IMG/VR virus record: IMGVR_UViG_3300023244_000002
Location: 1 to 63,847 of that record
Origin: a virus
Strand: one strand, 5' to 3'
DNA: 63,847 nucleotides
Position 1 is the first letter of the stretch. The number at the start of each line of letters is the position of its first letter. Shown in pieces: positions 1 to 63,847 of the stretch. Below the pieces are notes generated by a model. The model saw nothing but the letters and a program-made list of their open reading frames with translations, did not search any database and was not told the origin of the DNA. Both the position numbers and the translations under genes were made by a program.

Positions 1-126
1 TAGATTGGGATAATTATAAAAATTATAGAATTGTAAATAGTGTTATTGTAAAAAAAACTAAAGAAGAAATAAACAAAAATAATATTAAAAAAAACATCAT
101 GAAAAGAGAAATCATTAAAAAAAAAA
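1..126. repeat. Terminal overlap, left copy (same as 63721-63846)
   Basis: The first 126 bases are identical to 63721-63846. The copies diverge at the next base, where the left copy has ten A's before TT and the right copy has eleven A's at the contig end. An overlap of about this length, with a gene running in frame across it, is what an assembler leaves on a circular or circularly permuted molecule. It is probably not a true terminal repeat. Confidence 0.9.
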
Positions 127-236
127 TTGGAGGGATGAAAAATGGGAGCTTAACAAATAAAGTACCAAAAAAAATAGCAGGAGAAATACCATGGAAAACG
201 GAAATGGAAAACAAGTCACTAGAAGGAATGATGTAG
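1..236 (+). CDS. 3' part of a gene that crosses the contig join (131 aa in total with 63561-63846)
   Basis: This is the C-terminal part of a small protein that starts at 63561 and reads through the circular join. Joining base 63846 to base 127 keeps the frame open and gives a 131-residue product ending at the TAG at 234-236. The C-terminal half is Lys-rich and basic, and I recognise no domain. It follows three paralogous tail proteins and overlaps the next gene, so it belongs to the end of the tail and start of the lysis-like module. Function unknown. Confidence 0.75.
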   Translation, partial: DWDNYKNYRIVNSVIVKKTKEEINKNNIKKNIMKREIIKKKIGGMKNGSLTNKVPKKIAGEIPWKTEMENKSLEGMM

Positions 237-454
237 GAAATAAAATATTAACGGCTGTAATATCAGCTATGGTAATTGCAATAATGGGAATGACTATCTC
301 AGTTGCAAGCCAAGCAACTGCAAAAGCTAACGCTAATTGTATATCATTAAAAGCATTAGAGATCGCCCAACAATTTGTTAAAGAATATACTTATACAGCT
401 ATTGACGAAATTAAAAGTGATATTAAAGAAATAAAACGAGCAGTAGTAAAATAA
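191..454 (+). CDS. Small membrane protein with one N-terminal TM and a helical tail
   Basis: The 87-residue product has a basic N-terminus, one hydrophobic segment at about residues 18-40, and a C-terminal amphipathic, possibly coiled-coil helix ending in KEIKRAVVK. An AGGAG site lies a few bases upstream, and the start overlaps the end of the gene that crosses the join. It is the first of four small genes between the tail proteins and the main terminator, where phages often keep holins and spanins. The single TM would allow a holin or a membrane-anchored accessory protein, but I recognise no family. Confidence 0.7.
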   Translation: MENGNGKQVTRRNDVGNKILTAVISAMVIAIMGMTISVASQATAKANANCISLKALEIAQQFVKEYTYTAIDEIKSDIKEIKRAVVK

Positions 455-458
455 AAAG

Positions 459-647
459 ATGTCTAAAAACAAAATGGATATATTTGAGGAAATCTTCTTA
501 TTTTTAATCGATGTACCTTCTATACGTTGGAAACTAAAAAAAATAATAGATTCCAAAGATACTGTAGATTTTGCTTCGTTAAATGTAAGTTTAAATAAAT
601 TAGAATTAGAAATAATACGAAGAAAAAAGGAGGCTCGAGATGAATAA
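459..647 (+). CDS. Hypothetical 62-aa protein
   Basis: A short, charged, mostly helical protein with a hydrophobic patch near residues 10-20 (FEEIFLFLID) and a basic C-terminus. It starts four bases after the previous stop and overlaps the next start. The ribosome site is weak, so it may be translated by coupling. No family recognised. Confidence 0.6.
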   Translation: MSKNKMDIFEEIFLFLIDVPSIRWKLKKIIDSKDTVDFASLNVSLNKLELEIIRRKKEARDE

Positions 648-798
648 GACAGTTGCTAAAGTAGTAGTTTTACTGGCATTAGTAATATGTGTCATAATAT
701 TTTTCAAGACGATTTTTTTTGGCGTTGTAGTAGGTGCTTTAGCGTCAATAGTTTATTTTTCTTTAACAGGAAGTACATTAAACTGGAAGAAGAAATAG
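640..798 (+). CDS. Small membrane protein with two hydrophobic segments, holin candidate
   Basis: This 52-residue frame starts at an ATG behind a strong AAGGAGG (about 626-632). It has a short basic N-terminus, hydrophobic segments at roughly residues 5-20 and 22-42, and ends WKKK. Size, topology and the position next to other small membrane genes fit a class II-like holin. No sequence motif proves this. The identifiable cell-wall hydrolase is in the opposite operon. Confidence 0.65.
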   Translation: MNKTVAKVVVLLALVICVIIFFKTIFFGVVVGALASIVYFSLTGSTLNWKKK

Positions 799-799
799 A

Positions 800-1174
800 A
801 TGGAAAAACCTGCAAACGGAAAATTCAGCCTTAAATACTTTTTGTTTGGTAAAGGATTACCGGACTGGATATCTGCATGGGGGAGTGGGTGGCGTATAGT
901 AATGACACTTACTATATTATTCTTTATAGTAATTACTATATATAGGGCATTTTTTAAGAAAGATCAAACTCAATCTCAACACTTGAATGTCTGGCCTCTA
1001 AGTTTCTCAACAGTAACATATACTCCGCAACAATCTCAAAAACAAGTAGGGAAAAAACGCGCTTGGTGGTTACCAACATTCTTCGCGGAAGGGTATGGCT
1101 TTTCAGAAACTTCTAATAATGCTACTTCTAGAACTGGTATCGGAGCTAGAATCGGTGGGCGATTTGAATTATAA
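800..1174 (+). CDS. Membrane-anchored protein with a possible beta-type C-terminus
   Basis: The 124-residue product has a TM at about residues 33-50 and then a soluble region rich in Thr, Ser and Gln. It ends GARIGGRFEL, alternating small and hydrophobic residues and finishing in an aromatic-x-hydrophobic pattern as in outer-membrane strands. A spanin-like or envelope-bridging role is possible but unproven. It is the last rightward gene before the convergent terminator, and its start is one base past the previous stop. Confidence 0.65.
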   Translation: MEKPANGKFSLKYFLFGKGLPDWISAWGSGWRIVMTLTILFFIVITIYRAFFKKDQTQSQHLNVWPLSFSTVTYTPQQSQKQVGKKRAWWLPTFFAEGYGFSETSNNATSRTGIGARIGGRFEL

Positions 1175-1178
1175 AGTA

Positions 1179-1238
1179 TTATATGCCTAAATCAAACAGA
1201 AATGGCGTATTTTGCCACGTTAAAATTTAGGCATATAA
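1179..1238. terminator. Bidirectional terminator between the convergent operons
   Basis: A perfect 14-bp stem (TTATATGCCTAAAT at 1179-1192 with ATTTAGGCATATAA at 1225-1238) encloses a loop that holds a smaller TGGC/GCCA stem. It lies directly between the last rightward and the last leftward gene. The arms end in A/T-rich runs on both sides, which suits termination in both directions. A smaller hairpin (ATTAGC/GCTAAT) sits at 1259-1275; the remaining bases to 1307 show nothing else. Confidence 0.8.
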
Positions 1239-1306
1239 TTTCTTTGATTCATTGCCTTATTAGCACCACGCTAATCCTTGTTAGAAAAAGTGACATTGTA
1301 CGTGCA

Positions 1307-1795
1307 TTATCGTAATAATATTTGCAATGTTGCTATAATTGCAAAACCTCTCCCTAATTCCTCTATCCATACAGAATATCTTAGCTTATATTTATTGACA
1401 ATATAGTTTAAGCCTCCCATAAATACAGCTAAGATAACTGATCTGGCAATTAACATTAGCCAACAGCCTGTAATTATAGCGTAAGGGAAATAAGCTAATC
1501 CAATAAACAATCCATGTAAATAAAAATTATCCTCTGGATACATCCAATTTATTAATCTCGCCAACATATCTTTAATTGGATTCTTACTGTTATCATAATA
1601 TGTTGTAAGACTTGCTCCCAACAAGCCGTAAGATATGAGATGGATATACCCAGGCACTTTTAGTTTAAGCACGAATAACACAGAGATGATTGCTACTAAT
1701 GGAATGAGCCAATCTCTCATCCAAGATTTGAATGGTTTACCGTATCCACCCATTCTGTAAAATATTGCGCTGATACACGATAGAAAAAATGTCAT
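1307..1795 (-). CDS. Multi-pass membrane protein
   Basis: The 162-residue product has at least four hydrophobic segments (around residues 1-15, 28-45, 48-65 and 95-130) and short charged loops. The ATG has a near-consensus GAGGAGGTGATTA site. It is the last gene of the leftward operon. Superinfection exclusion or a holin-like role are possible, but I do not recognise the family. Confidence 0.7.
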   Translation of the reverse strand: MTFFLSCISAIFYRMGGYGKPFKSWMRDWLIPLVAIISVLFVLKLKVPGYIHLISYGLLGASLTTYYDNSKNPIKDMLARLINWMYPEDNFYLHGLFIGLAYFPYAIITGCWLMLIARSVILAVFMGGLNYIVNKYKLRYSVWIEELGRGFAIIATLQILLR

Positions 1796-1818
1796 TAATC
1801 ACCTCCTCTTAGCTACTA

Positions 1819-2031
1819 TTAATTAACTGGAGTAACTCTTATCTTAGTTTCTCCGGCTTCTTTGTTATTCAATACACCAACAAAAGAATTAAACTCTGCA
1901 TATCCTTTTTGAATAATTAAATTACCTTGACCGTCTGAGCTAATGCTTGTTACGAATGGTCCGGCTGTTGAACACCCAACGATTGAAAATAAAATCACTG
2001 ATAACACTATCATCATTATACCTTTATTCAT
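1819..2031 (-). CDS. Small predicted lipoprotein
   Basis: The 70-residue product has an N-terminal hydrophobic signal ending in a lipobox (IVGC, Cys at about residue 20) followed by a short soluble domain of about 50 residues. It should be acylated and placed in the host envelope. Phage lipoproteins often act in superinfection exclusion or as outer-membrane spanins; which applies here cannot be told. Good Shine-Dalgarno (AAGGAGGG). Confidence 0.75.
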   Translation of the reverse strand: MNKGIMMIVLSVILFSIVGCSTAGPFVTSISSDGQGNLIIQKGYAEFNSFVGVLNNKEAGETKIRVTPVN

Positions 2032-2045
2032 ATTTCCCTCCTTTT

Positions 2046-2252
2046 TTACATTCCACTATTTACATTCCATGTTTTTCTATTATAGCCTAAGTAGTTAGCA
2101 TTGTTGTAAGGGTTGCCGTCATTAGACGTATCTCTGTAGTGACCACTAACATAAGTGCCGTTACTTCTTGAGTATCCGTTTATCCACTTAATTGCTGCAA
2201 AACAGTTACCCATAATCATCATCGAGATTAGAACCAACCAAATTATTTTCAT
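2046..2252 (-). CDS. Small secreted protein, GHYRDT motif
   Basis: I chose the ATG at 2252 because AAGGAGGTGTTC lies directly before it; an in-frame upstream ATG at 2276 lacks a site. The product of 68 residues has a Sec-type signal peptide (about 1-18, ending CFA) and a short mature part with the pattern NGYSRSNGTYVSGHYR and NPYNN. That pattern is familiar from small secreted bacterial and phage proteins of unknown function. Confidence 0.75.
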   Translation of the reverse strand: MKIIWLVLISMMIMGNCFAAIKWINGYSRSNGTYVSGHYRDTSNDGNPYNNANYLGYNRKTWNVNSGM

Positions 2253-2277
2253 GAACACCTCCTTATTATCTGTCATA

Positions 2278-2457
2278 CTATTTAATGAAATTTATAGCCT
2301 CTTGTAAACCATTTCTAATTTTTTTCCTCTCAATCGGAGTATCTGCTTGTAAAAGATTGTACGCTATATTCTTCCGCATTTTACTTTTAACTATTCCGAT
2401 CACCTCATCTTTTGTAGATATTTCCCCCAAGATACTGAGTAACTTCTTTTTCGTCAT
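2278..2457 (-). CDS. Hypothetical 59-aa protein
   Basis: A short helical, basic protein beginning MTKKKLLSILGE, preceded by AAAGGAGGATGAT. It fills the gap between two leftward genes with normal spacing. A longer frame on the other strand at the same place has no ribosome site. No family recognised. Confidence 0.7.
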   Translation of the reverse strand: MTKKKLLSILGEISTKDEVIGIVKSKMRKNIAYNLLQADTPIERKKIRNGLQEAINFIK

Positions 2458-2472
2458 ATCATCCTCCTTTTT

Positions 2473-2967
2473 TCACTCTACCACCTTCAATTTATAAACA
2501 TTACCCTTTAACTCTGCTGTGATTATATCTCCTGTTTTGATTGATTCCTCTTTTGGTTTTATGAGGGTGTACCAGTGTTGCTGACCTATTATCCACCCAG
2601 TACTAGCATTCTTACGCAAAATAAAATAACCTACCCCATCATTAGAACTATCTATAGCTCCTAACACTTCTCTTATATCTCCATACTCATCCTCAACCTT
2701 ATCATGTCTCCTAACAACATCATTATTCCTATCCACTCCACATTTAGCATAGGCTACTATTTTGGCGTTGACATTTTCTAAGTCTGCTTTTGACCAAGAA
2801 GCACCACTAAATTCAGTTTCTTCTGCTCTTTTCAATATTCCACAACAACTACCACAATTTATTCTTTCATTTCCAACATAATCCACTCTACGATAATAAC
2901 CCTCATTCCCTTTCCACACACACCCAACCTCGAATTTCTGTTTGTTTGCTTCAAATGTTTTATTCAC
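2473..2967 (-). CDS. Hypothetical 164-aa protein with Cys motif
   Basis: Translation starts at a GTG behind AAGGAGGGGTT. The protein has Cys at about residue 16 and a CGSCCG cluster near residue 40. It ends with a small beta-rich region (TGDIITAELKGNVYKLKVVE) that looks like an SH3-like barrel. The cysteines might bind metal. No family recognised. Confidence 0.7.
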   Translation of the reverse strand: MNKTFEANKQKFEVGCVWKGNEGYYRRVDYVGNERINCGSCCGILKRAEETEFSGASWSKADLENVNAKIVAYAKCGVDRNNDVVRRHDKVEDEYGDIREVLGAIDSSNDGVGYFILRKNASTGWIIGQQHWYTLIKPKEESIKTGDIITAELKGNVYKLKVVE

Positions 2968-2997
2968 AACCCCTCCTTTTTAATTTATAACGCCAAG

Positions 2998-3288
2998 TTA
3001 ATGTTTCTTGTTAAGAAAACCCCTTAAACCTTCTGACATTGTGCTATTATCATTAAATTCTTCTTCCACTTCTTCTTCCACTTCCGATAACCTTTCCCCA
3101 AAGTATGGGGTTTTAGCCAAGCCCTTTAAAACTATTTTATCAACTGGGATACATTCAATCTCTACCACCTCAAACAAGCACTCCTTAACTTCAACCCTTT
3201 CACCAACTTTCCATGGAATAAGTTTCCCCTTTACGTTAAGAATCTCTTTTTTTGTTAAATCATAAATGTGTCCATTATCACTGTTCAT
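2998..3288 (-). CDS. Conserved-type small phage protein
   Basis: The 96-residue product opens with NSDNGHIYDLTKKEI, a pattern I associate with small phage proteins of unknown function. A central beta-rich stretch and a very acidic segment (SEVEEEVEEEF) follow. The ATG has AAAGGAGGTAGATA upstream. Part of the block of accessory leftward genes. Confidence 0.75.
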   Translation of the reverse strand: MNSDNGHIYDLTKKEILNVKGKLIPWKVGERVEVKECLFEVVEIECIPVDKIVLKGLAKTPYFGERLSEVEEEVEEEFNDNSTMSEGLRGFLNKKH

Positions 3289-3362
3289 TATCTACCTCCT
3301 TTTTAATTTATACCAATAACGCCAAGTTAATAATAATGCTATTACTAGAGATATAATTAGTA

Positions 3363-3515
3363 TCATTTGTTTATTTCCTCATAAAATATAATCTTTAATA
3401 AATCTTCTTTTGTATTCCATTGCTTACTGTATAATAACAACTTGAGATTATAAATATTCATCCAACTCCCTCCTAAGGTTGTTTCATCATATTCAAAAAT
3501 TACTTTTATCTTCAT
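3363..3515 (-). CDS. Hypothetical 50-aa protein
   Basis: A short frame with a good AAGGAGGGATGTATGA region upstream of its ATG and a TGA stop. It begins MKIKVIFEYDETTLGG, a beta-hairpin-like start, and ends in a helix. It sits between two better supported genes in the same orientation. No family recognised. Confidence 0.65.
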   Translation of the reverse strand: MKIKVIFEYDETTLGGSWMNIYNLKLLLYSKQWNTKEDLLKIIFYEEINK

Positions 3516-3537
3516 ACATCCCTCCTTATAATTAGTA

Positions 3538-3912
3538 TCATATTAATAGTTCTGGGTTTTCATATATGTTTCCGATTATTCCGACTTCAGGCTCAATCCT
3601 AAATGTTATAAATTTACGACCAAAAGATGTCGGTTCATAAAACCCAAAACAAGCATAATCGTGATTCCATTCAATCTTCGAAACATTACGATATTCTTTA
3701 ACCACATCCCCCTCATATATCTCCTTATCGTTTTTATCTTTTAATCCTGTGTATTGCATAAGTTCCCATTTATGATAATCATCTAATTCTTGATGACCAA
3801 CAAATCTCCTGAAATCATAGTGGCTTCCATCATCAAATACAATCCCAGTTTGTACGTTGCAATACATTATCTTATCTACTTTATCCCAAGCTCTAAACTT
3901 TATCTCTCTCAT
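3538..3912 (-). CDS. YopX-family phage protein
   Basis: The 124 residues show the YopX signature throughout: MREIKFRAWD at the start, MQYTGLKDKNDKEIYEGDVV in the middle and a GNIYENPELL end. YopX proteins are common in phages and their function is unknown. The length is normal for the family. It has a strong AAGGAGGGATGT site. Confidence 0.93.
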   Translation of the reverse strand: MREIKFRAWDKVDKIMYCNVQTGIVFDDGSHYDFRRFVGHQELDDYHKWELMQYTGLKDKNDKEIYEGDVVKEYRNVSKIEWNHDYACFGFYEPTSFGRKFITFRIEPEVGIIGNIYENPELLI

Positions 3913-3931
3913 ACATCCCTCCTTATTTAAA

Positions 3932-4034
3932 GGTCGGTGGCAGGAATTTAACCTGCTTTGATGTGTGTCTTACTGGTGGTTCACACTCTTAACCATTTAA
4001 ACCAATTCAGCGTTTCCCAAACGCCACACCGACC
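3932..4034 (-). other. Structured intergenic element, tRNA-like
   Basis: Read on the minus strand, GGTCGGT (4034-4028) pairs with ACCGACC (3938-3932) like an acceptor stem. GCAGG-TTAAATT-CCTGC resembles a T-arm with a seven-base loop, and GCG-TTTGGGAAA-CGC a D-arm. The length (103 nt), the T-loop lacking the invariant C56, and several competing middle stems (TGGTT/AACCA, GTGTG/CACAC) argue against a working tRNA. One fold gives a class II layout with a UUA anticodon. It may be a decayed tRNA or another structured RNA. Confidence 0.3.
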
Positions 4035-4044
4035 CATTATTTTC

Positions 4045-4161
4045 TTAATCCACAACCCTTTTTTCTTCTTCCTTTATCCTTCTAGTAGACAAGGCATTGT
4101 CAATCCAATATTTGTTATGAGCTGGGATTAACTTTTTATGTTTTTCTTTTAGTTTATACAT
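4045..4161 (-). CDS. Tiny hypothetical protein, 38 aa
   Basis: A basic 38-residue frame (starts MYKLKEKHKKL) directly downstream of AAAAAAGGAGGGTATTTAA. Its start lies next to the stop of the preceding gene. The ribosome site and fit in the operon support it; no function can be assigned. Confidence 0.55.
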   Translation of the reverse strand: MYKLKEKHKKLIPAHNKYWIDNALSTRRIKEEEKRVVD

Positions 4162-4323
4162 TTAAATACCCTCCTTTTTTAATTCAGTTTGTTGAACAAG
4201 TTGCGTAATACCTTCTTGCAATTTCATATAGTCTTTACTCTTAATCGTCGTGCTTAACTTCATGTTTACTTGGCAAATGCCATCTCTTTCAAATAACTTA
4301 AATTCCCATTCATATAATTTCAT
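4162..4323 (-). CDS. Hypothetical 53-aa protein
   Basis: This frame starts MKLYEWEFKLFERDG, with a GGAG site upstream, and overlaps the end of the preceding zinc-finger gene. The alternating pattern suggests a small beta sheet followed by a helix. Its stop touches the start of the 38-residue gene. No family recognised. Confidence 0.65.
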   Translation of the reverse strand: MKLYEWEFKLFERDGICQVNMKLSTTIKSKDYMKLQEGITQLVQQTELKKEGI

Positions 4324-4522
4324 TTTTGCTCCTTCCGCATATTGCGTATTTGCTCAAGAATAAACTTCTCGTGTTACACAAATTATTATCAATTTTTTTA
4401 CATCTAACATCTTTCCCAGTTTCTTCACAATAGCTTATTAAAGACTTTCTCCCTTTAACCAATTTAGTCCTTCCATCTCGCTTGATTATCTTCTTGCATT
4501 TTGGGCATTTAAAATAACTCAT
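4310..4522 (-). CDS. Small zinc-finger-like protein
   Basis: The 70-residue product begins MSYFKCPKCKK and has further cysteines (C32, C41 and near 50), so one or two zinc sites are likely. It overlaps the preceding gene by an ATGA junction. Small zinc-ribbon proteins of this kind are common in phage early operons, usually with unknown targets. Confidence 0.7.
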   Translation of the reverse strand: MSYFKCPKCKKIIKRDGRTKLVKGRKSLISYCEETGKDVRCKKIDNNLCNTRSLFLSKYAICGRSKNEII

Positions 4523-4671
4523 TTCCTACACAAATTATTATCATTTCTTATTGATACCGCCAAACAAGCGTGGCATAGAGCATATTTATTGTAGCTGTTT
4601 AGTTGCTTTCCACACTTACAATGAGTTTGGTTTTTCCTTCTCAATAGGTTTATATCTTTTCTTCTAGCCAT
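4519..4671 (-). CDS. Small zinc-ribbon protein
   Basis: The 50-residue product has CKCGK near residue 19 and CHAC near residue 35, a four-Cys zinc ribbon. The N-terminus is very basic (MARRKDINLLRRKN), which suggests nucleic-acid contact. The ATG overlaps the methyltransferase stop and the TGA overlaps the next ATG, so translation is coupled. Confidence 0.7.
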   Translation of the reverse strand: MARRKDINLLRRKNQTHCKCGKQLNSYNKYALCHACLAVSIRNDNNLCRK

Positions 4672-5708
4672 TAAAATAATCTCCTTTCTTGATCTATTCT
4701 TTTATTTGCAATCTTTATATAATTCGGATTTAATTCTATTCCGATAAATTTTCTACTAAATTTTTCTGCTACTACTCCTGTTGTTCCTGAGCCACAAAAT
4801 ATATCTAAAACAGTTCCTCCTATAGGACATCCAGCTTTAATCGGTGTTTCTATAAGTTCTTCAGGAAATACAGCAAAGTGAGCTTCTTTAAATGGCTTAG
4901 TTGTTATTTTCCATACTGTTCGTTTGTTGCGACCGGGTTTATTTATTAGATTTTTGAAACTTCTTCTTGTTTGAGCAGGGTCTTTAGATTTATTTCCCAT
5001 ATTTGCTTTCATAAAATCTTTAGTATTTTCTGTTTTTACTTCTTTTCCGAATCGACTATCGTTTATTGTAGTTTCTGACATTGGTTCATACTGAGTTTCA
5101 AATCGATACTTCTTATTCTTAACGAAGAAAAACATCTTCTCAAAATCTACTGTAAACCTATCTTTAATACTTGACGGCATACAGTTTGGCTTATACCAAA
5201 TAATTTCATTCCGGAGTATCCACCCTCGATTGCACATTTCTATTGCAAAGCGAGAGGGAATTTGGCATAGGCATTTACTTGGTAAAAATACTTTACCTTT
5301 TTTAATTGAATAAGTATCTCCTAAATTAACCCAACAAGTACCATCTCTTTTTAATACTCTTTTAGCCTCATCAAATATTCCGCATAGCCTCATTACATAT
5401 TCGTGGAATGTTGGTTCTAATCCTAATTGGAAATCTATTTTTTTCGCGCCGCAATCAGGGCAAATATTTTTCCACCTCGGCGCATCTGTTCCTTTTCTAT
5501 TTCCGTCTTGTATCGGGCTTGATTTTAATGAGTAATCATACCTACTTTTTTTCTTTGCATTTGCATGAGTGCAGTTTTTATTGCCTCCTTTCCACGTAGC
5601 TGTTCCATAATCTCTTAATCCCCAATAAGGCGGAGATGTAATAATACAATTTATGCTTTCGCTTTTAAAAGTTCTTAATACTGTCAACGCATCGCCCTTA
5701 ATTACCAA
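4671..5708 (-). CDS. DNA methyltransferase, beta-class (N4-cytosine/N6-adenine family)
   Basis: The 345-residue protein has the catalytic SPPYW motif at about residues 25-29 and the AdoMet-binding motif DIFCGSGTTG at about 302-311, followed by FIGIELNPNYIKIA. This order, catalytic motif first, is the beta class of amino-methyltransferases (N6_N4_Mtase, PF01555). SPPY favours N4-cytosine but does not prove it. The start is a TTG because AAGGAGG lies directly upstream. Cysteines near residues 46, 85 and 88 may form an inserted zinc knuckle. There is no restriction enzyme beside it, so it probably protects phage DNA. Confidence 0.93.
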   Translation of the reverse strand: MVIKGDALTVLRTFKSESINCIITSPPYWGLRDYGTATWKGGNKNCTHANAKKKSRYDYSLKSSPIQDGNRKGTDAPRWKNICPDCGAKKIDFQLGLEPTFHEYVMRLCGIFDEAKRVLKRDGTCWVNLGDTYSIKKGKVFLPSKCLCQIPSRFAIEMCNRGWILRNEIIWYKPNCMPSSIKDRFTVDFEKMFFFVKNKKYRFETQYEPMSETTINDSRFGKEVKTENTKDFMKANMGNKSKDPAQTRRSFKNLINKPGRNKRTVWKITTKPFKEAHFAVFPEELIETPIKAGCPIGGTVLDIFCGSGTTGVVAEKFSRKFIGIELNPNYIKIANKRIDQERRLF

Positions 5709-5710
5709 AT

Positions 5711-5866
5711 TTACCTCCTTCGCTTATAATCTAAACACCAATTATGTTTGGTGTATTTAATAAATATCTTTTTCTTTTTGCAATAATATCTTTTGTTTGA
5801 GAATAGTTTTTTAAATAAAACATATGAGCTATATAAACAATCTTTACAATTATATTTACTAATCAT
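5711..5866 (-). CDS. Small Cys/Tyr-rich basic protein
   Basis: A 51-residue frame beginning MISKYNCKDCLY, with two more Cys and many Lys, Tyr and Arg. Its ATG overlaps the stop of the upstream gene and its stop lies just before the methyltransferase start. CxxC plus two later Cys could bind zinc. No family recognised. Confidence 0.6.
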   Translation of the reverse strand: MISKYNCKDCLYSSYVLFKKLFSNKRYYCKKKKIFIKYTKHNWCLDYKRRR

Positions 5867-6143
5867 TGACTACTGTTCCGTTAAACATCTCTACTATTTT
5901 TTTTACTAATTCATTCTGCATTGCTTTTCTATGAAGATATAGAGATTCAAACCTTCTTTTTTCTGTCGGAGATAAAGAATTCCATGAAGCTTCTAGAGGA
6001 TCCTCAAACTTTGTTTGGAAATTATTTATTACATTTTTCCATTTCTTTTGGTCTGCTTTTAAATCACTCTCGTTTTCAGAGATATACTTTAATGCTTTAG
6101 AAAACCTTTCATATGCTTTTTTAAACTCCGCTATTTTATTCAT
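5859..6143 (-). CDS. Hypothetical helical protein
   Basis: The 94 residues are almost all helical and charged, with a coiled-coil-like pattern through the first 70. The start overlaps the upstream TGA (ATGA), so it is coupled to its neighbour. No family recognised. Confidence 0.65.
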   Translation of the reverse strand: MNKIAEFKKAYERFSKALKYISENESDLKADQKKWKNVINNFQTKFEDPLEASWNSLSPTEKRRFESLYLHRKAMQNELVKKIVEMFNGTVVND

Positions 6144-6535
6144 TGTAATTTTTCCTTTCGTTTTACATAATATTCTTTGTTGTATTTTTTAATCATATCT
6201 TTTAAATTTGATTTTTTTGTTAGAGCATATGTTGCTTTAAAAACCATTAATTCTTTTTTCCGTTCTTTAAAAAATATTGTCATATGGGATTTTGCGCTTT
6301 CAAAAAACTTTCTTTGATGTTCTTCTAGCTTATGCTTATTTTGTTCATAGAATGCTACTTTACACGTCATATATGGCGCATTGGGTTCATTAGATAACGG
6401 AATAATAGCGTGCTTGGGTATCTGTTGAAATACATCAATAATATACTCAAATGATTCCGGCATAGTTTCATCTCTTACTTTAGAGATATGTTTTAAATAT
6501 TTGTAAGCCTTATCTTTTATTCTTATCATTTTCAT
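6140..6535 (-). CDS. Hypothetical basic protein
   Basis: The 131-residue product is Lys-rich with a helical C-terminal half. It is the first gene after the roughly 435-base non-coding block at 6540-6975, so its transcription may be set by sites there. No family recognised. Confidence 0.65.
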   Translation of the reverse strand: MKMIRIKDKAYKYLKHISKVRDETMPESFEYIIDVFQQIPKHAIIPLSNEPNAPYMTCKVAFYEQNKHKLEEHQRKFFESAKSHMTIFFKERKKELMVFKATYALTKKSNLKDMIKKYNKEYYVKRKEKLQ

Positions 6536-6549
6536 TTTACAATTCCTTT

Positions 6550-6633
6550 TTATTTGTTCAGCAATCGTTCCATGCTAGGTTTTTTTCTTTGTTCAAAATT
6601 TCCTTCAAATGTAGCATTTTTTTGATGTAACAT
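6550..6633 (-). CDS. Possible micro-ORF, 27 aa
   Basis: A 27-codon frame begins MLHQKNATFEGNFEQRKKP and has protein-like composition, but no ribosome site. It could be a small peptide or a leader upstream of the 6535 gene. Support is weak. Confidence 0.25.
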   Translation of the reverse strand: MLHQKNATFEGNFEQRKKPSMERLLNK

Positions 6634-6634
6634 T

Positions 6635-6666
6635 TTTGAGGGTAAAAATGCTGTTTTACCCTCAAA
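6635..6666. repeat. Perfect 13-bp inverted repeat
   Basis: TTTGAGGGTAAAA (6635-6647) and its exact complement (6654-6666) flank a six-base loop. No T-run follows on either strand, so it is not a classic terminator. It could be an operator or an RNA hairpin in the leader of the 6535 gene. Confidence 0.6.
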
Positions 6667-6680
6667 TCAGCGATTTCCGC

Positions 6681-6945
6681 GTAACGCGTAACGGTTTAGC
6701 AAAACTGCATTTTCTTTTGGTATCAAACACTTATGTAAATTTCCTAAACCGTTATACCGTTACAATCCCGCACGAAATAACCGTTTTTTCATAAATATTG
6801 AACTTGAAAAAGGTGTTTTTAAGGGTAAGGATATATGGAAAAATAGTTTGTTCGTGCGGAAACGTAATGCTGTAACGGTTTAGCAAAATCAAAAAAACTA
6901 TTGATTTTATTGAAAACGGAAAAAAATAAACCGTTATACCGTTAC
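6681..6945. repeat. Cluster of TAACGGT-type sites, possible operator or iteron array
   Basis: The 19-mer TAAACCGTTATACCGTTAC occurs at 6745-6763 and 6927-6945. A variant, GTAACGGTTTAGCAAAA, occurs at 6688-6704 and 6872-6888, and half-sites lie near 6681 and 6777. The 19-mer is two direct TAACGGT units eight bases apart. CCGCACGAA near 6767 is inverted at about 6851. The same 19-mer recurs inverted at 13820-13838, beside the helicase promoter. The 6540-6975 block is otherwise non-coding. It could be an origin or a repressor-binding region. Confidence 0.7.
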
Positions 6946-6974
6946 GCACCCCCAAAAATCTATGCTGAACGCTT

Positions 6975-9620
6975 TTAACCCTCAATTAACTCCTTTGAAA
7001 CACTCTCATCATCCTCTACAGCTTCTACACTCTCACCCTCATTGTCGATCAATCCTTCAGGAGCATCTGCAACTTCTGGATTTATTATTGAACCAGTTAT
7101 TGCATTATAAAATGTATCTTTATCACAAGGAAACTTACTATATATATCTTCTATCTTAGGTAGAAATCCTAATGTAGAACTTGACCACTCTAATCCTCGT
7201 CTAGATATTCTAAATTGTGAAGCTTTACCTCTACCGCCTGCACCTTTTTCAGAATACTCAATAAGATTTGCCCTCATTAAAACATACATCCATTTCTTAA
7301 CCTTATCTACTTTCCAATCCATATATTCAGCAATATCTTTATATTTAAAAATAAACTCATTCTCATAACTTTCATCTTCTTCTGGCTTCCAATTATCACT
7401 CATTGTTTTAATTGCTTTCCAAAGCTGTTCTGCTGATGGGCCTATTTCATATATAGTATATGTCAATATAGATTCCGCTACTGTTTTAGCTACAAAATAA
7501 TCTGCTAATGTAGAGATTAAATGTATTGTTCCGTCAGGTTGCTTTTTTTGTTCTCTATGGAATTGGTGTAGTATTGTCACTATTTCAATTAGCACTCTAA
7601 ATCTTTCCCTATCTCTTCTTATTCTTACAGGTTTATCAGGGAACACAGAAAATACCTCTTTTGCGTATGGAATAATTATCTTGAAATCTGGATTAAGTAA
7701 ACGTTGTATATTTTTCCAGAGATTTAATTCTTTTTCATCTAACTTAAATGTTTCTCCCATTGCCTTACGAATAGTTATATCACCTATTGCTTGTGTTAAC
7801 TGTGGAGAATCATCACTAAATACTGAAAAGTTTCTAGTTTCATTTTCATCAAACATCTGCGCTTTGGTAGTTGTGATAAGAAATCCTACAGGTCCTTTAA
7901 CTTTCTTTGTTATAGTTTCCATTTGACCAGAGTGTTGATCCTTAACAGGCATCATTAAAATTAAATCGCCTTCTGATTGCGCGGTTCTTATAGAATAATC
8001 AGCCGCTTCTGAGCCGGGAAGCTCATTGATAAATATAATTCTGTTTTGCATTCCGTCCTCGGGTAAATGGAAGAAAGCATTTTGCGTTGCTCTCGTAATG
8101 AAATGATAACCTTCTTCCGGTATAAGCCTTTGGATACATTGACACGAAAAAGATTTACCACTAGAAGCTTCACCTTTGACTGTTATTGATAATGGCTCTT
8201 TTGTTATTCTTGACGTATAACATAAATAAACCATTAGCCTCATTATTTCTTCTCCAACAACACCCATTTTATTTGTTAAAGAAATGACATTATATAAAAC
8301 ATTTTTATTCTCCGTAAGGAATTTTATTGCTTCATTCTTTTCACCTTCTGTCATTATATATAATTGCTTAGGTGCAGTTAATTTATCATGCTCTTCTTTT
8401 TCTAATTGCTTTTTAACTAGATCCTCTAATTTAATTAAATCAGAATCTATCTCGTCCTCTTGTGATGCTTTAACAAATCTTGCTCTATTAGATGCCATAC
8501 TTAATTTAATAGAATCTTTAAATAATATTTTTCCTGATTTGCTTAATGTAAGAGATACTTTAAAATTTCCAGATTTCATAAATTCAAAGTTAGCTAATCT
8601 AAACTCATAATCTTTCTTTCTAAATACCATTATTTCTTTATCTCTAAAAATCATAGTAATGATGCCTTTATCTATTTGCTCTTTTCTCATCTGTGAGCTT
8701 GTTAGAGGGCAAGTTGTTTTATCACAATAATTTTGGATTATCGCATCATCACAACCATAGCTTTTATAACCACCTTTAAAGACAGAGTTTATTATTTTAA
8801 TTAGAACTCTTTCAGGTAGAGGTGGTGTATTTCTCTCGTTCCAGCCTGCTATTAGAGTTTGAATATCATTCTCTGACATTCCTTTTTCTTTATAATTTAT
8901 AGCTAATCTGAAACAGGCATTATCTCGATGACCTTTAGAAACTCCTTCTTTTATTTTATGTATGCAAGGTAACTCTTTGCTTGGGATATAATGTTTATTA
9001 TCGGATCCTGTATCTAGCATTGTTACTTTTTTTCTTCCTAAACTTTTTCCAATAATAGTTATTTTTATTAGAGTAATATCTGTTTTTTTAATTTTAGAAA
9101 GGTCTTTAATATTATTTATAAATGTTTTATTATCATCATCTACAAAAATTGTTCTATCATTCCCGGCATCTCCACCGAACAAAGGGAGGTTAATGTAGTT
9201 TCCAAAAGGATGAGCTTCATTAACGCTGTCTTGCTTAGGAAAGATTTCGCAGATAATACCCATCTCACTCAATATATTTTCAAAAACTAATCTTGGCTTT
9301 ATAGCTTCAATTTTTTCATTGAAGAAACACCAGATATGAAATCCTTTACTCTTACTTCTTTCAATATAAATATTTAATCTTAACTCTTCTAATTTTTGTT
9401 TTATTGCTAATGCTTTCTCGAAGTTATTCTCATCTAAATCTACTGCAATCCAATTAACAAACTCTTTATTGTAAATAGGATATATACCCATTCTTTGCAT
9501 TCCGTCTATATGTTTTTTATATATTTCTAATGTTAGCTTTTCTTTTAGACAGAAATTATTTCGCCCATAGGCATCATCTCTTCCGGAAAAGAGTTCAGAA
9601 AATTGTTTAATGTCATTCAT
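6975..9620 (-). CDS. AEP primase - SF3-like helicase fusion
   Basis: The 881-residue replication protein starts with an archaeo-eukaryotic primase domain of the type seen in TOTE-like systems: VDLDE with D61 and D63, then SKGFHIW with H95. A Cys-containing PriCT-like linker follows (C219, C236, C290, C299, C304). The C-terminal half is a P-loop ATPase with Walker A GEASSGKS (483-490), Walker B IIFINE (528-533) and ITTT as a likely sensor, with a winged-helix-like end. It should prime and unwind phage DNA. A TTAGGAGATAAA site precedes the ATG. Confidence 0.9.
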   Translation of the reverse strand: MNDIKQFSELFSGRDDAYGRNNFCLKEKLTLEIYKKHIDGMQRMGIYPIYNKEFVNWIAVDLDENNFEKALAIKQKLEELRLNIYIERSKSKGFHIWCFFNEKIEAIKPRLVFENILSEMGIICEIFPKQDSVNEAHPFGNYINLPLFGGDAGNDRTIFVDDDNKTFINNIKDLSKIKKTDITLIKITIIGKSLGRKKVTMLDTGSDNKHYIPSKELPCIHKIKEGVSKGHRDNACFRLAINYKEKGMSENDIQTLIAGWNERNTPPLPERVLIKIINSVFKGGYKSYGCDDAIIQNYCDKTTCPLTSSQMRKEQIDKGIITMIFRDKEIMVFRKKDYEFRLANFEFMKSGNFKVSLTLSKSGKILFKDSIKLSMASNRARFVKASQEDEIDSDLIKLEDLVKKQLEKEEHDKLTAPKQLYIMTEGEKNEAIKFLTENKNVLYNVISLTNKMGVVGEEIMRLMVYLCYTSRITKEPLSITVKGEASSGKSFSCQCIQRLIPEEGYHFITRATQNAFFHLPEDGMQNRIIFINELPGSEAADYSIRTAQSEGDLILMMPVKDQHSGQMETITKKVKGPVGFLITTTKAQMFDENETRNFSVFSDDSPQLTQAIGDITIRKAMGETFKLDEKELNLWKNIQRLLNPDFKIIIPYAKEVFSVFPDKPVRIRRDRERFRVLIEIVTILHQFHREQKKQPDGTIHLISTLADYFVAKTVAESILTYTIYEIGPSAEQLWKAIKTMSDNWKPEEDESYENEFIFKYKDIAEYMDWKVDKVKKWMYVLMRANLIEYSEKGAGGRGKASQFRISRRGLEWSSSTLGFLPKIEDIYSKFPCDKDTFYNAITGSIINPEVADAPEGLIDNEGESVEAVEDDESVSKELIEG

Positions 9621-9653
9621 TTTATCTCCTAAATTATAATTATTAATAATACG

Positions 9654-9679
9654 CCGGCGCTAGATTGCTCTAACGCCGG
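9654..9679. terminator. GC-rich hairpin in front of the primase-helicase gene
   Basis: CCGGCGCTAG and CTAACGCCGG form a ten-bp stem with one mismatch and a six-base loop. This is markedly GC-rich for this genome. It lies between the 9694 stop and the primase start and lacks a long T-run. It may attenuate, process or stabilise the message rather than end it. Confidence 0.5.
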
Positions 9680-9693
9680 TTGGAAAAGATGGA

Positions 9694-10440
9694 TTACTCA
9701 GAGTTTTCTTCTGTCAACTCAACGTCAATGTCAGCTTTACGTCTATAAAGCGAATCAAACATCTTTTTTGCAGTATCATATTCTTCGTTTGTGCATCTCC
9801 TAACGAATTTAATAATAGGTACTGCATAAGTTCCTTTTGTTCCTTTTTCAATCTTTGAGGAAAGATTATATACTCTAGCAAACATATCTTCGCCAGAATA
9901 CCTCGCCATTGAAAGGAATGTTTTCGCTGTTTTAATTGCTGTTTTCATCATCGACAATGAGAGTGGGAATTGTTGTAGTCTATCAACAAGTATGCAAGGA
10001 AAATTGTAAACCTGCGAGAATTTAGGTGGCTCTTTTCCTTCCCAAGCTGAACCGGGAACCTCTTCAACAGGTTTATCTAAAAATTGCTCATATTCCTCAA
10101 TAGCCATTGTTACTTTAATGTTATCTCTAGACATCATTACAAGCCCGCGCTCAAGATCAAATTGAGCTCTGGTTTTAAACATGAACAAAGGAATTATTTC
10201 TAATTCATCACCAAACACTTCATCAGTTAAGTTATTAAATAACTCTCCCATTTTTGCGTTTCCATCAACGCATACTTGAGATAATCCTTGAGCAAGCCCA
10301 AGCCGAGCTATTTTAATATCTCCTTCGTCCATTGCCTCAAAACCTGCCGGAACGTGTGATTTGTCTGTTCCTCCTGATACTCTTAATTCGAGATTCTGTG
10401 ATTCGTTAGATGTTACTTCATTCTTTTTTTCTTCACTCAT
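9694..10440 (-). CDS. Phage replication-region protein of unknown function
   Basis: The 248-residue product has a polar N-terminus, a conserved-looking core (GDIKIARLGLAQGLS, then FPLSLSMMKTAIKTAKTFL) and an acidic C-terminus (VELTEENSE). An acidic tail and the place directly upstream of the primase recall single-strand-binding or replication accessory proteins, but I see no OB-fold signature. Strong AAGGAGGGTAAG site. Confidence 0.75.
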   Translation of the reverse strand: MSEEKKNEVTSNESQNLELRVSGGTDKSHVPAGFEAMDEGDIKIARLGLAQGLSQVCVDGNAKMGELFNNLTDEVFGDELEIIPLFMFKTRAQFDLERGLVMMSRDNIKVTMAIEEYEQFLDKPVEEVPGSAWEGKEPPKFSQVYNFPCILVDRLQQFPLSLSMMKTAIKTAKTFLSMARYSGEDMFARVYNLSSKIEKGTKGTYAVPIIKFVRRCTNEEYDTAKKMFDSLYRRKADIDVELTEENSE

Positions 10441-10453
10441 CTTACCCTCCTTT

Positions 10454-10855
10454 TTACTTCATTAATGTTATGGCTAACTCTGGTTTAAAGAAATATTTAA
10501 ATAGATCATCCGGAATTTGCTCTCCTTCTTTTAGTAGACCAGAGATAAAGGAAGATAAGGTTTTATTATGTATAGCTGACTTAATCATATCTGACCTGCC
10601 GCAATCCTCAGCAATCCACCTTAAAGCTTCTTCTTTTTTATCTTTGTCAACACTAACATAGAGCGTTTCTTTTCGGACAGCAGAACAATTCAAAGTATTG
10701 CTTTTAAATGACTTTAAATCTCTGTTCTCCATATACTCTATTAGAGCTAATTCCGCTTCTTGTTTCACCTTTTTTGCATCTGACAAGAGTACAGTAAATT
10801 CTTTTTCTCTTGTTCTAGCATCAAGGACTAACTGAAGTAACTCTGTTTCATTCAT
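10454..10855 (-). CDS. Gp157-like or accessory recombination protein (tentative)
   Basis: The 133-residue protein has an N-terminal coiled coil (about 1-45), then a beta segment and a helical end that includes a GEQIPDDLFKYF stretch. This layout, coil followed by a motif with 'LKEGEQIPD', resembles the phage family that accompanies SSB and nuclease genes (Gp157-like or host-nuclease-inhibitor-like). The assignment rests on the general pattern only. Confidence 0.65.
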   Translation of the reverse strand: MNETELLQLVLDARTREKEFTVLLSDAKKVKQEAELALIEYMENRDLKSFKSNTLNCSAVRKETLYVSVDKDKKEEALRWIAEDCGRSDMIKSAIHNKTLSSFISGLLKEGEQIPDDLFKYFFKPELAITLMK

Positions 10856-10873
10856 TCAACTCACCTCCTAAAA

Positions 10874-11074
10874 CTATTCTTTTGATATTGTCCAGATTGC
10901 TTTTCCTTCTTGATTCTTGAGCGTAATCTCCCCTTTTGCATAACGCTTATCAGAAACATAACTAGCGTTAATTTTCCGCGATGCAGCTACTTTTGCGCTA
11001 AAGTTATCTCTTGCTGGTATTGGCAACGTTGTTGTCATATTCTCGTACGTAGCAGATAGAACATAGATTCTCAT
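10874..11074 (-). CDS. Hypothetical 66-aa protein
   Basis: A small alpha/beta protein starting MRIYVLSATYENMTTTLPIPA. It has an AGGAGGTGAGGAAAA site and normal operon spacing. No family recognised. Confidence 0.65.
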   Translation of the reverse strand: MRIYVLSATYENMTTTLPIPARDNFSAKVAASRKINASYVSDKRYAKGEITLKNQEGKAIWTISKE

Positions 11075-11089
11075 TTTTCCTCACCTCCT

Positions 11090-11299
11090 TTATTTTATTT
11101 TTTCATTCCACACTAATCTCATATCAAAACCTTGTTCCAAACAATATATTTTATGTTCTAAATTATCTTTCTTAATCTCAATTACTCTATAATTTTCATA
11201 TGGCTTATGCATAGGAGCGCAACCTAAAATAAGCCACATGAAAACTACACTTAATAATAAACATACCAATATACACAAAAAAAGAAATAGCTTATCCAT
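11090..11299 (-). CDS. Small lipoprotein or membrane protein
   Basis: The 69-residue product has a strongly hydrophobic N-terminal segment (about residues 4-27) ending LILGCAP, a plausible lipobox, followed by a short soluble tail. It overlaps the nuclease gene by eight bases. An envelope role such as exclusion is possible. Confidence 0.65.
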   Translation of the reverse strand: MDKLFLFLCILVCLLLSVVFMWLILGCAPMHKPYENYRVIEIKKDNLEHKIYCLEQGFDMRLVWNEKIK

Positions 11300-11609
11300 T
11301 ATATTTCTCCTTTATTATTGTCATTATCTTATCAATAAACTCATTCAATGTTTCTTGTTTATCAATATATAATAATGATTCTCCACCGGCAATCATGAAC
11401 GCTGTCATTTGATAACTTTGATATAAAGTTAATGCACCGTCAGCACTCTTGAATTCAATAGCGAATGGAACTCCTTTGATAACTAAGAAACCGTCAAATG
11501 GTTTTTTATTTCCGAGATTGAGTGTATCTGGTATTTTATACCAAAAGCAATTAGGGTCTGCTTTCGCTATCTTATCCTTAAACTTTTGATATAATTTTCT
11601 TTCACTCAT
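11292..11609 (-). CDS. PD-(D/E)XK nuclease of the VRR-NUC or resolvase type
   Basis: The 105-residue protein contains KPFDGFLVIKGVPFAIEFKS, in which D39 and the E-x-K pair (about 52-54) match the PD-(D/E)XK core. The later QSYQM motif supplies the usual Gln. Small phage enzymes of this type cut replication or recombination junctions. Its place among replication genes fits a Holliday-junction resolvase or VRR-NUC nuclease. Confidence 0.82.
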   Translation of the reverse strand: MSERKLYQKFKDKIAKADPNCFWYKIPDTLNLGNKKPFDGFLVIKGVPFAIEFKSADGALTLYQSYQMTAFMIAGGESLLYIDKQETLNEFIDKIMTIIKEKYNG

Positions 11610-11923
11610 AATCCATCTCTCATTTCTTCATCTTCGATCAACCCTCTTAACAATGCTAGATATACTCTTGCATCTTTAATCCTACTTTCAATTGGCTCTT
11701 CTGAAAAAGTTTGATTGTTTCTGATATAACTGCAAATAGAATCTAAATGTTTTTTGAGATATACCCATAATACTAACTTTGCATCTATGTTTAATTCTTT
11801 ACCTAATCTTTTAAAATTATCTAATTTATCGCCTTGAGTATATTCTTTACCTTTTTCTGAGCTAACCTTGATCTCTTCTTCTACCATGTTTTTATATAAT
11901 TTATGAAAATATTCTGCATCCAT
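11606..11923 (-). CDS. DUF1599-like / nucleotide-modification-associated domain protein
   Basis: The 105-residue helical protein has the pattern DNFKRLGKELN, LKKHLDSI and SRIKDARVYLALLRGL. This resembles DUF1599, the 'nucleotide modification associated domain 1' found in phages. It overlaps the next gene by four bases. Its biochemical role is unknown, although association with nucleotide metabolism has been proposed for the family. Confidence 0.65.
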   Translation of the reverse strand: MDAEYFHKLYKNMVEEEIKVSSEKGKEYTQGDKLDNFKRLGKELNIDAKLVLWVYLKKHLDSICSYIRNNQTFSEEPIESRIKDARVYLALLRGLIEDEEMRDGL

Positions 11924-11925
11924 AC

Positions 11926-12084
11926 TTACCTCCTTTTTTTACTTGCTATAAACTTTTTCATTGCTTCTCTAAAGTAAGGCAAAAAAGAATTATAACAATC
12001 ATTGCACAAACCATGACTATTTAATGGAGTTGGTAAATTTTCCTCTTTCTTTCCACATTTACGGCACTTAGTTCCTTTATTCAT
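11926..12084 (-). CDS. Small zinc-ribbon protein
   Basis: I place the start at the ATG that overlaps the helicase TAA (TAATG), with AAAGGGG upstream. A longer frame from 12111 is possible. The 52-residue product has CRKCGK and CNDC, a four-Cys zinc ribbon with a basic end (KKFIASKKRR). Coupled to the helicase. Confidence 0.7.
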   Translation of the reverse strand: MNKGTKCRKCGKKEENLPTPLNSHGLCNDCYNSFLPYFREAMKKFIASKKRR

Positions 12085-13691
12085 TATTGCCCCTTTAACA
12101 TGTTTAAACATGATTCTGATAGGTTCTGTTTGGTTTTTAATGCCTTATATATCACTTCATCAATAGAGTTCTTAGCAAGTAGTTGAAAGTATGTAGTATT
12201 ATATTTTTGACCAATCCTGTGGCATCTGTCGCACGCTTGGACGTATTCCTCATAACTATAAGATAACGAATACCAAATAGAATAACTACACTGTTGGAGA
12301 TTTAATCCATGCCCTCCTGATTTCGGATGAGCTATTAAGAAACGTTTTTTCCCTGCTTGAAAGTCTTGTATATTTTTAATCTTTTCTTTCTGAGGTATTG
12401 TGCCGTTTAATAATACAGCATCATCTCCTAATAAGAGCTTTAGCTCTGCTGATTCCCAATGGTATTGTATCCATATTATTATTTGTTTATTTTTAGGTAT
12501 TGAGTTTATTGTTTCAGTTAATACTTTAATTTTTGAATCACTTACTTTAACAGGAATCCCATTTATATTTATTACGAATCCTCCTGTTATCTCTCTAAGC
12601 TTACATATCTTTGATAATTCATTAGCGGCTAGAGTAATACTATCTTTAAATTCTAAAACATTCTCTTTCTTCATTGATTCATATGCTTTCTCTTGCACCT
12701 TATCCATATAGACTAATCTAGTTTCAAATATTTGTTCTGGTAAATCTAATGCATCTTCTTTTTGTAAAGAGAATGCTTGTCTTGATATTCTATCCATTAT
12801 TGCCTCTTTGGCTCCACTCATTGTGCGGTAAAGATAACCTCCGTAACCTGTTGAGTAAAAGAAACTATTTCTATATTTATAAAAATTATCACTAAGTAGC
12901 TCATCATTAACAAACGCCATTTGACCCCAATACTCTAATAAATTATTAGGCGCTGGAATACCGCTTAAACATATTCTATGTTTTATTTTATTTTTATAGT
13001 CAAGAATAGTTTTAGTTATCGCTGATGAGTGTGATTTTATTTTAGCGCTCTCATCTATTATTAAACAACTTATTTTGTTCTCAATAGACGGTTTCTTTAT
13101 CTTTGATAGTTTTTTAAACCCTTCAAAATTTATAATATATACATCGTAATCATTGTTCCACTCTTTCAAATTATTCCATAGCACAATTGACCTGAGATTA
13201 CTCCATTTATTTATTTCTGCTACCCATACACTCTCTAATGTAGATAAAGGCGCAATGATGATTGCCGGTAACTTCCAATGCTCTATTAGTTTTATAGCTG
13301 TTAATGTTTTGCCGAGCCCCGGATCCATAAACAAAGCGTAGCTATCAAACATAGCAGCAAGAGCAATAGCTTTCTTTTGATGCTGATAGCACATTGATAA
13401 ATCAGTTTTACCTAACTTATCAATCAAGCAATCATTTATTTTTATTTTATTAGCGAGGTTAACTTTTTCGTGGTACTTTTGTTTCTCGTTGCGTAATTGT
13501 TGGTATATAATCTTAGTATCTAAATCGTATTGAATATTTAGATGCTCTATTATATCTATTAATTTTCTTTTTGGGAATACCCACGAAGAGGTTGCTTTAT
13601 GAAACTTATATTCTCCGATTGATTTGACTAATTCTTTTTCTTCAAACAGGCATTTTACGATTGCCGAATCATTATTTACAGATACAAACAT
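12084..13691 (-). CDS. SNF2-type SF2 DNA helicase
   Basis: The 535-residue protein has motif I DPGLGKT (123-129), a DESA box (213-216) in place of DEAH, LSGIPAPN as motif III, and QACDRCHRIGQ (485-495) as motif VI. The arrangement is that of phage SNF2/RapA-like helicases. The first 80 residues contain a HARP-like piece (HKATSSWVFPK). It follows the strong promoter and operators at 13708-13838 and is the first gene read from them. Likely role: replication, recombination or strand annealing. Confidence 0.93.
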   Translation of the reverse strand: MFVSVNNDSAIVKCLFEEKELVKSIGEYKFHKATSSWVFPKRKLIDIIEHLNIQYDLDTKIIYQQLRNEKQKYHEKVNLANKIKINDCLIDKLGKTDLSMCYQHQKKAIALAAMFDSYALFMDPGLGKTLTAIKLIEHWKLPAIIIAPLSTLESVWVAEINKWSNLRSIVLWNNLKEWNNDYDVYIINFEGFKKLSKIKKPSIENKISCLIIDESAKIKSHSSAITKTILDYKNKIKHRICLSGIPAPNNLLEYWGQMAFVNDELLSDNFYKYRNSFFYSTGYGGYLYRTMSGAKEAIMDRISRQAFSLQKEDALDLPEQIFETRLVYMDKVQEKAYESMKKENVLEFKDSITLAANELSKICKLREITGGFVININGIPVKVSDSKIKVLTETINSIPKNKQIIIWIQYHWESAELKLLLGDDAVLLNGTIPQKEKIKNIQDFQAGKKRFLIAHPKSGGHGLNLQQCSYSIWYSLSYSYEEYVQACDRCHRIGQKYNTTYFQLLAKNSIDEVIYKALKTKQNLSESCLNMLKGQ

Positions 13692-13707
13692 ATGAAAACT
13701 CCTTGTT

Positions 13708-13838
13708 TATACCGTTACGAGTATTGCGAATCAAAGCAAATGATTTTTAATAGAATGTTATTGAAAATCCATTATAACATTGCTTTTTTTCGTGTCAAGG
13801 GCTTTTTTTTACAATACTCGTAACGGTATAACGGTTTA
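13708..13838. promoter_or_regulatory. Operator pair: 19-bp inverted repeats around the helicase promoter
   Basis: TATACCGTTACGAGTATTG (13708-13726) is repeated exactly inverted at 13812-13830, one copy on each side of the promoter. The right copy extends into GTAACGGTATAACGGTTTA (13820-13838), the exact 19-mer found at 6745 and 6927. Two sites flanking one promoter suggest repression by looping or cooperative binding. The ribbon-helix-helix protein encoded next door is the obvious candidate binder. Confidence 0.75.
13771..13798 (-). promoter_or_regulatory. Consensus sigma70 promoter, leftward
   Basis: On the minus strand TTGACA (13798-13793) and TATAAT (13776-13771) are both perfect, 16 bases apart. 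Transcription would begin near 13764 and run into the helicase gene. It lies in the 150-base gap upstream of that gene, between the inverted operators. Confidence 0.88.
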
Positions 13839-13843
13839 GGTTA

Positions 13844-14029
13844 TTAACCAATATTCAATATTTCTGGATGTTCCATTGCGTTCCTAACAAGCAATCTTAT
13901 TAGCGCTGACCGCGATGCTATCTCGGGAATTTTCTTCTTTACTTTCCTATCAAGGAATGTAATTTCGCTTTGAGTAAATCCCACCAATATATTAATTTTG
14001 CGGTCTTTTGCGCTCACTTTTTTTGTCAT
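13844..14029 (-). CDS. Ribbon-helix-helix DNA-binding protein
   Basis: The 61-residue protein has a basic arm and a single strand (KINILVGFTQSE) followed by two helices with a typical turn (ASRSALIRLLVRNAM). This matches the CopG/Arc/MetJ fold. Such proteins bind tandem short repeats as dimers, often repressing their own operon. Its gene ends beside the TAACGGT operators at 13820-13838. I infer it is their binder. Confidence 0.8.
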   Translation of the reverse strand: MTKKVSAKDRKINILVGFTQSEITFLDRKVKKKIPEIASRSALIRLLVRNAMEHPEILNIG

Positions 14030-14042
14030 AATCCTCCTTTTA

Positions 14043-14261
14043 TTAATCTTTGTCTTGGTTTCCTAATAGTGTGAAAGTAATTCCATTCTTTCTCATTTCT
14101 ACGAGCAAAGTGTTAACTATTTTGTTCATAACATATTCATTAGCAAAAGGTCCGTGAGTATGTATATGCCCTGTCTTATTAATTACCACTACTAAATGCT
14201 CATCAGCATCATTTAACTCTGGAATGTCATTTTTGTTCTCGCAGTTAAATGGACATTTCAT
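14043..14261 (-). CDS. Hypothetical 72-aa protein with HTHGPF motif
   Basis: The protein starts MKCPFNCENKND and contains KTGHIHTHGPFANEYVM, a short histidine-rich beta-hairpin that may bind metal. It overlaps the RNase H gene. No family recognised. Confidence 0.65.
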   Translation of the reverse strand: MKCPFNCENKNDIPELNDADEHLVVVINKTGHIHTHGPFANEYVMNKIVNTLLVEMRKNGITFTLLGNQDKD

Positions 14262-14667
14262 TTATCCCTCCAGTTTTTGCTGCTCTATCAGCTAAATGGA
14301 TTAATTGTCTAGGTATCCAACTTATCTTGAAGTTTAATACTTGCTGTTTTAATTCCATAAACTCTAGATAGAGCAATTTTGTGTTTTTGTGTTTAATCCT
14401 CCAATATCCTTTTGCTTGATTGACAACAGTTTTGCTATCAGAAAAGATATACTTTTCAGCTTTTCTATCTTTTTTATTAGCAAACCTCATCCCTGCAATT
14501 AGCGCTGACCACTCTGCCTGCATACTTGTCTTGATGCCAATATCAGCACAATACCTATAATTAGGCAGAATGATTTTTGAGTTTCTAGAGCGATCCCAAG
14601 CTACAACTCCTATCGATGATGGTCCGGGATTACCTCTACTAGATCCGTCACAAAGAATTACTATCAC
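14245..14667 (-). CDS. rnhA: Ribonuclease H, type I
   Basis: The 140-residue enzyme shows DGSSRGNPGPSSIGVV at the start with D7, then AEWSAL with E52, FSDSK with D77 and HLADRAAK with D127. These form the usual D-E-D-D metal site. It removes RNA from RNA:DNA hybrids, for example primers laid by the phage primase. Translation begins at a GTG with a GGGAG site. Confidence 0.93.
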   Translation of the reverse strand: MIVILCDGSSRGNPGPSSIGVVAWDRSRNSKIILPNYRYCADIGIKTSMQAEWSALIAGMRFANKKDRKAEKYIFSDSKTVVNQAKGYWRIKHKNTKLLYLEFMELKQQVLNFKISWIPRQLIHLADRAAKTGGINEMSI

Positions 14668-14670
14668 TGT

Positions 14671-16263
14671 TTAGCTCCCTTTTATCATTTCTTTTGGCAC
14701 TTTTGTTTTTGTAAGTCCTAACATTTCTTTAATAATTTCTCCCTTCTTTTCTTTCCAAGCTAAGCTACCTACTTTAAGTTTCAATTCTTTTGACAGTTTT
14801 TGCAAACCAGCTTTTGAGAATTTTTCGAGATATTCTTGAGTAATTCTGAATTTCTTACCGATATTAATACCGGCTTCTTCACCAAGATCCTCTAATTCTT
14901 TTGTTTCGTATTTACTCAATCTATCTAACACAACTTTTTCAACAATTTTAAGCAATTCATCGGTTTTTAATTTCAATAAGAAATTTTTAAACTCTTTTGT
15001 TCCTCTTACTTCGTAATTTGGTAAATCTTTCTTAAATCCAAGATAACCAGATATACTATTACTTGCTCCTGACTCCATATCAAAGAGTTGGTCAAGCAAT
15101 ATTCGATTAATTTGCACCACTTTAGCATTTACCTTGAGTTCAGATATAAAGAATTGTCGTTTAAATATATCCACTCTGTTTGCTTTCTGCCTCGCTTCAT
15201 ACTGAGCTGATGCATCTATTTCTTTATCACCTGTTTTGATTGACATTGCTTTACGCTCTACTGCTTTTGATTTCCGCATTGTTCGTTTGAAGCAATCTCT
15301 ATTCAAGCAAACTTGTTTCTCTCTACCGGTTGGTCCGATAATAATAGCAAATGTTGGACAAGTTTTTATGCACTCTGTTTTGAATTGCTCTGCCGGAAAT
15401 CCATTACCTTCATAACCAGAAAAATCAACGATGTCTTTTAATAACTCTGCATCCTTTGACCCATATTGAGGTTCGGTTTTCAATATTATTACTTTTTTGC
15501 CTTTTTTCTTGTACGCTTCCTCTTTTTCTTTTTGTACTTCTCTTATTTTCTTTGAGAAACAAAGATTATTCATACATTTTCCTTTAAGAGAATTACTCCT
15601 ATCAAACAAATCATCGTATGTACTGCCATTAAATGAGCAAGTTTTACAATCTTTCTTGTTAAAGCAAGCAGTTTCTAATCTTTGCGAGTAGTTTTCTAAT
15701 TCTCCTTCTGCTTTCACCGGAGAATATCGGTAGCGAATAATATCATTAGCTAAATGCTTTTGGTACTTAGCATCAGATAACCTTGTAAGCACGAATCCAT
15801 GATCTGCGGAGATTTTACCTTCTTTAATCATTTTCTTTACTTCATCACATAAATCAAGGAGTGACAATATTCTCTTTACACGATACTCAGATTTACCAGT
15901 GATTACCATAATGTCTTTTGCTTTGTAGTTTTCTCCTAATGATTTGTATGCCAATGCCTCATCAATAGGGTTTAAATCTTTGCGCTGTAAATTTGCAACT
16001 AATTGATACTCAACTCTATCATTTTTTTCAGCATCAACAGATAACACAGGAATCTCTGTAAGACCTGCGTACTTTGCCGCGCTGAATCTCCTATGACCAT
16101 CGAGTAAATCAATTTTACTTCCATTCTTCCTTACTAATAAAGGTTGAAGTATTCCTTTCTCTTTTAATGAGATAATCAAACTAGATAAACTTTCTTTCGT
16201 AATATCTTTTCTGATATTCTCTCCAACAATTATTTTGTCTATTGTTACCGTAGATAATTCCAT
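14671..16263 (-). CDS. ParB-like protein with a Cys-rich insert
   Basis: The 530-residue protein begins with a ParB/Spo0J N-terminal domain (DKIIVGENIRKDIT, then LLDGHRRFSAAKYAG at about 55-70, then LVANLQRKDLNPIDEALAY) and a KorB-like HTH (ITGKSEYRVKRILSLL). It continues with a Cys-rich region (CFNKKDCKTC, CMNNLC and later Cys pairs) and a long helical end. The extra length is like PRTRC-type ParB proteins. No ParA is encoded here, so plasmid-style partition is doubtful. Regulation or a nuclease function is possible. Confidence 0.88.
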   Translation of the reverse strand: MELSTVTIDKIIVGENIRKDITKESLSSLIISLKEKGILQPLLVRKNGSKIDLLDGHRRFSAAKYAGLTEIPVLSVDAEKNDRVEYQLVANLQRKDLNPIDEALAYKSLGENYKAKDIMVITGKSEYRVKRILSLLDLCDEVKKMIKEGKISADHGFVLTRLSDAKYQKHLANDIIRYRYSPVKAEGELENYSQRLETACFNKKDCKTCSFNGSTYDDLFDRSNSLKGKCMNNLCFSKKIREVQKEKEEAYKKKGKKVIILKTEPQYGSKDAELLKDIVDFSGYEGNGFPAEQFKTECIKTCPTFAIIIGPTGREKQVCLNRDCFKRTMRKSKAVERKAMSIKTGDKEIDASAQYEARQKANRVDIFKRQFFISELKVNAKVVQINRILLDQLFDMESGASNSISGYLGFKKDLPNYEVRGTKEFKNFLLKLKTDELLKIVEKVVLDRLSKYETKELEDLGEEAGINIGKKFRITQEYLEKFSKAGLQKLSKELKLKVGSLAWKEKKGEIIKEMLGLTKTKVPKEMIKGS

Positions 16264-16264
16264 A

Positions 16265-16444
16265 CTAATCTCCTTGTGTTACTGTCATCTTGACAGCGAG
16301 TTCTTTCTTAAAATAATCTTTCTTCAAATAAATCCTCTTCGGGAACACGATTGGAGATAACTCCTTATTCTTAACTACAAATATATGATATTGTTGTGTA
16401 GTTTTGCCTGCGTATTCAAATTCTATCTCCACACTTTTACTCAT
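16265..16444 (-). CDS. Hypothetical 59-aa protein
   Basis: The start at 16444 is preferred because AAGGAGGTGAGT stands immediately before it; an in-frame ATG lies seven codons upstream inside the preceding gene. The product is a small beta-rich protein (VEIEFEYAGKTTQQYHIFVV). No family recognised. Confidence 0.65.
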   Translation of the reverse strand: MSKSVEIEFEYAGKTTQQYHIFVVKNKELSPIVFPKRIYLKKDYFKKELAVKMTVTQGD

Positions 16445-16461
16445 ACTCACCTCCTTTTTAT

Positions 16462-16668
16462 TCATTCTTTATCATCTTCTTGTGGGAAAACTTGTGGTAA
16501 AAATGTTAAATCTTCAGGGCATGTAGCAGCTCCAGTATAGTCTCGGAATTTATTCCATAGATTATCACAATGATAAACAACAAAGATAAATTGTTTATTC
16601 CAAGATTTAATTCTACCTTGCTCTTTTTTAAAGCCACTATCATAAATAACCCAATTACCAATATTCAC
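16462..16668 (-). CDS. Conserved-type small phage protein
   Basis: This 68-residue protein starts at a GTG (VNIGNWVIYDSGF) and contains FVVYHCDNLWNKFRDYTGAAT, which I associate with small proteins found widely in phages. It is probably a small beta barrel. The start lacks a clear ribosome site. Confidence 0.7.
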   Translation of the reverse strand: MNIGNWVIYDSGFKKEQGRIKSWNKQFIFVVYHCDNLWNKFRDYTGAATCPEDLTFLPQVFPQEDDKE

Positions 16669-16722
16669 TTTTTTTAATTCAGCAATTTAAATCAACTCAT
16701 CACCTCCTTTAAATTTTTTATA

Positions 16723-17016
16723 TTACTTAGTATCTATTATCTTTTTTTGCTGATTCATATATTGAATAGCACAGTTTTTTAATTCTCTGATTAAATCTCC
16801 TATCAAAGATAAAGATTTCATAGAAACTTCCATTTTACCTAAGGTGTAATATTCTTTTGTAGTCATTACAACTGTAGTTATTTTTTTCCCATAATCATCA
16901 ATAAGAGATACATTAATACTTACACTAGGAAGTGCATTCTTGCACTCAATGCTTATTCCAGTTATCTCTCCCTCAACAATGTTAATCGGCAACATTTTCA
17001 TTTCCTTTTTTTTCAT
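16723..17016 (-). CDS. Hypothetical 97-aa protein
   Basis: I place the start at the ATG at 17016 because AAGAAGGAGTTAAT precedes it; the longer frame to 17172 overlaps the upstream gene. The product has a beta-rich first half (INIVEGEITGISIECK) and a helical end. No family recognised. Confidence 0.65.
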   Translation of the reverse strand: MKKKEMKMLPINIVEGEITGISIECKNALPSVSINVSLIDDYGKKITTVVMTTKEYYTLGKMEVSMKSLSLIGDLIRELKNCAIQYMNQQKKIIDTK

Positions 17017-17029
17017 ATTAACTCCTTCT

Positions 17030-17308
17030 TTAATATCTATATTTTTTAAACGCTTCATAATCACAATTGACACACATTTTAATATGGTGTGTTCCGAAAA
17101 TTTTCTTTCCATGCTTTTGTATCCATTCTGCATTATGATTAGAGAGATGACAATAAATAGTCCAATCACCAATCTCTCCTGTTACTGCTACCCAACGAAG
17201 TTCTTTACCTGTTTTAGCTATAAATAAACCAGACTCATTATCAATAGCTGTTCCGGTTGCAAATATAAAATGCTTCTTTAGCTCTTTTAACTTCTTAACT
17301 GTTAACAT
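17030..17308 (-). CDS. Conserved-type small phage protein
   Basis: The 92-residue protein contains KHFIFATGTAIDN, WVAVTGEIGDWTIYCHLS and HHIKMCVNCDYEAFKKYRY, motifs I associate with a phage family of unknown function. It has an AGGAGGTGAGG site. Confidence 0.7.
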   Translation of the reverse strand: MLTVKKLKELKKHFIFATGTAIDNESGLFIAKTGKELRWVAVTGEIGDWTIYCHLSNHNAEWIQKHGKKIFGTHHIKMCVNCDYEAFKKYRY

Positions 17309-17320
17309 TTCCTCACCTCC

Positions 17321-17503
17321 TTATACTCCACTTGCTAATTTTCTGAGTGATCTCCACTCTTTTTCTGACATCATTTTCAACCATTGTTCTCCGGTGTGGT
17401 TTAAATCTTTTTTTACTTGCTTTACTGCATCTTTTTTAGTATCAGCATTAAATATAAAAAATTTAAACTTTTTATTAACTACTTGTAAGACATAATACTC
17501 CAT
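17321..17503 (-). CDS. Hypothetical 60-aa protein
   Basis: A small alpha/beta protein (MEYYVLQVVNKKFKFFIFNA) with a strong GAAGGAGGAAA site. No family recognised. Confidence 0.65.
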   Translation of the reverse strand: MEYYVLQVVNKKFKFFIFNADTKKDAVKQVKKDLNHTGEQWLKMMSEKEWRSLRKLASGV

Positions 17504-17519
17504 TTTCCTCCTTCTTTAA

Positions 17520-17693
17520 TTAAAATCTTTCTGTTATTGTTAATTTATTTCCTTTAACTTCTAAATCACAATTAGAATATCCATTTCTATGAGCCCAATT
17601 TAATATAGCCTCTTCTTTAGATAAATTTGGATAAACCTTTTTAAATGCTTTTATCTCTTCTGCATCAAACTTTATTATTTGTTTGCTTTCCAT
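17520..17693 (-). CDS. Hypothetical 57-aa protein
   Basis: The product starts MESKQIIKFDAEEIKAFKK and has a helix followed by a short beta hairpin (CDLEVKGNKLTITERF). A GGAG site precedes the ATG and it fits exactly between its neighbours. No family recognised. Confidence 0.65.
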   Translation of the reverse strand: MESKQIIKFDAEEIKAFKKVYPNLSKEEAILNWAHRNGYSNCDLEVKGNKLTITERF

Positions 17694-17706
17694 AAAACTC
17701 CTTTGT

Positions 17707-17988
17707 TTACGTTACCATTTGAGCTATTTCCCAAAGTTTACTCATCTCTTTTTTATCTTGTTTTACATCTGCTTTAGCATTATCTAATAATCCACTTTCT
17801 TCAAAATCTCCGTAATATCCCCAACATCCACCTTTCTCATTTCCTAATTCATCCTCTATCATAAATCCATAAATGTTACCACTCAAGTAATCATTCCAAG
17901 TTTTAATCAAATCTAGAGCTAAACCTCTTGCTATCTTTTTTGTTTTAGCTTCTGTTTTATTAACAAACACTAATCCTAATTGGCTCAC
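17707..17988 (-). CDS. C-terminal half of an interrupted phage protein
   Basis: This frame starts at a GTG in the same reading frame as the upstream gene, two codons after its TGA. It contains QLGLVFVNK, IYGFMIEDE and GGCWGYYGDF. These match the second half of a common phage/plasmid family whose first half is encoded at 17992-18309. Family members have Trp at the position of the TGA (WD.GQ.G pattern). CGGAGATGAGAT lies before the GTG, so it could be re-initiated as a separate polypeptide. Confidence 0.7.
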   Translation of the reverse strand: MSQLGLVFVNKTEAKTKKIARGLALDLIKTWNDYLSGNIYGFMIEDELGNEKGGCWGYYGDFEESGLLDNAKADVKQDKKEMSKLWEIAQMVT

Positions 17989-17991
17989 ATC

Positions 17992-18309
17992 TCATCTCCG
18001 ATCGGGAAAATTTCCTTCATTCTTTAGAGCTAAGCTAACTCCGCTATGAATGTATGCCTCTAGTCTGAAGATATAATATTCTTTAATATATTTCAGAGCT
18101 TCTTCGTCATTATCTCCATACTCGTCCACTCCTTCGTTGGCTATACATATTGCTAATTTTTTATTAACATTAGTATCTACATAAAAATCTCTATGATAGC
18201 CAACGAGAAATAATACTTCATCTCCGTTACTATCAGGACTTTCCGGGTCTTGGTCTTGATAAATATTTATTTTATAACCTTTATATTCTTTCTGTTCTAC
18301 GATTTCCAT
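17992..18309 (-). CDS. N-terminal half of an interrupted phage protein
   Basis: The 105 residues begin with YKGYKINIYQDQDPESPDSNGDEVLFLVGYHRDF, here quoted in parts as YKGYKINIYQDQDPESP and GYHRDF. This is the first half of the family 'YKGY.I.I..D.DPESPR', common in phages and plasmids. It ends HSGVSLAL...FPDRR-TGA and continues in frame at 17988. Function unknown. Either a TGG to TGA mutation split the gene or the UGA is read through. Confidence 0.7.
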   Translation of the reverse strand: MEIVEQKEYKGYKINIYQDQDPESPDSNGDEVLFLVGYHRDFYVDTNVNKKLAICIANEGVDEYGDNDEEALKYIKEYYIFRLEAYIHSGVSLALKNEGNFPDRR

Positions 18310-18323
18310 CTCTACCTCCTTTA

Positions 18324-18500
18324 TTATTTAGTGATTTTATATTTATACATATCTCGTTGAACTCCGCAAGGTTTAATATCCTCAAACCCTTTGTCATCAA
18401 TATAAGTTTCAAATACTCTTCCATATTTATCTGTTATTTGCCCATTAACTATTTTTAAACCCATTTTCTCTTTCAATTGCTTTGTAACTCTTGTTTTCAT
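18324..18500 (-). CDS. Hypothetical 58-aa protein
   Basis: A small protein beginning MKTRVTKQLKEKMGLK, with GGAGGG upstream. The middle contains ITDKYGRVFETYIDD, a beta-hairpin pattern. No family recognised. The next 80 bases (18501-18582) show only weak hairpins. Confidence 0.65.
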   Translation of the reverse strand: MKTRVTKQLKEKMGLKIVNGQITDKYGRVFETYIDDKGFEDIKPCGVQRDMYKYKITK

Positions 18501-18582
18501 TTTCCCTCCTTAATATAATGGAGTGCGTAGAGCCAAGGCACTTAGCCTCGCAGTATTGTTCCGCTCCCCAATATTTCGAGAT

Positions 18583-18774
18583 TTACTTTTCTGGTAGAGT
18601 TGTAATAGTTGTAATAGTTTTTCTATCTGCTGAGAATGTATCTGAATAAGAGATATCATTATCAACTCTCAAGCGATAAGTTGTTCCTCTTTCCAATATC
18701 CTTATCTCTATAATCGTTGCATCTACCATAACTTTATCTCCAATCCCGATCTCTTTAATTTCTTCTGTTTCCAT
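18583..18774 (-). CDS. Hypothetical 63-aa protein
   Basis: A small beta-rich acidic protein (GIGDKVMVDATIIEIRILE) that looks like a compact beta barrel. Good AAGGAGGTACT site. No family recognised. Confidence 0.65.
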   Translation of the reverse strand: METEEIKEIGIGDKVMVDATIIEIRILERGTTYRLRVDNDISYSDTFSADRKTITTITTLPEK

Positions 18775-18787
18775 TAGTACCTCCTTT

Positions 18788-19363
18788 TTATACTTTAACT
18801 TTTGTTGAATATAACTCAGACATATCTTTTGAAACTTTCGCTCCGTCTGCCTCTACTTTCTCCCAATTTGGTTCTTTACTATCTGGATTTATATCCAATT
18901 CACAAACGAAGCAATGAGCGTAGTTTGGAGAATTCCATTCATTCCCATTCACTCCTTTTTCTTTAGTTTCTCCTTTTGCTCTACCCTGAACATAGATAGT
19001 AAGTGTTTTCTTCTCAACATCAATTGCATATACCCACTCTATAAATAGAGCATCTGCTGTTTTTTCATTCATTGTTCCGTCAGGAACTCCATCTCTCATA
19101 ACGAAATCAGGAGTATGGCAATAGCAACTCTCTGGAAAGTTTGACCAACCTCCACGATGCCCCTTGATATAAATATCAACAAAAGATCGGAGAGCACGAG
19201 TTCCGTCATTTGAAACTCCAATTACTCCTTTGTTTAATATAAATTTTTTCATCAATATATCCCATATCTCTTTTCCTCTACAAGTAGGATAACCGTCAAA
19301 ATGACAGTAAACTCCTTTGAATCCAGTTTTTGTTTTCTCCGCTATACAGCTTCTCGTTGACAT
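18788..19363 (-). CDS. Conserved-type phage protein, MSTRSCIA family
   Basis: The 191-residue protein opens MSTRSCIAEKTKTGFKGVYC and continues HFDGYP, a signature I know from phage and plasmid proteins of unknown function. Further motifs are GHRGGWSNFPE and FVCELD. Several Cys and His residues are present, without a clear metal pattern. It lies beside the DUF932 gene. Confidence 0.8.
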   Translation of the reverse strand: MSTRSCIAEKTKTGFKGVYCHFDGYPTCRGKEIWDILMKKFILNKGVIGVSNDGTRALRSFVDIYIKGHRGGWSNFPESCYCHTPDFVMRDGVPDGTMNEKTADALFIEWVYAIDVEKKTLTIYVQGRAKGETKEKGVNGNEWNSPNYAHCFVCELDINPDSKEPNWEKVEADGAKVSKDMSELYSTKVKV

Positions 19364-19387
19364 TTCCCCTCCTTTTTTACTCTTTCC

Positions 19388-20338
19388 TTAATTTTTTACT
19401 AAAGCCAGAGCAGTATCATACGCTTTCATCTTTAATGTTGCGCCACTCCCGAGCCAAATATTCTGTAATCTATTAGAGGGATTGTTGTTTTTAATACCTC
19501 TAAAATGATCAACGTAACGAGTAACTGCGTTGTAAGCACTCCATAGTGTATCTTTACTCTCTGAATATTCTGGACGGTTGTGGAGATTCATTAAATCACC
19601 AATTTGGTTTTGTTTTCTCTGAGATATATCTAAATCGTCTTTGCCACAGATAAGAGATGTGAAATAAACCTCTGCTTGCTCATCCCTTACCTTCTCTCCT
19701 GCAAATGCTTTTAGCGATTCTTCAAAGTCAGAGTAGAAAGTTACTGCTATTCCTAATGCTCTTTGCGCTTCTCTTATTTTGCTGTTAATATTTCCTGTAT
19801 GTCTAATGGAGATTCCGTCTTTAGTTCTGGACAGAGCAGCGGAAAGAGTATTTTGACATACTACTCTTACAGGAGTGAAGAACATCTTCAAAGCTGAACA
19901 GCCATCGTGTGAATTCGTGAGTAAAAGATATTTCTCCACAACATCCTTTTTCGTTACTTCGATAATATCTGGTAGCTCTGCAAGTATCCATATTCGCTCG
20001 CCCTTACCTAAAGCTCCGGCAGTATGATACATTGCAAATTTATCTCCAACTACTGAATCGAAGAAATCAAATGACTCTGTATTTTGCACAGGTTGATATG
20101 AGCTACCAACAATCCCAAGAGGTTGGTTTGTGTCAATTCTAACTGTTGCGAATTTATTCTCGATTTCTACTCGGTCCTCTGTATAAATCTTTTGGAGATT
20201 AACTTGATAATCCAACTTTGATGCCTCAATTGCCTCTTTCGCTGTTGCTGGATTATCGAGCTTTACTCCTAATCCGTGCCAAGGAACCGCTCCGGTGTAA
20301 AACATTCTGTTACCATTCTCATTTAAATTATGAGCCAT
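19388..20338 (-). CDS. DUF932 phage/plasmid-like protein
   Basis: The 316 residues match the DUF932 family (TIGR03299): the start MFYTGAVPWHGLGVKLD, then LGIVGSSYQPVQNTESFDF, RVVCQNTLSAAL and IRHTG. The family occurs on phages and plasmids near replication or small accessory genes; its function is unknown. The length is normal for the family. Strong ribosome site. Confidence 0.93.
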   Translation of the reverse strand: MAHNLNENGNRMFYTGAVPWHGLGVKLDNPATAKEAIEASKLDYQVNLQKIYTEDRVEIENKFATVRIDTNQPLGIVGSSYQPVQNTESFDFFDSVVGDKFAMYHTAGALGKGERIWILAELPDIIEVTKKDVVEKYLLLTNSHDGCSALKMFFTPVRVVCQNTLSAALSRTKDGISIRHTGNINSKIREAQRALGIAVTFYSDFEESLKAFAGEKVRDEQAEVYFTSLICGKDDLDISQRKQNQIGDLMNLHNRPEYSESKDTLWSAYNAVTRYVDHFRGIKNNNPSNRLQNIWLGSGATLKMKAYDTALALVKN

Positions 20339-20350
20339 ATAAACCTCCTT

Positions 20351-20542
20351 TTAACTTTTAACTAAACTCTTTGTTGCGTTTTCACTATCTTTTCTCCCTA
20401 ACTCGAAGCACCTTTCACAGTTGCAAGATAATTTTCCTGTTCCCTCCCACATAACCCAATCTCTGTAGTCAGTAGATGCTCCGATAAAAAAAGATACCTC
20501 TTCTTTTACCTTACCGCAGTAGTCGCAATATAATTTCTTCAT
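20351..20542 (-). CDS. Small zinc-binding protein
   Basis: The 63-residue product has CDYCGK at residues 5-10 and CNCERC near residue 40, which makes a zinc finger likely. It lies directly before the DUF932 gene with an AAGGAGG site between them. Function unknown. Confidence 0.7.
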   Translation of the reverse strand: MKKLYCDYCGKVKEEVSFFIGASTDYRDWVMWEGTGKLSCNCERCFELGRKDSENATKSLVKS

Positions 20543-20645
20543 TTTTCCTCACCTCCTTTTTAGAATAGATTTATGCTGAGATAACAAATAATACCTCTTT
20601 CTTATATCAGCACAGATAACTTGCTGAACTCTTTTACCTCGTCAG

Positions 20646-20687
20646 AGCCGGTATCTCCGGCTGACACCTGCGATTTCTCGCAGGTGT
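20646..20687. other. Two tandem GC-rich hairpins
   Basis: AGCCGG-TATCT-CCGGCT (20646-20662) is followed by ACACCTGCGA-TTTC-TCGCAGGTGT (20664-20687), a perfect ten-bp stem. They fill the 156-base gap between two leftward genes. No T-run follows, so message processing, stability or partial termination are all possible. The rest of the gap shows nothing coding. Confidence 0.65.
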
Positions 20688-20698
20688 TTCGGCATCTC

Positions 20699-21235
20699 TT
20701 AGTTATGATAATCAACTACTACTGCCCACTTCTTACCAACTAATTGCTCTTCTGATAAATCAACCTCATCTTCCTCTATATCGCAGAAATGCTTGTACTC
20801 TTCTTCTGCAATCAACTCTTTAATTAAGTTGTCATACAATACTTTATCAATTATTTGAGCATCATCTTCCTCTCCGATAGGATTATACTTATCTCTCCAG
20901 AAAGGAATTACTCCTGTATAGTCTGGAAAGTATTTATTGAACATAGATGCAAATTGTTCTCTTCTCTGTTTTTCTGTATCTTCGGCGCTAGTATTCCAAC
21001 CAAAATCTTTTTCAAACTCTTCAACGCAAGTTTTTAATTTTACTTTATCTAATCTCACCGATGATAAATCTCCTGACCATCTCCCACCTATAACAAACCA
21101 ATCAGCCATTCCTGAAGCAAATCTCCCTTGCCCGCAGAAGCCATTCTCATCCAACCAACCTTGAACAAAATGCCTCGCTTCCTTGGAGTCATTTGCTTTT
21201 TCTTTATCCATAGTTACTATCATTCTATAATGCAT
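20699..21235 (-). CDS. Conserved-type phage protein of unknown function
   Basis: The 178-residue protein begins MHYRMIVTMDKEKANDSKEA and contains ADWFVIGGRWSGDLS, a motif seen in phage hypothetical proteins. The C-terminal half is acidic. Strong AAGGAGGGAAGAG site. Function unknown. Confidence 0.75.
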   Translation of the reverse strand: MHYRMIVTMDKEKANDSKEARHFVQGWLDENGFCGQGRFASGMADWFVIGGRWSGDLSSVRLDKVKLKTCVEEFEKDFGWNTSAEDTEKQRREQFASMFNKYFPDYTGVIPFWRDKYNPIGEEDDAQIIDKVLYDNLIKELIAEEEYKHFCDIEEDEVDLSEEQLVGKKWAVVVDYHN

Positions 21236-21253
21236 CTCTTCCCTCCTTTTTGT

Positions 21254-21430
21254 TTACCATAACTCGTCTATATAATCAGGTTCTAAACCAAACCACTCTT
21301 GACATATTCCGAAAGGCATTTCTCCTTGAGATAACCTTTCATCAAAATCATCTTTCGCTTGGGAGATCAAATCATCAGCCTCTTGTTCACTGATTCCATC
21401 TCTTTTCATTATAACTTCTTTGATACTCAC
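21254..21430 (-). CDS. Conserved-type small phage protein, 58 aa
   Basis: Starting at a GTG behind GGGGGTAAAT, the product contains VIMKRDGISEQEADDLI and EWFGLEPDYI. I associate these helical motifs with a widespread small phage protein of unknown function. It overlaps no other plausible gene. Confidence 0.75.
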   Translation of the reverse strand: MSIKEVIMKRDGISEQEADDLISQAKDDFDERLSQGEMPFGICQEWFGLEPDYIDELW

Positions 21431-21432
21431 AT

Positions 21433-21573
21433 TTACCCCCTTTTTGTTTTGAAGTAAAGAGCATATAACTGCTTTTTACTCATTTTGCCTAATCTCTTCT
21501 TGCTATATCCGCAAGCAAGAGATAAAGCATTTATCAACTCTGATTTGTATCGAGGAACCAAAAAATCTCTCAT
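21433..21573 (-). CDS. Small basic helical protein, 46 aa
   Basis: The product ends YSKKRLGKMSKKQLYALYF, a SAP-like or helical basic pattern seen in small phage proteins. AAGAGGTGAT precedes the ATG. Its stop lies two bases from the next start. Function unknown. Confidence 0.6.
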   Translation of the reverse strand: MRDFLVPRYKSELINALSLACGYSKKRLGKMSKKQLYALYFKTKRG

Positions 21574-21574
21574 A

Positions 21575-21724
21575 TCACCTCTTTTGTTTAATCACATCAT
21601 AATTAAAGTCGAATGAGTGTAGTTGCACGTGGAGTTTATTTATCTCGTACTTTAAACTATGAATTTTTACTTTAATCAACTTTTGTTGCTCTACTTGGTT
21701 TTTTACAAGAACTGCTTGTTTCAT
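21575..21724 (-). CDS. Small helical protein, 49 aa
   Basis: A basic, coiled-coil-like 49-residue product (MKQAVLVKNQVEQQKLIKVK) with AAGAGGTAAAGAA upstream. It lies directly after the cell-wall hydrolase. No family recognised. Confidence 0.6.
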   Translation of the reverse strand: MKQAVLVKNQVEQQKLIKVKIHSLKYEINKLHVQLHSFDFNYDVIKQKR

Positions 21725-21735
21725 TTCTTTACCTC

Positions 21736-22131
21736 TTATTCCTCTCTGTAAAATACTTGGTCTTTATACTCATACACTTTTGTCATATCCTTAACCCAAT
21801 AAGGAGTTCCGAACGCTTTAATATTTTCCCAATGAGTTGCTCCAGAAGTAATATCTTTGTTCATACTCTCAAGCCACGCTTTTTCTGCGAGATCAAATAC
21901 CCATTGAGGCTCGTTGCTGACGTGCTTCGCATTCTCTCCGTAAACTCCTTTCAATGTTCCGCGATTCCGTATTGCGCAAGCCACCGCAACCATTCCGATA
22001 TAACCTTGATTACTCGCTTCACCAATGATTGCTCTTATTGCTCTTTGCTTATCAATATTCGCTGAATAACTCGAAGTGTGAAAGATAAGCAGAAAGATAA
22101 GAGCTAGTAAGCGTTTTTTGCTCTTGCTCAT
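21736..22131 (-). CDS. SleB-like cell-wall hydrolase, probable endolysin
   Basis: The 131-residue protein has a Sec signal or signal anchor (about 1-24, ending SYSA). A Hydrolase_2/SleB-type domain follows: IRAIIGEASNQGYIGMVAVA, CAIRNRG and ATHWENIKAFGTPYW. The likely catalytic Glu is E38 (IGEA). Such enzymes cleave peptidoglycan glycan strands. An exported endolysin of this kind can work without a classic holin pore. It lies in the leftward operon, away from the holin candidates. Confidence 0.88.
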   Translation of the reverse strand: MSKSKKRLLALIFLLIFHTSSYSANIDKQRAIRAIIGEASNQGYIGMVAVACAIRNRGTLKGVYGENAKHVSNEPQWVFDLAEKAWLESMNKDITSGATHWENIKAFGTPYWVKDMTKVYEYKDQVFYREE

Positions 22132-22140
22132 TTTTTCTCC

Positions 22141-22290
22141 TTATACTTTTGCTGATTTACATTGAGATAACCAAAATTCTTGTTTGCAACAAAATACTCC
22201 GTATCTCGTTTCCTCACTTGGATGAATCTCTCGGTTGCAGAAAGGGCAATAAAACTTATGTTCTATCAACTCTCTTAACGCTATAAACAT
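22141..22290 (-). CDS. Small zinc-finger-like protein, 49 aa
   Basis: The product has CPFC near residue 15 and CC near residue 34, a likely zinc site. AGGAGGTGAGGAAA precedes its ATG. It lies just upstream of the endolysin gene. Function unknown. Confidence 0.65.
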   Translation of the reverse strand: MFIALRELIEHKFYCPFCNREIHPSEETRYGVFCCKQEFWLSQCKSAKV

Positions 22291-22341
22291 TTTCCTCACC
22301 TCCTTTATTGTTTAAATAGCTCATCAGTATGTTATACATAG

Positions 22342-22362
22342 ACGGCGGAGATAATCCGCCGT
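22342..22362. other. Perfect GC-rich hairpin
   Basis: ACGGCGGA-GATAA-TCCGCCGT forms a perfect eight-bp stem between the 16-codon frame at 22371 and the next gene. No strong T-run follows on the minus strand. It may be a partial terminator or processing site. Confidence 0.6.
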
Positions 22363-22370
22363 TTCGCTAT

Positions 22371-22421
22371 TCAATCCCTATAACTCTCTGGAAATAACCA
22401 CGCTAACATCTCATCATCCAT
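22371..22421 (-). CDS. Micro-ORF, 16 aa
   Basis: A 16-codon frame (MDDEMLAWLFPESYRD) sits directly behind AAGGAGGAAAG, an excellent ribosome site with correct spacing. Whether it is a real peptide or a remnant or regulatory leader cannot be decided. The hairpin at 22342-22362 follows it. Confidence 0.4.
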   Translation of the reverse strand: MDDEMLAWLFPESYRD

Positions 22422-22438
22422 CTTTCCTCCTTGGTTAA

Positions 22439-22696
22439 TTATATCAACTCTTTGATTATATTTCTTAAAGCAGTATCAACGTGTTGGTCATAAGCGTAAG
22501 TATAAACTTCTCTAACAATAAAGTTGCTCAACCCTGCAAGATATAATAAATCCCAGCGTAATCTCTTCTCTTTATCTTTGCCAAGATTATTGTCGATATA
22601 ATACTTCAACTCTTTTTCAACCGTTGTTTTGTTATGCACTAACACTTGAGATATATCCTTTTTCATTTTTTCGTAGTGGTTACTCTTAACCTTCAT
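22439..22696 (-). CDS. Conserved-type phage protein
   Basis: The 85-residue helical protein contains YEKMKKDIS and KRLRWDLLYLAGLSNFI, a pattern I associate with a common phage family of unknown function. Good AAAGGAGGTTTA site. Confidence 0.7.
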   Translation of the reverse strand: MKVKSNHYEKMKKDISQVLVHNKTTVEKELKYYIDNNLGKDKEKRLRWDLLYLAGLSNFIVREVYTYAYDQHVDTALRNIIKELI

Positions 22697-22707
22697 TAAA
22701 CCTCCTT

Positions 22708-22875
22708 TTAGCTTCCGTATAATCCGTAAGAGTTTAAAAGCTGTATTGCTTGCATTGCAATTAAATTATTATTGCAATATACCTCAAGATGATCATCCAG
22801 CCTATATAATAGCTGAAATAACGTATTAACTTCTTCCTTCGTTATCCTCTTTACTTCTATGTTCTCTTTCTTCAT
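22708..22875 (-). CDS. Hypothetical 55-aa protein
   Basis: A helical product beginning MKKENIEVKRITKEEVNTL, with AAAGGAGGTTT upstream. It resembles the short helical phage proteins that start 'K.ITKEEV'. Function unknown. Confidence 0.65.
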   Translation of the reverse strand: MKKENIEVKRITKEEVNTLFQLLYRLDDHLEVYCNNNLIAMQAIQLLNSYGLYGS

Positions 22876-22924
22876 AAACCTCCTTTGTTTAATCTATGCT
22901 GATATTCTTTGATACTTCGTTATT

Positions 22925-23214
22925 GTAATGAGGGGAGGGGAGAGGTATCGCGCTCCCGCATTACTTCAATGCTTCATTTAATCCTCTATTATATATAATA
23001 TAATAATATATTTATAGTAAGTTACTTTACTATATATAGTATATATACAATAAGAGTGCAATTTTAAAAAAACGTTTGGTTTAAATATAACTTAAAACTC
23101 CTAATAACAGATATAATTGGAGATAATTGGAGTTAGCTCTTAGAATCTTTTCTGTTGCCTTGAAAGTAATAGCTTTTTTGTTGCCTTGAAAGTCTTTTCT
23201 GTTGCCTTGAAAGT
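22925..23214. promoter_or_regulatory. AT-rich non-coding region with hairpins and a triple direct repeat
   Basis: This gap has no gene. It holds an imperfect hairpin with GTAATG/CATTAC ends (22925-22964). A very AT-rich stretch follows (22977-23060), with the palindrome TATAGTAA-GTTACT-TTACTATA at 23013-23034. Three copies of GTTGCCTTGAAAGT occur at 23154, 23180 and 23201. ATAATTGGAG is also doubled near 23115. An AT-rich block beside direct repeats would suit a replication origin or a regulator-binding region. Confidence 0.55.
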
Positions 23215-23220
23215 CTAGCA

Positions 23221-23244
23221 GTGTATTTTTTTTTGGGATGCTTT
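23221..23244. repeat. Left copy of an inverted repeat flanking the 23266 gene
   Basis: GTGTA, nine T's, then GGGATGCTTT here is matched by the inverted sequence at 23808-23830, which has eight T's. The pair encloses exactly one gene. It could be an operator pair, ends of a small mobile cassette, or part of promoter and terminator structures. Confidence 0.7.
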
Positions 23245-23265
23245 TAAAAATTTTTAACTATTACT

Positions 23266-23781
23266 TTACGCCGAAACATTACTTTTTACTAAGCAACTTG
23301 CTTTGTAAACTATATTGTCCGCAACTCTGTCAACGCCGTTGATGCCTTGCAATGCAAGTTTAGCTTTGAAGTTTTTCTGCCAGTTTGGATTATTTACATC
23401 AATAGTGATATCGTTAATCCCTTCACGTTTTAAAGTTAAACTATTATCTGTCAACAAAAATTCTTGCTTGCGTTTGTTTAAACTTGCATCATTCTTGTAG
23501 TTAACGAAAGCTAAAATCTCCTTAGCGAAAGCTACTTTTTCGCGGATATCAACCATTGATAATTTGAATTCCGCTTTAAGTTTTGCGACGTCTGTTTTAG
23601 CTGTTTCAAGTATTGTTTTTGCCTCTTCAAGCTGTTTTTCCTTGTCGCTGTCGCTCAAGCAATCCCGATATTCAGTAGCAATGACTTGTTTCTGCTTCTG
23701 CATCTCCGCCTTTAATGCTTTTTGTTTTTCCTTTAGTAGCTTAGCATCCGCCAATAAATCTTGAATTGTTTTTTTAGCCAT
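23266..23781 (-). CDS. Coiled-coil protein, first gene of the leftward operon
   Basis: The 171-residue product is a long coiled coil over about residues 1-105 (MAKKTIQDLLADAKLLKEKQ), followed by a small globular end (DITIDVNNPNWQKNF). It is the first gene behind the leftward promoters, so an early role is likely. It is flanked by 23-bp inverted repeats. An H-NS-like architecture (coil plus C-terminal domain) is conceivable, but no DNA-binding motif is visible. Confidence 0.7.
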   Translation of the reverse strand: MAKKTIQDLLADAKLLKEKQKALKAEMQKQKQVIATEYRDCLSDSDKEKQLEEAKTILETAKTDVAKLKAEFKLSMVDIREKVAFAKEILAFVNYKNDASLNKRKQEFLLTDNSLTLKREGINDITIDVNNPNWQKNFKAKLALQGINGVDRVADNIVYKASCLVKSNVSA

Positions 23782-23807
23782 TTTGGTACCGCCTTATTAT
23801 TGTTTGT

Positions 23808-23830
23808 AAAGCATCCCAAAAAAAATACAC
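23808..23830. repeat. Right copy of the inverted repeat flanking the 23266 gene
   Basis: AAAGCATCCC, eight A's, then TACAC is the inverse of 23221-23244 apart from one base in the homopolymer. It lies in the leader between the promoter at 23860-23887 and the gene. Confidence 0.7.
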
Positions 23831-23859
23831 TAATTGTCAAGGAACTATATTGATACATC

Positions 23860-23887
23860 ATTATCGCATATATATATATCTTGTCAA
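23860..23887 (-). promoter_or_regulatory. Leftward sigma70-like promoter
   Basis: On the minus strand TTGACA (23887-23882) and GATAAT (23865-23860) stand 16 bases apart. A further TTGACA (23840-23835) lies downstream, with only a weak -10. This is the best candidate for the main leftward promoter, reading into the 23781 gene and the operon behind it. Confidence 0.75.
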
Positions 23888-24170
23888 TATATATTTTTTA
23901 CCGCTGGGATTATATTACTTGACATAACTATATATGTATGCTATAAGATGAAAAGTTAGAAAAAAGATTATAAGAAATCCGCACCTCCTCTCCCCTATAT
24001 AGCTTAGAACTCTCATTTCAGCACATCTAACATTCTCTCTCAACTAAAAATCGTTCGCACCTTATTGCCTTTTTTCCATTTCCCTACTTTTATATTTAGC
24101 TTAGACTTTGATTTCCCATAAAAAAGGTATAGCGAGAATTCCAAGCATTATAAAAAAAACAAAAAAACAC

Positions 24171-24199
24171 TTGACTTAACATCAAATTTGGTATATATT
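24171..24199 (+). promoter_or_regulatory. Rightward sigma70-like promoter
   Basis: TTGACT (24171-24176) and TATATT (24194-24199) are 17 bases apart. It lies upstream of the groES leader and is the only clear rightward promoter in the control region. The same box types and spacing recur at 46519-46547. Confidence 0.78.
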
Positions 24200-24292
24200 T
24201 TGTGTATTGATAAAAGTGTAGACCTATGTGGCGATAAAAGCTAAAAGAAAATATAATGAATAAGATAAAAACAAATGAAAGCAAAAGTTCAG

Positions 24293-24320
24293 CCCTGAAT
24301 AATTCAGGGTTTTTTTATTT
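24293..24320 (+). terminator. Intrinsic terminator in the leader of the rightward operon
   Basis: CCCTGAA-TAA-TTCAGGG followed by seven T's is a standard intrinsic terminator. It stands about 90 bases after the predicted transcription start and about 20 bases before the groES ribosome site. Transcription must pass it to reach the late genes, which suggests antitermination or attenuation. Alternatively a short RNA of about 110 nt ends here. Confidence 0.82.
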
Positions 24321-24341
24321 TGTAAGCAAAAAGGAGGAAGT

Positions 24342-24644
24342 ATGAATATAATTGAACCGTTAAATAAGCGGATAATAGTTGAGCCAGATGCAAAGGAAAG
24401 TGTATCGAAAGGTGGGATTTTCATACCGCAGACTGCCAGCCAGAAAGCACCAACGAAAGGTAGGGTCGTTTCAATAGCGAGTGACTGCGCTATAAAGATT
24501 CGGCTAAGCAAAGGGGATTTGGTTATTTTCCCGAAGTTCGCCGGCACAGAGATTATCGTGCCACCATTAGATATAGAAGGGAAAGATAAAGTATTACAGA
24601 TTATAAAGGAAGAGGATATACTTGCCGTTATCAAACCAAGTTAA
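24342..24644 (+). CDS. groES: GroES-like co-chaperonin
   Basis: The 100-residue protein has the Cpn10 fold pattern: EPLNKRIIVEPDAKE, GGIFIPQTA (mobile loop region), KGRVVSIAS, GDLVIFPKFAGTEI and an EEDILAVI end. It should cap the host GroEL, as T4 gp31 does, to help fold the large capsid polyprotein. It is the first gene of the rightward operon, behind an AAAGGAGG site. Confidence 0.94.
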   Translation: MNIIEPLNKRIIVEPDAKESVSKGGIFIPQTASQKAPTKGRVVSIASDCAIKIRLSKGDLVIFPKFAGTEIIVPPLDIEGKDKVLQIIKEEDILAVIKPS

Positions 24645-24655
24645 AAAGGAGAATA

Positions 24656-25066
24656 ATGGACGATAAAAACGGTACATTAGGAAAAAAAAGAGAAGATCTA
24701 AGAGAAAGCCAAGTAGCAGCAATAAAATCAGCTGTTTTAGAAACATTGCATAAACTAGAAGATCTAGAGAAGGAAAAGCAAATTATACATGGCGCCATTA
24801 AGATATTGAAACACGACCTATTTGATTTGAAGGATGGGCGGTTGGACAGGATAGTCGAGCGTCACGAGATAGATGAGAGATCAAAGGAGTTGAGTGCAGT
24901 TTGTATTGAAAGGATTAAGGACCAAAAACCCTCAGCGCCTTGGTTTATCTTGTATGGGTTGAAAGGAAAGGCAGATAAAGGATCTACTGATGTAAATAAC
25001 TCAATTACTAAAACTCATGCTTCTGGAAGTTATAAGTTATCTGATGGAAGCATCAAATATCTATGA
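24656..25066 (+). CDS. Conserved-type phage protein with a coiled coil
   Basis: The 136-residue protein has a coil at about residues 20-60 (KLEDLEKEKQIIHGAIKILKH), then DLKDGRLDRIVERHEID and an end of NNSITKTHASGSYKLSDGSIKYL, quoted here in parts (TKTHASGSYKLSDGSIKYL). I associate these motifs with a phage family of unknown function. The KYL end looks natural although the next gene continues in the same frame. Confidence 0.75.
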   Translation: MDDKNGTLGKKREDLRESQVAAIKSAVLETLHKLEDLEKEKQIIHGAIKILKHDLFDLKDGRLDRIVERHEIDERSKELSAVCIERIKDQKPSAPWFILYGLKGKADKGSTDVNNSITKTHASGSYKLSDGSIKYL

Positions 25067-25069
25067 CAA

Positions 25070-25303
25070 ATGGTAAAAAAACAGATTAAGATAGACGTCG
25101 ATGAAGGATCTGATACATTCGGGATGTTCGTGGTGTTGGAAGGAATATTTTATGTTACCCACCACAAATGTGATTTCAAGAATAACGTCCTTATTAGCAA
25201 GGATAATAGGGTGAGAATAGCTAAATCGATGCTAAATGGTTTGGAAAAGACACTAGATACAGGGTTAAGAGTAGAACAGCTAACTTATAGCAAAAGGAAA
25301 TGA
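25070..25303 (+). CDS. Hypothetical 77-aa protein
   Basis: The product is a small alpha/beta protein (MVKKQIKIDVDEGSDTFGMF). Its ATG is one codon past the previous TGA, in the same frame, and has no ribosome site. It is probably translated by coupling, though limited readthrough is possible. No family recognised. Confidence 0.6.
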   Translation: MVKKQIKIDVDEGSDTFGMFVVLEGIFYVTHHKCDFKNNVLISKDNRVRIAKSMLNGLEKTLDTGLRVEQLTYSKRK

Positions 25304-25307
25304 TAAA

Positions 25308-25889
25308 ATGATTAAATATAATGTTGATTACTATTACAATCTTTTGAAGATTCATACGTGTACAGCAAAGGAAATTAATGACTTGCGGTGGAATTTTGTC
25401 GCAAAATATACAATGATTGATAAAATCGCTAGACAATATGCAACAGTTCTTGATTATGGGTGCGGTCCGGGCTGGTTTGCTGCATTTAAGCCTGACTACA
25501 TTAGGCAGAATAACATTGATACTTTCGATATTATGCCTGTTCCGCAGACAGGGATAAGAAGGATTCAGTATAGCGTTGTAACGCTTTGGGATGTGCTGGA
25601 ACATATTGCGGATTTTACTGATATTGAGAATGTGATTAATCGGACAAATTTTGTTGCGATGACTATTCCGATTAAACCTGATAGCATAAGGTGGAATTCG
25701 TGGAAACACTTTAAGCCGGGCGAGCATCTCCATTATTATACAGTTGATTTACTAAAAGCATTGTTTAGATTGTATGGTTTTTCATTAAAAATTGATGAAA
25801 TGATTGAATGTCCTCCAAGAAGCGATGTGCATTCATTGATTTTCGAGAAATCTGATTGGGTTACTACAACGACGAGGAATAATGGATAA
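25308..25889 (+). CDS. Class I SAM-dependent methyltransferase
   Basis: The 193-residue protein has the AdoMet motif VLDYGCGPGWF (about 46-56) and the later acidic and post-motifs LWDVLEHIAD and HYYTVDLLKALFRLYGF, as in Methyltransf_11/23 enzymes that act on sugars or small molecules. It opens the glycan-modification cluster and overlaps the next gene. I infer methylation of a sugar or alditol. Confidence 0.85.
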   Translation: MIKYNVDYYYNLLKIHTCTAKEINDLRWNFVAKYTMIDKIARQYATVLDYGCGPGWFAAFKPDYIRQNNIDTFDIMPVPQTGIRRIQYSVVTLWDVLEHIADFTDIENVINRTNFVAMTIPIKPDSIRWNSWKHFKPGEHLHYYTVDLLKALFRLYGFSLKIDEMIECPPRSDVHSLIFEKSDWVTTTTRNNG

Positions 25890-27657
25890 AGAGAAAGTAG
25901 TCTTAGTAAACGATTTATCCCCGGGCGATATTTTAATAATGTCAGTGGCGATCCGGTCATTGTATAAAGCTTACCCTAATAAGTATATGATTGACGTTCG
26001 TTCGCCATGCAATGAGATATTCAATAATAATCCTTATATTCAAAAAATACCGATAAGTAATAATGCTAAAGTCAATGAGGCTATCGAGAAATTAAAGAAA
26101 AATGACAACCTTCCTCCGATATTGGTGGAAGATACTAAATATATTATATCCCACTACCCTCTTATCCATATTTCTGGCATGTCAGGGCTTCCTTTTGCTG
26201 ATGGGCATCGAATGTTTTTGGCGCAGAAGCTAGGGATTGAAATACCGCGAACAGGTATGAAGCCAGATATTTTCTTTTCAAACGAGGAATTGGCACTACC
26301 TAGGCAGATAAAAGGCAAATATTGGCTGATAAATGCTGGAATCAAGAATGACTACACCTTAAAATACTATCCTTACTATCAAGAAGTGGTAAATCTGCTA
26401 AAAGATAAGATTCAAGTCGTTCAAGTTGGACATACAGCTCACAACCACCCACTATTGGACAATGTATTGGATTTAAGGGGGAAAACTAACCTAAGGCAAC
26501 TGTTTCTACTGTCTAAGTACGCAGAAGGGGCTATATGCCCAGTTTCGTTGCAAATGGTTATAATGGCATCGTTAAGTAAGCCTTGCGTAGTGGTTGCCGG
26601 CGCCAGAGAGGGGGTTAGGTGGCAATTAAATCCAGATCATCGCTTCCTATATACTAATGGCGCAATTAAATGTGCAAAGTATGACGGCTGTTGGCGGTCA
26701 AAGATAGAAGAATGCACGTTCAAATCTTCTGAAGGTAATCCAATGTGCATGGAATTAATTCGCCCGGAGGACATCGCGCGAGCGGTAGAGTTGTATTACT
26801 TAGGTGGAGTGTTGAAGTATGAGAAAGAAAACCCGGTTATTCTTAACCAAAAAGAAGGAGTAAATAAAATGGATAAAGTGACTCTTAACGCTATTGTTCC
26901 TGAGAATACTGGTGATAACACTGCAGTTCCAAATATATTAAACGCTGATAATAGCAATTTAAACAAAGATATTATAGATGTTAATAAAATAACCGTTTCT
27001 GAATCTTTTCCTGTCGGTATTAATTCTCCACAAGCAACATCTTCGATATTTAATATATTAAGGATATTAAAGAAGTTAAATGATAGCGATACATTTCTCG
27101 AGGCGTATCACTGGCATTTGAATAAGCGTAAAGATACATTTATGGATACGTATCATTTTATGCAGTGGGTTGGTGCTAATGTAAGACCTAAACGAATATT
27201 AGAGATAGGAACACGCACTGGTATATCAATTTGCCAATTATTATCAGCCTATACTAATTATGATAGTTTAGAAGAAATAATACTTTGTGATTTGTTTAAT
27301 GATGGATTAGCAACGCCTCAAGGCGTTTTAAATGCTTTGAACTATTTGAATATTCCAACTGATAAAGTTAAATTCATTGTTGGCAGTTCATTAGATGAAA
27401 TACCTAAATTTATTGGAAAGCAAACTTTCGATTATATTCTTGTTGATGGAAATCATGATAAAGATTATGCAAGAAAAGATTTAATTAATGCAGTTCAATT
27501 AATAGAAAAAGGCGGTTACATTGTCTTTGATGATATAACACCTGACGGCTGTTCACTCCAAGATGTATGGGATGAGTTTAAAACAAATAACAATGCCTCT
27601 TTTAATTTCATGGAGAATCATGACGGTAAAGGATTAGGCGTAGCTAAAAAAATATGA
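25882..27657 (+). CDS. GT9-like glycosyltransferase fused to a methyltransferase
   Basis: The 591-residue protein has two parts. Residues 1-325 resemble ADP-heptose-type (GT9) transferases: LVNDLSPGDILIMSVAIRSL, then INAGIKNDYTLKYYP and GAICPVSLQMVIMASL. Residues 330-591 form a class I methyltransferase of the CmcI/Methyltransf_24 type: ILEIGTRTGISI, FDYILVDGNHD and GGYIVFDD. An AAGGAG site lies eight bases before an in-frame ATG at 26869, so the methyltransferase (263 residues) may also be made alone. Confidence 0.85.
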   Translation: MDKEKVVLVNDLSPGDILIMSVAIRSLYKAYPNKYMIDVRSPCNEIFNNNPYIQKIPISNNAKVNEAIEKLKKNDNLPPILVEDTKYIISHYPLIHISGMSGLPFADGHRMFLAQKLGIEIPRTGMKPDIFFSNEELALPRQIKGKYWLINAGIKNDYTLKYYPYYQEVVNLLKDKIQVVQVGHTAHNHPLLDNVLDLRGKTNLRQLFLLSKYAEGAICPVSLQMVIMASLSKPCVVVAGAREGVRWQLNPDHRFLYTNGAIKCAKYDGCWRSKIEECTFKSSEGNPMCMELIRPEDIARAVELYYLGGVLKYEKENPVILNQKEGVNKMDKVTLNAIVPENTGDNTAVPNILNADNSNLNKDIIDVNKITVSESFPVGINSPQATSSIFNILRILKKLNDSDTFLEAYHWHLNKRKDTFMDTYHFMQWVGANVRPKRILEIGTRTGISICQLLSAYTNYDSLEEIILCDLFNDGLATPQGVLNALNYLNIPTDKVKFIVGSSLDEIPKFIGKQTFDYILVDGNHDKDYARKDLINAVQLIEKGGYIVFDDITPDGCSLQDVWDEFKTNNNASFNFMENHDGKGLGVAKKI

Positions 27658-28691
27658 AAATATTAATTACTGGCGGAGCAGGTCTTGTTGGAAGTCATTG
27701 TGCGGAACATTTTGCTAATAAAGGAGATTCTGTTGTTATCCTTGATAATTTAATGCGCTCTAAGTTATTTGGATATGATAAAGAGTCAGTTGAGTTTAAT
27801 TGGAACTTTTTAGGTTCGTTTGATAATATTGAACGTATAAAAGGCGATGTTAGAAATGTTGAAGATGTAAACAACTCTATGAGTAAAGGTGTTGATGCAG
27901 TTATACATACCGCTGGCCAGCCGGGAGTTCCTAGTTCTACAAGAATGCCGATAGAAGATTTTCAGATAAACGCATTCGGCACTCTTAACGTTCTTGAGTG
28001 TTTGAGAAAAATAAATCCAAAAGCTACATTTTGTTATTGTTCTACCAATAAAGTTTATGGCGAGAATGTAGACACGATACCATTAGAAGAAGGAAGGACA
28101 CGATATAATTATTTAGGTACTAAAGGAGTTAAAGAAACTCTGCCTGTTGATTTAACAGGACATACTCCGTATGGTGTCTCTAAATTAGTCGGAGATTTAT
28201 ATGCTCAGGAATATGCACATATTTATGGGATGCGAACTGGTGTATTTAGAATGTCTTGTATTTATGGGATTAGACAGTTTGGCTTTGAGGATCAAGGTTG
28301 GGTTGCTTGGTTTATAATTGCTAATTTATTAAAGAAAGAAATAACTATTTTTGGCGATGGTAAGCAAGTTAGAGATCTTCTTTATGTTACTGATTTAGTA
28401 GATGCTTTTGATAAATTTATATATAGCGATGTTAAGTCAGATGTTTTCAACATAGGTGGAGGTTCTGAGAATACGGAGTCTTTAAAGGAATTCATAACAC
28501 ACTTAGAATCTCTGACGAATAGATCTACACAATTGAAATATGCTGATTGGCGGCCGTCTGATCAAAAGGTATATATTACAGATATATCTAAGGTTAAAAA
28601 AATTCTTAATTGGGAGCCTAAGATTCATACACTTACAGGTATAAAAAAAGTTATAAATTGGATTGATAATAATAAGGAAATATTTATTTAA
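27654..28691 (+). CDS. NAD-dependent epimerase, CDP-paratose/tyvelose 2-epimerase type
   Basis: The 345-residue SDR enzyme has GGAGLVGS (7-14) for NAD and Y173-x3-K177 for catalysis. The motif IYGIRQFGFEDQGWVAWF is typical of CDP-paratose 2-epimerase (RfbE), as is the FGDGKQVRDLLYVTDLV stretch. It would interconvert a CDP- or UDP-sugar. The start overlaps the previous stop (ATGA). Confidence 0.88.
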   Translation: MKILITGGAGLVGSHCAEHFANKGDSVVILDNLMRSKLFGYDKESVEFNWNFLGSFDNIERIKGDVRNVEDVNNSMSKGVDAVIHTAGQPGVPSSTRMPIEDFQINAFGTLNVLECLRKINPKATFCYCSTNKVYGENVDTIPLEEGRTRYNYLGTKGVKETLPVDLTGHTPYGVSKLVGDLYAQEYAHIYGMRTGVFRMSCIYGIRQFGFEDQGWVAWFIIANLLKKEITIFGDGKQVRDLLYVTDLVDAFDKFIYSDVKSDVFNIGGGSENTESLKEFITHLESLTNRSTQLKYADWRPSDQKVYITDISKVKKILNWEPKIHTLTGIKKVINWIDNNKEIFI

Positions 28692-28692
28692 A

Positions 28693-29343
28693 ATGCAACA
28701 TCCTAAAGACATTGAATACTTTAAAGAATACCCAGCACCGCTAATGGAATTATTTCATTCAGCACATTTTACTAATATAAATGCGACTGATTCTTTTTTT
28801 GGCTGTATGCTTTATTTTTTAATTAGAGCATTCAGATGTCAGAAAGTTTTAGAGATAGGATCCGCAGAAGGTTATTCAGCATGGTATATGGCTAATGGTG
28901 TCAGAGATAATGCTATAAGGCATAACTTTAAAGACGTTATGTATTATGGAATAGATATTGTTAAGATAGGTGAAGTAGAAAAAATTTTAACTGACCATAA
29001 TCTTCCGAATACTATGTTACCAATAGACACAATAACTTTGGGGAAAGAAGTGTTTGAAGATACTAAATTTGATTTAGTATTCCAAGACGGCTGTCATGAA
29101 GCAACTCATGTATTTCATGAGTTTAAAACTCTCTGGCCATTATTAAAAGGTAATGGTTTAGGCTATTGGATTATGCACGACACGCGAGGTCCGGCTGAAG
29201 AAGGTTATAAAAGGATTTTAGAATATATAAAACAAGAAAATATAGATATTCAACATATTAATTTGGATGAAGGTATTTATGGATTAGGTATGTTTAGAAA
29301 AATGGAAGGCTTTGATTATTCTAAGAAACTTTGGAATGACTAA
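28693..29343 (+). CDS. Class I methyltransferase (Methyltransf_24-like)
   Basis: I place the start at MQHPKDIEYF because it lies just past the previous stop; the frame is open for ten codons upstream. The protein has VLEIGSAEGYSAWYM as the AdoMet motif, DLVFQDGCHEATHV as the acidic motif and YWIMHDTRG later. This is close to the CmcI/cephalosporin hydroxylase type seen in surface-glycan clusters. Substrate unknown. Confidence 0.8.
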   Translation: MQHPKDIEYFKEYPAPLMELFHSAHFTNINATDSFFGCMLYFLIRAFRCQKVLEIGSAEGYSAWYMANGVRDNAIRHNFKDVMYYGIDIVKIGEVEKILTDHNLPNTMLPIDTITLGKEVFEDTKFDLVFQDGCHEATHVFHEFKTLWPLLKGNGLGYWIMHDTRGPAEEGYKRILEYIKQENIDIQHINLDEGIYGLGMFRKMEGFDYSKKLWND

Positions 29344-29348
29344 TATTA

Positions 29349-29792
29349 ATGAGTAAAATGAAAAATAAAATTATAGGTTACGCATACGTAGTGGGAGATA
29401 TAATTCATACAGGTCATTTATTACATCTTGAAAACTGTTCAAAATTATGTGATGCGCTTTTTGTAGGAGTATTATCGGAGAAGGCAGTAATGGAAAAGAA
29501 GCCTAGCCCAATAATGTCTTTAGCAGAACGCATTTACATTATAAACAGTTTGAAGTTTGTAACTTGTGCTATATGTCAGGATGACTATAGTCCTTTGGGG
29601 AATTGTAAGGCAACCAAGCCAGATATCTTATTTGAGTCAACTTCGCATTCAGAATATCCAGCTAATAACTTTATGAAATCGATTGGCGGTCGAGTTATTG
29701 TAATGCCTTACTTCAGTGAACAGAGTTCAACAAACATTAAGGAGAAGATAAATGCGGATAATAATAATGGCAATAGTTCTAATAATGGTTAA
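29349..29792 (+). CDS. Cytidylyltransferase-like nucleotidyltransferase
   Basis: The 147-residue protein shows GDIIHTGHLLHLENC with the HxGH nucleotide-binding motif, VGVLSEKAVMEKK, and MSLAERIYIINSLKFV, which stands where TagD-type enzymes have RT.GISTT or a related segment. It would activate an alditol phosphate or sugar phosphate as a CDP (or similar) derivative. Together with the CDP-sugar-type epimerase and LicD it suggests a CDP-dependent pathway. The 3' end overlaps the lipoprotein gene. Confidence 0.83.
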   Translation: MSKMKNKIIGYAYVVGDIIHTGHLLHLENCSKLCDALFVGVLSEKAVMEKKPSPIMSLAERIYIINSLKFVTCAICQDDYSPLGNCKATKPDILFESTSHSEYPANNFMKSIGGRVIVMPYFSEQSSTNIKEKINADNNNGNSSNNG

Positions 29793-29928
29793 TGGTTGCG
29801 CTGGGTTAGGTTTAAATAAAAAATGCACAGTAATACCAGACGAGATATGGATATCAGGAGATTTAGATCCAAATAATAATTACAACGCTGTTGAATATAC
29901 CGGGGGGATAAAATGGAAATTAAAATAA
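29752..29928 (+). CDS. Small lipoprotein, 58 aa
   Basis: The frame starts at an ATG behind AAGGAGAAGATAA and encodes a hydrophobic signal ending VNGC (Cys at residue 16), then a short soluble domain. It overlaps the previous gene by 41 bases in another frame. It is a probable envelope lipoprotein made during the late phase, for example for exclusion. Confidence 0.7.
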   Translation: MRIIIMAIVLIMVNGCAGLGLNKKCTVIPDEIWISGDLDPNNNYNAVEYTGGIKWKLK

Positions 29929-30317
29929 AAGAAACTGAAACAAGGTCGGTAGTAAAAAGTGCAATTTGGCGTGTTGTAGGAGTGCTCGTACTTGGAGCCG
30001 TAACTTATTTTTATACTAGACAATGGGTACAAACATCTTGGATAACTTTTTTACATCATGGAGTGTTCTTTTTTGTATTCTGGGCACATGAGAGATTTTA
30101 TTTACATACTGATTTTGTTGGTTTAAAGAGAAAAATTTTAAAGATGATTACATATGAGAGCATACTAGGTTTTCTAATCCTAGGTGTAATCACCTTAATA
30201 GTCACTGGGGATGTTCAGACTATGAATAAAATAACCATTACTTATATTCTAATCAAACATTTTCTTTATGTATTTAATGAGTTTATCTGGGATAAGATTA
30301 ATTGGGGTAAAAAATGA
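29913..30317 (+). CDS. DUF2061 membrane protein
   Basis: The 134-residue protein has ETRSVVKSAIWRVVGVLVLG near the start and KHFLYVFNEFIWDKINWG at the end, matching the DUF2061 pattern. It has about four TM segments. DUF2061 proteins accompany sugar-nucleotide and sulphate genes in bacteria; their function is unknown. A GGGGGG site precedes the start. Confidence 0.82.
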   Translation: MEIKIKETETRSVVKSAIWRVVGVLVLGAVTYFYTRQWVQTSWITFLHHGVFFFVFWAHERFYLHTDFVGLKRKILKMITYESILGFLILGVITLIVTGDVQTMNKITITYILIKHFLYVFNEFIWDKINWGKK

Positions 30318-30955
30318 AAAAATGGTCTTCGCACGACGCGTTGTATAAAGAAATGACCAGTAAGGAGAAATACGAAGGTCATCCTCAACGAATGAATTTT
30401 AAGAGGACTAATGAATATTTACAAGATTTAAGATTAGTCTTTGGAAAAGTAGGAATAAAATTCTTTTTATTCTGCGGAACATTAGTTGGGGCTATCCGCG
30501 ATCATGATTTCCCTTGGCTAGACGATGATGCTGACGTTGGTGTTCTTTTCGAAGATGCAGATAAGTTTGTTGAAGCTGAGAAAATCTTTAAAGAAATGGG
30601 TTACTATACTTGTTTCGGTGAGACAATCGATGGTCGCAGAACATCTGGATACATTGCAAGAAAAGAGCATAGAGAGAAAATAGATTTTTATGTTCTTTTT
30701 TCTTTTGGCGGAGAACGTTGTTTTTACAGATTTGTTAAAGACGGATATGATTTGTATATACCATATCCTCAAAAATACTTTGACAATTTGAAAGAAATAG
30801 AATTTAAAGGAGAGAAGTATTTTGTGCCTAATCCGCCAGAAGAATTTTTAACATACCTCTGGGGCAATTGGAAAGTTCCGAGAGGCGGTCAATGGGGTCT
30901 TATCAGCCATAAAAAGGTTTTAAAAGAAGAATTCAAACATGAGGGGGCACGATGA
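30314..30955 (+). CDS. LicD-family nucleotidyl/phosphocholine-type transferase
   Basis: The 213-residue protein carries the LicD core FLFCGTLVGAIRDHDFPWLD and DDADVG (about 50-76), in which the Asp cluster binds metal. LicD and its relatives (including fukutin) transfer phosphocholine or other phospho-alditols from CDP donors to glycans. The CDP-type enzymes upstream fit this chemistry. Start and stop overlap both neighbours. Confidence 0.88.
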   Translation: MKKWSSHDALYKEMTSKEKYEGHPQRMNFKRTNEYLQDLRLVFGKVGIKFFLFCGTLVGAIRDHDFPWLDDDADVGVLFEDADKFVEAEKIFKEMGYYTCFGETIDGRRTSGYIARKEHREKIDFYVLFSFGGERCFYRFVKDGYDLYIPYPQKYFDNLKEIEFKGEKYFVPNPPEEFLTYLWGNWKVPRGGQWGLISHKKVLKEEFKHEGAR

Positions 30956-31827
30956 AATACGCATTTACACTTTCTTGCACTGGTGGATATTTGTTCGGTA
31001 TGATAAGTGCCATGAACGCTATGGCTCATTTTGGGGTAAGAGCTGATTGGGAAGTTGCTTATGCCAATATACCTTCAGAAATGAGAAATAAAATATCTTG
31101 CTCTTTTCCATTTAAAGTTAATTGGACGTTTATACCAGAATTGATCGAGGGAACAAATAAGATAGCTGATAGGCATTGGATCGCAACTTGGTTGATGACA
31201 AAGAAAGTTATTAATAATTATGACGCTATATGCCACACTCAAGCAGACCATATGCCTTTAAGCAATATGACAGCTCTTTTCAAAGCGGCTGCTGATGGCT
31301 GTCTTGTTTTAACAGAACATTTCAATTATTCTAACACTATAGAAGATTTATACGCAAGAAATTCTCCTGTTGTTGATAGAGGGCAGTGTTCGTTGACAGA
31401 CCAATTCATTTTTGCAAATCCAACACATAAGAATATCTTTTCCACTGTTGCTGAGACAATGGATCAGAAGTTAGAGGGAGATAGAAACCATCCGGTTATA
31501 ATTCTCAACAATGTTGTAAAGGCAGCTGTTCCTTTTGAAGAAGTGATTACTCTTGAGCGTCATATATGGGCGTTCCAAAAGAATCTTAATAATATACCTT
31601 TACGTAGAAGCGGAAATAATATCTTAACGAATAATGACGTTAGGCTTCGAGGGATCCACAACCGTTGGTGGCAGAAAGGAAGGGCTAATAGTGAGCTAAG
31701 GAATAATCCTGGAAAAGACATGTCAATCACAATAGCTAACTGGAATTTAATTCGTGACTATATGGCTGAGTTCAATGCAATGCGTCCAGAAATAGCAGTG
31801 GAGGATTATGAAAGAACTGTTTGGTAA
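30952..31827 (+). CDS. Putative GT-A-like glycosyltransferase
   Basis: The 291-residue protein has an alpha/beta N-terminal half and a QADHMPL segment at about residue 100 in the place of a DxD motif. The C-terminal half contains RGIHNRWWQKGRAN. Its place between LicD and methyltransferase genes and overlap with LicD support a role in the glycan pathway. The family is not certain. Confidence 0.6.
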   Translation: MKYAFTLSCTGGYLFGMISAMNAMAHFGVRADWEVAYANIPSEMRNKISCSFPFKVNWTFIPELIEGTNKIADRHWIATWLMTKKVINNYDAICHTQADHMPLSNMTALFKAAADGCLVLTEHFNYSNTIEDLYARNSPVVDRGQCSLTDQFIFANPTHKNIFSTVAETMDQKLEGDRNHPVIILNNVVKAAVPFEEVITLERHIWAFQKNLNNIPLRRSGNNILTNNDVRLRGIHNRWWQKGRANSELRNNPGKDMSITIANWNLIRDYMAEFNAMRPEIAVEDYERTVW

Positions 31828-31972
31828 AATAGAAACTCCTAGGTGGGAGGTTGTTGAGACTTTAATTAATAAATATGATCTTAGGAAAATAGCTGAGATA
31901 GGTATTTTCCATGCAGACATGGCATGCAAGGTGTTGCATGGTGCTAGGGTTACAACAATTAAACAATTTTAA
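31808..31972 (+). pseudogene. Truncated methyltransferase start (54 aa)
   Basis: The frame has a good GGAGG site and encodes PRWEVVETLINKYDLRKIAEIG before ending early. This matches the start of the next gene (MRWDLLTLLIRQYNLKQIAEVG). I read it as a truncated duplicate of that methyltransferase. The sequence breaks off after the first AdoMet motif. Confidence 0.7.
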
Positions 31973-31973
31973 T

Positions 31974-32579
31974 ATGTGGGAAATAAAAAGAAATCTAAAA
32001 TTTGAGAAACTAACTGAAGGCTATAAATTATTCCCAATTCAGAATTTAATGCGTTGGGATTTGCTGACGTTATTGATACGACAATATAATTTAAAGCAAA
32101 TAGCTGAAGTAGGAGTTTATCGAGGCGATACTGCAAAAAGAATATTGAGAGAACATCATTCTTTCTTTGATAAAGGAAACATGGGTAGCCCTTTACAATT
32201 TAAGCATTACTACATGATAGATCATTCACCTTCGAAACAATGCTTAGAACTTGCAAAAGAATATTCTGATATAAGCACTTTTCTTTGTGCTAAATCAATA
32301 AATGCCGTTAAAGATTTTCAAGATAATTCCCTGGACCTTGTTTTTGTTGATGCTTGTCATTGGTATAAAGATGCAAAAGAAGATATGGTGGCATGGCTTT
32401 CTAAAGTAAAAAAAGGTGGTTGGTTTGTTGGACATGATTTTTATTTAGATGGTGTTGATAAGTGGCATGAGGATGTTAGGAAAGCCGCTGACGAAGTATT
32501 AGGTTATCGTGATTATTATATTTTCCCTGACGTTGAGCCATGTGGTAGAGGTTGCATGTTTATGAAACGCATAATGTAA
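31974..32579 (+). CDS. Class I methyltransferase (Methyltransf_24-like)
   Basis: I place the start at the ATG two bases past the stop of the truncated copy, giving about 201 residues. It has IAEVGVYRGDTAKRI as the AdoMet motif, LDLVFVDACHWYKDA as the acidic motif and GGWFVGHDF. It is a paralogue of the 28693 gene and of the 26869 domain. Substrate unknown, probably a sugar of the phage glycan. Confidence 0.8.
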   Translation: MWEIKRNLKFEKLTEGYKLFPIQNLMRWDLLTLLIRQYNLKQIAEVGVYRGDTAKRILREHHSFFDKGNMGSPLQFKHYYMIDHSPSKQCLELAKEYSDISTFLCAKSINAVKDFQDNSLDLVFVDACHWYKDAKEDMVAWLSKVKKGGWFVGHDFYLDGVDKWHEDVRKAADEVLGYRDYYIFPDVEPCGRGCMFMKRIM

Positions 32580-32592
32580 AAGGAGATAACAA

Positions 32593-33630
32593 ATGGAAGA
32601 AGTAAATACAAACCCTGGAAAAGTTTTCTCAGTAGAATGTAACGAGCCTAGAAGTAAGTATGCGTATGTAGTTTGTGCAGATATACGATACCTTCCAGAA
32701 GTTGTTGCCGAATTGAATTCTTTAGATTATGTTGGCAATACTCAAGACGTTCATTTCTATGGTTCTAAAATTCCAATGATAGTTAAAGACCAATTCAAAT
32801 TACTTAATTATAGAATTATTTTTCATGACATTAGTGAGGAAGAAATAAAAGAATCTCATGGTCTTAGTGAAGTTGTTTGTCGTAAGCGATATTGGTTTGC
32901 AAATAAGATAGGTAAACTTTATGATGCAATATGTGTTTTAGATGCTGATATGATATTCTGCCGAAACCCAATACATTACTTTACAATGGCAGCAAAGACT
33001 GGATTGGTATTATGTGCCGGTAAAGAGCAGAATAAAGTTTACGATGATCCGCACCATCAATTCAAAGGAGAATGGTTAATGCCGAAGGGTTATTATAATC
33101 CTGTTGATTTATGTAATTGTCCGCTGTTCGTTGATATGAAGATATGGGGTGAATGCTTAGCTAAAAGTTTTTCTATATTTATGGACGGTTTTGATGAAAT
33201 GAAAGGCACTAATTTCAAAGCTCCAGATATGGACGCAATGAATTTATGTTTGTTAGAAGCTGGCTCAGCAGATAAGACAGTTGTCTTGGCAGGGATTCAA
33301 TGGTTATCGACCAACGAGCAATTACTCAAGCCATATATTCGTGCCGTTAAAGATAGAGGATTAATAAAGACTGAGTGTGGAATCCCAATTTACTCTTATC
33401 ATGGCCAATATTACCATAAAAAGTGGCGTAATTGCCAGATAGAGAATCGGCATGGCTGTGCTGCTAGATACTTAAAAGCTAATAAACATAAAGAAACTCA
33501 GGAACATATGGATAGTCAAGCTCAAGGTTCGATGAATTTACTTTATGAGAATTTCAAGAAAATGTTGAATTTTAGGATAAAGATACCTATAATAAACTAT
33601 AGGCATCCCGAAAAGCCTTATGAGGAGTAA
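32593..33630 (+). CDS. GT8-like glycosyltransferase
   Basis: The 345-residue protein starts its fold at KYAYVVCADIRYLPEVV and has the metal motif VLDADM (D117, D119). The later SYHGQYYHKKW supplies the His of GT8-type enzymes. It should transfer a sugar from a nucleotide donor. Strong AAAAGGAGATAACAA site, separate from the upstream gene. Confidence 0.8.
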   Translation: MEEVNTNPGKVFSVECNEPRSKYAYVVCADIRYLPEVVAELNSLDYVGNTQDVHFYGSKIPMIVKDQFKLLNYRIIFHDISEEEIKESHGLSEVVCRKRYWFANKIGKLYDAICVLDADMIFCRNPIHYFTMAAKTGLVLCAGKEQNKVYDDPHHQFKGEWLMPKGYYNPVDLCNCPLFVDMKIWGECLAKSFSIFMDGFDEMKGTNFKAPDMDAMNLCLLEAGSADKTVVLAGIQWLSTNEQLLKPYIRAVKDRGLIKTECGIPIYSYHGQYYHKKWRNCQIENRHGCAARYLKANKHKETQEHMDSQAQGSMNLLYENFKKMLNFRIKIPIINYRHPEKPYEE

Positions 33631-33632
33631 TA

Positions 33633-33683
33633 ATGCTGAGACTTAAAAGAATATGGGCAAGTGAAAAAAGATTAGTTAAATCT
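33633..33683 (+). pseudogene. 5' fragment of a GT9-like gene cut off by the HNH gene
   Basis: The codons for MLRLKRIWASEKRLV match the start of the gene at 34147 (MLRIKQIWKGNKKLV). The reading then passes into the antisense strand of the HNH gene and loses all similarity. It is best explained as the remains of a gene start left when the HNH gene was inserted, with partial duplication. Confidence 0.65.
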
Positions 33684-34106
33684 ACCAAGTTTATTTCTTT
33701 TTCTATTTTTCCAATGAGTTTGACCAACGTTATGATTATGACCATGAATTTTTTGCGTAGTCAATTCAAGATTTATAATTCTATTATCATTAAGAATACC
33801 ATTGATATGATGAATTATTTCTTCAGGTTTAAGATATCTACCAAGTTTCTTTTCCATTACCAATCGATGTTCCATTACATAACCATGGCTGTCTCTAAAT
33901 GGATGATCTTTAGAAAGGATTTGTACATACCCATTTCTTTTTCTTCGTCCTCCTTTCCATCTATAATGATTTTTACCATTAGGAACATTTTTAATAAACA
34001 ATTTAATAGAGCATTTTCTAGAACAAACAAAATCTTTTTTATTTTTGATTTGACAAGGGAATCTTTCAATTCTTTTACCACAAATAGAACATTTTTTAAT
34101 AACCAT
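33672..34106 (-). CDS. HNH homing endonuclease (free-standing)
   Basis: The start at 34106 (MVIKKCSICGKRIERFPCQ) gives 144 residues. An N-terminal zinc knuckle (CSIC, then C-x-x-x-C near residue 28) is followed by the HNH core HGYVMEHRLVMEKKLGR and IIHHINGILNDNRIINLEL. It is the only minus-strand gene inside the rightward operon and splits the GT9 region, as expected of a mobile endonuclease. Confidence 0.88.
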   Translation of the reverse strand: MVIKKCSICGKRIERFPCQIKNKKDFVCSRKCSIKLFIKNVPNGKNHYRWKGGRRKRNGYVQILSKDHPFRDSHGYVMEHRLVMEKKLGRYLKPEEIIHHINGILNDNRIINLELTTQKIHGHNHNVGQTHWKNRKRNKLGRFN

Positions 34107-34107
34107 A

Positions 34108-34128
34108 GTCCTATTGTAGCAATAGGAC
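34108..34128. promoter_or_regulatory. Hairpin over the HNH ribosome-binding site
   Basis: GTCCTATTG-TAG-CAATAGGAC is a perfect nine-bp stem ending two bases before the HNH start codon. On the minus strand its AGGA is the only ribosome-site candidate, so the hairpin would hide it. T4 homing endonuclease genes use the same control. Confidence 0.65.
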
Positions 34129-34146
34129 AGCGAGGAGTCAAGTAAT

Positions 34147-34989
34147 ATGTTGAGGATAAAACAAATCTGGAAAGGCAATAAAAAATTAGTAGATTACATT
34201 AAAGAACATAATCCAAAAAAGATCGGATTATGTTTTGGGCACGGATTAGGCGATACAGTTATGTTCATGTCTCCTTTCGAATCTTTATGTCAAAAATATC
34301 CAGAAATTAAGTTTACTTTAATAATGCAGAAAGGTTTAGGCTTTGAAGAAATAGAGAAAGATATACTTAGTAATAATATTGATGTTGTGTTTACTAATGA
34401 CTTGTCATACAACGAAGTGGTACTTGGATATGACATTATTGCAGATATTGATTTTCCAATGAGTGAGGGGCAGATAAAATTGACTAAGGGTGAATATTGT
34501 TGTGTTCATGAATTAGGTATTGATCCTGTGAATGGTCATAAAAAGATAACTTGCGGAAAAAATAGACTAATAGGAATACATTATTTTATAACTTGCTTAC
34601 CTGATGCGTGCAATCCAGACGAAGAAACTGCTAAACGAATATGGGATGATGTTTTAGGTGCTGGTTTTATTCCGATAGAAATGCATTTCCAACATGTCTT
34701 TCACAATCCTGTAAATAAGAAGTTTGATTTTGTTGATAGCAATGTAAGAAAAGTAAAGCCTCAAGTAAGCACACTAGTAGGATTGATCGAACAGTGTGCT
34801 GGAGTTATTTGTGTAGTTAGCGGTAATCTTCATACAGCGATTTCTGTGCTTCCTCCGGAAAGGATATTCTTTTTAGAAAAACATTTTAAATTAGAATCAT
34901 TCACAAAATTAGAAATTGCTAGGGCATCAATTATGCCTAATGAATATAAGAACGAAGTCAGAGATTGGCTTGTAAGTTTAGATAAATAA
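34147..34989 (+). CDS. GT9-like (heptosyltransferase-type) glycosyltransferase
   Basis: The 280-residue protein has IGLCFGHGLGDTVMFMSPFES at the start, here in parts as LCFGHGLGDTVMFMSP, and GVICVVSGNLHTAISVL late, where GT9 enzymes carry their donor-site motif. Its N-terminal 15 residues are duplicated at 33633. It is the last gene of the sugar cluster, and the terminator at 35015 follows. Confidence 0.82.
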   Translation: MLRIKQIWKGNKKLVDYIKEHNPKKIGLCFGHGLGDTVMFMSPFESLCQKYPEIKFTLIMQKGLGFEEIEKDILSNNIDVVFTNDLSYNEVVLGYDIIADIDFPMSEGQIKLTKGEYCCVHELGIDPVNGHKKITCGKNRLIGIHYFITCLPDACNPDEETAKRIWDDVLGAGFIPIEMHFQHVFHNPVNKKFDFVDSNVRKVKPQVSTLVGLIEQCAGVICVVSGNLHTAISVLPPERIFFLEKHFKLESFTKLEIARASIMPNEYKNEVRDWLVSLDK

Positions 34990-35014
34990 GAATAAAGTAC
35001 CAAACTTTAATTTG

Positions 35015-35051
35015 GCAGAGATATATGAATAATGTATCTCTGCTTTTTTTT
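35015..35051 (+). terminator. Intrinsic terminator after the sugar cluster
   Basis: GCAGAGATA and TATCTCTGC form a nine-bp stem with an eleven-base loop, followed directly by eight T's. It separates the glycan cluster from the tail-fibre and structural genes, so these need readthrough or another promoter. Confidence 0.9.
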
Positions 35052-35073
35052 GGTCTTAAATAAGGAGGTTAAA

Positions 35074-36075
35074 ATGGCTATAGAACAACCAGTTGCAAGT
35101 GATCCTTTAAATGTACCAAGTCATTCATTACAGCATAGAATAATAGCAGCTGACGCATCTGCTCCAGTTCAGAGTATAGCCGTTGATGCAAGTGGCGTTC
35201 TTGTTGGAGGCACACCTTTGTTTAGCACTATTAACCCCACTAACTTATTATCTAACGGAAACTTTGAAGCTTGGACAGCAGGAACAGCAGTTGCTCCTGA
35301 TGGGTGGGCATTAGCAGGTGTTAGTGCAAGTGTAGCAAGAGAAGGAACAATAATTAAAGTAGGAACATATTCTGCTAAAGTTACGAGAGCAGGGGCAAAT
35401 GCTTATATACATACAACCTTTCACGAAGCTAAAGGTGCTGATTATTATAAAAGTAGAACTGTTACTTTTGGTGTTTGGGTCTACGCCACCGTAGCTGATA
35501 GAGCTAAATTAGGTATAGGAGATGGTCTAACTAATAGTTGGTCATCTTTTCACACAGGGGGTTCTACTTGGGAATGGCTTACAGTTACAAAAACATTTGC
35601 TGCTGGAGCAACTGAAGGAAGAATGTTGTGTTTTATAGATACTGGCGATACTTCAGGATACTTCGACGGTGCTATGCTTGTAGAAGGTTCATCTGCTTTT
35701 GCGTTCTCTCCTAAACCAGCAGAAGAAGGAGTGTGGGCTGATTATTTTGCTACTTCAACTATTAATGGTTGGGCAGCAACCCCAACAGGAAACATTTATA
35801 CTAAGAAGATAGGTAAGACGGTATTTGTTGCTTATACTATTACTGGAACAAGTAACTCTGCTGTAACTAACTTTACTGTACCATACGCAATAATTGGTTT
35901 TAACCAGATACTTTTAAATCGTTCTATTGATAATGGGGGAACTGCTGTTACGGGTTATGTCGCAGTAGATACAGGAGCGTCATTAATAGGTTTTGCAAAA
36001 AATTTGGCAGGAAATGCGTGGACAACATCTGGAACAAAAACAATAAACGGTCAATTTTTTTATGAAACAGAATAA
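35074..36075 (+). CDS. Tail fibre or receptor-binding protein with carbohydrate-binding-like domain
   Basis: The start at 35074 follows AAGGAGGTTAAA. The 333-residue product begins with a short virion-attachment-like region (about 1-55). A CBM-like domain follows (NLLSNGNFEAWTAGTAVAPDGW, in parts NGNFEAWTAG, then FDGAMLVEGSSAFAF), and the end is beta-rich as in phage fibres. It probably contacts host surface glycans. Confidence 0.78.
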   Translation: MAIEQPVASDPLNVPSHSLQHRIIAADASAPVQSIAVDASGVLVGGTPLFSTINPTNLLSNGNFEAWTAGTAVAPDGWALAGVSASVAREGTIIKVGTYSAKVTRAGANAYIHTTFHEAKGADYYKSRTVTFGVWVYATVADRAKLGIGDGLTNSWSSFHTGGSTWEWLTVTKTFAAGATEGRMLCFIDTGDTSGYFDGAMLVEGSSAFAFSPKPAEEGVWADYFATSTINGWAATPTGNIYTKKIGKTVFVAYTITGTSNSAVTNFTVPYAIIGFNQILLNRSIDNGGTAVTGYVAVDTGASLIGFAKNLAGNAWTTSGTKTINGQFFYETE

Positions 36076-36084
36076 AGGAGATAA

Positions 36085-37257
36085 ATGAAAAAACTAATCA
36101 TAACAACACTATTCTTACTAACAATATCACTTAACTCCTATGCTACAGACTTATCTTCCTTATATGGAAGCCCAGGAGCTACAGTAGAATTAGACAATCT
36201 TGGAACAGTAGCAATAAACACTGACCTTATATCAGATACAGACTCTACAGACGATTTAGGAAGTGCAGCTAAAGAATGGAAAGACCTCTACATAGACGGT
36301 ACTGCTAATATAGATTCATTAGTTGCAGATACAGCAGATATAAACGCAGGAACATTTGACGGAGTAGTAGGTGGAACGACACCTGCTGCTGGAAGTTTTA
36401 CAACTTTAGGTGCTACTGGTGGTGCAATTTTCAATGAAGATAGTACTGATGTAGATTTCAGAGTTGAGAGTGATACTAATGCAAATGCTTTATTTGTTCA
36501 AGGAAGTGATGGCAGAGTTGGGATAGGTACAGCAACTCCGTCTTTTATATTAGAAATGAAAGGAGATTCAGCTATCTCTTGGCCTGCAACATCAGGAACA
36601 ACACAAACTGGTGGAATAGCAAGATTAGAAGGTGCTGATGTAGCTATGATAGATTTTGGTTCAAATGGAGGAAATGGACTTTGGATTCAATCTGGAAGGT
36701 CTGATAATCTAGCTTCACAGTTCTCATTAACTCTGAATAAGAATGGTGGTGATATTGGAATAGGTTTAGCCCCAACAGCAAGAAATAACACATCCCTACA
36801 AATATTGGATGGTATAGGTTTCCCTGCAACTCAAGTAGCCTCATCAGATGCAAATACTTTAGATGATTATGAGGAAGGAACTTGGACTCCTACATTAGCA
36901 TTAGTGACGCCAGGAAATAGCTCACATTCTATCCAATTAGGTAGATACCAAAAAATAGGTAATAGAGTTTTTTTCCATGGCAATATAGGATTTGTAAAAG
37001 GAACTGGAACAGGGGTTCTTTCTCTTTCTGGGTTGCCATTTACGTCTGAAAATTTATCAAATCTATATTCAGCCGTTGCAACAGCTATTTTTGCAATAGG
37101 AAATACAGATGAAACATTCTGTGCTGTAAAGTCCCCAAACTCAACATCTATTCTTTTCACTATGCAACCAGAGAGTACGGCTGGTCATGGTGATGTAACA
37201 GATACTGATTTGGGAGCAACTATATATCTAAGAGTTTCAGGACAATATAATATATAA
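36085..37257 (+). CDS. Tail fibre protein with an apparent signal peptide
   Basis: The 390-residue protein has a Sec-like signal (MKKLIITTLFLLTISLNSYA) and then typical fibre sequence: DDLGSAAKEWKDLYIDGTA, GIGTATPS and an end with LDDYEEGTWTPTL and GRYQKIGNRV, as in phage fibre tips. The signal is odd because virion proteins are assembled in the cytoplasm. It may instead be a buried N-terminal anchor helix. Confidence 0.82.
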   Translation: MKKLIITTLFLLTISLNSYATDLSSLYGSPGATVELDNLGTVAINTDLISDTDSTDDLGSAAKEWKDLYIDGTANIDSLVADTADINAGTFDGVVGGTTPAAGSFTTLGATGGAIFNEDSTDVDFRVESDTNANALFVQGSDGRVGIGTATPSFILEMKGDSAISWPATSGTTQTGGIARLEGADVAMIDFGSNGGNGLWIQSGRSDNLASQFSLTLNKNGGDIGIGLAPTARNNTSLQILDGIGFPATQVASSDANTLDDYEEGTWTPTLALVTPGNSSHSIQLGRYQKIGNRVFFHGNIGFVKGTGTGVLSLSGLPFTSENLSNLYSAVATAIFAIGNTDETFCAVKSPNSTSILFTMQPESTAGHGDVTDTDLGATIYLRVSGQYNI

Positions 37258-37267
37258 AAGGAGAAAT

Positions 37268-37327
37268 ATGAAAATACTATCAATCACAATCGGATTACTT
37301 TTAATCAAAGGAGAAAATAAATGTTAG
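37268..37327 (+). CDS. Possible micro-ORF, 19 aa
   Basis: A 19-codon hydrophobic frame (MKILSITIGLLLIKGENKC) follows an AAGGAG site and overlaps the next start. It resembles a signal peptide left without its protein, or a leader that couples translation. Confidence 0.35.
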   Translation: MKILSITIGLLLIKGENKC

Positions 37328-37818
37328 AAAAACAAATAAAACTAAAACATGGAATATCAGAATTAGGGAATTTACAAGTCTATCCAATAATAGAAATACT
37401 TGAAGAAGATAAAGTAATAAGTTCCACACGAGGTCAAGCATATACATCTAAGAGCATTAAGAACATGGAAGGCTTTGACCAAAAAAGTAAAGATATAGTT
37501 TCAGTAATCACTCCCAAAGAAGTTAAAGATGCATTCCTTTTAGAAAATAAAATAAGAACAAACAATGGAATTGAGAAAATAATTACTCACGATCGCATAG
37601 TAGAAGAGTCTGGTTGTATAGCCGTTCGTAGAATAACTAGAATTTTTGATAATGGAAAAGAAATTGATAAGAAGTATCATCGCAGTTGGATAAACCCAGG
37701 GGATAATCCAGACAATAATGACATAATTTCAAAAGCATTAGCAATGGGATTACATACACCAAAAGTAATTGCGGATTATAACGAGAAGAACGCAAAAAGA
37801 GAAATCAGCAATAAATAA
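37321..37818 (+). CDS. Hypothetical protein in the fibre region
   Basis: The 165-residue protein is mixed alpha/beta, with a C-terminal WINPGDNPDNNDIISKALAM. It lies between a fibre gene and the giant serine protein, so it may be a fibre accessory or chaperone. No family recognised. AAAGGAGAAAATAA precedes it. Confidence 0.65.
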   Translation: MLEKQIKLKHGISELGNLQVYPIIEILEEDKVISSTRGQAYTSKSIKNMEGFDQKSKDIVSVITPKEVKDAFLLENKIRTNNGIEKIITHDRIVEESGCIAVRRITRIFDNGKEIDKKYHRSWINPGDNPDNNDIISKALAMGLHTPKVIADYNEKNAKREISNK

Positions 37819-37868
37819 CCGTCAGTATGGGAATGGGGTGTGCAATTTTTAAATATAGAGAGTAAATA

Positions 37869-40790
37869 ATGGCAATAATATACGACCAGAGTAGTAATGC
37901 TTATGATGACAGCAACCTAAGCTATGACGGAACGTTAGGAAGTTCTAGTTCATCTAGTTCTTCTAGTTCCTCAAGCAGTTCTAGTAGTTCATTAAGCTCA
38001 AGCAGTTCTAGTTCCTCAAGTAGCTCTTTAAGTTCTATCAGTTCAAGTTCATCAAGTTCCTCTAGCAGTTCATTCAGCTCAAGCAGTTCTAGTTCATCAA
38101 GTAGCTCAAGCAGTTCATTAAGTTCAAGTAGCTCTAGTTCTTCTAGTTCCTCAAGCAGTTCATATAGCTCAAGTAGTTCCAGTTCATCAAGTAGCTCATT
38201 CAGCTCAAGTAGCTCTAGTTCTTCAAGTAGCTCAAGTAGTTCTTTCAGCTCAAGTAGTTCAAGCTCATCAAGTAGCTCAAGTAGTTCATTAAGTTCTAGT
38301 AGCTCTAGTTCTTCTAGTTCCTCAAGTAGCTCATTTAGCTCAAGTAGCTCAAGCAGTTCATCAAGTTCTTCTTTTAGCTCTAGCTCATCAAGTTCATCAA
38401 GTAGCTCAAGTAGTTCTTTCAGCTCAAGTAGCTCAAGTAGTTCTTCAAGTAGTTCCTTTAGTTCAAGTTCTTCTAGTTCTTCTAGTAGCTCTAGCAGTTC
38501 ATTCAGCTCAAGTAGTTCAAGCTCATCAAGTAGCTCAAGCAGTTCATTAAGTTCAAGTAGCTCTAGTAGCTCATCAAGCAGTTCATTCAGTTCAAGTAGC
38601 TCTAGCTCATCAAGCAGTTCTAGTAGCTCAAGCAGCTCAAGTAGTTCCTTTAGCTCAAGTAGCTCTAGCTCATCAAGTAGTTCTAGTTCATCAAGCTCAT
38701 CAAGCAGTTCATTCAGTTCAAGTTCTTCAAGTAGCTCATTCAGCTCAAGCAGTTCTTCCAGTTCATCAAGTAGTTCTTTCAGTTCTTCTAGTTCATCAAG
38801 TAGCTCAAGTAGTTCTTTAAGTTCTAGCAGTTCAAGCTCATCAAGTTCCTCAAGTAGTTCCTTTAGCTCTAGTAGCTCAAGCTCATCAAGCTCATCAAGT
38901 AGTTCTTTCAGCTCAAGCAGTTCTAGTTCATCTAGCAGTTCTAGTAGCTCAAGTAGTTCATATAGCTCAAGCTCATCAAGTAGCTCAAGCAGTTCTAGCA
39001 GTTCTAGCTCATCAAGCAGTTCTTTTAGTTCCTCAAGTAGCTCAAGCAGTTCATCAAGCAGTTCATTCAGTTCAAGTAGCTCAAGCAGTTCATCTAGCAG
39101 TTCTTTTAGTTCAAGTTCTTCTAGTTCCTCAAGTAGCTCAAGCAGTTCATCAAGCAGTTCAAGTAGTTCTTTCAGCTCAAGCAGTTCTAGTTCATCTAGC
39201 AGTTCTAGTAGCTCAAGTAGTTCATCTAGCAGTTCTAGTAGCTCAAGTAGTTCTAGTTCATCAAGTAGCTCAAGTAGCTCATATAGTTCTAGTAGTTCAA
39301 GTAGCTCAAGTAGCTCATTTAGTTCAAGTAGCTCAAGTAGTTCTAGTTCATCAAGTAGCTCATTTAGTTCAAGCAGTTCAAGCAGTTCTAGTTCTTCTAG
39401 TAGCTCATTCAGTTCAAGCAGTTCTAGTTCTTCTAGTAGCTCAAGTAGTTCTTTAAGTTCTAGCAGTTCAAGCTCATCGAGTAGTTCATTTAGCTCAAGT
39501 TCTTCCAGTTCATCAAGTAGTTCTAGTAGTTCAAATAGTTCTTTTAGTTCCTCAAGTAGCTCAAGTAGTTCCTTTAGCTCAAGTAGTTCTAGCTCATCAA
39601 GCAGTTCAAGCTCGTCTAGTTCATCAAGCAGTTCTTTCAGCTCAAGTAGTTCCAGTTCATCAAGTTCCTCTAGCAGTTCTTTCAGCTCTAGTAGCTCAAG
39701 CTCATCAAGTTCCTCTAGCAGTTCTTTCAGCTCAAGTAGTTCCAGTTCATCAAGTAGCTCTAGCAGTTCTTTCAGCTCAAGTAGTTCCAGTTCATCAAGT
39801 AGCTCAAGCAGTTCTTTTAGCTCAAGTAGTTCCAGTTCATCAAGTAGCTCAAGTAGTTCTTTCAGCTCGAGCAGTTCATCAAGTAGCTCAAGTAGTTCTT
39901 TCAGCTCAAGTAGCTCAAGTAGTTCATCAAGTAGTTCATTTAGTTCAAGTAGCTCAAGTAGTTCATCAAGTAGTTCATTTAGTTCAAGTAGCTCAAGTAG
40001 TAGCTCTAGTAGCTCAAGCTCATCAAGTTCCTCTAGCAGTTCTTTCAGCTCAAGTAGTTCCAGTTCATCAAGTAGCTCTAGCAGTTCTTTCAGTTCAAGT
40101 AGTTCCAGTTCATCAAGTAGCTCTAGCAGTTCATTCAGCTCAAGTAGTTCTAGTTCATCAAGTAGCTCAAGCAGTTCTTTCAGCTCTAGTTCATCAAGCT
40201 CATCAAGCTCATCAAGTAGTTCTTTCAGCTCAAGTTCTTCTTCTTCGAGTTCATCAAGTAGCTCAAGCTCATCAAGCTCGTCTAGTAGTTCCTTTAGTTC
40301 AAGTTCATCAAGTAGCTCTAGTAGCTCAAGCTCATCAAGCTCATCAAGTAGTTCCAGTTCATCTAGTAGTTCTTTCAGTTCAAGTAGCTCAAGTAGTTCC
40401 AGTTCATCTAGCAGTTCATTCAGTTCAAGTAGCTCAAGCTCATCAAGTAGCTCTAGCTCATCTAGCAGTTCAAGCAGTTCAAGTAGTTCTAGTTCATCAA
40501 GCAGTTCATTCAGTTCAAGTAGCTCTAGCTCATCAAGTAGCTCTAGCTCATCTAGCAGTTCAAGCAGTTCAAGCTCATCAAGTAGTTCAAGTTCTTTTAG
40601 TTCTTCAAGTAGTTCAAGCAGTTCAAGTTCATTATCAAGCTCAAGTTCTTCTAGTTCATCAAGCTCGGCTTCATCATTACCATATCAAGTTGATTTTGTT
40701 AATAAAACATATGATTATGAATTTAAAGATGATACAAGCAATTATAAATTTGATAATAAAACATATAATTATAAATTTGATGAACAATAA
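37869..40790 (+). CDS. Giant poly-serine protein (973 aa)
   Basis: About 25 N-terminal residues (MAIIYDQSSNAYDDSNLSYD) are followed by roughly 900 residues of serine, broken only by single Phe, Leu or Tyr residues commonly 12-15 positions apart. A short C-terminal domain follows, with NKTYDYEF and NKTYNYKF repeats. All six Ser codons are mixed (TCA, AGT, AGC, TCT, TCC and rare TCG), so the tract is kept at the protein level. It sits in the virion operon between the fibres and an Ig-like protein. I infer a structural surface filament or modified brush. Confidence 0.8.
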   Translation: MAIIYDQSSNAYDDSNLSYDGTLGSSSSSSSSSSSSSSSSSLSSSSSSSSSSSLSSISSSSSSSSSSSFSSSSSSSSSSSSSSLSSSSSSSSSSSSSSYSSSSSSSSSSSFSSSSSSSSSSSSSSFSSSSSSSSSSSSSSLSSSSSSSSSSSSSSFSSSSSSSSSSSSFSSSSSSSSSSSSSSFSSSSSSSSSSSSFSSSSSSSSSSSSSSFSSSSSSSSSSSSSSLSSSSSSSSSSSSFSSSSSSSSSSSSSSSSSSSSFSSSSSSSSSSSSSSSSSSSSFSSSSSSSSFSSSSSSSSSSSSFSSSSSSSSSSSSLSSSSSSSSSSSSSSFSSSSSSSSSSSSSSFSSSSSSSSSSSSSSSSSYSSSSSSSSSSSSSSSSSSSSFSSSSSSSSSSSSSFSSSSSSSSSSSSFSSSSSSSSSSSSSSSSSSSSSFSSSSSSSSSSSSSSSSSSSSSSSSSSSSSSSSSSSSYSSSSSSSSSSSFSSSSSSSSSSSSSSFSSSSSSSSSSSSSSFSSSSSSSSSSSSSSLSSSSSSSSSSSFSSSSSSSSSSSSSSNSSFSSSSSSSSSFSSSSSSSSSSSSSSSSSSSSFSSSSSSSSSSSSSSFSSSSSSSSSSSSSSFSSSSSSSSSSSSSSFSSSSSSSSSSSSSSFSSSSSSSSSSSSSSFSSSSSSSSSSSSFSSSSSSSSSSSSFSSSSSSSSSSSSFSSSSSSSSSSSSSSSSSSSSSFSSSSSSSSSSSSSSFSSSSSSSSSSSSSSFSSSSSSSSSSSSSSFSSSSSSSSSSSSSSFSSSSSSSSSSSSSSSSSSSSSSFSSSSSSSSSSSSSSSSSSSSSSSSSSFSSSSSSSSSSSSSSFSSSSSSSSSSSSSSSSSSSSSSSSSSSSSFSSSSSSSSSSSSSSSSSSSSSSSSSSSSFSSSSSSSSSSSLSSSSSSSSSSSASSLPYQVDFVNKTYDYEFKDDTSNYKFDNKTYNYKFDEQ
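37941..40677 (+). repeat. Serine-codon minisatellite
   Basis: About 2.7 kb built from blocks such as TCAAGTAGCTCAAGC, with a Phe or Leu codon (TTC/TTT/TTA) often about every 39-45 bases. The copies are imperfect. The interruptions are one step from Ser codons (TCN to TTN) but regularly spaced. Reverse-strand frames here are shadows. Confidence 0.9.
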
Positions 40791-40804
40791 CAAGGAGATA
40801 TAGT

Positions 40805-41110
40805 ATGCCAAACAGAAAAAACTTATATTACGTTGCGGATGATGTAACATTCCGCGGATCATTCGAGATTGTTGGTGAAGCGCAAACACCGGACACTAAT
40901 AGCGCCAAAGTTCAAATATGGAAGGTTGGTTCTACTACTGCAGTGTTAGCTGAAACAACAGCTACGATTGCCGGCACACAAATAAGATATAAATACACTC
41001 CATTGATAGTAGGATCATTTGCGTTATTTTTTTACGCAACATTTAATTCAGGGGCAGATAAACGTACAGGAACAATAGAATTTTTAGTAAAAAAGAAAGA
41101 GGCGCATTAA
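40805..41110 (+). CDS. Small Ig-like beta-sandwich virion protein
   Basis: The 101 residues alternate in a beta-sandwich pattern (VTFRGSFEIVGEA, AVLAETTATIAGTQIRYKY, GSFALFFYATF), like bacterial or phage Ig-like modules. It lies between the poly-serine protein and the terminase. An attached decoration or adhesin partner is plausible. Good ACAAGGAGATATAGT site. Confidence 0.7.
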   Translation: MPNRKNLYYVADDVTFRGSFEIVGEAQTPDTNSAKVQIWKVGSTTAVLAETTATIAGTQIRYKYTPLIVGSFALFFYATFNSGADKRTGTIEFLVKKKEAH

Positions 41111-41111
41111 T

Positions 41112-41711
41112 ATGGTAAATCCAAAATCATTAGAAAATTTAAGATTCAATAAGGATAAGAAAGAAGGATATGGATATAGGTATTCTTTACCTCAAGAAAA
41201 GATTGATGAGTTGTTTAGCCATTTAGCTGAAGGTATTTCATTAAAACAAGCAGCTAAGAATACAAAGATATGTTTTGAAACTGCAAGGAAATACTTTAAT
41301 AAAGGAGATAGCAAACGCGGAATAAAACCACTTCAATGGCGACTTACTATGTTTCAGGATAGAATATCAGAGAAATTTAATGTTTTGCTTGAGGAACGTA
41401 GGACAAAGATGCTGTACATTATTAGGGAAACATTAGATAATATAGAAGATAGAATAAAAGATAAAGAATGTAAATGTTGTAAAGGAGAAGGAACACAATT
41501 AAATGGTAAAACTGGTCAGAAGGATTTATGCCAAGCATGTAACGGTGAAGGAAAAATCACTAGCAAACTAATGGATAAAACAACAATGAAAGATTTTGAA
41601 CGATTAGCTAGGTTAGAAGTATTTCTTTCTGGTGGAGTAACTCAAAAAACAGAAGAAAGAAAGATCTTAACTGCAGAGGAGATAATGCAAGATGCAAGTG
41701 ATGATACATAA
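41112..41711 (+). CDS. Terminase small subunit with a zinc domain
   Basis: The 199-residue protein has an HTH (SLKQAAKNTKICFETARKYF, about residues 41-60) and lies directly before the large subunit. A DnaJ-like zinc domain CKCCKGEG...CQACNGEG (about 117-145) is inserted. It should recognise the packaging site. The overlap with the next gene is 20 bases. Confidence 0.8.
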   Translation: MVNPKSLENLRFNKDKKEGYGYRYSLPQEKIDELFSHLAEGISLKQAAKNTKICFETARKYFNKGDSKRGIKPLQWRLTMFQDRISEKFNVLLEERRTKMLYIIRETLDNIEDRIKDKECKCCKGEGTQLNGKTGQKDLCQACNGEGKITSKLMDKTTMKDFERLARLEVFLSGGVTQKTEERKILTAEEIMQDASDDT

Positions 41712-43275
41712 TACAGAAAGAATTGATTGGAAAAAAGAAATTGCTACACGATCTCCAAAGGATGCAAAAAAGTGGCAGTTTAGTGAGTATAGGCGTTGTG
41801 TAGAAGATAAGGTTTATTGGTTTAATAATTATGTATGGACGATAGATACTCGTAAAACGCCATCGATTCTCCCATTTACTTTACGTGATTATCAAATTAA
41901 ATTAATCAATCAGTTAGATAAGTATGAAGATGTATTTATTGATAAATGCAGAGATATGGGTATTTCTTGGTCAGTTATGGGGTGGGAATTACATCAAGTT
42001 TGTTACACTAAAGGATTTACCGCATTAAATATTTCTAGAAAAGAATCAGAAGTGCAAGATAACGGTAATACTTTTCATTCTTTGCATGGTAGGTTGGCAT
42101 TTATGTATCAACGGCTTCCTCCGTTCATTAAACCAAAGGTACATAATCCTTTTTTAGTTTTTTCAGTTCCTTTAATGAATTCTGTTATAAAGGGTGAATC
42201 AGCTAATCCTAAAGCCGGAAGGGATACGCAATATAAATTTATATTAGTTGATGAAGCAGCTTTTGTTGATTGCTTAGATGAAATGTATAAAGGATTAAGG
42301 AATGCTACAAATACGTTATGCTTAAATTCTACACCTCCGAAAGAAAGTGTGAATAATAAATTTGCGGAAGTAAAAGATATGAAAAACTCTGGATTTGTTA
42401 AACTTGGTTTTGACTGGAATTTAAACCCAGACCATACACAAGGTTGGTATGATAAAAAAACTGCTTCTATGAGTGAACAGGAAATAGCACAAGAAATATT
42501 ACGTCAGTACGATAAGGCTTTAACAAATCGTTCTTATCCAGAGTATGATAAGAAATTACATTTATTAAGTCATAAAGTATATCTTAATCCAAAATCAAAA
42601 TTATATTGCTTTATGGATTTTGGTCTTGACGGTGAGCCATTTGTATTTGCACAAAAAGATTTTGAAGATAGATTATTTATAATCTATTATAAAATATATA
42701 GAGATAAGTTAACTACCGAATTATATCAAGAATTTAAAAAGTGTTTAGATGCTATTAGATATTCAGGAGAGATTAAGGATATAATATTTATAGGTGATAA
42801 GTCAGGAAACAAAAGAAATAGAGTTACCAAGACAAGTGTAATCAGCGATTGGAAAACAGTATCTAATAATCAAATATTAATTAAATCTAGAGAACTTTCT
42901 AATTATGAAAAGATGAAGTGTGTAAGAACTTGCCTTAAAAGATATATTAATGGACGACCACAATTTAATATATCAAATGAACCGACTTGCTTAAACTTTG
43001 CACAATGTATCAATGGGGTTACGCTTAATAAATCTAGGGAAGATCATATAGATAATAAATTTACTCATGCTGTTAATGCTGTTGAGTATGGAATAAATTA
43101 TTTATTTCCTGTAACAAAAGCATCAGGCGTAGTTGTTAGTTTAGACCCCGGGGATGATATTAGAGATAATGAAGGGAATTTTGTTAGAAGAATTGGAAGA
43201 AATATGTTTAAAGGAACTTCTGTTTCCAGCGTTATTGGTGATAGAAGAATAGCAAGAAGGAGCCATATATTATGA
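41692..43275 (+). CDS. terL: Terminase large subunit
   Basis: The 527-residue protein has an ATPase domain with a deviant Walker A (IDKCRDMGISW) and Walker B ILVDEAAF, and LCLNSTPP as the coupling motif. A nuclease domain follows, with FMDFGLDG, IFIGDKSG and HAVNAVEYG. It cuts and packages DNA into the prohead. The ATG lies behind an AGAGGAG site. Confidence 0.92.
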   Translation: MQVMIHNTERIDWKKEIATRSPKDAKKWQFSEYRRCVEDKVYWFNNYVWTIDTRKTPSILPFTLRDYQIKLINQLDKYEDVFIDKCRDMGISWSVMGWELHQVCYTKGFTALNISRKESEVQDNGNTFHSLHGRLAFMYQRLPPFIKPKVHNPFLVFSVPLMNSVIKGESANPKAGRDTQYKFILVDEAAFVDCLDEMYKGLRNATNTLCLNSTPPKESVNNKFAEVKDMKNSGFVKLGFDWNLNPDHTQGWYDKKTASMSEQEIAQEILRQYDKALTNRSYPEYDKKLHLLSHKVYLNPKSKLYCFMDFGLDGEPFVFAQKDFEDRLFIIYYKIYRDKLTTELYQEFKKCLDAIRYSGEIKDIIFIGDKSGNKRNRVTKTSVISDWKTVSNNQILIKSRELSNYEKMKCVRTCLKRYINGRPQFNISNEPTCLNFAQCINGVTLNKSREDHIDNKFTHAVNAVEYGINYLFPVTKASGVVVSLDPGDDIRDNEGNFVRRIGRNMFKGTSVSSVIGDRRIARRSHIL

Positions 43276-44690
43276 AAAGAAAGAAAGATCAACCAGAACA
43301 AGATTCAAGTAATGTTATATTGAATTTTAAAGAACGTAAAAAAAGGTCAATAGAGTTACAGAGAAGAATAGCTGAATCATACCCAATGGTAGGGGGTACT
43401 GGTGAAGATGCTCAATGGCGTTCTTTGACATCTAATTCACTCAGGGATTTGAGCCTCCTTACACAGAATAGAATGCAGGATATTGCGTTCTATTTATATG
43501 ATAGCAATCCTATGGCAGGCAGGATTATCGAGATTATAGAAGATTTTGTTATTGGTGACGGATTTACTTATTCAGTCAAAGATCCTAATGTAAAAGAAGT
43601 TATCGATAATTTTTGGAACGATCCGGATAATAACCTTGATGAAGAAATGAATGTTAATGTTGTTGAACTATATTTGTTTGGTGAGTTATGTTTACCGACT
43701 TGGGTTAATTCAGCTAACGGTGCAGTTAAGCTAGGGTATATAGATCCAAAGACAATTTTAAAAATTAGAAAAGATAGAAATAATCCAAAGATACAAAAAT
43801 CATTAATATGGAAAAGATTAAGTGGTTCTTCTAAAGAACAAGAAATGAGTATAATAAATGTTGATAGAAATCTTAGGTCAAAAACATATGGGAAGTTAGT
43901 TGGAGATTGTTTTTACTTTACAATAAATAAAGTAAGTTCAGCAACGCGCGGTAGAAGTGTGTTATTAAGATTAGCTGATTGGCTAGATGGATATGATCAA
44001 TTTCTTTTTACAAGGTTAGAAAGAGCATTCTTGTTGAATTCGTTTATTTGGGATGTTGCTTGTGAAGGAATGAATGAATCAGAGCTTCAAGAATTTGTAA
44101 AAAAATTAGCGCCGCCTAGACCTGGCTCTATAAGAGCTCATAATGAAAAAATCACCTGGAAGTCAGAAACACCTAAATTAGAATCAGCTGATGCATCAGG
44201 TGAAGCAGCCTTATTTAAGAACCAGATTTTAGGTGGTGCTGGATTCCCGGGGCATTGGTTTGCTGAAGGTGATAAAACTACACGTGCAACAGCTATGGAA
44301 ATGTCGCTTCCTACTCTTAAAAATTTAAAGACTAAACAGAAAAAAATAAAGTTTCTAATTAAGCGGATGTTTGATTTTGTCATTGACCAAGCAATAATAG
44401 CTGGTGTATTAAAAGAGGGTGTTGATAAGACTTTTAAAGTTATTCCTTCTCCAATAGTTTCTAGAGATAGCAGCAAAGGAACTGCTGAAGCTATGTCAGG
44501 ATTAATATCTGGATTGGTTCAAGCATCTGATAAAAAATGGGTTAGTGATAAGAAGGCTAAAACTATTATTAATGCAGTAATATCACAATTAGGTGTAGAT
44601 GTAGATAGTGAGGCTGATGATAATGTAGATAGTGATGCTGATGATAATAAGAAAGAAGAAGAAAAAGGAGTAGCGACAAATGAAGAATAA
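43272..44690 (+). CDS. Portal protein
   Basis: The 472-residue protein has the phage portal pattern: LTQNRMQDIAFYLYDSNPMAGRIIEIIEDFVIGDG, here in parts LYDSNPMAGRIIEIIEDFV and GDG, then LYLFGELCLPTW and GYIDPKTI. A C-terminal acidic repeat follows (DSEADDNVDSDADDN). It forms the dodecameric ring at the DNA-entry vertex. The start overlaps terL, and AGAAGGAG precedes it. Confidence 0.9.
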   Translation: MKRKKDQPEQDSSNVILNFKERKKRSIELQRRIAESYPMVGGTGEDAQWRSLTSNSLRDLSLLTQNRMQDIAFYLYDSNPMAGRIIEIIEDFVIGDGFTYSVKDPNVKEVIDNFWNDPDNNLDEEMNVNVVELYLFGELCLPTWVNSANGAVKLGYIDPKTILKIRKDRNNPKIQKSLIWKRLSGSSKEQEMSIINVDRNLRSKTYGKLVGDCFYFTINKVSSATRGRSVLLRLADWLDGYDQFLFTRLERAFLLNSFIWDVACEGMNESELQEFVKKLAPPRPGSIRAHNEKITWKSETPKLESADASGEAALFKNQILGGAGFPGHWFAEGDKTTRATAMEMSLPTLKNLKTKQKKIKFLIKRMFDFVIDQAIIAGVLKEGVDKTFKVIPSPIVSRDSSKGTAEAMSGLISGLVQASDKKWVSDKKAKTIINAVISQLGVDVDSEADDNVDSDADDNKKEEEKGVATNEE

Positions 44691-46506
44691 AGGGTTTTTG
44701 ATTGCTTTGTTAGAAGATTTCTCTTTAGATAAAATAGACATCGTTTCTAAAAACGATAACTTTATGGAAGGTGTAAAGCCTGCGTTTGGTTCTCCCGGTG
44801 GTAAATTTTTTGTTGCCGGGAAACTAATAAGATTGTTTCCAGAACATAAAAGATACGTTGAATCATTTATTGGTGGTGGATCTATATTGTTCAGAAAAAA
44901 GAGAAGTGAAGAAGAATTTATAAACGATAGAGATAGTGATATTGCTTCTTGTTTTAAGTTTATGAAAGACATAACAGAACAACAAGTTGAATCATTAAAT
45001 AAGCTTGATTGGAAAACATCTAAAGATACATTTAATAAATTGCTTCCTGAGTGGAAAGAAAGTAGTCAGCATAACGACCCTGTTTATCAGTTCTATCGTT
45101 ATGTTTATATCAAAGGAGCTTCAGATGCAGGTCAGATGAGTTCCTTTGATAATAGATCTGAAGGTGATGTTATGAAAGTAACTACACGAATGCTAAAGAT
45201 AAAAGAACGTCTGCAAGACGTAACAATAGAAAATATGGATTACAGAGATTTTATTAAAAAATATGCGAACAAAGAATCTTTTACTTTTATGGATCCTCCT
45301 TATCCGTCAGCTAAGATGGATTGGAAGTGGTGTCCGACACAAAATGAATTTGAATCATTTACAAAAACTGTTCCGGGTAAGTGGATGGTTACGTATGAAG
45401 TTTGTGACGGTTGGAAAGAATCAAAGTATGATAGAAAGATACTTTCTCAATATAATATTGCTGCACCATCAGCAGGTCATATGGCTAGGAAATCAGAATT
45501 AATGGTTTCTAATTATCCAATAAAAGAGAACTCAACTTATTTAGAATCTGAAATAGATGATGATATAAAGGAATCAATAGTTGACTTTGTTGATAACCTA
45601 AGGTTATCGGAAGTACGTGGATTAGGATTAGGCGTTGGTGGTCCTAGACAAGGTGATGCTGGAACAGATGTTTGTGTTTGCCCTAAGTGTAAAGAAGAAA
45701 TTAAACATAACAGAGGAACTCCTTGTAATGAAAGTAAATGTCCTAAGTGCGGAACACCAATGATAGGAAAAGTTGATAACAAAGAATCTTTAGTTGATGA
45801 TTTAAAAGATATACTAAAGTTATATGCGGCTAAAAGAAGAGGTGATGATGTTGATAAAACATTCGAGCAGTTAAAGAGTTCATTTCGTGGTTGTGTATCT
45901 GACATCATAGAATCTGGTATTACTGATTTCCATCCAGAAAAGCTTTCTCCGTTTGCTTTAGAGTTGTTTGATAAATACACAGAGTATAAATATACTGTTG
46001 TGCAACCTGATAAATCTGAACAATCATTTAAAACATTAAAAGAATTAAAAGACAGCAATGTTGATTATCGCGGATATAAGTTTAATATAAAAATGAAAGA
46101 AGCAGAAAAGAAGATAGGTAACTTTACTTTTTATAATCAATGGTGGAGAAACAAAAATGATAAGATAGATAATTTTACTGTTTCTACTGATTTAGGAATA
46201 GATATTCATTTGTCTGAAAATAAAAGTTTGATCGAAGATGAATTCAAAGAATCAACTTTTTATATAAAACCTTCAGAATACTCTGTTAGGAAACTTTCAG
46301 AGGGAATATCATTTATGTTACCTCATAGTGATTTTAATATTACTGATATGCTTTCTTGGATTAAAGTAATAGATAGAGGAAATATATCTATTCTTGAAAG
46401 CACAGAGTTAGAGAAAATAATAGAGTTTTCTGGTAAAAAAATTAAAGGTATTTTTACAGCTAAGAGAGAAAATGAGAACTCAGACTTTTGGGTTTTGAAA
46501 AAATAA
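44680..46506 (+). CDS. D12-class adenine methyltransferase fused to a zinc ribbon and C-terminal domain
   Basis: The 608-residue protein opens with a Dam-like domain: GGKFFVAGKLIRLFPEHK, then YVESFIGGGSILF as the AdoMet motif and FMDPPYPS as the catalytic motif. At about residues 310-365 it has a rubredoxin-like ribbon (CVCPKC...CPKCGTPM) within a GGPRQGDAGTD context. The last 240 residues are unassigned. It lies between portal and capsid genes, where a DNA methylase is unusual. Confidence 0.85.
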   Translation: MKNKGFLIALLEDFSLDKIDIVSKNDNFMEGVKPAFGSPGGKFFVAGKLIRLFPEHKRYVESFIGGGSILFRKKRSEEEFINDRDSDIASCFKFMKDITEQQVESLNKLDWKTSKDTFNKLLPEWKESSQHNDPVYQFYRYVYIKGASDAGQMSSFDNRSEGDVMKVTTRMLKIKERLQDVTIENMDYRDFIKKYANKESFTFMDPPYPSAKMDWKWCPTQNEFESFTKTVPGKWMVTYEVCDGWKESKYDRKILSQYNIAAPSAGHMARKSELMVSNYPIKENSTYLESEIDDDIKESIVDFVDNLRLSEVRGLGLGVGGPRQGDAGTDVCVCPKCKEEIKHNRGTPCNESKCPKCGTPMIGKVDNKESLVDDLKDILKLYAAKRRGDDVDKTFEQLKSSFRGCVSDIIESGITDFHPEKLSPFALELFDKYTEYKYTVVQPDKSEQSFKTLKELKDSNVDYRGYKFNIKMKEAEKKIGNFTFYNQWWRNKNDKIDNFTVSTDLGIDIHLSENKSLIEDEFKESTFYIKPSEYSVRKLSEGISFMLPHSDFNITDMLSWIKVIDRGNISILESTELEKIIEFSGKKIKGIFTAKRENENSDFWVLKK

Positions 46507-46518
46507 ATCATTTTTTCC

Positions 46519-46547
46519 TTGACATTTATAAAAAATAAGACTATATT
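46519..46547 (+). promoter_or_regulatory. Internal promoter in front of the capsid genes
   Basis: TTGACA (46519-46524) and TATATT (46542-46547) are separated by 17 bases in a short AT-rich gap. It would give extra transcription of the capsid and tail genes. The boxes match those of the groES promoter. Confidence 0.8.
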
Positions 46548-46589
46548 TTAAGTGTATAGGTTTTTAACAGTTTATTCACAGGAGGTAAA

Positions 46590-46907
46590 ATGCCTTATCC
46601 AACTGAACACACCTGTCGGGTCGCAGAACCATTACCACAGAACTCTGGTATTTTTGCTCGTAAATCAATTGCTTCTGGTATAAGCATAGTAATGCAAAAA
46701 TCTAAAGGAGATTCTAACTCTCCTATGAAGGTTCAATCTTATCGATTTGGAAAACACCAATTCACTCATACTGAAGCTAAAGAATGGTTAAAAAAACATA
46801 GTATAGAATATACTGCGTTTGAACCTGCTAGTAGCCCGGATAAGAAAGAAACAAGAGCTGACATTATCAATAGGATAACTAAAGAGTTATCAGGTGTGAT
46901 AATTTAA
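46590..46907 (+). CDS. Small head-morphogenesis protein
   Basis: The 105-residue protein has HTCRVAEP at the start and MKVQSYRFGKHQFTHTEAKEWLKKH with FEPAS, which I associate with small proteins next to, or fused to, prohead proteases in Mu-like head modules. ACAGGAGGTAAA precedes the ATG. Function unknown. Confidence 0.75.
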   Translation: MPYPTEHTCRVAEPLPQNSGIFARKSIASGISIVMQKSKGDSNSPMKVQSYRFGKHQFTHTEAKEWLKKHSIEYTAFEPASSPDKKETRADIINRITKELSGVII

Positions 46908-49489
46908 TGAAATATAATCATTTACATATTGCTTCATTCTTAGAAAGTAGTTCTTCTGGCGATAAGTGGAAAGTAATGGTGATCGAAGAAGGACTGTCGA
47001 AAAACGGCAAATACTATACAAAGGAAGCCCTCCAAAAATCTATTCCTTTATTTGAAAAATCAAAAGTTTGTTTTTATGAGTGGAAAGACAAGCATTTTGA
47101 CCACATACCTTTATCCGTTGAAAAGATGTGTCCGGAAGGATTTCCTCTACAAACAGCCGGCTACCTTGATAATGTGAAGTTTGAAACAGTTAAGGTTGAA
47201 GGTAGAGAAGTCGCTGGTTTAACTGCATCTTTACACTTATTAGAAAAAAACTCAAGAGTTAAAGATTTGAAGCAAATGCTTACAAATGCTTGGAAAAAAG
47301 GATTAAAAAACCTACTTGGACTTTCCATAAATGCTGAGGGGCCGTCAAGCGTGCGTATGATGAATGGGCAACCGATAACAGTTGTCAATGGAATAAGTAA
47401 GGTTTTCAGTACCGATTTCGTGACTCAGCCTGCGGCGGGCGGCGGGTTACTAAAAATAATTGAAAGTTTCAATACAAAAGGAGGTATGGAACAGATGTTT
47501 AAGAAGATTATCGAATCGTTGAAAAGGTTTAATTCGAAGATATTAGAAAGCGTAGATATCGCTAATATCACAGAAGAAGAAGTAGTAAGTATTTTTGAAT
47601 CATTAGCTAAAGAAGCTAAAGAGAAAAATTCAGACAAGGCTGATAACCTTGAAGAGATTGTCGGTAAAATGAAAGACAAGAAATATGAGGAAGCAGAAGC
47701 TTTACTTAATGCTATAACAAATGAACAAAAAATGTCAGATAATGATTTGCTTAATGCTGATGATAAAACATTAAGCCCCGGAGATTTAAAGAAAAAGAAA
47801 GCTTTGCTAAAAGTGGAACAAGATGCTGCTGCAAAAGAAGCAAAGAAACAAGAAGATTTAGAGAATAAAAATAAAGATTTAGAATCTAAATTAGATGCTA
47901 TAAATAGCAAACTAGCTATTAGAGAATGCAAAGAGCTATTAGAAGTTGCTTTATCTGAAAGCAACTTGCCAGAAGTAATCAAACATAAAATTCGTAATTC
48001 CTTTAAAAACAAGGTGTTTAAAGAATCAGAGATAAAAGAATCTGTTAAAGCAGAGCGTGATACATTGGCAAAATTAGTTGAAAGCAAAGCAGTTATTGAT
48101 TTTGGTGGTGATTTTGACGGCTCTTTTGTGAAAAGAGATCCTATCACCCGCGTTCAAGCATCTATGGATTTAATGTTAGGTTACAAACCTAGTGACGTAG
48201 ATAAAGATAAGTACAAAGATATTGATGGTTTTAGATCATTAAAAGAAGCTTATGTTGCTTTTACTGATGATGCAGAAGTATCCGGAAGATTAGGACCTCG
48301 TGCATTGTCTAGATTAAGCGAATCAGTTGTTGATGATAACACTACATTTTCCTACGCTTTAGGTTATTCTATGCAAAGAAGAATGCTTCCTGAATATAGA
48401 GCAATACCTGAACTATGGAAAAAGATAGCAGTGTCAACACCTATCAAAGATTTTAAATTACAGGAAAGAATTCAATGGGGTGGTTTTGGAGTGCTTCCTA
48501 CAGTGCAAGCAGCTAGAACAGTTGCCGGAACACCAATAGATAGTGCAACTCCTACATACCCTGAATTAGGGTTCCCTGGCGATACCGAGGCAACATACGC
48601 TGTGATGACTAAAGGTGGAGTAATCACAGTAACAAGAAGATCAATCATTGATGATGATTTGAAAGTATTGACAGGAATTCCTAAAAGAGTTGGGAAAGCA
48701 GCTGGATATACTTTGAATCAATTTGCGTTTGATTTAATGTTAGGGTATGGAGCTTCTGGAATCAATACTGCTACTATTTATGATAGTGCAGTTCTTTACA
48801 TTGCATCTCATAAGAATTATCGCACAGGTGCATTAGGTTACGATAATCTTCAGGACTTGCTTAATGATATGTGGTATCAGTGTGAGTTAGGATATAAAAC
48901 TGACGTGGCAACACAATTAGAAGCAGCTGCTACAACATTAGATGTTACTGCTGGAACTGGTCAGTATTTCAAAGCCGGAGATTATGCCTGGCTAGACGGA
49001 GAAATTGTTCGTGTAGATTCAGTATCTACTGATGCATTGACTATTGCAAGAGGAATGTTTGGAACAACTGATGCTCAGCATTTAGTTGCAGTTGATGTAA
49101 GAAAAGTTACTCAGTTCTTAGCATTAGAGAAACCTATCCTATGGGTACCTCGTGCTTTGAATGGTACTGCATTGGCATTACAGAAATCAGAAAAACATCC
49201 AGAGAATGCTGAAGGTGGAATTAATACACTGAGAAATCAGTTTGAAGTAGAACAAAGCCCATTCTTACGTGGTGATGAAAATAATTACTATATTTCATCT
49301 AAGATTTCTGACGTAGAAGGAATAGAAATAGGGTTTTTAAATGGTAAAGAAGAACCAGAAATTTTGGTTCAAGATCAACCTACTGTCGGAAACGTATTTA
49401 CCTATGATACGATCCGCTACAAAGTTCGTCATGAATACGGCGGAGCAGTTGTTGATTTCAGAGCGTTTGCAGGGGCGATTGTAACTTAA
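46907..49489 (+). CDS. Prohead protease - scaffold - major capsid polyprotein
   Basis: Residues 1-190 of 860 look like a prohead protease (SKNGKYYTKEALQKSIPLFEKS, in parts GKYYTKEALQKSIPLFE, then LLGLSINAEGP with a likely catalytic Ser). Residues 200-405 are charged coiled coil (KKQEDLENKNKDLESKL), a scaffold. The rest is a Mu gpT-like capsid protein (QRRMLPEYRAIPELWKKIA, YTLNQFAFDLMLGYG, VRHEYGGAVVDFRAF). An internal AAAGGAGG site precedes in-frame ATGs at 47486 and 47495, so scaffold plus capsid may also be made without the protease. Confidence 0.9.
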   Translation: MKYNHLHIASFLESSSSGDKWKVMVIEEGLSKNGKYYTKEALQKSIPLFEKSKVCFYEWKDKHFDHIPLSVEKMCPEGFPLQTAGYLDNVKFETVKVEGREVAGLTASLHLLEKNSRVKDLKQMLTNAWKKGLKNLLGLSINAEGPSSVRMMNGQPITVVNGISKVFSTDFVTQPAAGGGLLKIIESFNTKGGMEQMFKKIIESLKRFNSKILESVDIANITEEEVVSIFESLAKEAKEKNSDKADNLEEIVGKMKDKKYEEAEALLNAITNEQKMSDNDLLNADDKTLSPGDLKKKKALLKVEQDAAAKEAKKQEDLENKNKDLESKLDAINSKLAIRECKELLEVALSESNLPEVIKHKIRNSFKNKVFKESEIKESVKAERDTLAKLVESKAVIDFGGDFDGSFVKRDPITRVQASMDLMLGYKPSDVDKDKYKDIDGFRSLKEAYVAFTDDAEVSGRLGPRALSRLSESVVDDNTTFSYALGYSMQRRMLPEYRAIPELWKKIAVSTPIKDFKLQERIQWGGFGVLPTVQAARTVAGTPIDSATPTYPELGFPGDTEATYAVMTKGGVITVTRRSIIDDDLKVLTGIPKRVGKAAGYTLNQFAFDLMLGYGASGINTATIYDSAVLYIASHKNYRTGALGYDNLQDLLNDMWYQCELGYKTDVATQLEAAATTLDVTAGTGQYFKAGDYAWLDGEIVRVDSVSTDALTIARGMFGTTDAQHLVAVDVRKVTQFLALEKPILWVPRALNGTALALQKSEKHPENAEGGINTLRNQFEVEQSPFLRGDENNYYISSKISDVEGIEIGFLNGKEEPEILVQDQPTVGNVFTYDTIRYKVRHEYGGAVVDFRAFAGAIVT

Positions 49490-49509
49490 TAACCGAATTA
49501 ATGGCGATG

Positions 49510-49558
49510 GTCGGGGGAGAAATCTCCCGACACAGCTGTTAGGTTGGAAAATACCTAA
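49510..49558 (+). other. Paired hairpins after the capsid gene
   Basis: GTCGG...CCGAC (49510-49531, bulged) and TTAGGT...ACCTAA (49539-49558) lie between the capsid stop and the next ribosome site. No T-run follows. They may protect the abundant capsid message or reduce readthrough. Confidence 0.6.
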
Positions 49559-49578
49559 TATTAAGGAGGATTTTTTAA

Positions 49579-49920
49579 ATGAAATTCACAAGATATAAAT
49601 ATGGAGTAGCAAATGAAAGAGGTACTGTTCTCTCTAAAACAGCAGATTATACAATATTAGAAAATGATATTTTAAGATCCGGTCAGTTTTTTAAAGTTGA
49701 TGGTCATAAGTTAACATTGCCTGCCGCTAGTGGAAATTTAAAAGGTACAAGTGTATATGTTTTTGGAAGTAGCGGTTCATCTAAAGTAGCTGTTGTTGCT
49801 GGTTTTGGTGGTGGTGGTGCTAGTTATGATACTGTAACCGTAGGAGCATATAATACTATAGAGTTTTGGTGTGACGGCAGTTATTGGTACGCATTATCTA
49901 ATGCGGTTGGTGCTAGCTAA
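49579..49920 (+). CDS. Head decoration-like protein, paralogue A
   Basis: The 113-residue beta-rich protein (MKFTRYKYGVANERGTVLSK, then LTLPAASGNLKGTSVYV and FWCDGSYWYAL) follows the capsid gene. It is a clear paralogue of the next gene but has no serine tail. Its position and size fit a capsid decoration or cement protein. Confidence 0.75.
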   Translation: MKFTRYKYGVANERGTVLSKTADYTILENDILRSGQFFKVDGHKLTLPAASGNLKGTSVYVFGSSGSSKVAVVAGFGGGGASYDTVTVGAYNTIEFWCDGSYWYALSNAVGAS

Positions 49921-49937
49921 AATAAAGGAGGACAATT

Positions 49938-50492
49938 ATGCCAAAACCTACCAGATATAAATATAGTGTCGCTAACCGTAGGGGTACAACCCTAAGTAAA
50001 TCCGCAGATTACTCTCTGACAGAGAATGATGTTGAAAGAAGTGGATCTTTATTTGTTAAATTAACTTCAGGAAATACACTAACTTTACCTGCCGCTAGTG
50101 ATAGTTTAAAAGGCGCTAGTGTTTATGTTAATACATCTGATCAAGGCATTGTATATGTTGCTGCCGGATTTGGTGGTGGGGGAGCTAGTTATGATACTGC
50201 TAATATAGGAAAGTATGAATCTGCTGAGTTTTGGTGTGACGGCAGTTATTGGTACGCATTAAATGTAACTGTAGCTGGAAATACTTCTAGTTCATCATCC
50301 AGTTCATCATCTTTTTCCAGTAGCTCATCAAGTTCATCAAGTAGCTCAAGTAGCTCATTAAGTTCATCAAGTAGTTCATTAAGCTCGAGTAGCTCAAGCT
50401 CAAGTAGCTCAAGTAGCTCAAGCTCAAGCTCAAGCTCATCAAACTCAAGTAGTTCTAGCTCATCTAGTTCGAGCTCAAGCGAATCTAGTTAA
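49938..50492 (+). CDS. Head decoration-like protein, paralogue B, with serine tail
   Basis: Residues 1-115 copy paralogue A (RYKYSVANRRGTTLSKSADY, LTLPAAS, FWCDGSYWYAL). Residues from about 116 to 184 are almost pure serine with single F, L, N and E. The tail codons are mixed. I infer that the tail projects from the capsid surface. Confidence 0.78.
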   Translation: MPKPTRYKYSVANRRGTTLSKSADYSLTENDVERSGSLFVKLTSGNTLTLPAASDSLKGASVYVNTSDQGIVYVAAGFGGGGASYDTANIGKYESAEFWCDGSYWYALNVTVAGNTSSSSSSSSSFSSSSSSSSSSSSSSLSSSSSSLSSSSSSSSSSSSSSSSSSSSNSSSSSSSSSSSSESS

Positions 50493-50503
50493 AAGTTAAA
50501 CCT

Positions 50504-50531
50504 ACCCTTGGCGGTAAACTCCGCCAAGGGT
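50504..50531 (+). other. Perfect hairpin between decoration and Cys-protein genes
   Basis: ACCCTTGGCGG-TAAACT-CCGCCAAGGGT is a perfect eleven-bp stem. It lies between two late genes, with no T-run behind it. Attenuation or message stability is likely. Confidence 0.7.
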
Positions 50532-50549
50532 TACTAAAGGAGATAGATA

Positions 50550-50843
50550 ATGGCATATCCCGCTTATAAATGCCCTTTTAAAAATAATGCCGGTGCAGGA
50601 ATTGTTTGTGAGAATATTGCATGTGGATTGTTCAACGTTGTTGAAAATGACTGCAATTTTATTATGAATGAACGAAGAAAACATCAGCTAACTGGTAAAG
50701 TAGTTCCTAATACAAATACTTATTCTAGTTCGAGTTCTAGTTCTAGTTCGAGTTCATATAGCTCGAGTTCTTCTTCGTCGAGTTCTTCTTCGTCGAGTTC
50801 TTCTTCGTCGAGTTCTTCTTCGTCGAGTTCGAGTTCTTCTTAA
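50550..50843 (+). CDS. Small Cys-containing virion protein with serine tail
   Basis: The first 57 residues contain four Cys (CPFKNNAGAGIVCENIACGLF and C near 37, here in parts) and may bind metal. The remaining 40 are serine with one Tyr. The tail is written mostly with TCG, AGT and TCT codons, unlike the TCA/AGC-rich tracts elsewhere, so it arose or was copied separately. Confidence 0.7.
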   Translation: MAYPAYKCPFKNNAGAGIVCENIACGLFNVVENDCNFIMNERRKHQLTGKVVPNTNTYSSSSSSSSSSSYSSSSSSSSSSSSSSSSSSSSSSSSSSS

Positions 50844-50852
50844 GGGGGTATT

Positions 50853-51575
50853 GTGTCTTATACTAGAGAAGATTATTTAACACGATTAGAAACTGCACTA
50901 CAGGATGATGCTGAAAAACTGCAACCTGATGATAAGTATCGTATTTTAACGCAATCTGTAGTAATCTTTTCTAAAGATAAACCAAACACTAAGATAAAAG
51001 AATCAACAGGAGATGGTTCTTCTTATGATTTTGCTCTTCCTAGCGATTGGGTAGAAGGTACTTCTTATATTATTGGACAGATTGAATATCCAGCTGATGA
51101 TTATCAAAATCCTAGTTATCTTGAACAGATAGATTGGAAGTTCTTTAAAAAGAACGTTGAGAGTGTGATGACTACTTATATTCGCATTTTAAGTTTCATC
51201 CCTGCGAATGGTAAAATATTAAAATATGAATATGCGTTACCTCAAATATTAAATGAGGAAACTTGTACTATAAATGATAGTTATATAGAGGCAGTTACTA
51301 ATCTAACTGCCGCTCTTTGTTTTTGGGCTCTCGCGGCTAAATTTGCACAAACTACTGATTCTACTATCGAAGCTGATGTTATTGATTATCAACGGAAATC
51401 TGATCTTTATGCATCCTTAGCAAAAGAGAAGATGTCAGTTTATAATTCATTAATGGGTCTAGGTATAGAATCTAAGAATTCAGGTGCGGCCTCTGCTGGG
51501 ATTGCGGTTAAAGATCTTGACATGGAATACTCATGGAAAGAAGATATGTTAACACATCCTATTAGATGGCGATAA
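50853..51575 (+). CDS. Head-tail connector or adaptor protein
   Basis: The 240-residue protein starts at a GTG behind AAGGGGG. It has a helical N-terminus (YTREDYLTRLETALQDDAEK), a beta insert (SSYDFALPSDWVEG) and a helical end, the arrangement of siphovirus head-completion adaptors. Its position after the capsid and decoration genes supports this. Family not certain. Confidence 0.7.
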   Translation: MSYTREDYLTRLETALQDDAEKLQPDDKYRILTQSVVIFSKDKPNTKIKESTGDGSSYDFALPSDWVEGTSYIIGQIEYPADDYQNPSYLEQIDWKFFKKNVESVMTTYIRILSFIPANGKILKYEYALPQILNEETCTINDSYIEAVTNLTAALCFWALAAKFAQTTDSTIEADVIDYQRKSDLYASLAKEKMSVYNSLMGLGIESKNSGAASAGIAVKDLDMEYSWKEDMLTHPIRWR

Positions 51576-51601
51576 TTCCCCAAGCAAAGAGATTTAGGAG
51601 A

Positions 51602-51653
51602 AGGCGGAGATAGATGAACATATGGTGATTTTTACATCTATCCTTCCGCTTTA
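51602..51653 (+). promoter_or_regulatory. Stem-loop that could bridge a split ribosome-binding site
   Basis: AAGGCGGA pairs with TCCGCTTT and GATAGATG with CATCTATC, giving a long bulged stem. AGGAG (51596-51600) lies just before it and the next start codon (51660) just after, with no other ribosome site. Folding would bring the two to normal distance, as described for T4 gene 38. It could also act as a weak terminator. Confidence 0.55.
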
Positions 51654-51659
51654 TTATGC

Positions 51660-52106
51660 ATGTCATTAGCATTAATTAGAACACAAATAAAAACTAAGCT
51701 TGAAGCAATATCAGGTGTAGAAAATGTTTATGATTATAAACGTTTCTGTAGCGACCTTACTACATATAATACCTTGTTTGTTAAGGATTCTAAAGTAAAC
51801 ACTTGGGAAATAGAAAGGACTTCTTTTGAAAGGATTGGGCATGGGGGGTCAGGTGATGTTGAAGATGTAAATAATACTTTTATAATTAGTGGTTTCTATT
51901 CTTTTTATGATGAATTAGCCACAGAAAAAACATTTCAAGACCTTATTGAAACTATTTGTGCTAGTTTTATCAGTGATCCAACATTAGGCGGAACAGCAAA
52001 TATCGTGCATATTCCTATTACCGGAGAGTTTTCAATGGTAATGTTAGGTGCAGTTTTATGTCATAAATGCGATATAACAATTAATATTGATGATAGAATT
52101 ATTTAA
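51660..52106 (+). CDS. Tail terminator or tail-completion protein (tentative)
   Basis: The 148-residue protein begins MSLALIRTQIKTKLEAISGV and has strands such as NTFIISGFYSFYDE and ILL-like ends. The short N-terminal helix 'IRTQIKTKLEAI.GV..VYDY' is typical of tail terminators encoded just before the tail tube. Tentative family assignment. Confidence 0.65.
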   Translation: MSLALIRTQIKTKLEAISGVENVYDYKRFCSDLTTYNTLFVKDSKVNTWEIERTSFERIGHGGSGDVEDVNNTFIISGFYSFYDELATEKTFQDLIETICASFISDPTLGGTANIVHIPITGEFSMVMLGAVLCHKCDITINIDDRII

Positions 52107-52120
52107 AGGAGGGAAAGAAA

Positions 52121-53140
52121 ATGGCTAAAATATCAAGAGTTGCTCAATTAGCAGGAAAAGTAGAAACTATTAGTGGAACAGCAGAAACATTAGCAGCAGC
52201 ACAAGCTACAATACTGTCATATGAGCCAGTGTTAGATGCTGATTTTGAACAGTATAAAAGAAATCCTGTTGTGAAGCATATGTCTAGGTTTGCTTCTGAG
52301 CCTGGTGCAAGGAAAATGTCGCTTGCTTTTAAAGCTGAGTTAATGGGGCCAATATCCGGATCAAAAGGAACAACACTACCACTAACGCCGTTTCTTCGTT
52401 CTTGTGGATTGTCAGAAAGCCTTTCAGTTGGAACATCTAATATTTATGTTCCTGTATCAAGTAGTTTTGTTACCTGTACAGTAGCTAAATACTTAGATGG
52501 AATAAGAAAAACAATGTCAGGTTGTGCCGGTAATGTTAAATTTCAGTTTAAAGTTGGTGAACCTGTTTTTTGTGAATTTGCAATGGAAGGTAAATATTAC
52601 GAACATAGCGATACTGCACTGTTAACTCCTACATACCCGGAACAAGTTCCTTTAATTTTTATGGGTGCAACTGTTACTATTGACAGTGATAGTTTAGTAA
52701 TGGATACTTTAGAAATTGATATGCAGAATGAAGTTGTTATATCTCCTAGACCTCAAGATTCATCTGGTATTGATTATGCTAAAATAGTTGGTAGAAATCC
52801 ACAAATGTCATTTGACCCTGAATTAGTTTCTATTGCTAGCCATGATTTTTATTCAAAGATACTTTCTCGTTCTACAATGGCTGTAGTGATTAATATGAAT
52901 GATAGCAATGGAAATAATATTACTTTTTCATTGCCGGCAGTAAGGTACACAGGATTAAAAGAAGCTGATAGAAGTGGTATTGCGGCGTTAAGTGCTACTT
53001 GCGAAATTTGTAAGAATTCAGACGCGGGTAATGATGAGATAACAATTACTATGGGAACATCATCTAGTTCATCTAGCTCAAGTAGTTCAAATAGTTCAAG
53101 CAGTTCTAGTTCGTCAAGTTCTAGTAGTGAGAGTGCTTAA
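52121..53140 (+). CDS. Major tail tube protein with serine tail
   Basis: The 339-residue protein has a beta-rich tube-like body (KVETISGTAETLAAAQA, LIFMGATVTIDSDSLVMDTLEID in parts, MSFDPELVS). It ends in about 28 residues of Ser with single Asn and Glu. It lies before the chaperone and tape measure genes, the standard tail-tube place. The tail would repeat along the whole tail surface. AAAGGAGGGAAAGAAA precedes the start. Confidence 0.8.
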   Translation: MAKISRVAQLAGKVETISGTAETLAAAQATILSYEPVLDADFEQYKRNPVVKHMSRFASEPGARKMSLAFKAELMGPISGSKGTTLPLTPFLRSCGLSESLSVGTSNIYVPVSSSFVTCTVAKYLDGIRKTMSGCAGNVKFQFKVGEPVFCEFAMEGKYYEHSDTALLTPTYPEQVPLIFMGATVTIDSDSLVMDTLEIDMQNEVVISPRPQDSSGIDYAKIVGRNPQMSFDPELVSIASHDFYSKILSRSTMAVVINMNDSNGNNITFSLPAVRYTGLKEADRSGIAALSATCEICKNSDAGNDEITITMGTSSSSSSSSSSNSSSSSSSSSSSSESA

Positions 53141-53150
53141 AAGGATATGA

Positions 53151-53627
53151 ATGCCTAGTAGTTTTAAATGCAGAATAGATATTGATGTTTCTAATCCTGA
53201 TTATAGTGATGCATCTATTCCATTAGGTCAAGTTGCTAGAAAAATTGCTGAAAGTTCAAGAAGGAATATACGCACACAAACTAGCATTAAAGGACACGCA
53301 TTTAAAGGTTTATCAGTAAAAACAATTAAAGATAAAAGAAGAGAAGGAAGTGACTATCCTACAAGAGCATTGTATAGAAAAGGAATTATGTATCGTGCAA
53401 TTCATGTTTATCAAAGAAGTAAAAATGCATTTGAAGTTGGTATAATTCCTAGAGGTAAACCAAAAAGAGATTTAGTAGGGTATATTCATCAGGAAATATA
53501 CCCTATAATAAGAGCGTTTTTAGGATTTGATGCAAAATCTAGGCAATGGTCTAAAGAAAGATTTAGACGATGGATGAAAGAGAGAAAAGAAAAAGCTAAA
53601 AGAACTAAATCAACCTATAGTTATTAA
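53151..53627 (+). CDS. Tail-completion/neck protein, gpG- or HK97 gp10-like
   Basis: The 158-residue basic protein contains SSRRNIRTQTSIKGHAFKGLS and TIKDKRREG, like phage virion-morphogenesis proteins (Mu gpG / HK97 gp10 type), and ends Lys/Arg-rich. Its neighbours are tail genes. It probably works at the tail-head joint. Confidence 0.7.
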   Translation: MPSSFKCRIDIDVSNPDYSDASIPLGQVARKIAESSRRNIRTQTSIKGHAFKGLSVKTIKDKRREGSDYPTRALYRKGIMYRAIHVYQRSKNAFEVGIIPRGKPKRDLVGYIHQEIYPIIRAFLGFDAKSRQWSKERFRRWMKERKEKAKRTKSTYSY

Positions 53628-53638
53628 AGGAGGGTGTC

Positions 53639-54049
53639 GTGGTAGATCCAATCAGTGTCGGAATGACAAAAGAATACACATTAGAAAAGGATAAAGTAAA
53701 TCCTACAATTTGGTTAATAGGTCCATTAGACTCTATTATGAAATCAAAGTTTATTTCAAGCTTTGGTAAAATTGAGATAAAAGATGATAAACCAGTTTAC
53801 GTTCAAGGAGATATTGATTATACACAAAATAATTTTACTATCTTAAAATATGGATTAAAAGGATTTAAAAACTTCAAGATCAATGGAAAAGAATTAGAGT
53901 TTAAAACAAAAAAAGAAAAAGTTTTCAATATTGAAATTGAAGTTGTTGCTGATGAAACTATGAGAGCAATTCCTTTATTTGTAATAAATGAATTAGCCGC
54001 AATAATTTGGGGTGAAAACGAGGTTGGTGAAGATTTAGAAAAAAACTAA
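53639..54049 (+). CDS. Tail assembly chaperone, upstream (G-type) product
   Basis: The 136-residue protein starts at a GTG behind AAAGGAGGGTGTC. It lies two genes before the tape measure and ends at TAA just after A-AAA-AAC. This matches lambda gpG, whose ribosomes sometimes slip to give the longer gpGT. It should bind the tape measure protein during tail assembly. Confidence 0.82.
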   Translation: MVDPISVGMTKEYTLEKDKVNPTIWLIGPLDSIMKSKFISSFGKIEIKDDKPVYVQGDIDYTQNNFTILKYGLKGFKNFKINGKELEFKTKKEKVFNIEIEVVADETMRAIPLFVINELAAIIWGENEVGEDLEKN

Positions 54050-54088
54050 TATTGGCAGTTGAGGTGTCAAGCTTAGGCCTTAATTGCC
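54040..54088 (+). promoter_or_regulatory. Programmed -1 frameshift site
   Basis: The heptamer A-AAA-AAC (54040-54046) is in the right phase (GAA AAA AAC TAA in frame 0). Seven bases later a stem follows, GGCAGTT (54054-54060) with AATTGCC (54082-54088), one G-U pair. Slipping back one base enters the frame of the next gene. Heptamer, spacing and stem are all textbook. Confidence 0.88.
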
Positions 54089-54357
54089 ACGATTGTAATG
54101 AACATCAAAAGAAATTTCGTGGGTGTAATGGCAAACCAATTCAGCCATATTTAATAGATGGTAAGCCAGCGGATAGGTGCATAGCAAAAATGCTACCACC
54201 AGAGGTAAAAACGTATATAAAATATTATGAATATTATAAAAAAGGATTGTTACCTTTCCCCGGTAGTGTTGCACAGCAACCAGCAAAACTATTAGATATA
54301 TTCGACATTTTAGAATCAGCTGAGATAAAAGTAATGAACAGTAAACATAAGGTGTAA
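54052..54357 (+). CDS. Tail assembly chaperone, downstream (T-type) extension
   Basis: This frame has no independent ATG or ribosome site. It is in the -1 frame of the upstream gene and is entered through the slippery site, giving a fusion of about 240 residues. The extension has CHDCNEHQKKFRGC, a possible zinc site. It ends one base before the tape measure gene. Confidence 0.8.
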   Translation: MAVEVSSLGLNCHDCNEHQKKFRGCNGKPIQPYLIDGKPADRCIAKMLPPEVKTYIKYYEYYKKGLLPFPGSVAQQPAKLLDIFDILESAEIKVMNSKHKV

Positions 54358-54358
54358 T

Positions 54359-56302
54359 ATGGCAGTAGGCGATCAAAATTTTACAGTTAGAGCAACATTT
54401 GTTGATAAAGCTTCTGGTAAAGTCATAAAAGCTAATGCAGCAATGATTAATTCCATGAAGAAGGTAGGAGTCCAATTTCAAAAAACTGGGGCTGAAACTG
54501 CTATGGCTTTAGATAAAATGGCGCAAGGACATGAAAAAGCAGGAAGGTTTTCAAGATTCCACAACGCTCAAATAGGTAAGCTAATAGGATCTATTGGTTC
54601 TATGCGTAACATAATACTTGTTTGGATGTTTGCTTTAGGACCATTAATCAATCTTTTTAAATCAGCTACCAAAGCTATGATGATACAAGAAGATGCTGTA
54701 AAGCGTCTTAGCTTTGCTATGGAAATCCAAGGTACTGCTTCTAAATTTATGCAAAATAATCTTAAAGAATTGTCTGCTGCTTTTCAAGAAACAACTAGAT
54801 ACGGTGATGAAGCAATATTGGAAGTAATGGAAAAATTAATTACTGTAGGCGGAGTTGTACCTTCTAAATTAAAAAGAGCAACCCAAGCTGTTGTAGATTT
54901 TGCAGCAGGGTCCGGAAGAAGCCTATCAGAAGCGGGTGAGCTAATAGCAAAAAGTGCTGTTGGATATACAATGCAAATATCTAGGTTGTTCGGAGTTACT
55001 ATACCTAAAAGCATGTCTGTAGCCAAACAATTTGAAATGGTTCTTGGATTGATAGAAGGAAAGATGGCTGGAAGAGCTCAAAGAGATATAAAAAGTTATG
55101 CAGGTAGCGTAGCGCAGATGGCTAACGCTTGGAGTGATGCAAAAGAAGCTTTAGGTTTTTTTCTTAATAAAACATTTCATTTGCAGGCTGGTATGAAAAT
55201 AATGAAAGATATGTTTGATACGTGGTCTGGTAAAAATGCTTCTACTGCAATGATGGTATTAGATAAAGAAATAAGCAAAGTTGATAAATCGTTACAAATT
55301 TTAATTAAAACTAGCAAGAATATAAGTGGGAAAAATTTCTTATTCATGAAACCTGATAATCTTACAAATAAGATTGCAGAGAAACAACAAGAAAGACTTG
55401 CTTTGATAACAAGAAAAACACAGTTAGAAATTCAATCATTTATGGATTCAATTAGACTTAAAGAACAAGGTAAAATAATAGAAGCAGAACAAGCTAAAAT
55501 GGCAACACAAAAAGAATGGGCAGATACATATTCAATATTTCAAAGAACTCGAGCTGATTATCAAATAGAACAATTAAATCAAGAGTATGCTTTATACCTA
55601 AAAGTATTTGAAGATAATGCAGCTAGAAAATTAGAGATAGAGGAATGGTATCAAGCTAAAGTAACAAAATTACGAAAGCTTGCGTTAACAGATGCCAAAG
55701 ATCAATACGATGCTATGGAAGTAATGACGAAATCATTTGCTGTTAATATGCGTAATTCTATGTCTGATGGTTTTTTTAAGGTTATCAAAGGAGATTTTGA
55801 ATCATTAAAAGATGTATTAGTGTCATTTGGTGATGCAATGTTAAAAACTATTACAGATATTATTGCTAATTTAATAATAATGTCAATATGGCAAAAAGCA
55901 GCTGGGCTATTAGGATATTCAGGAGGGGTTGTTGGTGCCGTTATTAATGCAGGAACTGCACGCGCTCATTCTGGTGGGTATATTATGGATTCAAAAAATA
56001 GTTTTGGGTATCGAAAGAAGTTTCATTCTGGAGGAGAAGTTCCCGCAACATTACTTGAGGGTGAGGGTGTATTAAACCGAAGAGCAATGGGCAATTTAGG
56101 TGTAGATAATTTGAATAAGCTTAATCGCGGAGAAGGTTCCGGCGGCGGCGGCGGAGTAGTAAATAATTATTATATTCAAACTATTGATGAACGATCATTC
56201 AGAGAAAGGTTACAGCAGAACGGAGATATTTATGCAAATGCTTCCGGAAGAAGCATAATGGATAATCAATCATTAAGAGGAATTACACAAAAATATGGCT
56301 AA
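54359..56302 (+). CDS. Tail tape measure protein
   Basis: The 647-residue protein is mostly helical, with a hydrophobic stretch near residues 80-100 (NIILVWMFALGPLINL) and a Gly-rich end (GEGSGGGGGVVNNYYIQT). It contains lambda gpH-like motifs such as ILEVMEKLITVGGV and LIEGKMAGRAQRDI. Its length suggests a fairly short siphovirus tail. It overlaps the next gene. Confidence 0.88.
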   Translation: MAVGDQNFTVRATFVDKASGKVIKANAAMINSMKKVGVQFQKTGAETAMALDKMAQGHEKAGRFSRFHNAQIGKLIGSIGSMRNIILVWMFALGPLINLFKSATKAMMIQEDAVKRLSFAMEIQGTASKFMQNNLKELSAAFQETTRYGDEAILEVMEKLITVGGVVPSKLKRATQAVVDFAAGSGRSLSEAGELIAKSAVGYTMQISRLFGVTIPKSMSVAKQFEMVLGLIEGKMAGRAQRDIKSYAGSVAQMANAWSDAKEALGFFLNKTFHLQAGMKIMKDMFDTWSGKNASTAMMVLDKEISKVDKSLQILIKTSKNISGKNFLFMKPDNLTNKIAEKQQERLALITRKTQLEIQSFMDSIRLKEQGKIIEAEQAKMATQKEWADTYSIFQRTRADYQIEQLNQEYALYLKVFEDNAARKLEIEEWYQAKVTKLRKLALTDAKDQYDAMEVMTKSFAVNMRNSMSDGFFKVIKGDFESLKDVLVSFGDAMLKTITDIIANLIIMSIWQKAAGLLGYSGGVVGAVINAGTARAHSGGYIMDSKNSFGYRKKFHSGGEVPATLLEGEGVLNRRAMGNLGVDNLNKLNRGEGSGGGGGVVNNYYIQTIDERSFRERLQQNGDIYANASGRSIMDNQSLRGITQKYG

Positions 56303-57236
56303 TACTAATATACTAACATTAACACCTGAATTTGGTTTAAAAGAAACTATAAGTTTTAATACCAATATAAGTGATTCTGAAAGTGGCATAGAACAACGCG
56401 ATGCTTTATGGGATCATGGATTAAGAGATTATAACCTTACTTGTAAATTCCTAACCCAAACAGCAATGAATGTAATTTGGGATTTTTATATTGCAAGGTT
56501 AGGCGCTTATGATTATTTTTTATTAAAAATTCTTACCGAGTATCAAATAACAGATGAAGCATTAGGGTCAGCTGATGGAGTAACAGCCGCTTTTTTACTT
56601 CATAATTTTCCTGTTGATGTTTCTGCAAATAGTTCTTGTACTGTTGGTGGCGTTGCTAATACAAACTACACTTTAAGCAATAATTTTACCACTGAAAAAT
56701 CATATATAACATTCAATCCTATTCCGGCAAGTGGCGCGATATTACTTTCTTATGAATATTATTTTAAAGTTAGGTTTACTGATGATAAATTAACTAGAGA
56801 ATTAGCCGCGTATCAGTTATTGCATTCCGGTATTAATTTAAAAGAGATTAGGTGGAGTTCTTATAATCCTCCTGAAGGAAACTTTAGTTCTTCTAGTTCT
56901 TCTAGTTCAATGAGTTCCAGCTCATCGTCTAGTTCAAGTAGATCTTCTTCAAGCTCATCTAGCTCAAGTTCTAGCTCATCTAGCTCAAGTTCTAGCTCAT
57001 CTAGCTCATCGAGTTCATCTTCTCTTTCATCAAGTTCTTCGAGCTCATCAAGTTCAAGTAATTCTAGTTCATCATCAAGCAGTAGTGATTCTTCTAGTTC
57101 ATCATCAAGTAGTAGCTCATTTAGTTCAAGCAGTTCTTTCAGCTCAAGTAGTTCTAGTTCATCAAGTAGCTCATTTAGTTCAAGCAGTTCTTTCAGCTCA
57201 AGTAGCTTTAGTTCATCAAGTAGCTCTAGCGGTTAA
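56295..57236 (+). CDS. DUF2460 distal tail protein with serine tail
   Basis: Residues 1-195 match DUF2460 (NTNISDSESGIEQRDALWDHGLRDYNL in parts; YEYYFKVRFTDD). About 115 residues of serine follow, with single M, R, L, N, D and F. This is the second largest serine tract after the giant protein. DUF2460 proteins sit at the tail tip in gene-transfer-agent-like tails, so the tract would be displayed near the receptor-binding end. Confidence 0.85.
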   Translation: MANTNILTLTPEFGLKETISFNTNISDSESGIEQRDALWDHGLRDYNLTCKFLTQTAMNVIWDFYIARLGAYDYFLLKILTEYQITDEALGSADGVTAAFLLHNFPVDVSANSSCTVGGVANTNYTLSNNFTTEKSYITFNPIPASGAILLSYEYYFKVRFTDDKLTRELAAYQLLHSGINLKEIRWSSYNPPEGNFSSSSSSSSMSSSSSSSSSRSSSSSSSSSSSSSSSSSSSSSSSSSSSLSSSSSSSSSSSNSSSSSSSSDSSSSSSSSSSFSSSSSFSSSSSSSSSSSFSSSSSFSSSSFSSSSSSSG

Positions 57237-57247
57237 GGGGGTTTAAA

Positions 57248-58108
57248 ATGTTGAGTTTATCTGCAACGTTAATAGCTATTAAGAATCAACTGCAACATAA
57301 GCCGGTAGAGATACATGACATTTATTTAGGTTCGCAAACTGCCGAAGATTCTAATACCCTTCATTTCATTAACTTCTATTTTCCATTATATTTTTTTAAT
57401 TACCTTAGCCATACATCACAACAATATACTCCTGTAGGCGTGTCAAGAAGTGCAATGAAAAAAAGTACACATGGCGAGATAGAGCGTGTTGGATACCAAA
57501 TAGATAATGTCACAAAAGCAATGTCTGTTTATGCAGCAGCTCATGATTTAAGAAATAAACGAATTGTTACAAGGCTAATATTCAGAGATCATTTAAGTTC
57601 TTACTTAGATGCTAAAATAGTTTTTGATGGCTTTATCCAGAATGTATCTTTTTCTAGAAAAAAAATGGCTGCAAACTGTACCCCCGTTTTAGGGTCATTA
57701 AGTTTTGAAACTGGGTGGCCCTACCAAATTGAATGTAATGCAAGATTTGGAGATAGCTATTGTCAAATAGATAAAGATGCAGTAGCTAATAAAGTAATAG
57801 GTGCAGTTACAGGCGGAACAACTACTACTATTATAGATACTGTTAATTTAGACCAAGCAGATGATTATTGGAACTGGGGTATAATTACATTTACTTCAGG
57901 AAACAATAATGGTTCATCGAGAAAGATATTAGATTTTGTTTCATCTACGCATACATTAACATTAGATTATGCTTTAGACGTTGCTCCAACTGCTACTGAT
58001 GCATTTGCAGTATATCGTGGCTGTGATAAAACATTAAATTCTTGTGATACAATATTTTCTAATACTATTAATTATCATGGATTCCATACAATACCTTTAA
58101 CAAAATGA
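57248..58108 (+). CDS. DUF2163 tail-tip protein
   Basis: The 286-residue protein has KPVEIHDIYLGSQ, RDLRNKRIVTRLIF-like strands, CNARFGDSYCQID and an end with CDKTLNSCDTIFSNTINYHGFHTIP, quoted in parts as CDKTLNSC and INYHGFHTIP. This is the DUF2163 / BR0599-type signature. It forms part of the tail-tip hub with its neighbours. Confidence 0.88.
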   Translation: MLSLSATLIAIKNQLQHKPVEIHDIYLGSQTAEDSNTLHFINFYFPLYFFNYLSHTSQQYTPVGVSRSAMKKSTHGEIERVGYQIDNVTKAMSVYAAAHDLRNKRIVTRLIFRDHLSSYLDAKIVFDGFIQNVSFSRKKMAANCTPVLGSLSFETGWPYQIECNARFGDSYCQIDKDAVANKVIGAVTGGTTTTIIDTVNLDQADDYWNWGIITFTSGNNNGSSRKILDFVSSTHTLTLDYALDVAPTATDAFAVYRGCDKTLNSCDTIFSNTINYHGFHTIPLTK

Positions 58109-58500
58109 TAGATTTAAATAAACTTATTGGCATCCCTTTTAAATTAAATCATAAAGACTTTAAATTTTGTGATTGTAGAGGAATTGTTTATTTATATTAT
58201 AAATATGTTAAGAACAAAGAGTTACCATTTACTGACGGAAAAAATATAATATTTAGAAATCAAAAAAAAGATAAGAATAGAATGGCATCTGTTTTAAATA
58301 CTTTTGCTGATATAGTAGATATAAATGATATTGATGAAGGAGATATTGTTGTCATCGATAATCATAAACAAGTAGGATCATTAGGAGTATGCATTAATAA
58401 TAAACAAATATTACATATGGACGGAGTTGTTGGATCGTGTCTTACTAGATTAAGATATTTAAAAGAATTTATATCATTAATATATAGACCAAATGATTAA
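58105..58500 (+). CDS. NlpC/P60-type tail peptidase
   Basis: The 131-residue protein has CDCRGIVYLYYKYV with the likely catalytic Cys, GSLGVCINNKQILHM with the His, and a standard tail-tip position. It should cut peptidoglycan peptides during DNA entry. It overlaps both neighbours. Confidence 0.85.
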   Translation: MIDLNKLIGIPFKLNHKDFKFCDCRGIVYLYYKYVKNKELPFTDGKNIIFRNQKKDKNRMASVLNTFADIVDINDIDEGDIVVIDNHKQVGSLGVCINNKQILHMDGVVGSCLTRLRYLKEFISLIYRPND

Positions 58501-61327
58501 AAAAATACTTTTACTATTTGCATTTTTTCAGTTTTTCATCGTTACATACGCTTATGCCGGAGTAGTAGGCGGCGCAATAGGAGCCGCAATTTGGTCGATA
58601 GGTGTTATGATAGTTGATTATGCATGGGTTCATCCTTTTATAACTGCTTTCACCGTAGCGTCTATTGCTTACTCATTAGCTTCTGGAAGTAAAGCAGATA
58701 AGTTAGGTGCATCAGGTTCAAAATATACATCGCGAAGTATAGAAAACACTTTTTCTAATGAAGGAATTGTTCCAATAATTTATGGAGGCCCAATACTCGT
58801 TGGAGGAAATATAATATGGCAGTCTGAACCCGGGACTACTGTACAAAGATTCATCGGTTTTTGTATAGGTGAAGTGAGTTCAGTAAGTAATATTATTATT
58901 GATGAAAAAGATATAGCAACTTTATCTGGATGTAGTTATACAGCATACACAGGAACTTCTACACAAACTGTTGATGCAAGAGGATCCGCAACAGTTAAAG
59001 GATTAAGAGATGTATGCTATGTTGCCGCAACAATAACTGCCGGAGATGATGTCAGTAGTAACCCAACATTAGGCGCTAAAATAACAGGAAAGAAAGTTGC
59101 TCTTTGGGATGCTGGAATACATCAATGGACTGCTTCTAAAGCATTTTCTAAAAATCCATCCGCTATAATTCGTGATTATATGGGCTTAAGTGTAGTGCTT
59201 GGTGGGTGTGGAGTTTCATCAAGCTTCATTGATGATGATAGCTTTGGTGATTTTTACGAGCACTGTGCTGAAGGTGTGAGCAATGGTTCTGGCGGAACAG
59301 AAGAAAGATATGAATTAACTATTGCTCTTGATACAAAACATTCAGCATTAGATAACTTAGCAAAAATGTTAATTACTTGCAATGCACAATTGATACGCAG
59401 TGGTGCAACTTATAAAATAGTATATGAAAAATCAGGTGAAACATCAGTAATGGCATTTACTGAGGATAATATAGATAACGATACATTTAATTATGGGTAT
59501 GGAAAGTCAGACGAAATACATAATAAAATAGGAGTAGAATGGATATCTCCGTTAGAAATAAAGAACCCTAAAAGAATAGCATGGGCAGAAGATGAATTAG
59601 ATCAGGACATAAGGGGAATACGAGAAAGCAAAATCGAAATGTATGGCATCATAAGACAATCTCAAGCATCTAGACAAGCAAATAAAATATTATATGAAGG
59701 TAAGTTAAATGATATTTGGTGTGAATTTGAATCTACGATTGAAGCAATGCATTGTGAGCAATATGATATTGTTTCAGTTACGCATTCAAGACCTAATTGG
59801 GATACTGCATTGTTTAGAATTATGAGTATAACTGAAGCGAATTTTGGGCGGGCTAAATATGTATGCAATGCATATAACAGTTCTGTATTAGATGATGGTT
59901 TTGGATCAACCTTCGATGATTGGGATTCTGGAAATCCTCCTAACCCATACGAAGCTGTTGTAGATGTTACTAATATTGCTTTATCGGAAACTGGATGGGT
60001 TAATGTTGATGGAACGTGGGTAGTTGTAGTTGACGTAAGTTGGACTGCGCCGGCAACAAATCGTGATTTATTAAACAATTATATTATTGAATTAGCAAAA
60101 TCAGGAGGTAGTTATACTCAATACGGAATTGCAGATAAATCTGCTACTACATTTAGAATAAGTAGCGGATTAAATAGTGGTCAAACATATAATATTAAAG
60201 TTAAAACACAATCAGTAAAGAATATTATATCTACAGGTCGCATCTCAAATCCAATTACATTAGTTGGAAAATCTACTAATCCTTCTAATGTTTCTAGCTT
60301 CACTTCCTCTTGGGGTAAAAATTTAGAGTTATCTTGGGCAATTGTTACTGATTCTGATTTATCTGGATATGAAATAAGAGATGAAGATGCTAACTTTGGA
60401 ACTGATGATGCACATTTAATATATCGTGGGTTAGCAAATAAAAAAGTTTTAATTCCTTCTAGCCGAGCTCCGGGTACATATTGGTTGAGATCAATAAATT
60501 CAAGCGGTAAGTATTCTATTACTTCAGCCCAAATAACTCCGGTAAATGCTGCCCCGGCGATCCCATTATCTTTAACTGCTGATATTGTTTTTAATATAGC
60601 ACGTTTATGCTGGACTGATGATACCGCAACTGATATTGAATACTATGATGTATATTATTCTAAAACTAATGCTTGGGCTGGAGAAGAAAAATTATTTGGT
60701 AAAGTACCGGGGCGTAACTGCACAATACAAGGTGAAAGCTCACAGAATGGAATGTCAGATGATAATGGCGCGGCAAATACTGATTACGTTACTGATTTAG
60801 ATTTAGCCGGTTGGGGGCCTGATTATTGGAAAGGAAGTTACATAGAAATAATATCTGGTACAGGAGTAGGTGAAGAATTAAAAGTATCAGCGTATGCTAC
60901 AGCTACAGGTAAGTTTACTATGGATGATAATTGGGTAGCACCTCCTGATACAACTTCTAAGTTTTTTTTACATCCTGTTAGGTACTATAAAGTAAGAGGT
61001 GTTGATGGTTTTGGCGCAGGAAATTTTACATCAGCTGTAGAAGTAAAATATATAGAGTTTACAGAAGGTATGCTTGGCGATCAAATCATAACCGCGAGGA
61101 AAGTTTATGCCGGAGAAGTAATAACTTTATCAGCACAAATAAAAGATGCAATTATTCAAAATGCTCATATTATCGATTTGTCTGCTGATAAGATAACAGC
61201 AGGTAGCTTGACAATTACAGTTAATGTTGGTAGTGCTGGAAAAATAGTATTAGACGGTGCTAATGATGTAATAAAAGTATATGATGCATCAAGCATACTA
61301 AGAGTTGAGCTAGGCAAATTATCATGA
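58493..61327 (+). CDS. Tail tip attachment protein J-like, with apparent signal peptide
   Basis: The 944-residue protein has a host-specificity J arrangement: EGIVPIIYGGPILVGGNIIW early, a hub region, fibronectin-III-like repeats at about residues 500-800 (VVVDVSWTAPATNRDLLNNYII in parts; YEIRDEDANF), and a helical end (LSAQIKDAIIQNAHIIDLSADKI in parts). The N-terminus (MIKKILLLFAFFQFFIVTYAYA) looks like a Sec signal, followed by further hydrophobic helices, which is odd for a tail hub. Confidence 0.88.
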   Translation: MIKKILLLFAFFQFFIVTYAYAGVVGGAIGAAIWSIGVMIVDYAWVHPFITAFTVASIAYSLASGSKADKLGASGSKYTSRSIENTFSNEGIVPIIYGGPILVGGNIIWQSEPGTTVQRFIGFCIGEVSSVSNIIIDEKDIATLSGCSYTAYTGTSTQTVDARGSATVKGLRDVCYVAATITAGDDVSSNPTLGAKITGKKVALWDAGIHQWTASKAFSKNPSAIIRDYMGLSVVLGGCGVSSSFIDDDSFGDFYEHCAEGVSNGSGGTEERYELTIALDTKHSALDNLAKMLITCNAQLIRSGATYKIVYEKSGETSVMAFTEDNIDNDTFNYGYGKSDEIHNKIGVEWISPLEIKNPKRIAWAEDELDQDIRGIRESKIEMYGIIRQSQASRQANKILYEGKLNDIWCEFESTIEAMHCEQYDIVSVTHSRPNWDTALFRIMSITEANFGRAKYVCNAYNSSVLDDGFGSTFDDWDSGNPPNPYEAVVDVTNIALSETGWVNVDGTWVVVVDVSWTAPATNRDLLNNYIIELAKSGGSYTQYGIADKSATTFRISSGLNSGQTYNIKVKTQSVKNIISTGRISNPITLVGKSTNPSNVSSFTSSWGKNLELSWAIVTDSDLSGYEIRDEDANFGTDDAHLIYRGLANKKVLIPSSRAPGTYWLRSINSSGKYSITSAQITPVNAAPAIPLSLTADIVFNIARLCWTDDTATDIEYYDVYYSKTNAWAGEEKLFGKVPGRNCTIQGESSQNGMSDDNGAANTDYVTDLDLAGWGPDYWKGSYIEIISGTGVGEELKVSAYATATGKFTMDDNWVAPPDTTSKFFLHPVRYYKVRGVDGFGAGNFTSAVEVKYIEFTEGMLGDQIITARKVYAGEVITLSAQIKDAIIQNAHIIDLSADKITAGSLTITVNVGSAGKIVLDGANDVIKVYDASSILRVELGKLS

Positions 61328-61884
61328 ACGAATTTGGATTAAAAGTATATGATTCATTAGGTTCAAACTACACTACAATTACTCCTAAAATATCTACCAT
61401 TGTTAGCTCTGGAAGAATAACAATGCCTAATACTTTAAATGTTGATAACACTTACGGTGTTGTTATAGACTTGCCCGGAACTAGTGCGATTCCTAAAGAA
61501 GATATTACTGTTTTAATTGCTCCTATTGAACATACATATAAGATAACTAATATTTTATATTCTTCACAAAATATTGGCTATATGGATTCTGCTATGTCTT
61601 ATTATAAGCACGCAAAGGCAACAGGAGTTATGACTTCTTGGACTGCTGGAAATTTGACTCCATCAACTGCAACTACTTATGATGGGTTTGCTGGAATATT
61701 CCCTGTTAGCTTTTGGGATATTAAAGGTGGAACAACTTTTACATCTGTATTATTATTCGCGGCAACATGTTATTTAGCTTACGATGCTAGCGCAAGTGAG
61801 TTTATAAAAGTTTATTCGATCGGAGATAAAGGAGTAAATAAAATAGAATATGTAGTAACTATTAAGAATCATAATTATGAGTAA
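61324..61884 (+). CDS. Tail-tip paralogue 1
   Basis: The 186-residue protein begins NEFGLKVYDSLGSNYTTITP and has ITMPNTLNVDNTYGVVIDLPG and RLFAATCYL-type motifs shared with the next two genes. It lies directly behind J, where small receptor-binding or fibre proteins often are. It starts on the J stop (ATGA). Confidence 0.75.
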   Translation: MNEFGLKVYDSLGSNYTTITPKISTIVSSGRITMPNTLNVDNTYGVVIDLPGTSAIPKEDITVLIAPIEHTYKITNILYSSQNIGYMDSAMSYYKHAKATGVMTSWTAGNLTPSTATTYDGFAGIFPVSFWDIKGGTTFTSVLLFAATCYLAYDASASEFIKVYSIGDKGVNKIEYVVTIKNHNYE

Positions 61885-63010
61885 TTACGGATTAAAAATA
61901 TTTGATACTATAGGAAACAGCAGTTTAATTGTTCCAAATATTGCTCAAATAATATCTTCTGGAACAATAACATTGCCTAATGCTTTAAATGGTGACGGTA
62001 CTTATGGTGTAGACATTGATCTACCCGGAGATTATGATATTGATAATACTGACCTTGGTATGATTGTGCAAATAAGAGATTTTGATTATCGACTTTCTGT
62101 ACATGAGTTTACATATCCAACTAATAATTCTTTGAAAGTATTCTATGGTGACGATAGCTATACTTACTATGATAAAGATGTAAATACAGGGGTAATGACA
62201 TCATGGACACCCGGAGATATGACAGCATCAGATATAACTAAGTGGAATCATTTAATACAAATATCATTACTGGCTGGTTGGGATAAGTTTGGAAGCACGT
62301 CAAAAGCAATGCGAATATTCGCCGCAGTGCATTATGGGTTTTTAAATATTGCCGGAGGTACTGCGGCTACTACAACATTTTATGGTAGAGATACTACACA
62401 AACTGTCAATGGTCAAGCAGGGTATATCTTATCTGAAACACAAGGTTCAACACTCCAAACATATACAATAACTAGCGATGCATCTTATAGACTTATTGCT
62501 GCTGTAACAACAAACTGTAGTATATATAGAATTTCTTATCCTAGTGGTGCAACATTATTAGGCAACAACGTTGCATCTGATACAAGTTTTGTAAGAGGTG
62601 GAGAAGGATCAGTAAGTGGAACTTGGGCTTGCCCTTTGACTAACTTAACTCCCGGTGATGCAGTTTGTATTGTTGTAAATGTATGGTGTTATTTTAGAGA
62701 TAATGCGTGGCTATCAGGTGATAAGGCTTTTGCTATTGTTTTTATTACTACTGTTTCAGAAGATTGGTGTACATTAGAATCTAATACATGGACTGTTTAC
62801 AGATATATAACTGCTATTGAAAGTACAGGAGCCGGCGGTAACTACGCTACTGTTACATTATCATGGGGAAATTCAACAAAAGAAATGAAAACTACAGGGA
62901 TAAAATATAAACCATTAGTATATTCTGGAAAAGATGTAGCTACTATTGGAACAAATGGTGTTTCAGAAGTTGATTATATAATGTATATGAAAAAGTATAG
63001 AGGAGATTAA
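61877..63010 (+). CDS. Tail-tip paralogue 2 with an inserted domain
   Basis: The 377-residue protein shares the paralogue frame (SNYGLKIFDTIGNSSLI, LPNALNGDGTYGVDIDLPG, RIFAAVHYGFLN). An extra stretch at about residues 160-350 is beta-rich (TYTITSDASYRLIAAVTT, GSVSGTWACPLTNLTPG), after which it rejoins the family end (VDYIMYMKKY). The insert probably adds a binding domain. Confidence 0.75.
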   Translation: MSNYGLKIFDTIGNSSLIVPNIAQIISSGTITLPNALNGDGTYGVDIDLPGDYDIDNTDLGMIVQIRDFDYRLSVHEFTYPTNNSLKVFYGDDSYTYYDKDVNTGVMTSWTPGDMTASDITKWNHLIQISLLAGWDKFGSTSKAMRIFAAVHYGFLNIAGGTAATTTFYGRDTTQTVNGQAGYILSETQGSTLQTYTITSDASYRLIAAVTTNCSIYRISYPSGATLLGNNVASDTSFVRGGEGSVSGTWACPLTNLTPGDAVCIVVNVWCYFRDNAWLSGDKAFAIVFITTVSEDWCTLESNTWTVYRYITAIESTGAGGNYATVTLSWGNSTKEMKTTGIKYKPLVYSGKDVATIGTNGVSEVDYIMYMKKYRGD

Positions 63011-63561
63011 TGGATTACGGTCTTAGAGTAAGCGATACATTAGGTCATTCAGTCATAATAACTCCTAATGTATCAAATATTATAAGCTCTGGAACTACAG
63101 CAATGCCGCAAGCACTGAATGGCGATACAACATACGGTGTTGATATTGATCTACCCGGCACTAGCTCATATAAATTAGAAGATATTGGAGTTCAAATAAG
63201 AGTAAGATATTTTACATATTCGTTCTCTGAAAAAATGATTGGTGATGATGCTGGAGGGTATGCTTTTTTTAGAAGTATATATACTACTAGCAAAACATAC
63301 TATTCTCGTAATGATGCCACAGGTGCAATGACAGCATGGGTTCCTGAATTTTTTAAAGATACTTTATATAATATGTTTCCTATTGGTTTTTGGGATCCGT
63401 TAGGAGCCACTACATTTACATCGGTAAGGTTATTCGCGGCAACATGTTATTTATGTTATGATAATTCAACATCAACATACAAAAAAGTTTATACTATTGA
63501 TGATGCAAAATTCATTGATTATGTAGTTTATCTTAAAAATTTACAAACAGAGGAGGTATAA
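63010..63561 (+). CDS. Tail-tip paralogue 3
   Basis: The 183-residue protein has DYGLRVSDTLGHSVIITP, MPQALNGDTTYGVDIDLPG and RLFAATCYLCYD, matching paralogues 1 and 2 without the insertion. GAGGAGATTA precedes it. Probable receptor-binding or tail-end protein. Confidence 0.75.
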   Translation: MDYGLRVSDTLGHSVIITPNVSNIISSGTTAMPQALNGDTTYGVDIDLPGTSSYKLEDIGVQIRVRYFTYSFSEKMIGDDAGGYAFFRSIYTTSKTYYSRNDATGAMTAWVPEFFKDTLYNMFPIGFWDPLGATTFTSVRLFAATCYLCYDNSTSTYKKVYTIDDAKFIDYVVYLKNLQTEEV

Positions 63562-63847
63562 TGTTATTAGGTTACAATAAGAATGGAGATATCCAATTTA
63601 TATTTACTGATGAAAAATATTTAGCAATGAAATATCCAAACAATACAGCAAAGATAAGTAATTTTTGGGGAACAGTAAAGCATGATCTAACAGAATTATT
63701 TGTGCCTATAAGCACTTTTATAGATTGGGATAATTATAAAAATTATAGAATTGTAAATAGTGTTATTGTAAAAAAAACTAAAGAAGAAATAAACAAAAAT
63801 AATATTAAAAAAAACATCATGAAAAGAGAAATCATTAAAAAAAAAAA
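63561..63847 (+). CDS. 5' part of the gene that crosses the contig join
   Basis: The ATG at 63561 follows AGAGGAGGTATA. The N-terminal half (MLLGYNKNGDIQFIFTDEKY, then NFWGTVKHDLTELFVPIST) resembles small tail-fibre-associated proteins with a 'FTD..Y' start. It continues at base 127 and stops at 236, giving 131 residues. It is complete only on the circular molecule. Confidence 0.78.
   Translation, partial: MLLGYNKNGDIQFIFTDEKYLAMKYPNNTAKISNFWGTVKHDLTELFVPISTFIDWDNYKNYRIVNSVIVKKTKEEINKNNIKKNIMKREIIKKK
63721..63846. repeat. Terminal overlap, right copy (same as 1-126)
   Basis: Identical to bases 1-126. It shows that the contig closes into a circle. See the left copy. Confidence 0.9.

Follow-up and report, generated by a model that had tools for sequence, protein, structure and literature searches.

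In iteron plasmids such as those of pPS10 RepA and F RepE, a sequence is common to the operator and the iterons. Rep dimers of both bind the inverted repeats of the operator and repress rep transcription (PMC4857107, PMC13028717). The Sulfolobus plasmid pRN1 encodes a repressor (orf56) and a primase-helicase with a C-terminal winged helix (orf904), and has its origin just downstream (PMC4234260, PMC3869888). Origin recognition by AEP primase-helicases has been attributed to stem-loops in pRN1 and in phage BIP-1 (PMC4234260), and satellite phage P4 alpha (ori/crr) is a primase-helicase initiator whose C-terminal winged helix binds repeats (PMC4234260). The replication-control module proposed below is a variation on these layouts. 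It was recognised by computational sequence analysis of the window, that is, the whole stretch of 63,847 nucleotides of an IMG/VR virus record (IMGVR_UViG_3300023244_000002; G000 below), which has a 127-bp terminal repeat, as expected of a circular assembly.

Scans with the helicase, the primase, the RHH protein and a 15-mer found the locus in 12 additional contigs of uncultured phages or MAGs (G001 = L014; G002 = L015; G003 = L016; G004 = L058; G005 = L064; G006 = L230; G007 = L234; G008 = L235; G009 = L238; G010 = L099, limited to primase and cluster; G011 = L178, contig C5 from a bacterial MAG; G012 = L098), and near-identical copies were also found. The primases of the first three aligned share 53-85% identity with that of the window, and the aligned helicases 47-68%. 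A class-wide genome search yielded, beyond G011, only distant helicases; a blastn search of annotated phages with the region gave no match; and an exact scan of viral contigs with the operator consensus TATACCGTTAYGAKTATT returned only near-copies of the window phage and three unrelated chance matches.

The helicase promoter and the RHH-like gene

On the minus strand, a -35 hexamer TTGACA (13793-13798) and a -10 hexamer TATAAT with an extended TG (13771-13776) are separated by a spacer of 16 nucleotides, forming the window's only 12/12 promoter on either strand (shuffles expect 0.26). This promoter lies between the downstream arm D, TTATACCGTTACGAGTATTG (13707-13726, plus strand), located 2 nt ahead of the ribosome-binding site of the helicase gene (AAGGAGT, 13698-13704, minus strand, identified by eye) in the 5' leader, and the upstream arm U (13812-13831, minus strand), an exact inverted copy of D. 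The original prediction of a perfect promoter between exact inverted 19-mers holds, the arms being in fact 20 bp long each; they form the sole inverted pair of at least 16 bp within 250 bp in the whole window, and such a pair occurred in 0 of 100 dinucleotide shuffles. The minus-strand order is the RHH-like gene, CTAAACCGTTATACCGTTACGAGTATTG, TTGACA-16-TATAAT, the inverted CAATACTCGTAACGGTATAA, the ribosome-binding site and the helicase start.

As also predicted, one of these sites overlaps a word seen twice at 6.7-6.9 kb. Indeed, arm U extends into the full iteron word CTAAACCGTTATACCGTTAC (13819-13838, minus strand), which recurs exactly at 6744-6763 and matches over 19 nt at 6927-6945. The 15-nt core of this word has three exact matches, and five within three mismatches versus 0.39 expected; the word CCGTTATACCGTTAC is present in exactly three copies, two at 6.7-6.9 kb and one in the upstream arm. 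The likeness of the distant sites to the arms had to be corrected, however: it stands for the CCGTTA words, which both have in common, and fails for the GAGTATTG half of the arms, which the distant sites do not share.

Just upstream of the promoter, a small ORF encodes a 61-aa ribbon-helix-helix-like (RHH) protein, a predicted repressor (13844-14029, minus strand), and an RHH-like gene is located directly upstream of the helicase promoter in 12/12 lineages with the helicase locus. The original prediction of an adjacent RHH gene is thus confirmed for its position, while the class is only probable, since the family aligns weakly with CopG (hhalign, E 0.007, probability only 5.5%) and a Pfam search of the 61-aa ORF gave no match. 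One family member matched RHH_1 below threshold (E 0.024), and the RHH domain of NikR was among the best PDB sequence matches of the 61-aa protein, the match being weak. The monomer model has helices at 20-29 and 40-53 and lacks the strand, and a Foldseek search with it returned no RHH match. The RHH gene's own promoter is devoid of an operator copy. A 72-aa protein with an HTHGP-type motif and no family match is encoded at 14043-14261 (minus strand) of the window, and several relatives keep it upstream of their RHH gene.

The promoter site is real and conserved. A dyad-like operator, ATACCGTTAYGA-TAT, was found at the helicase promoter in 8/12 lineages (G000, G001, G002, G003, G006, G009, G011 and G012), always just downstream of the RHH-like gene, and was absent there in G004, G005, G007 and G008; conservation of the sites, on which the original prediction had been staked, is thereby supported. 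In the helicase tree (midpoint root), the operator bearers are not one clade and comprise the deepest branch (G003, G009) and a core group. The operator flanks the promoter in G000, G002, G006, G011 and G012, lies between -35 and -10 in G009 and just after -10 in G003, and is upstream only in G001; such placements, on the core promoter or to either side of it, fit a repressor. The distance between the two promoter sites varies from about 85 to 109 bp; variation of this kind does not point to a fixed loop and gives no support to a U-D loop of fixed phase. In several lineages a GANTATT-like half, missing from the iterons, comes after the promoter core and gives a weak dyad, and in G002 both arms are altered together (ATACCGTTATAAGTATTA / ATACCGTTATAAGCATTA). 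Tandem cores spaced by 8 bp are also present at the promoters of G001, G002, G003, G006, G009 and G011; in G011 the promoter sequence GCGTTATACCGTTA matches the genome's own iteron CGCGTTATACCGTTA, and the G009 promoter also resembles its own iteron variant. Two side features of the relatives are a strong hairpin that G003 and G009 have between RHH gene and promoter (L089:1850-1930; L238:5337-5390) and an ORF of 190 aa, rich in lysine and tyrosine, that interrupts the helicase gene of G002 (L087:17200-17772, minus strand) and may be an inserted homing endonuclease.

The helicase promoters of G004 and G005 carry TGACCGT sites and no CCGTTA, and the 10-mer forms of these sites occur nowhere else in the two genomes. 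Different promoter sites thus lie beside two divergent RHH proteins: the predicted strand-contact residues, placed by alignment to CopG, are M-S/N-F in G004/G005 versus N-L-G. The 10-mer common to the G004 and G005 promoters has a p of only about 0.05 in shuffles, and this covariation of site and contact residues is therefore suggestive only.

The probable helicase-to-primase operon and the iteron cluster

Leftward of the promoter, nine minus-strand genes (12084-13691, 11926, 11606, 11292, 11090, 10874, 10454, 9694 and 6975-9620) extend to the 6.7-6.9 kb cluster. They include an SNF2-type helicase as the first gene (12084-13691), a Pam3 gp34-like protein (9694-10440) and, as the last gene before the cluster, a predicted initiator (6975-9620) consisting of an AEP (TOTE-type) primase, PriCT and ATPase with a C-terminal winged-HTH-like region. 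The genes probably form a single operon from the promoter to the cluster, since they overlap or are separated by gaps of at most about 74 bp, unless transcription stops at a terminator-like hairpin that immediately precedes the primase gene (9679-9654, minus strand).

The primase-helicase shows AEP-TOTE and PriCT_1 domain matches. Its C-terminus forms an HTH plus wing in a low-confidence structure model, for which Foldseek gave many winged-HTH matches with probabilities of 0.9-1.0 and E-values of only about 0.05-0.16. A stand-alone copy of this C-terminal region lies beside the cluster in G006, G011 and G012, and ORFs of this kind were located between primase and iterons at L098:12584-13012 and L260:302-718. 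Among 50,697 annotated phage records, the best listed matches of the primase-helicase covered no more than half of the protein, at <30% identity, and no near relative was among the matches listed.

The cluster, within a predicted replication origin region (6536-6974), is composed of two units with a spacing of 182-184 bp, in each of which a short iteron CTAAACCGTTAC (6688-6699 and 6872-6883, minus strand) faces a long one, (C)TAAACCGTTATACCGTTAC (6744-6763 and 6927-6945, plus strand), the iteron word being CCGTTATA-CCGTTAC. The inverted iterons can fold, and they are repeats, not one 100-bp stem-loop. A CCGWTA cluster is found directly downstream of the primase-helicase gene in 10/11 genomes that contain both (G000, G002, G004, G005, G006, G007, G009, G010, G011 and G012), the clusters of G001 and G003 being outside the count because these contigs contain no primase. 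The clusters adjoining a primase comprise 2-14 cores versus 0.1-0.4 in shuffles, the low counts of G011 and G012 (3 and 2) being reached by single shuffles, and their position is kept even between primases only about 55% identical. The word itself has drifted: the cores of G007 are now CCGATA (AGCCGATATGCCGATACG), most of those of G006 are CCGATA, and the G011 iteron is CGCGTTATACCGTTA. Tandem 8-bp spacing of the cores is kept in most genomes (not G006 or G012), and G004 and G005 have textbook clusters with perfect iterons. The exception in position is the circular G008, with its cluster at 54.7-54.9 kb, away from the primase (L270:1150-1600). A second recurring element, about CAAYGASTTAYR, was observed alongside the iterons in the L064, L098, L178, L260 and L270 clusters.

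Clustered repeats next to an initiator gene and conserved with it, as in an iteron-type origin, are thus present in all of these genomes except G008. The 6.7-6.9 kb cluster probably serves as the replication origin. Its binder is most likely the primase-helicase, given that the C-terminus of this protein models as HTH plus wing, draws winged-helix matches and recurs as a separate ORF.

A proposed replication-control module and competing readings

We infer a module made up of an RHH repressor, the promoter of the nine-gene helicase-to-primase operon and an origin, and give this reading about an even chance (roughly 0.5). The strong promoter would drive the leftward operon from the SNF2 helicase to the AEP primase-helicase, the presumed initiator, and the 20-bp arms would be repressor operators that keep the operon low. 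The likeliest repressor is the small RHH protein, whose gene lies immediately upstream; it would act from sites beside the core promoter and, in relatives, on top of it. At the 6.7-6.9 kb origin, the primase-helicase would bind the inverted CCGTTA iterons through its C-terminal winged-helix region; once abundant, this initiator would probably also occupy the promoter, because the upstream arm overlaps a perfect iteron. The switch originally predicted to control the helicase operon is supported in outline by the conserved promoter site, the RHH-like gene upstream in 12/12 lineages and the repressor-like positions of the operator. An extended version, in which one word is read by two unrelated proteins (the RHH repressor at the promoter and the AEP primase-helicase at the origin) and initiator in excess of the filled origin iterons adds repression at arm U, so that origin number feeds back on the operon, is doubtful.

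The primase-helicase could instead bind the inverted iteron-like arms itself and repress its own operon, as Rep dimers of pPS10 and F do by binding operator inverted repeats and repressing rep (PMC4857107, PMC13028717); promoter- and origin-bound initiator may then pair into a loop (handcuffing), with the RHH protein acting elsewhere or being secondary. This is possible, although somewhat unlikely. A perfect full iteron is present inside arm U, promoter sites and iterons share the tandem 8-bp-spaced CCGTTA form in most lineages, and initiator autoregulation stays a serious rival because the G009 and G011 promoter sites resemble their own iteron variants. Against it, a promoter site of this kind is missing from G004, G005, G007 and G008, all of which have iterons, the extra GANTATT-like right half of promoter sites in several lineages has no counterpart in the iterons, and the RHH gene would be left without a recognisable operator in most lineages. 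In G004 and G005, where perfect iterons are kept and the promoter sites differ, the cluster binder appears to be separate from the promoter binder, in keeping with the preferred module.

The looping to the distant cluster originally suggested, with the RHH protein bound to both promoter arms and to the 6.7-6.9 kb sites across the intervening 7 kb, is very unlikely. A 20-mer is common to arm U and the cluster, but the GAGTATTG half of the operator is lacking at the cluster sites. Moreover, G004 and G005 keep the cluster word unchanged although their promoters carry TGACCGT and their RHH contact residues differ, and most iteron cores of G006/G007 are CCGATA, yet the main core of the G006 promoter stays CCGTTA. 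Still less credible is a ParB-like protein, encoded upstream (14671-16263, minus strand), that would bind the words as a parS-like centromere and silence the promoter. Its gene is nearby in G000, G002, G003, G006, G009 and G012; however, the operator is retained by G011, whose phage contig has no ParB gene, and by G001, which has just a C-terminal remnant of it, and G004, G005, G007 and G008 all have iterons and no ParB. A ParABS centromere with ParB as required ligand was rejected, as ParB is not present wherever the site is. Finally, the arms might act in RNA, with the ribosome-binding site of the helicase gene masked by a 20-bp hairpin in read-through transcripts. Although the strand is predicted to fold strongly (z -7 with DNA parameters) and both G002 arms changed jointly, this reading was rejected as the least probable of all, since the arms are incompletely complementary or reduced to one site in G012, G001, G003 and G009, about 1 kb separates site and helicase gene in G001 and G012, and an Rfam search gave no match.

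Comparison with known replicons

If the proposed module is correct, it is a compact replicon of an as yet uncultured group of phages, with one word common to operator and iteron, and this short word may tie replication-gene expression to genome copying. It would bear on how AEP primase-helicases recognise origins; were the reading of one word by two proteins also true, the origin used by an AEP primase-helicase initiator would here be of the iteron type, whereas stem-loops had been proposed.

As in pRN1, a small CopG-type repressor is predicted upstream, followed by an AEP primase-helicase with a C-terminal winged helix (here in a low-confidence model) and a predicted origin directly downstream. 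Unlike in pRN1, the promoter is of the bacterial sigma-70 type, repressor and primase are separated by an SNF2 helicase gene and several others, and the predicted origin is of the iteron type, whereas that of pRN1 is a single stem-loop. With iteron plasmids the window shares inverted operator repeats at the promoter controlling the predicted initiator; it differs from them in that this initiator is an AEP primase-helicase and not a Rep-WH protein, that a separate RHH gene is present and that the origin is at the operon end. By description, P4 alpha is alike in initiator layout, but has a Toprim primase. The 61-aa protein resembles the RHH repressors CopG, NikR and MetJ in size and in its predicted, probable fold, and differs from them in its contact residues and operator.
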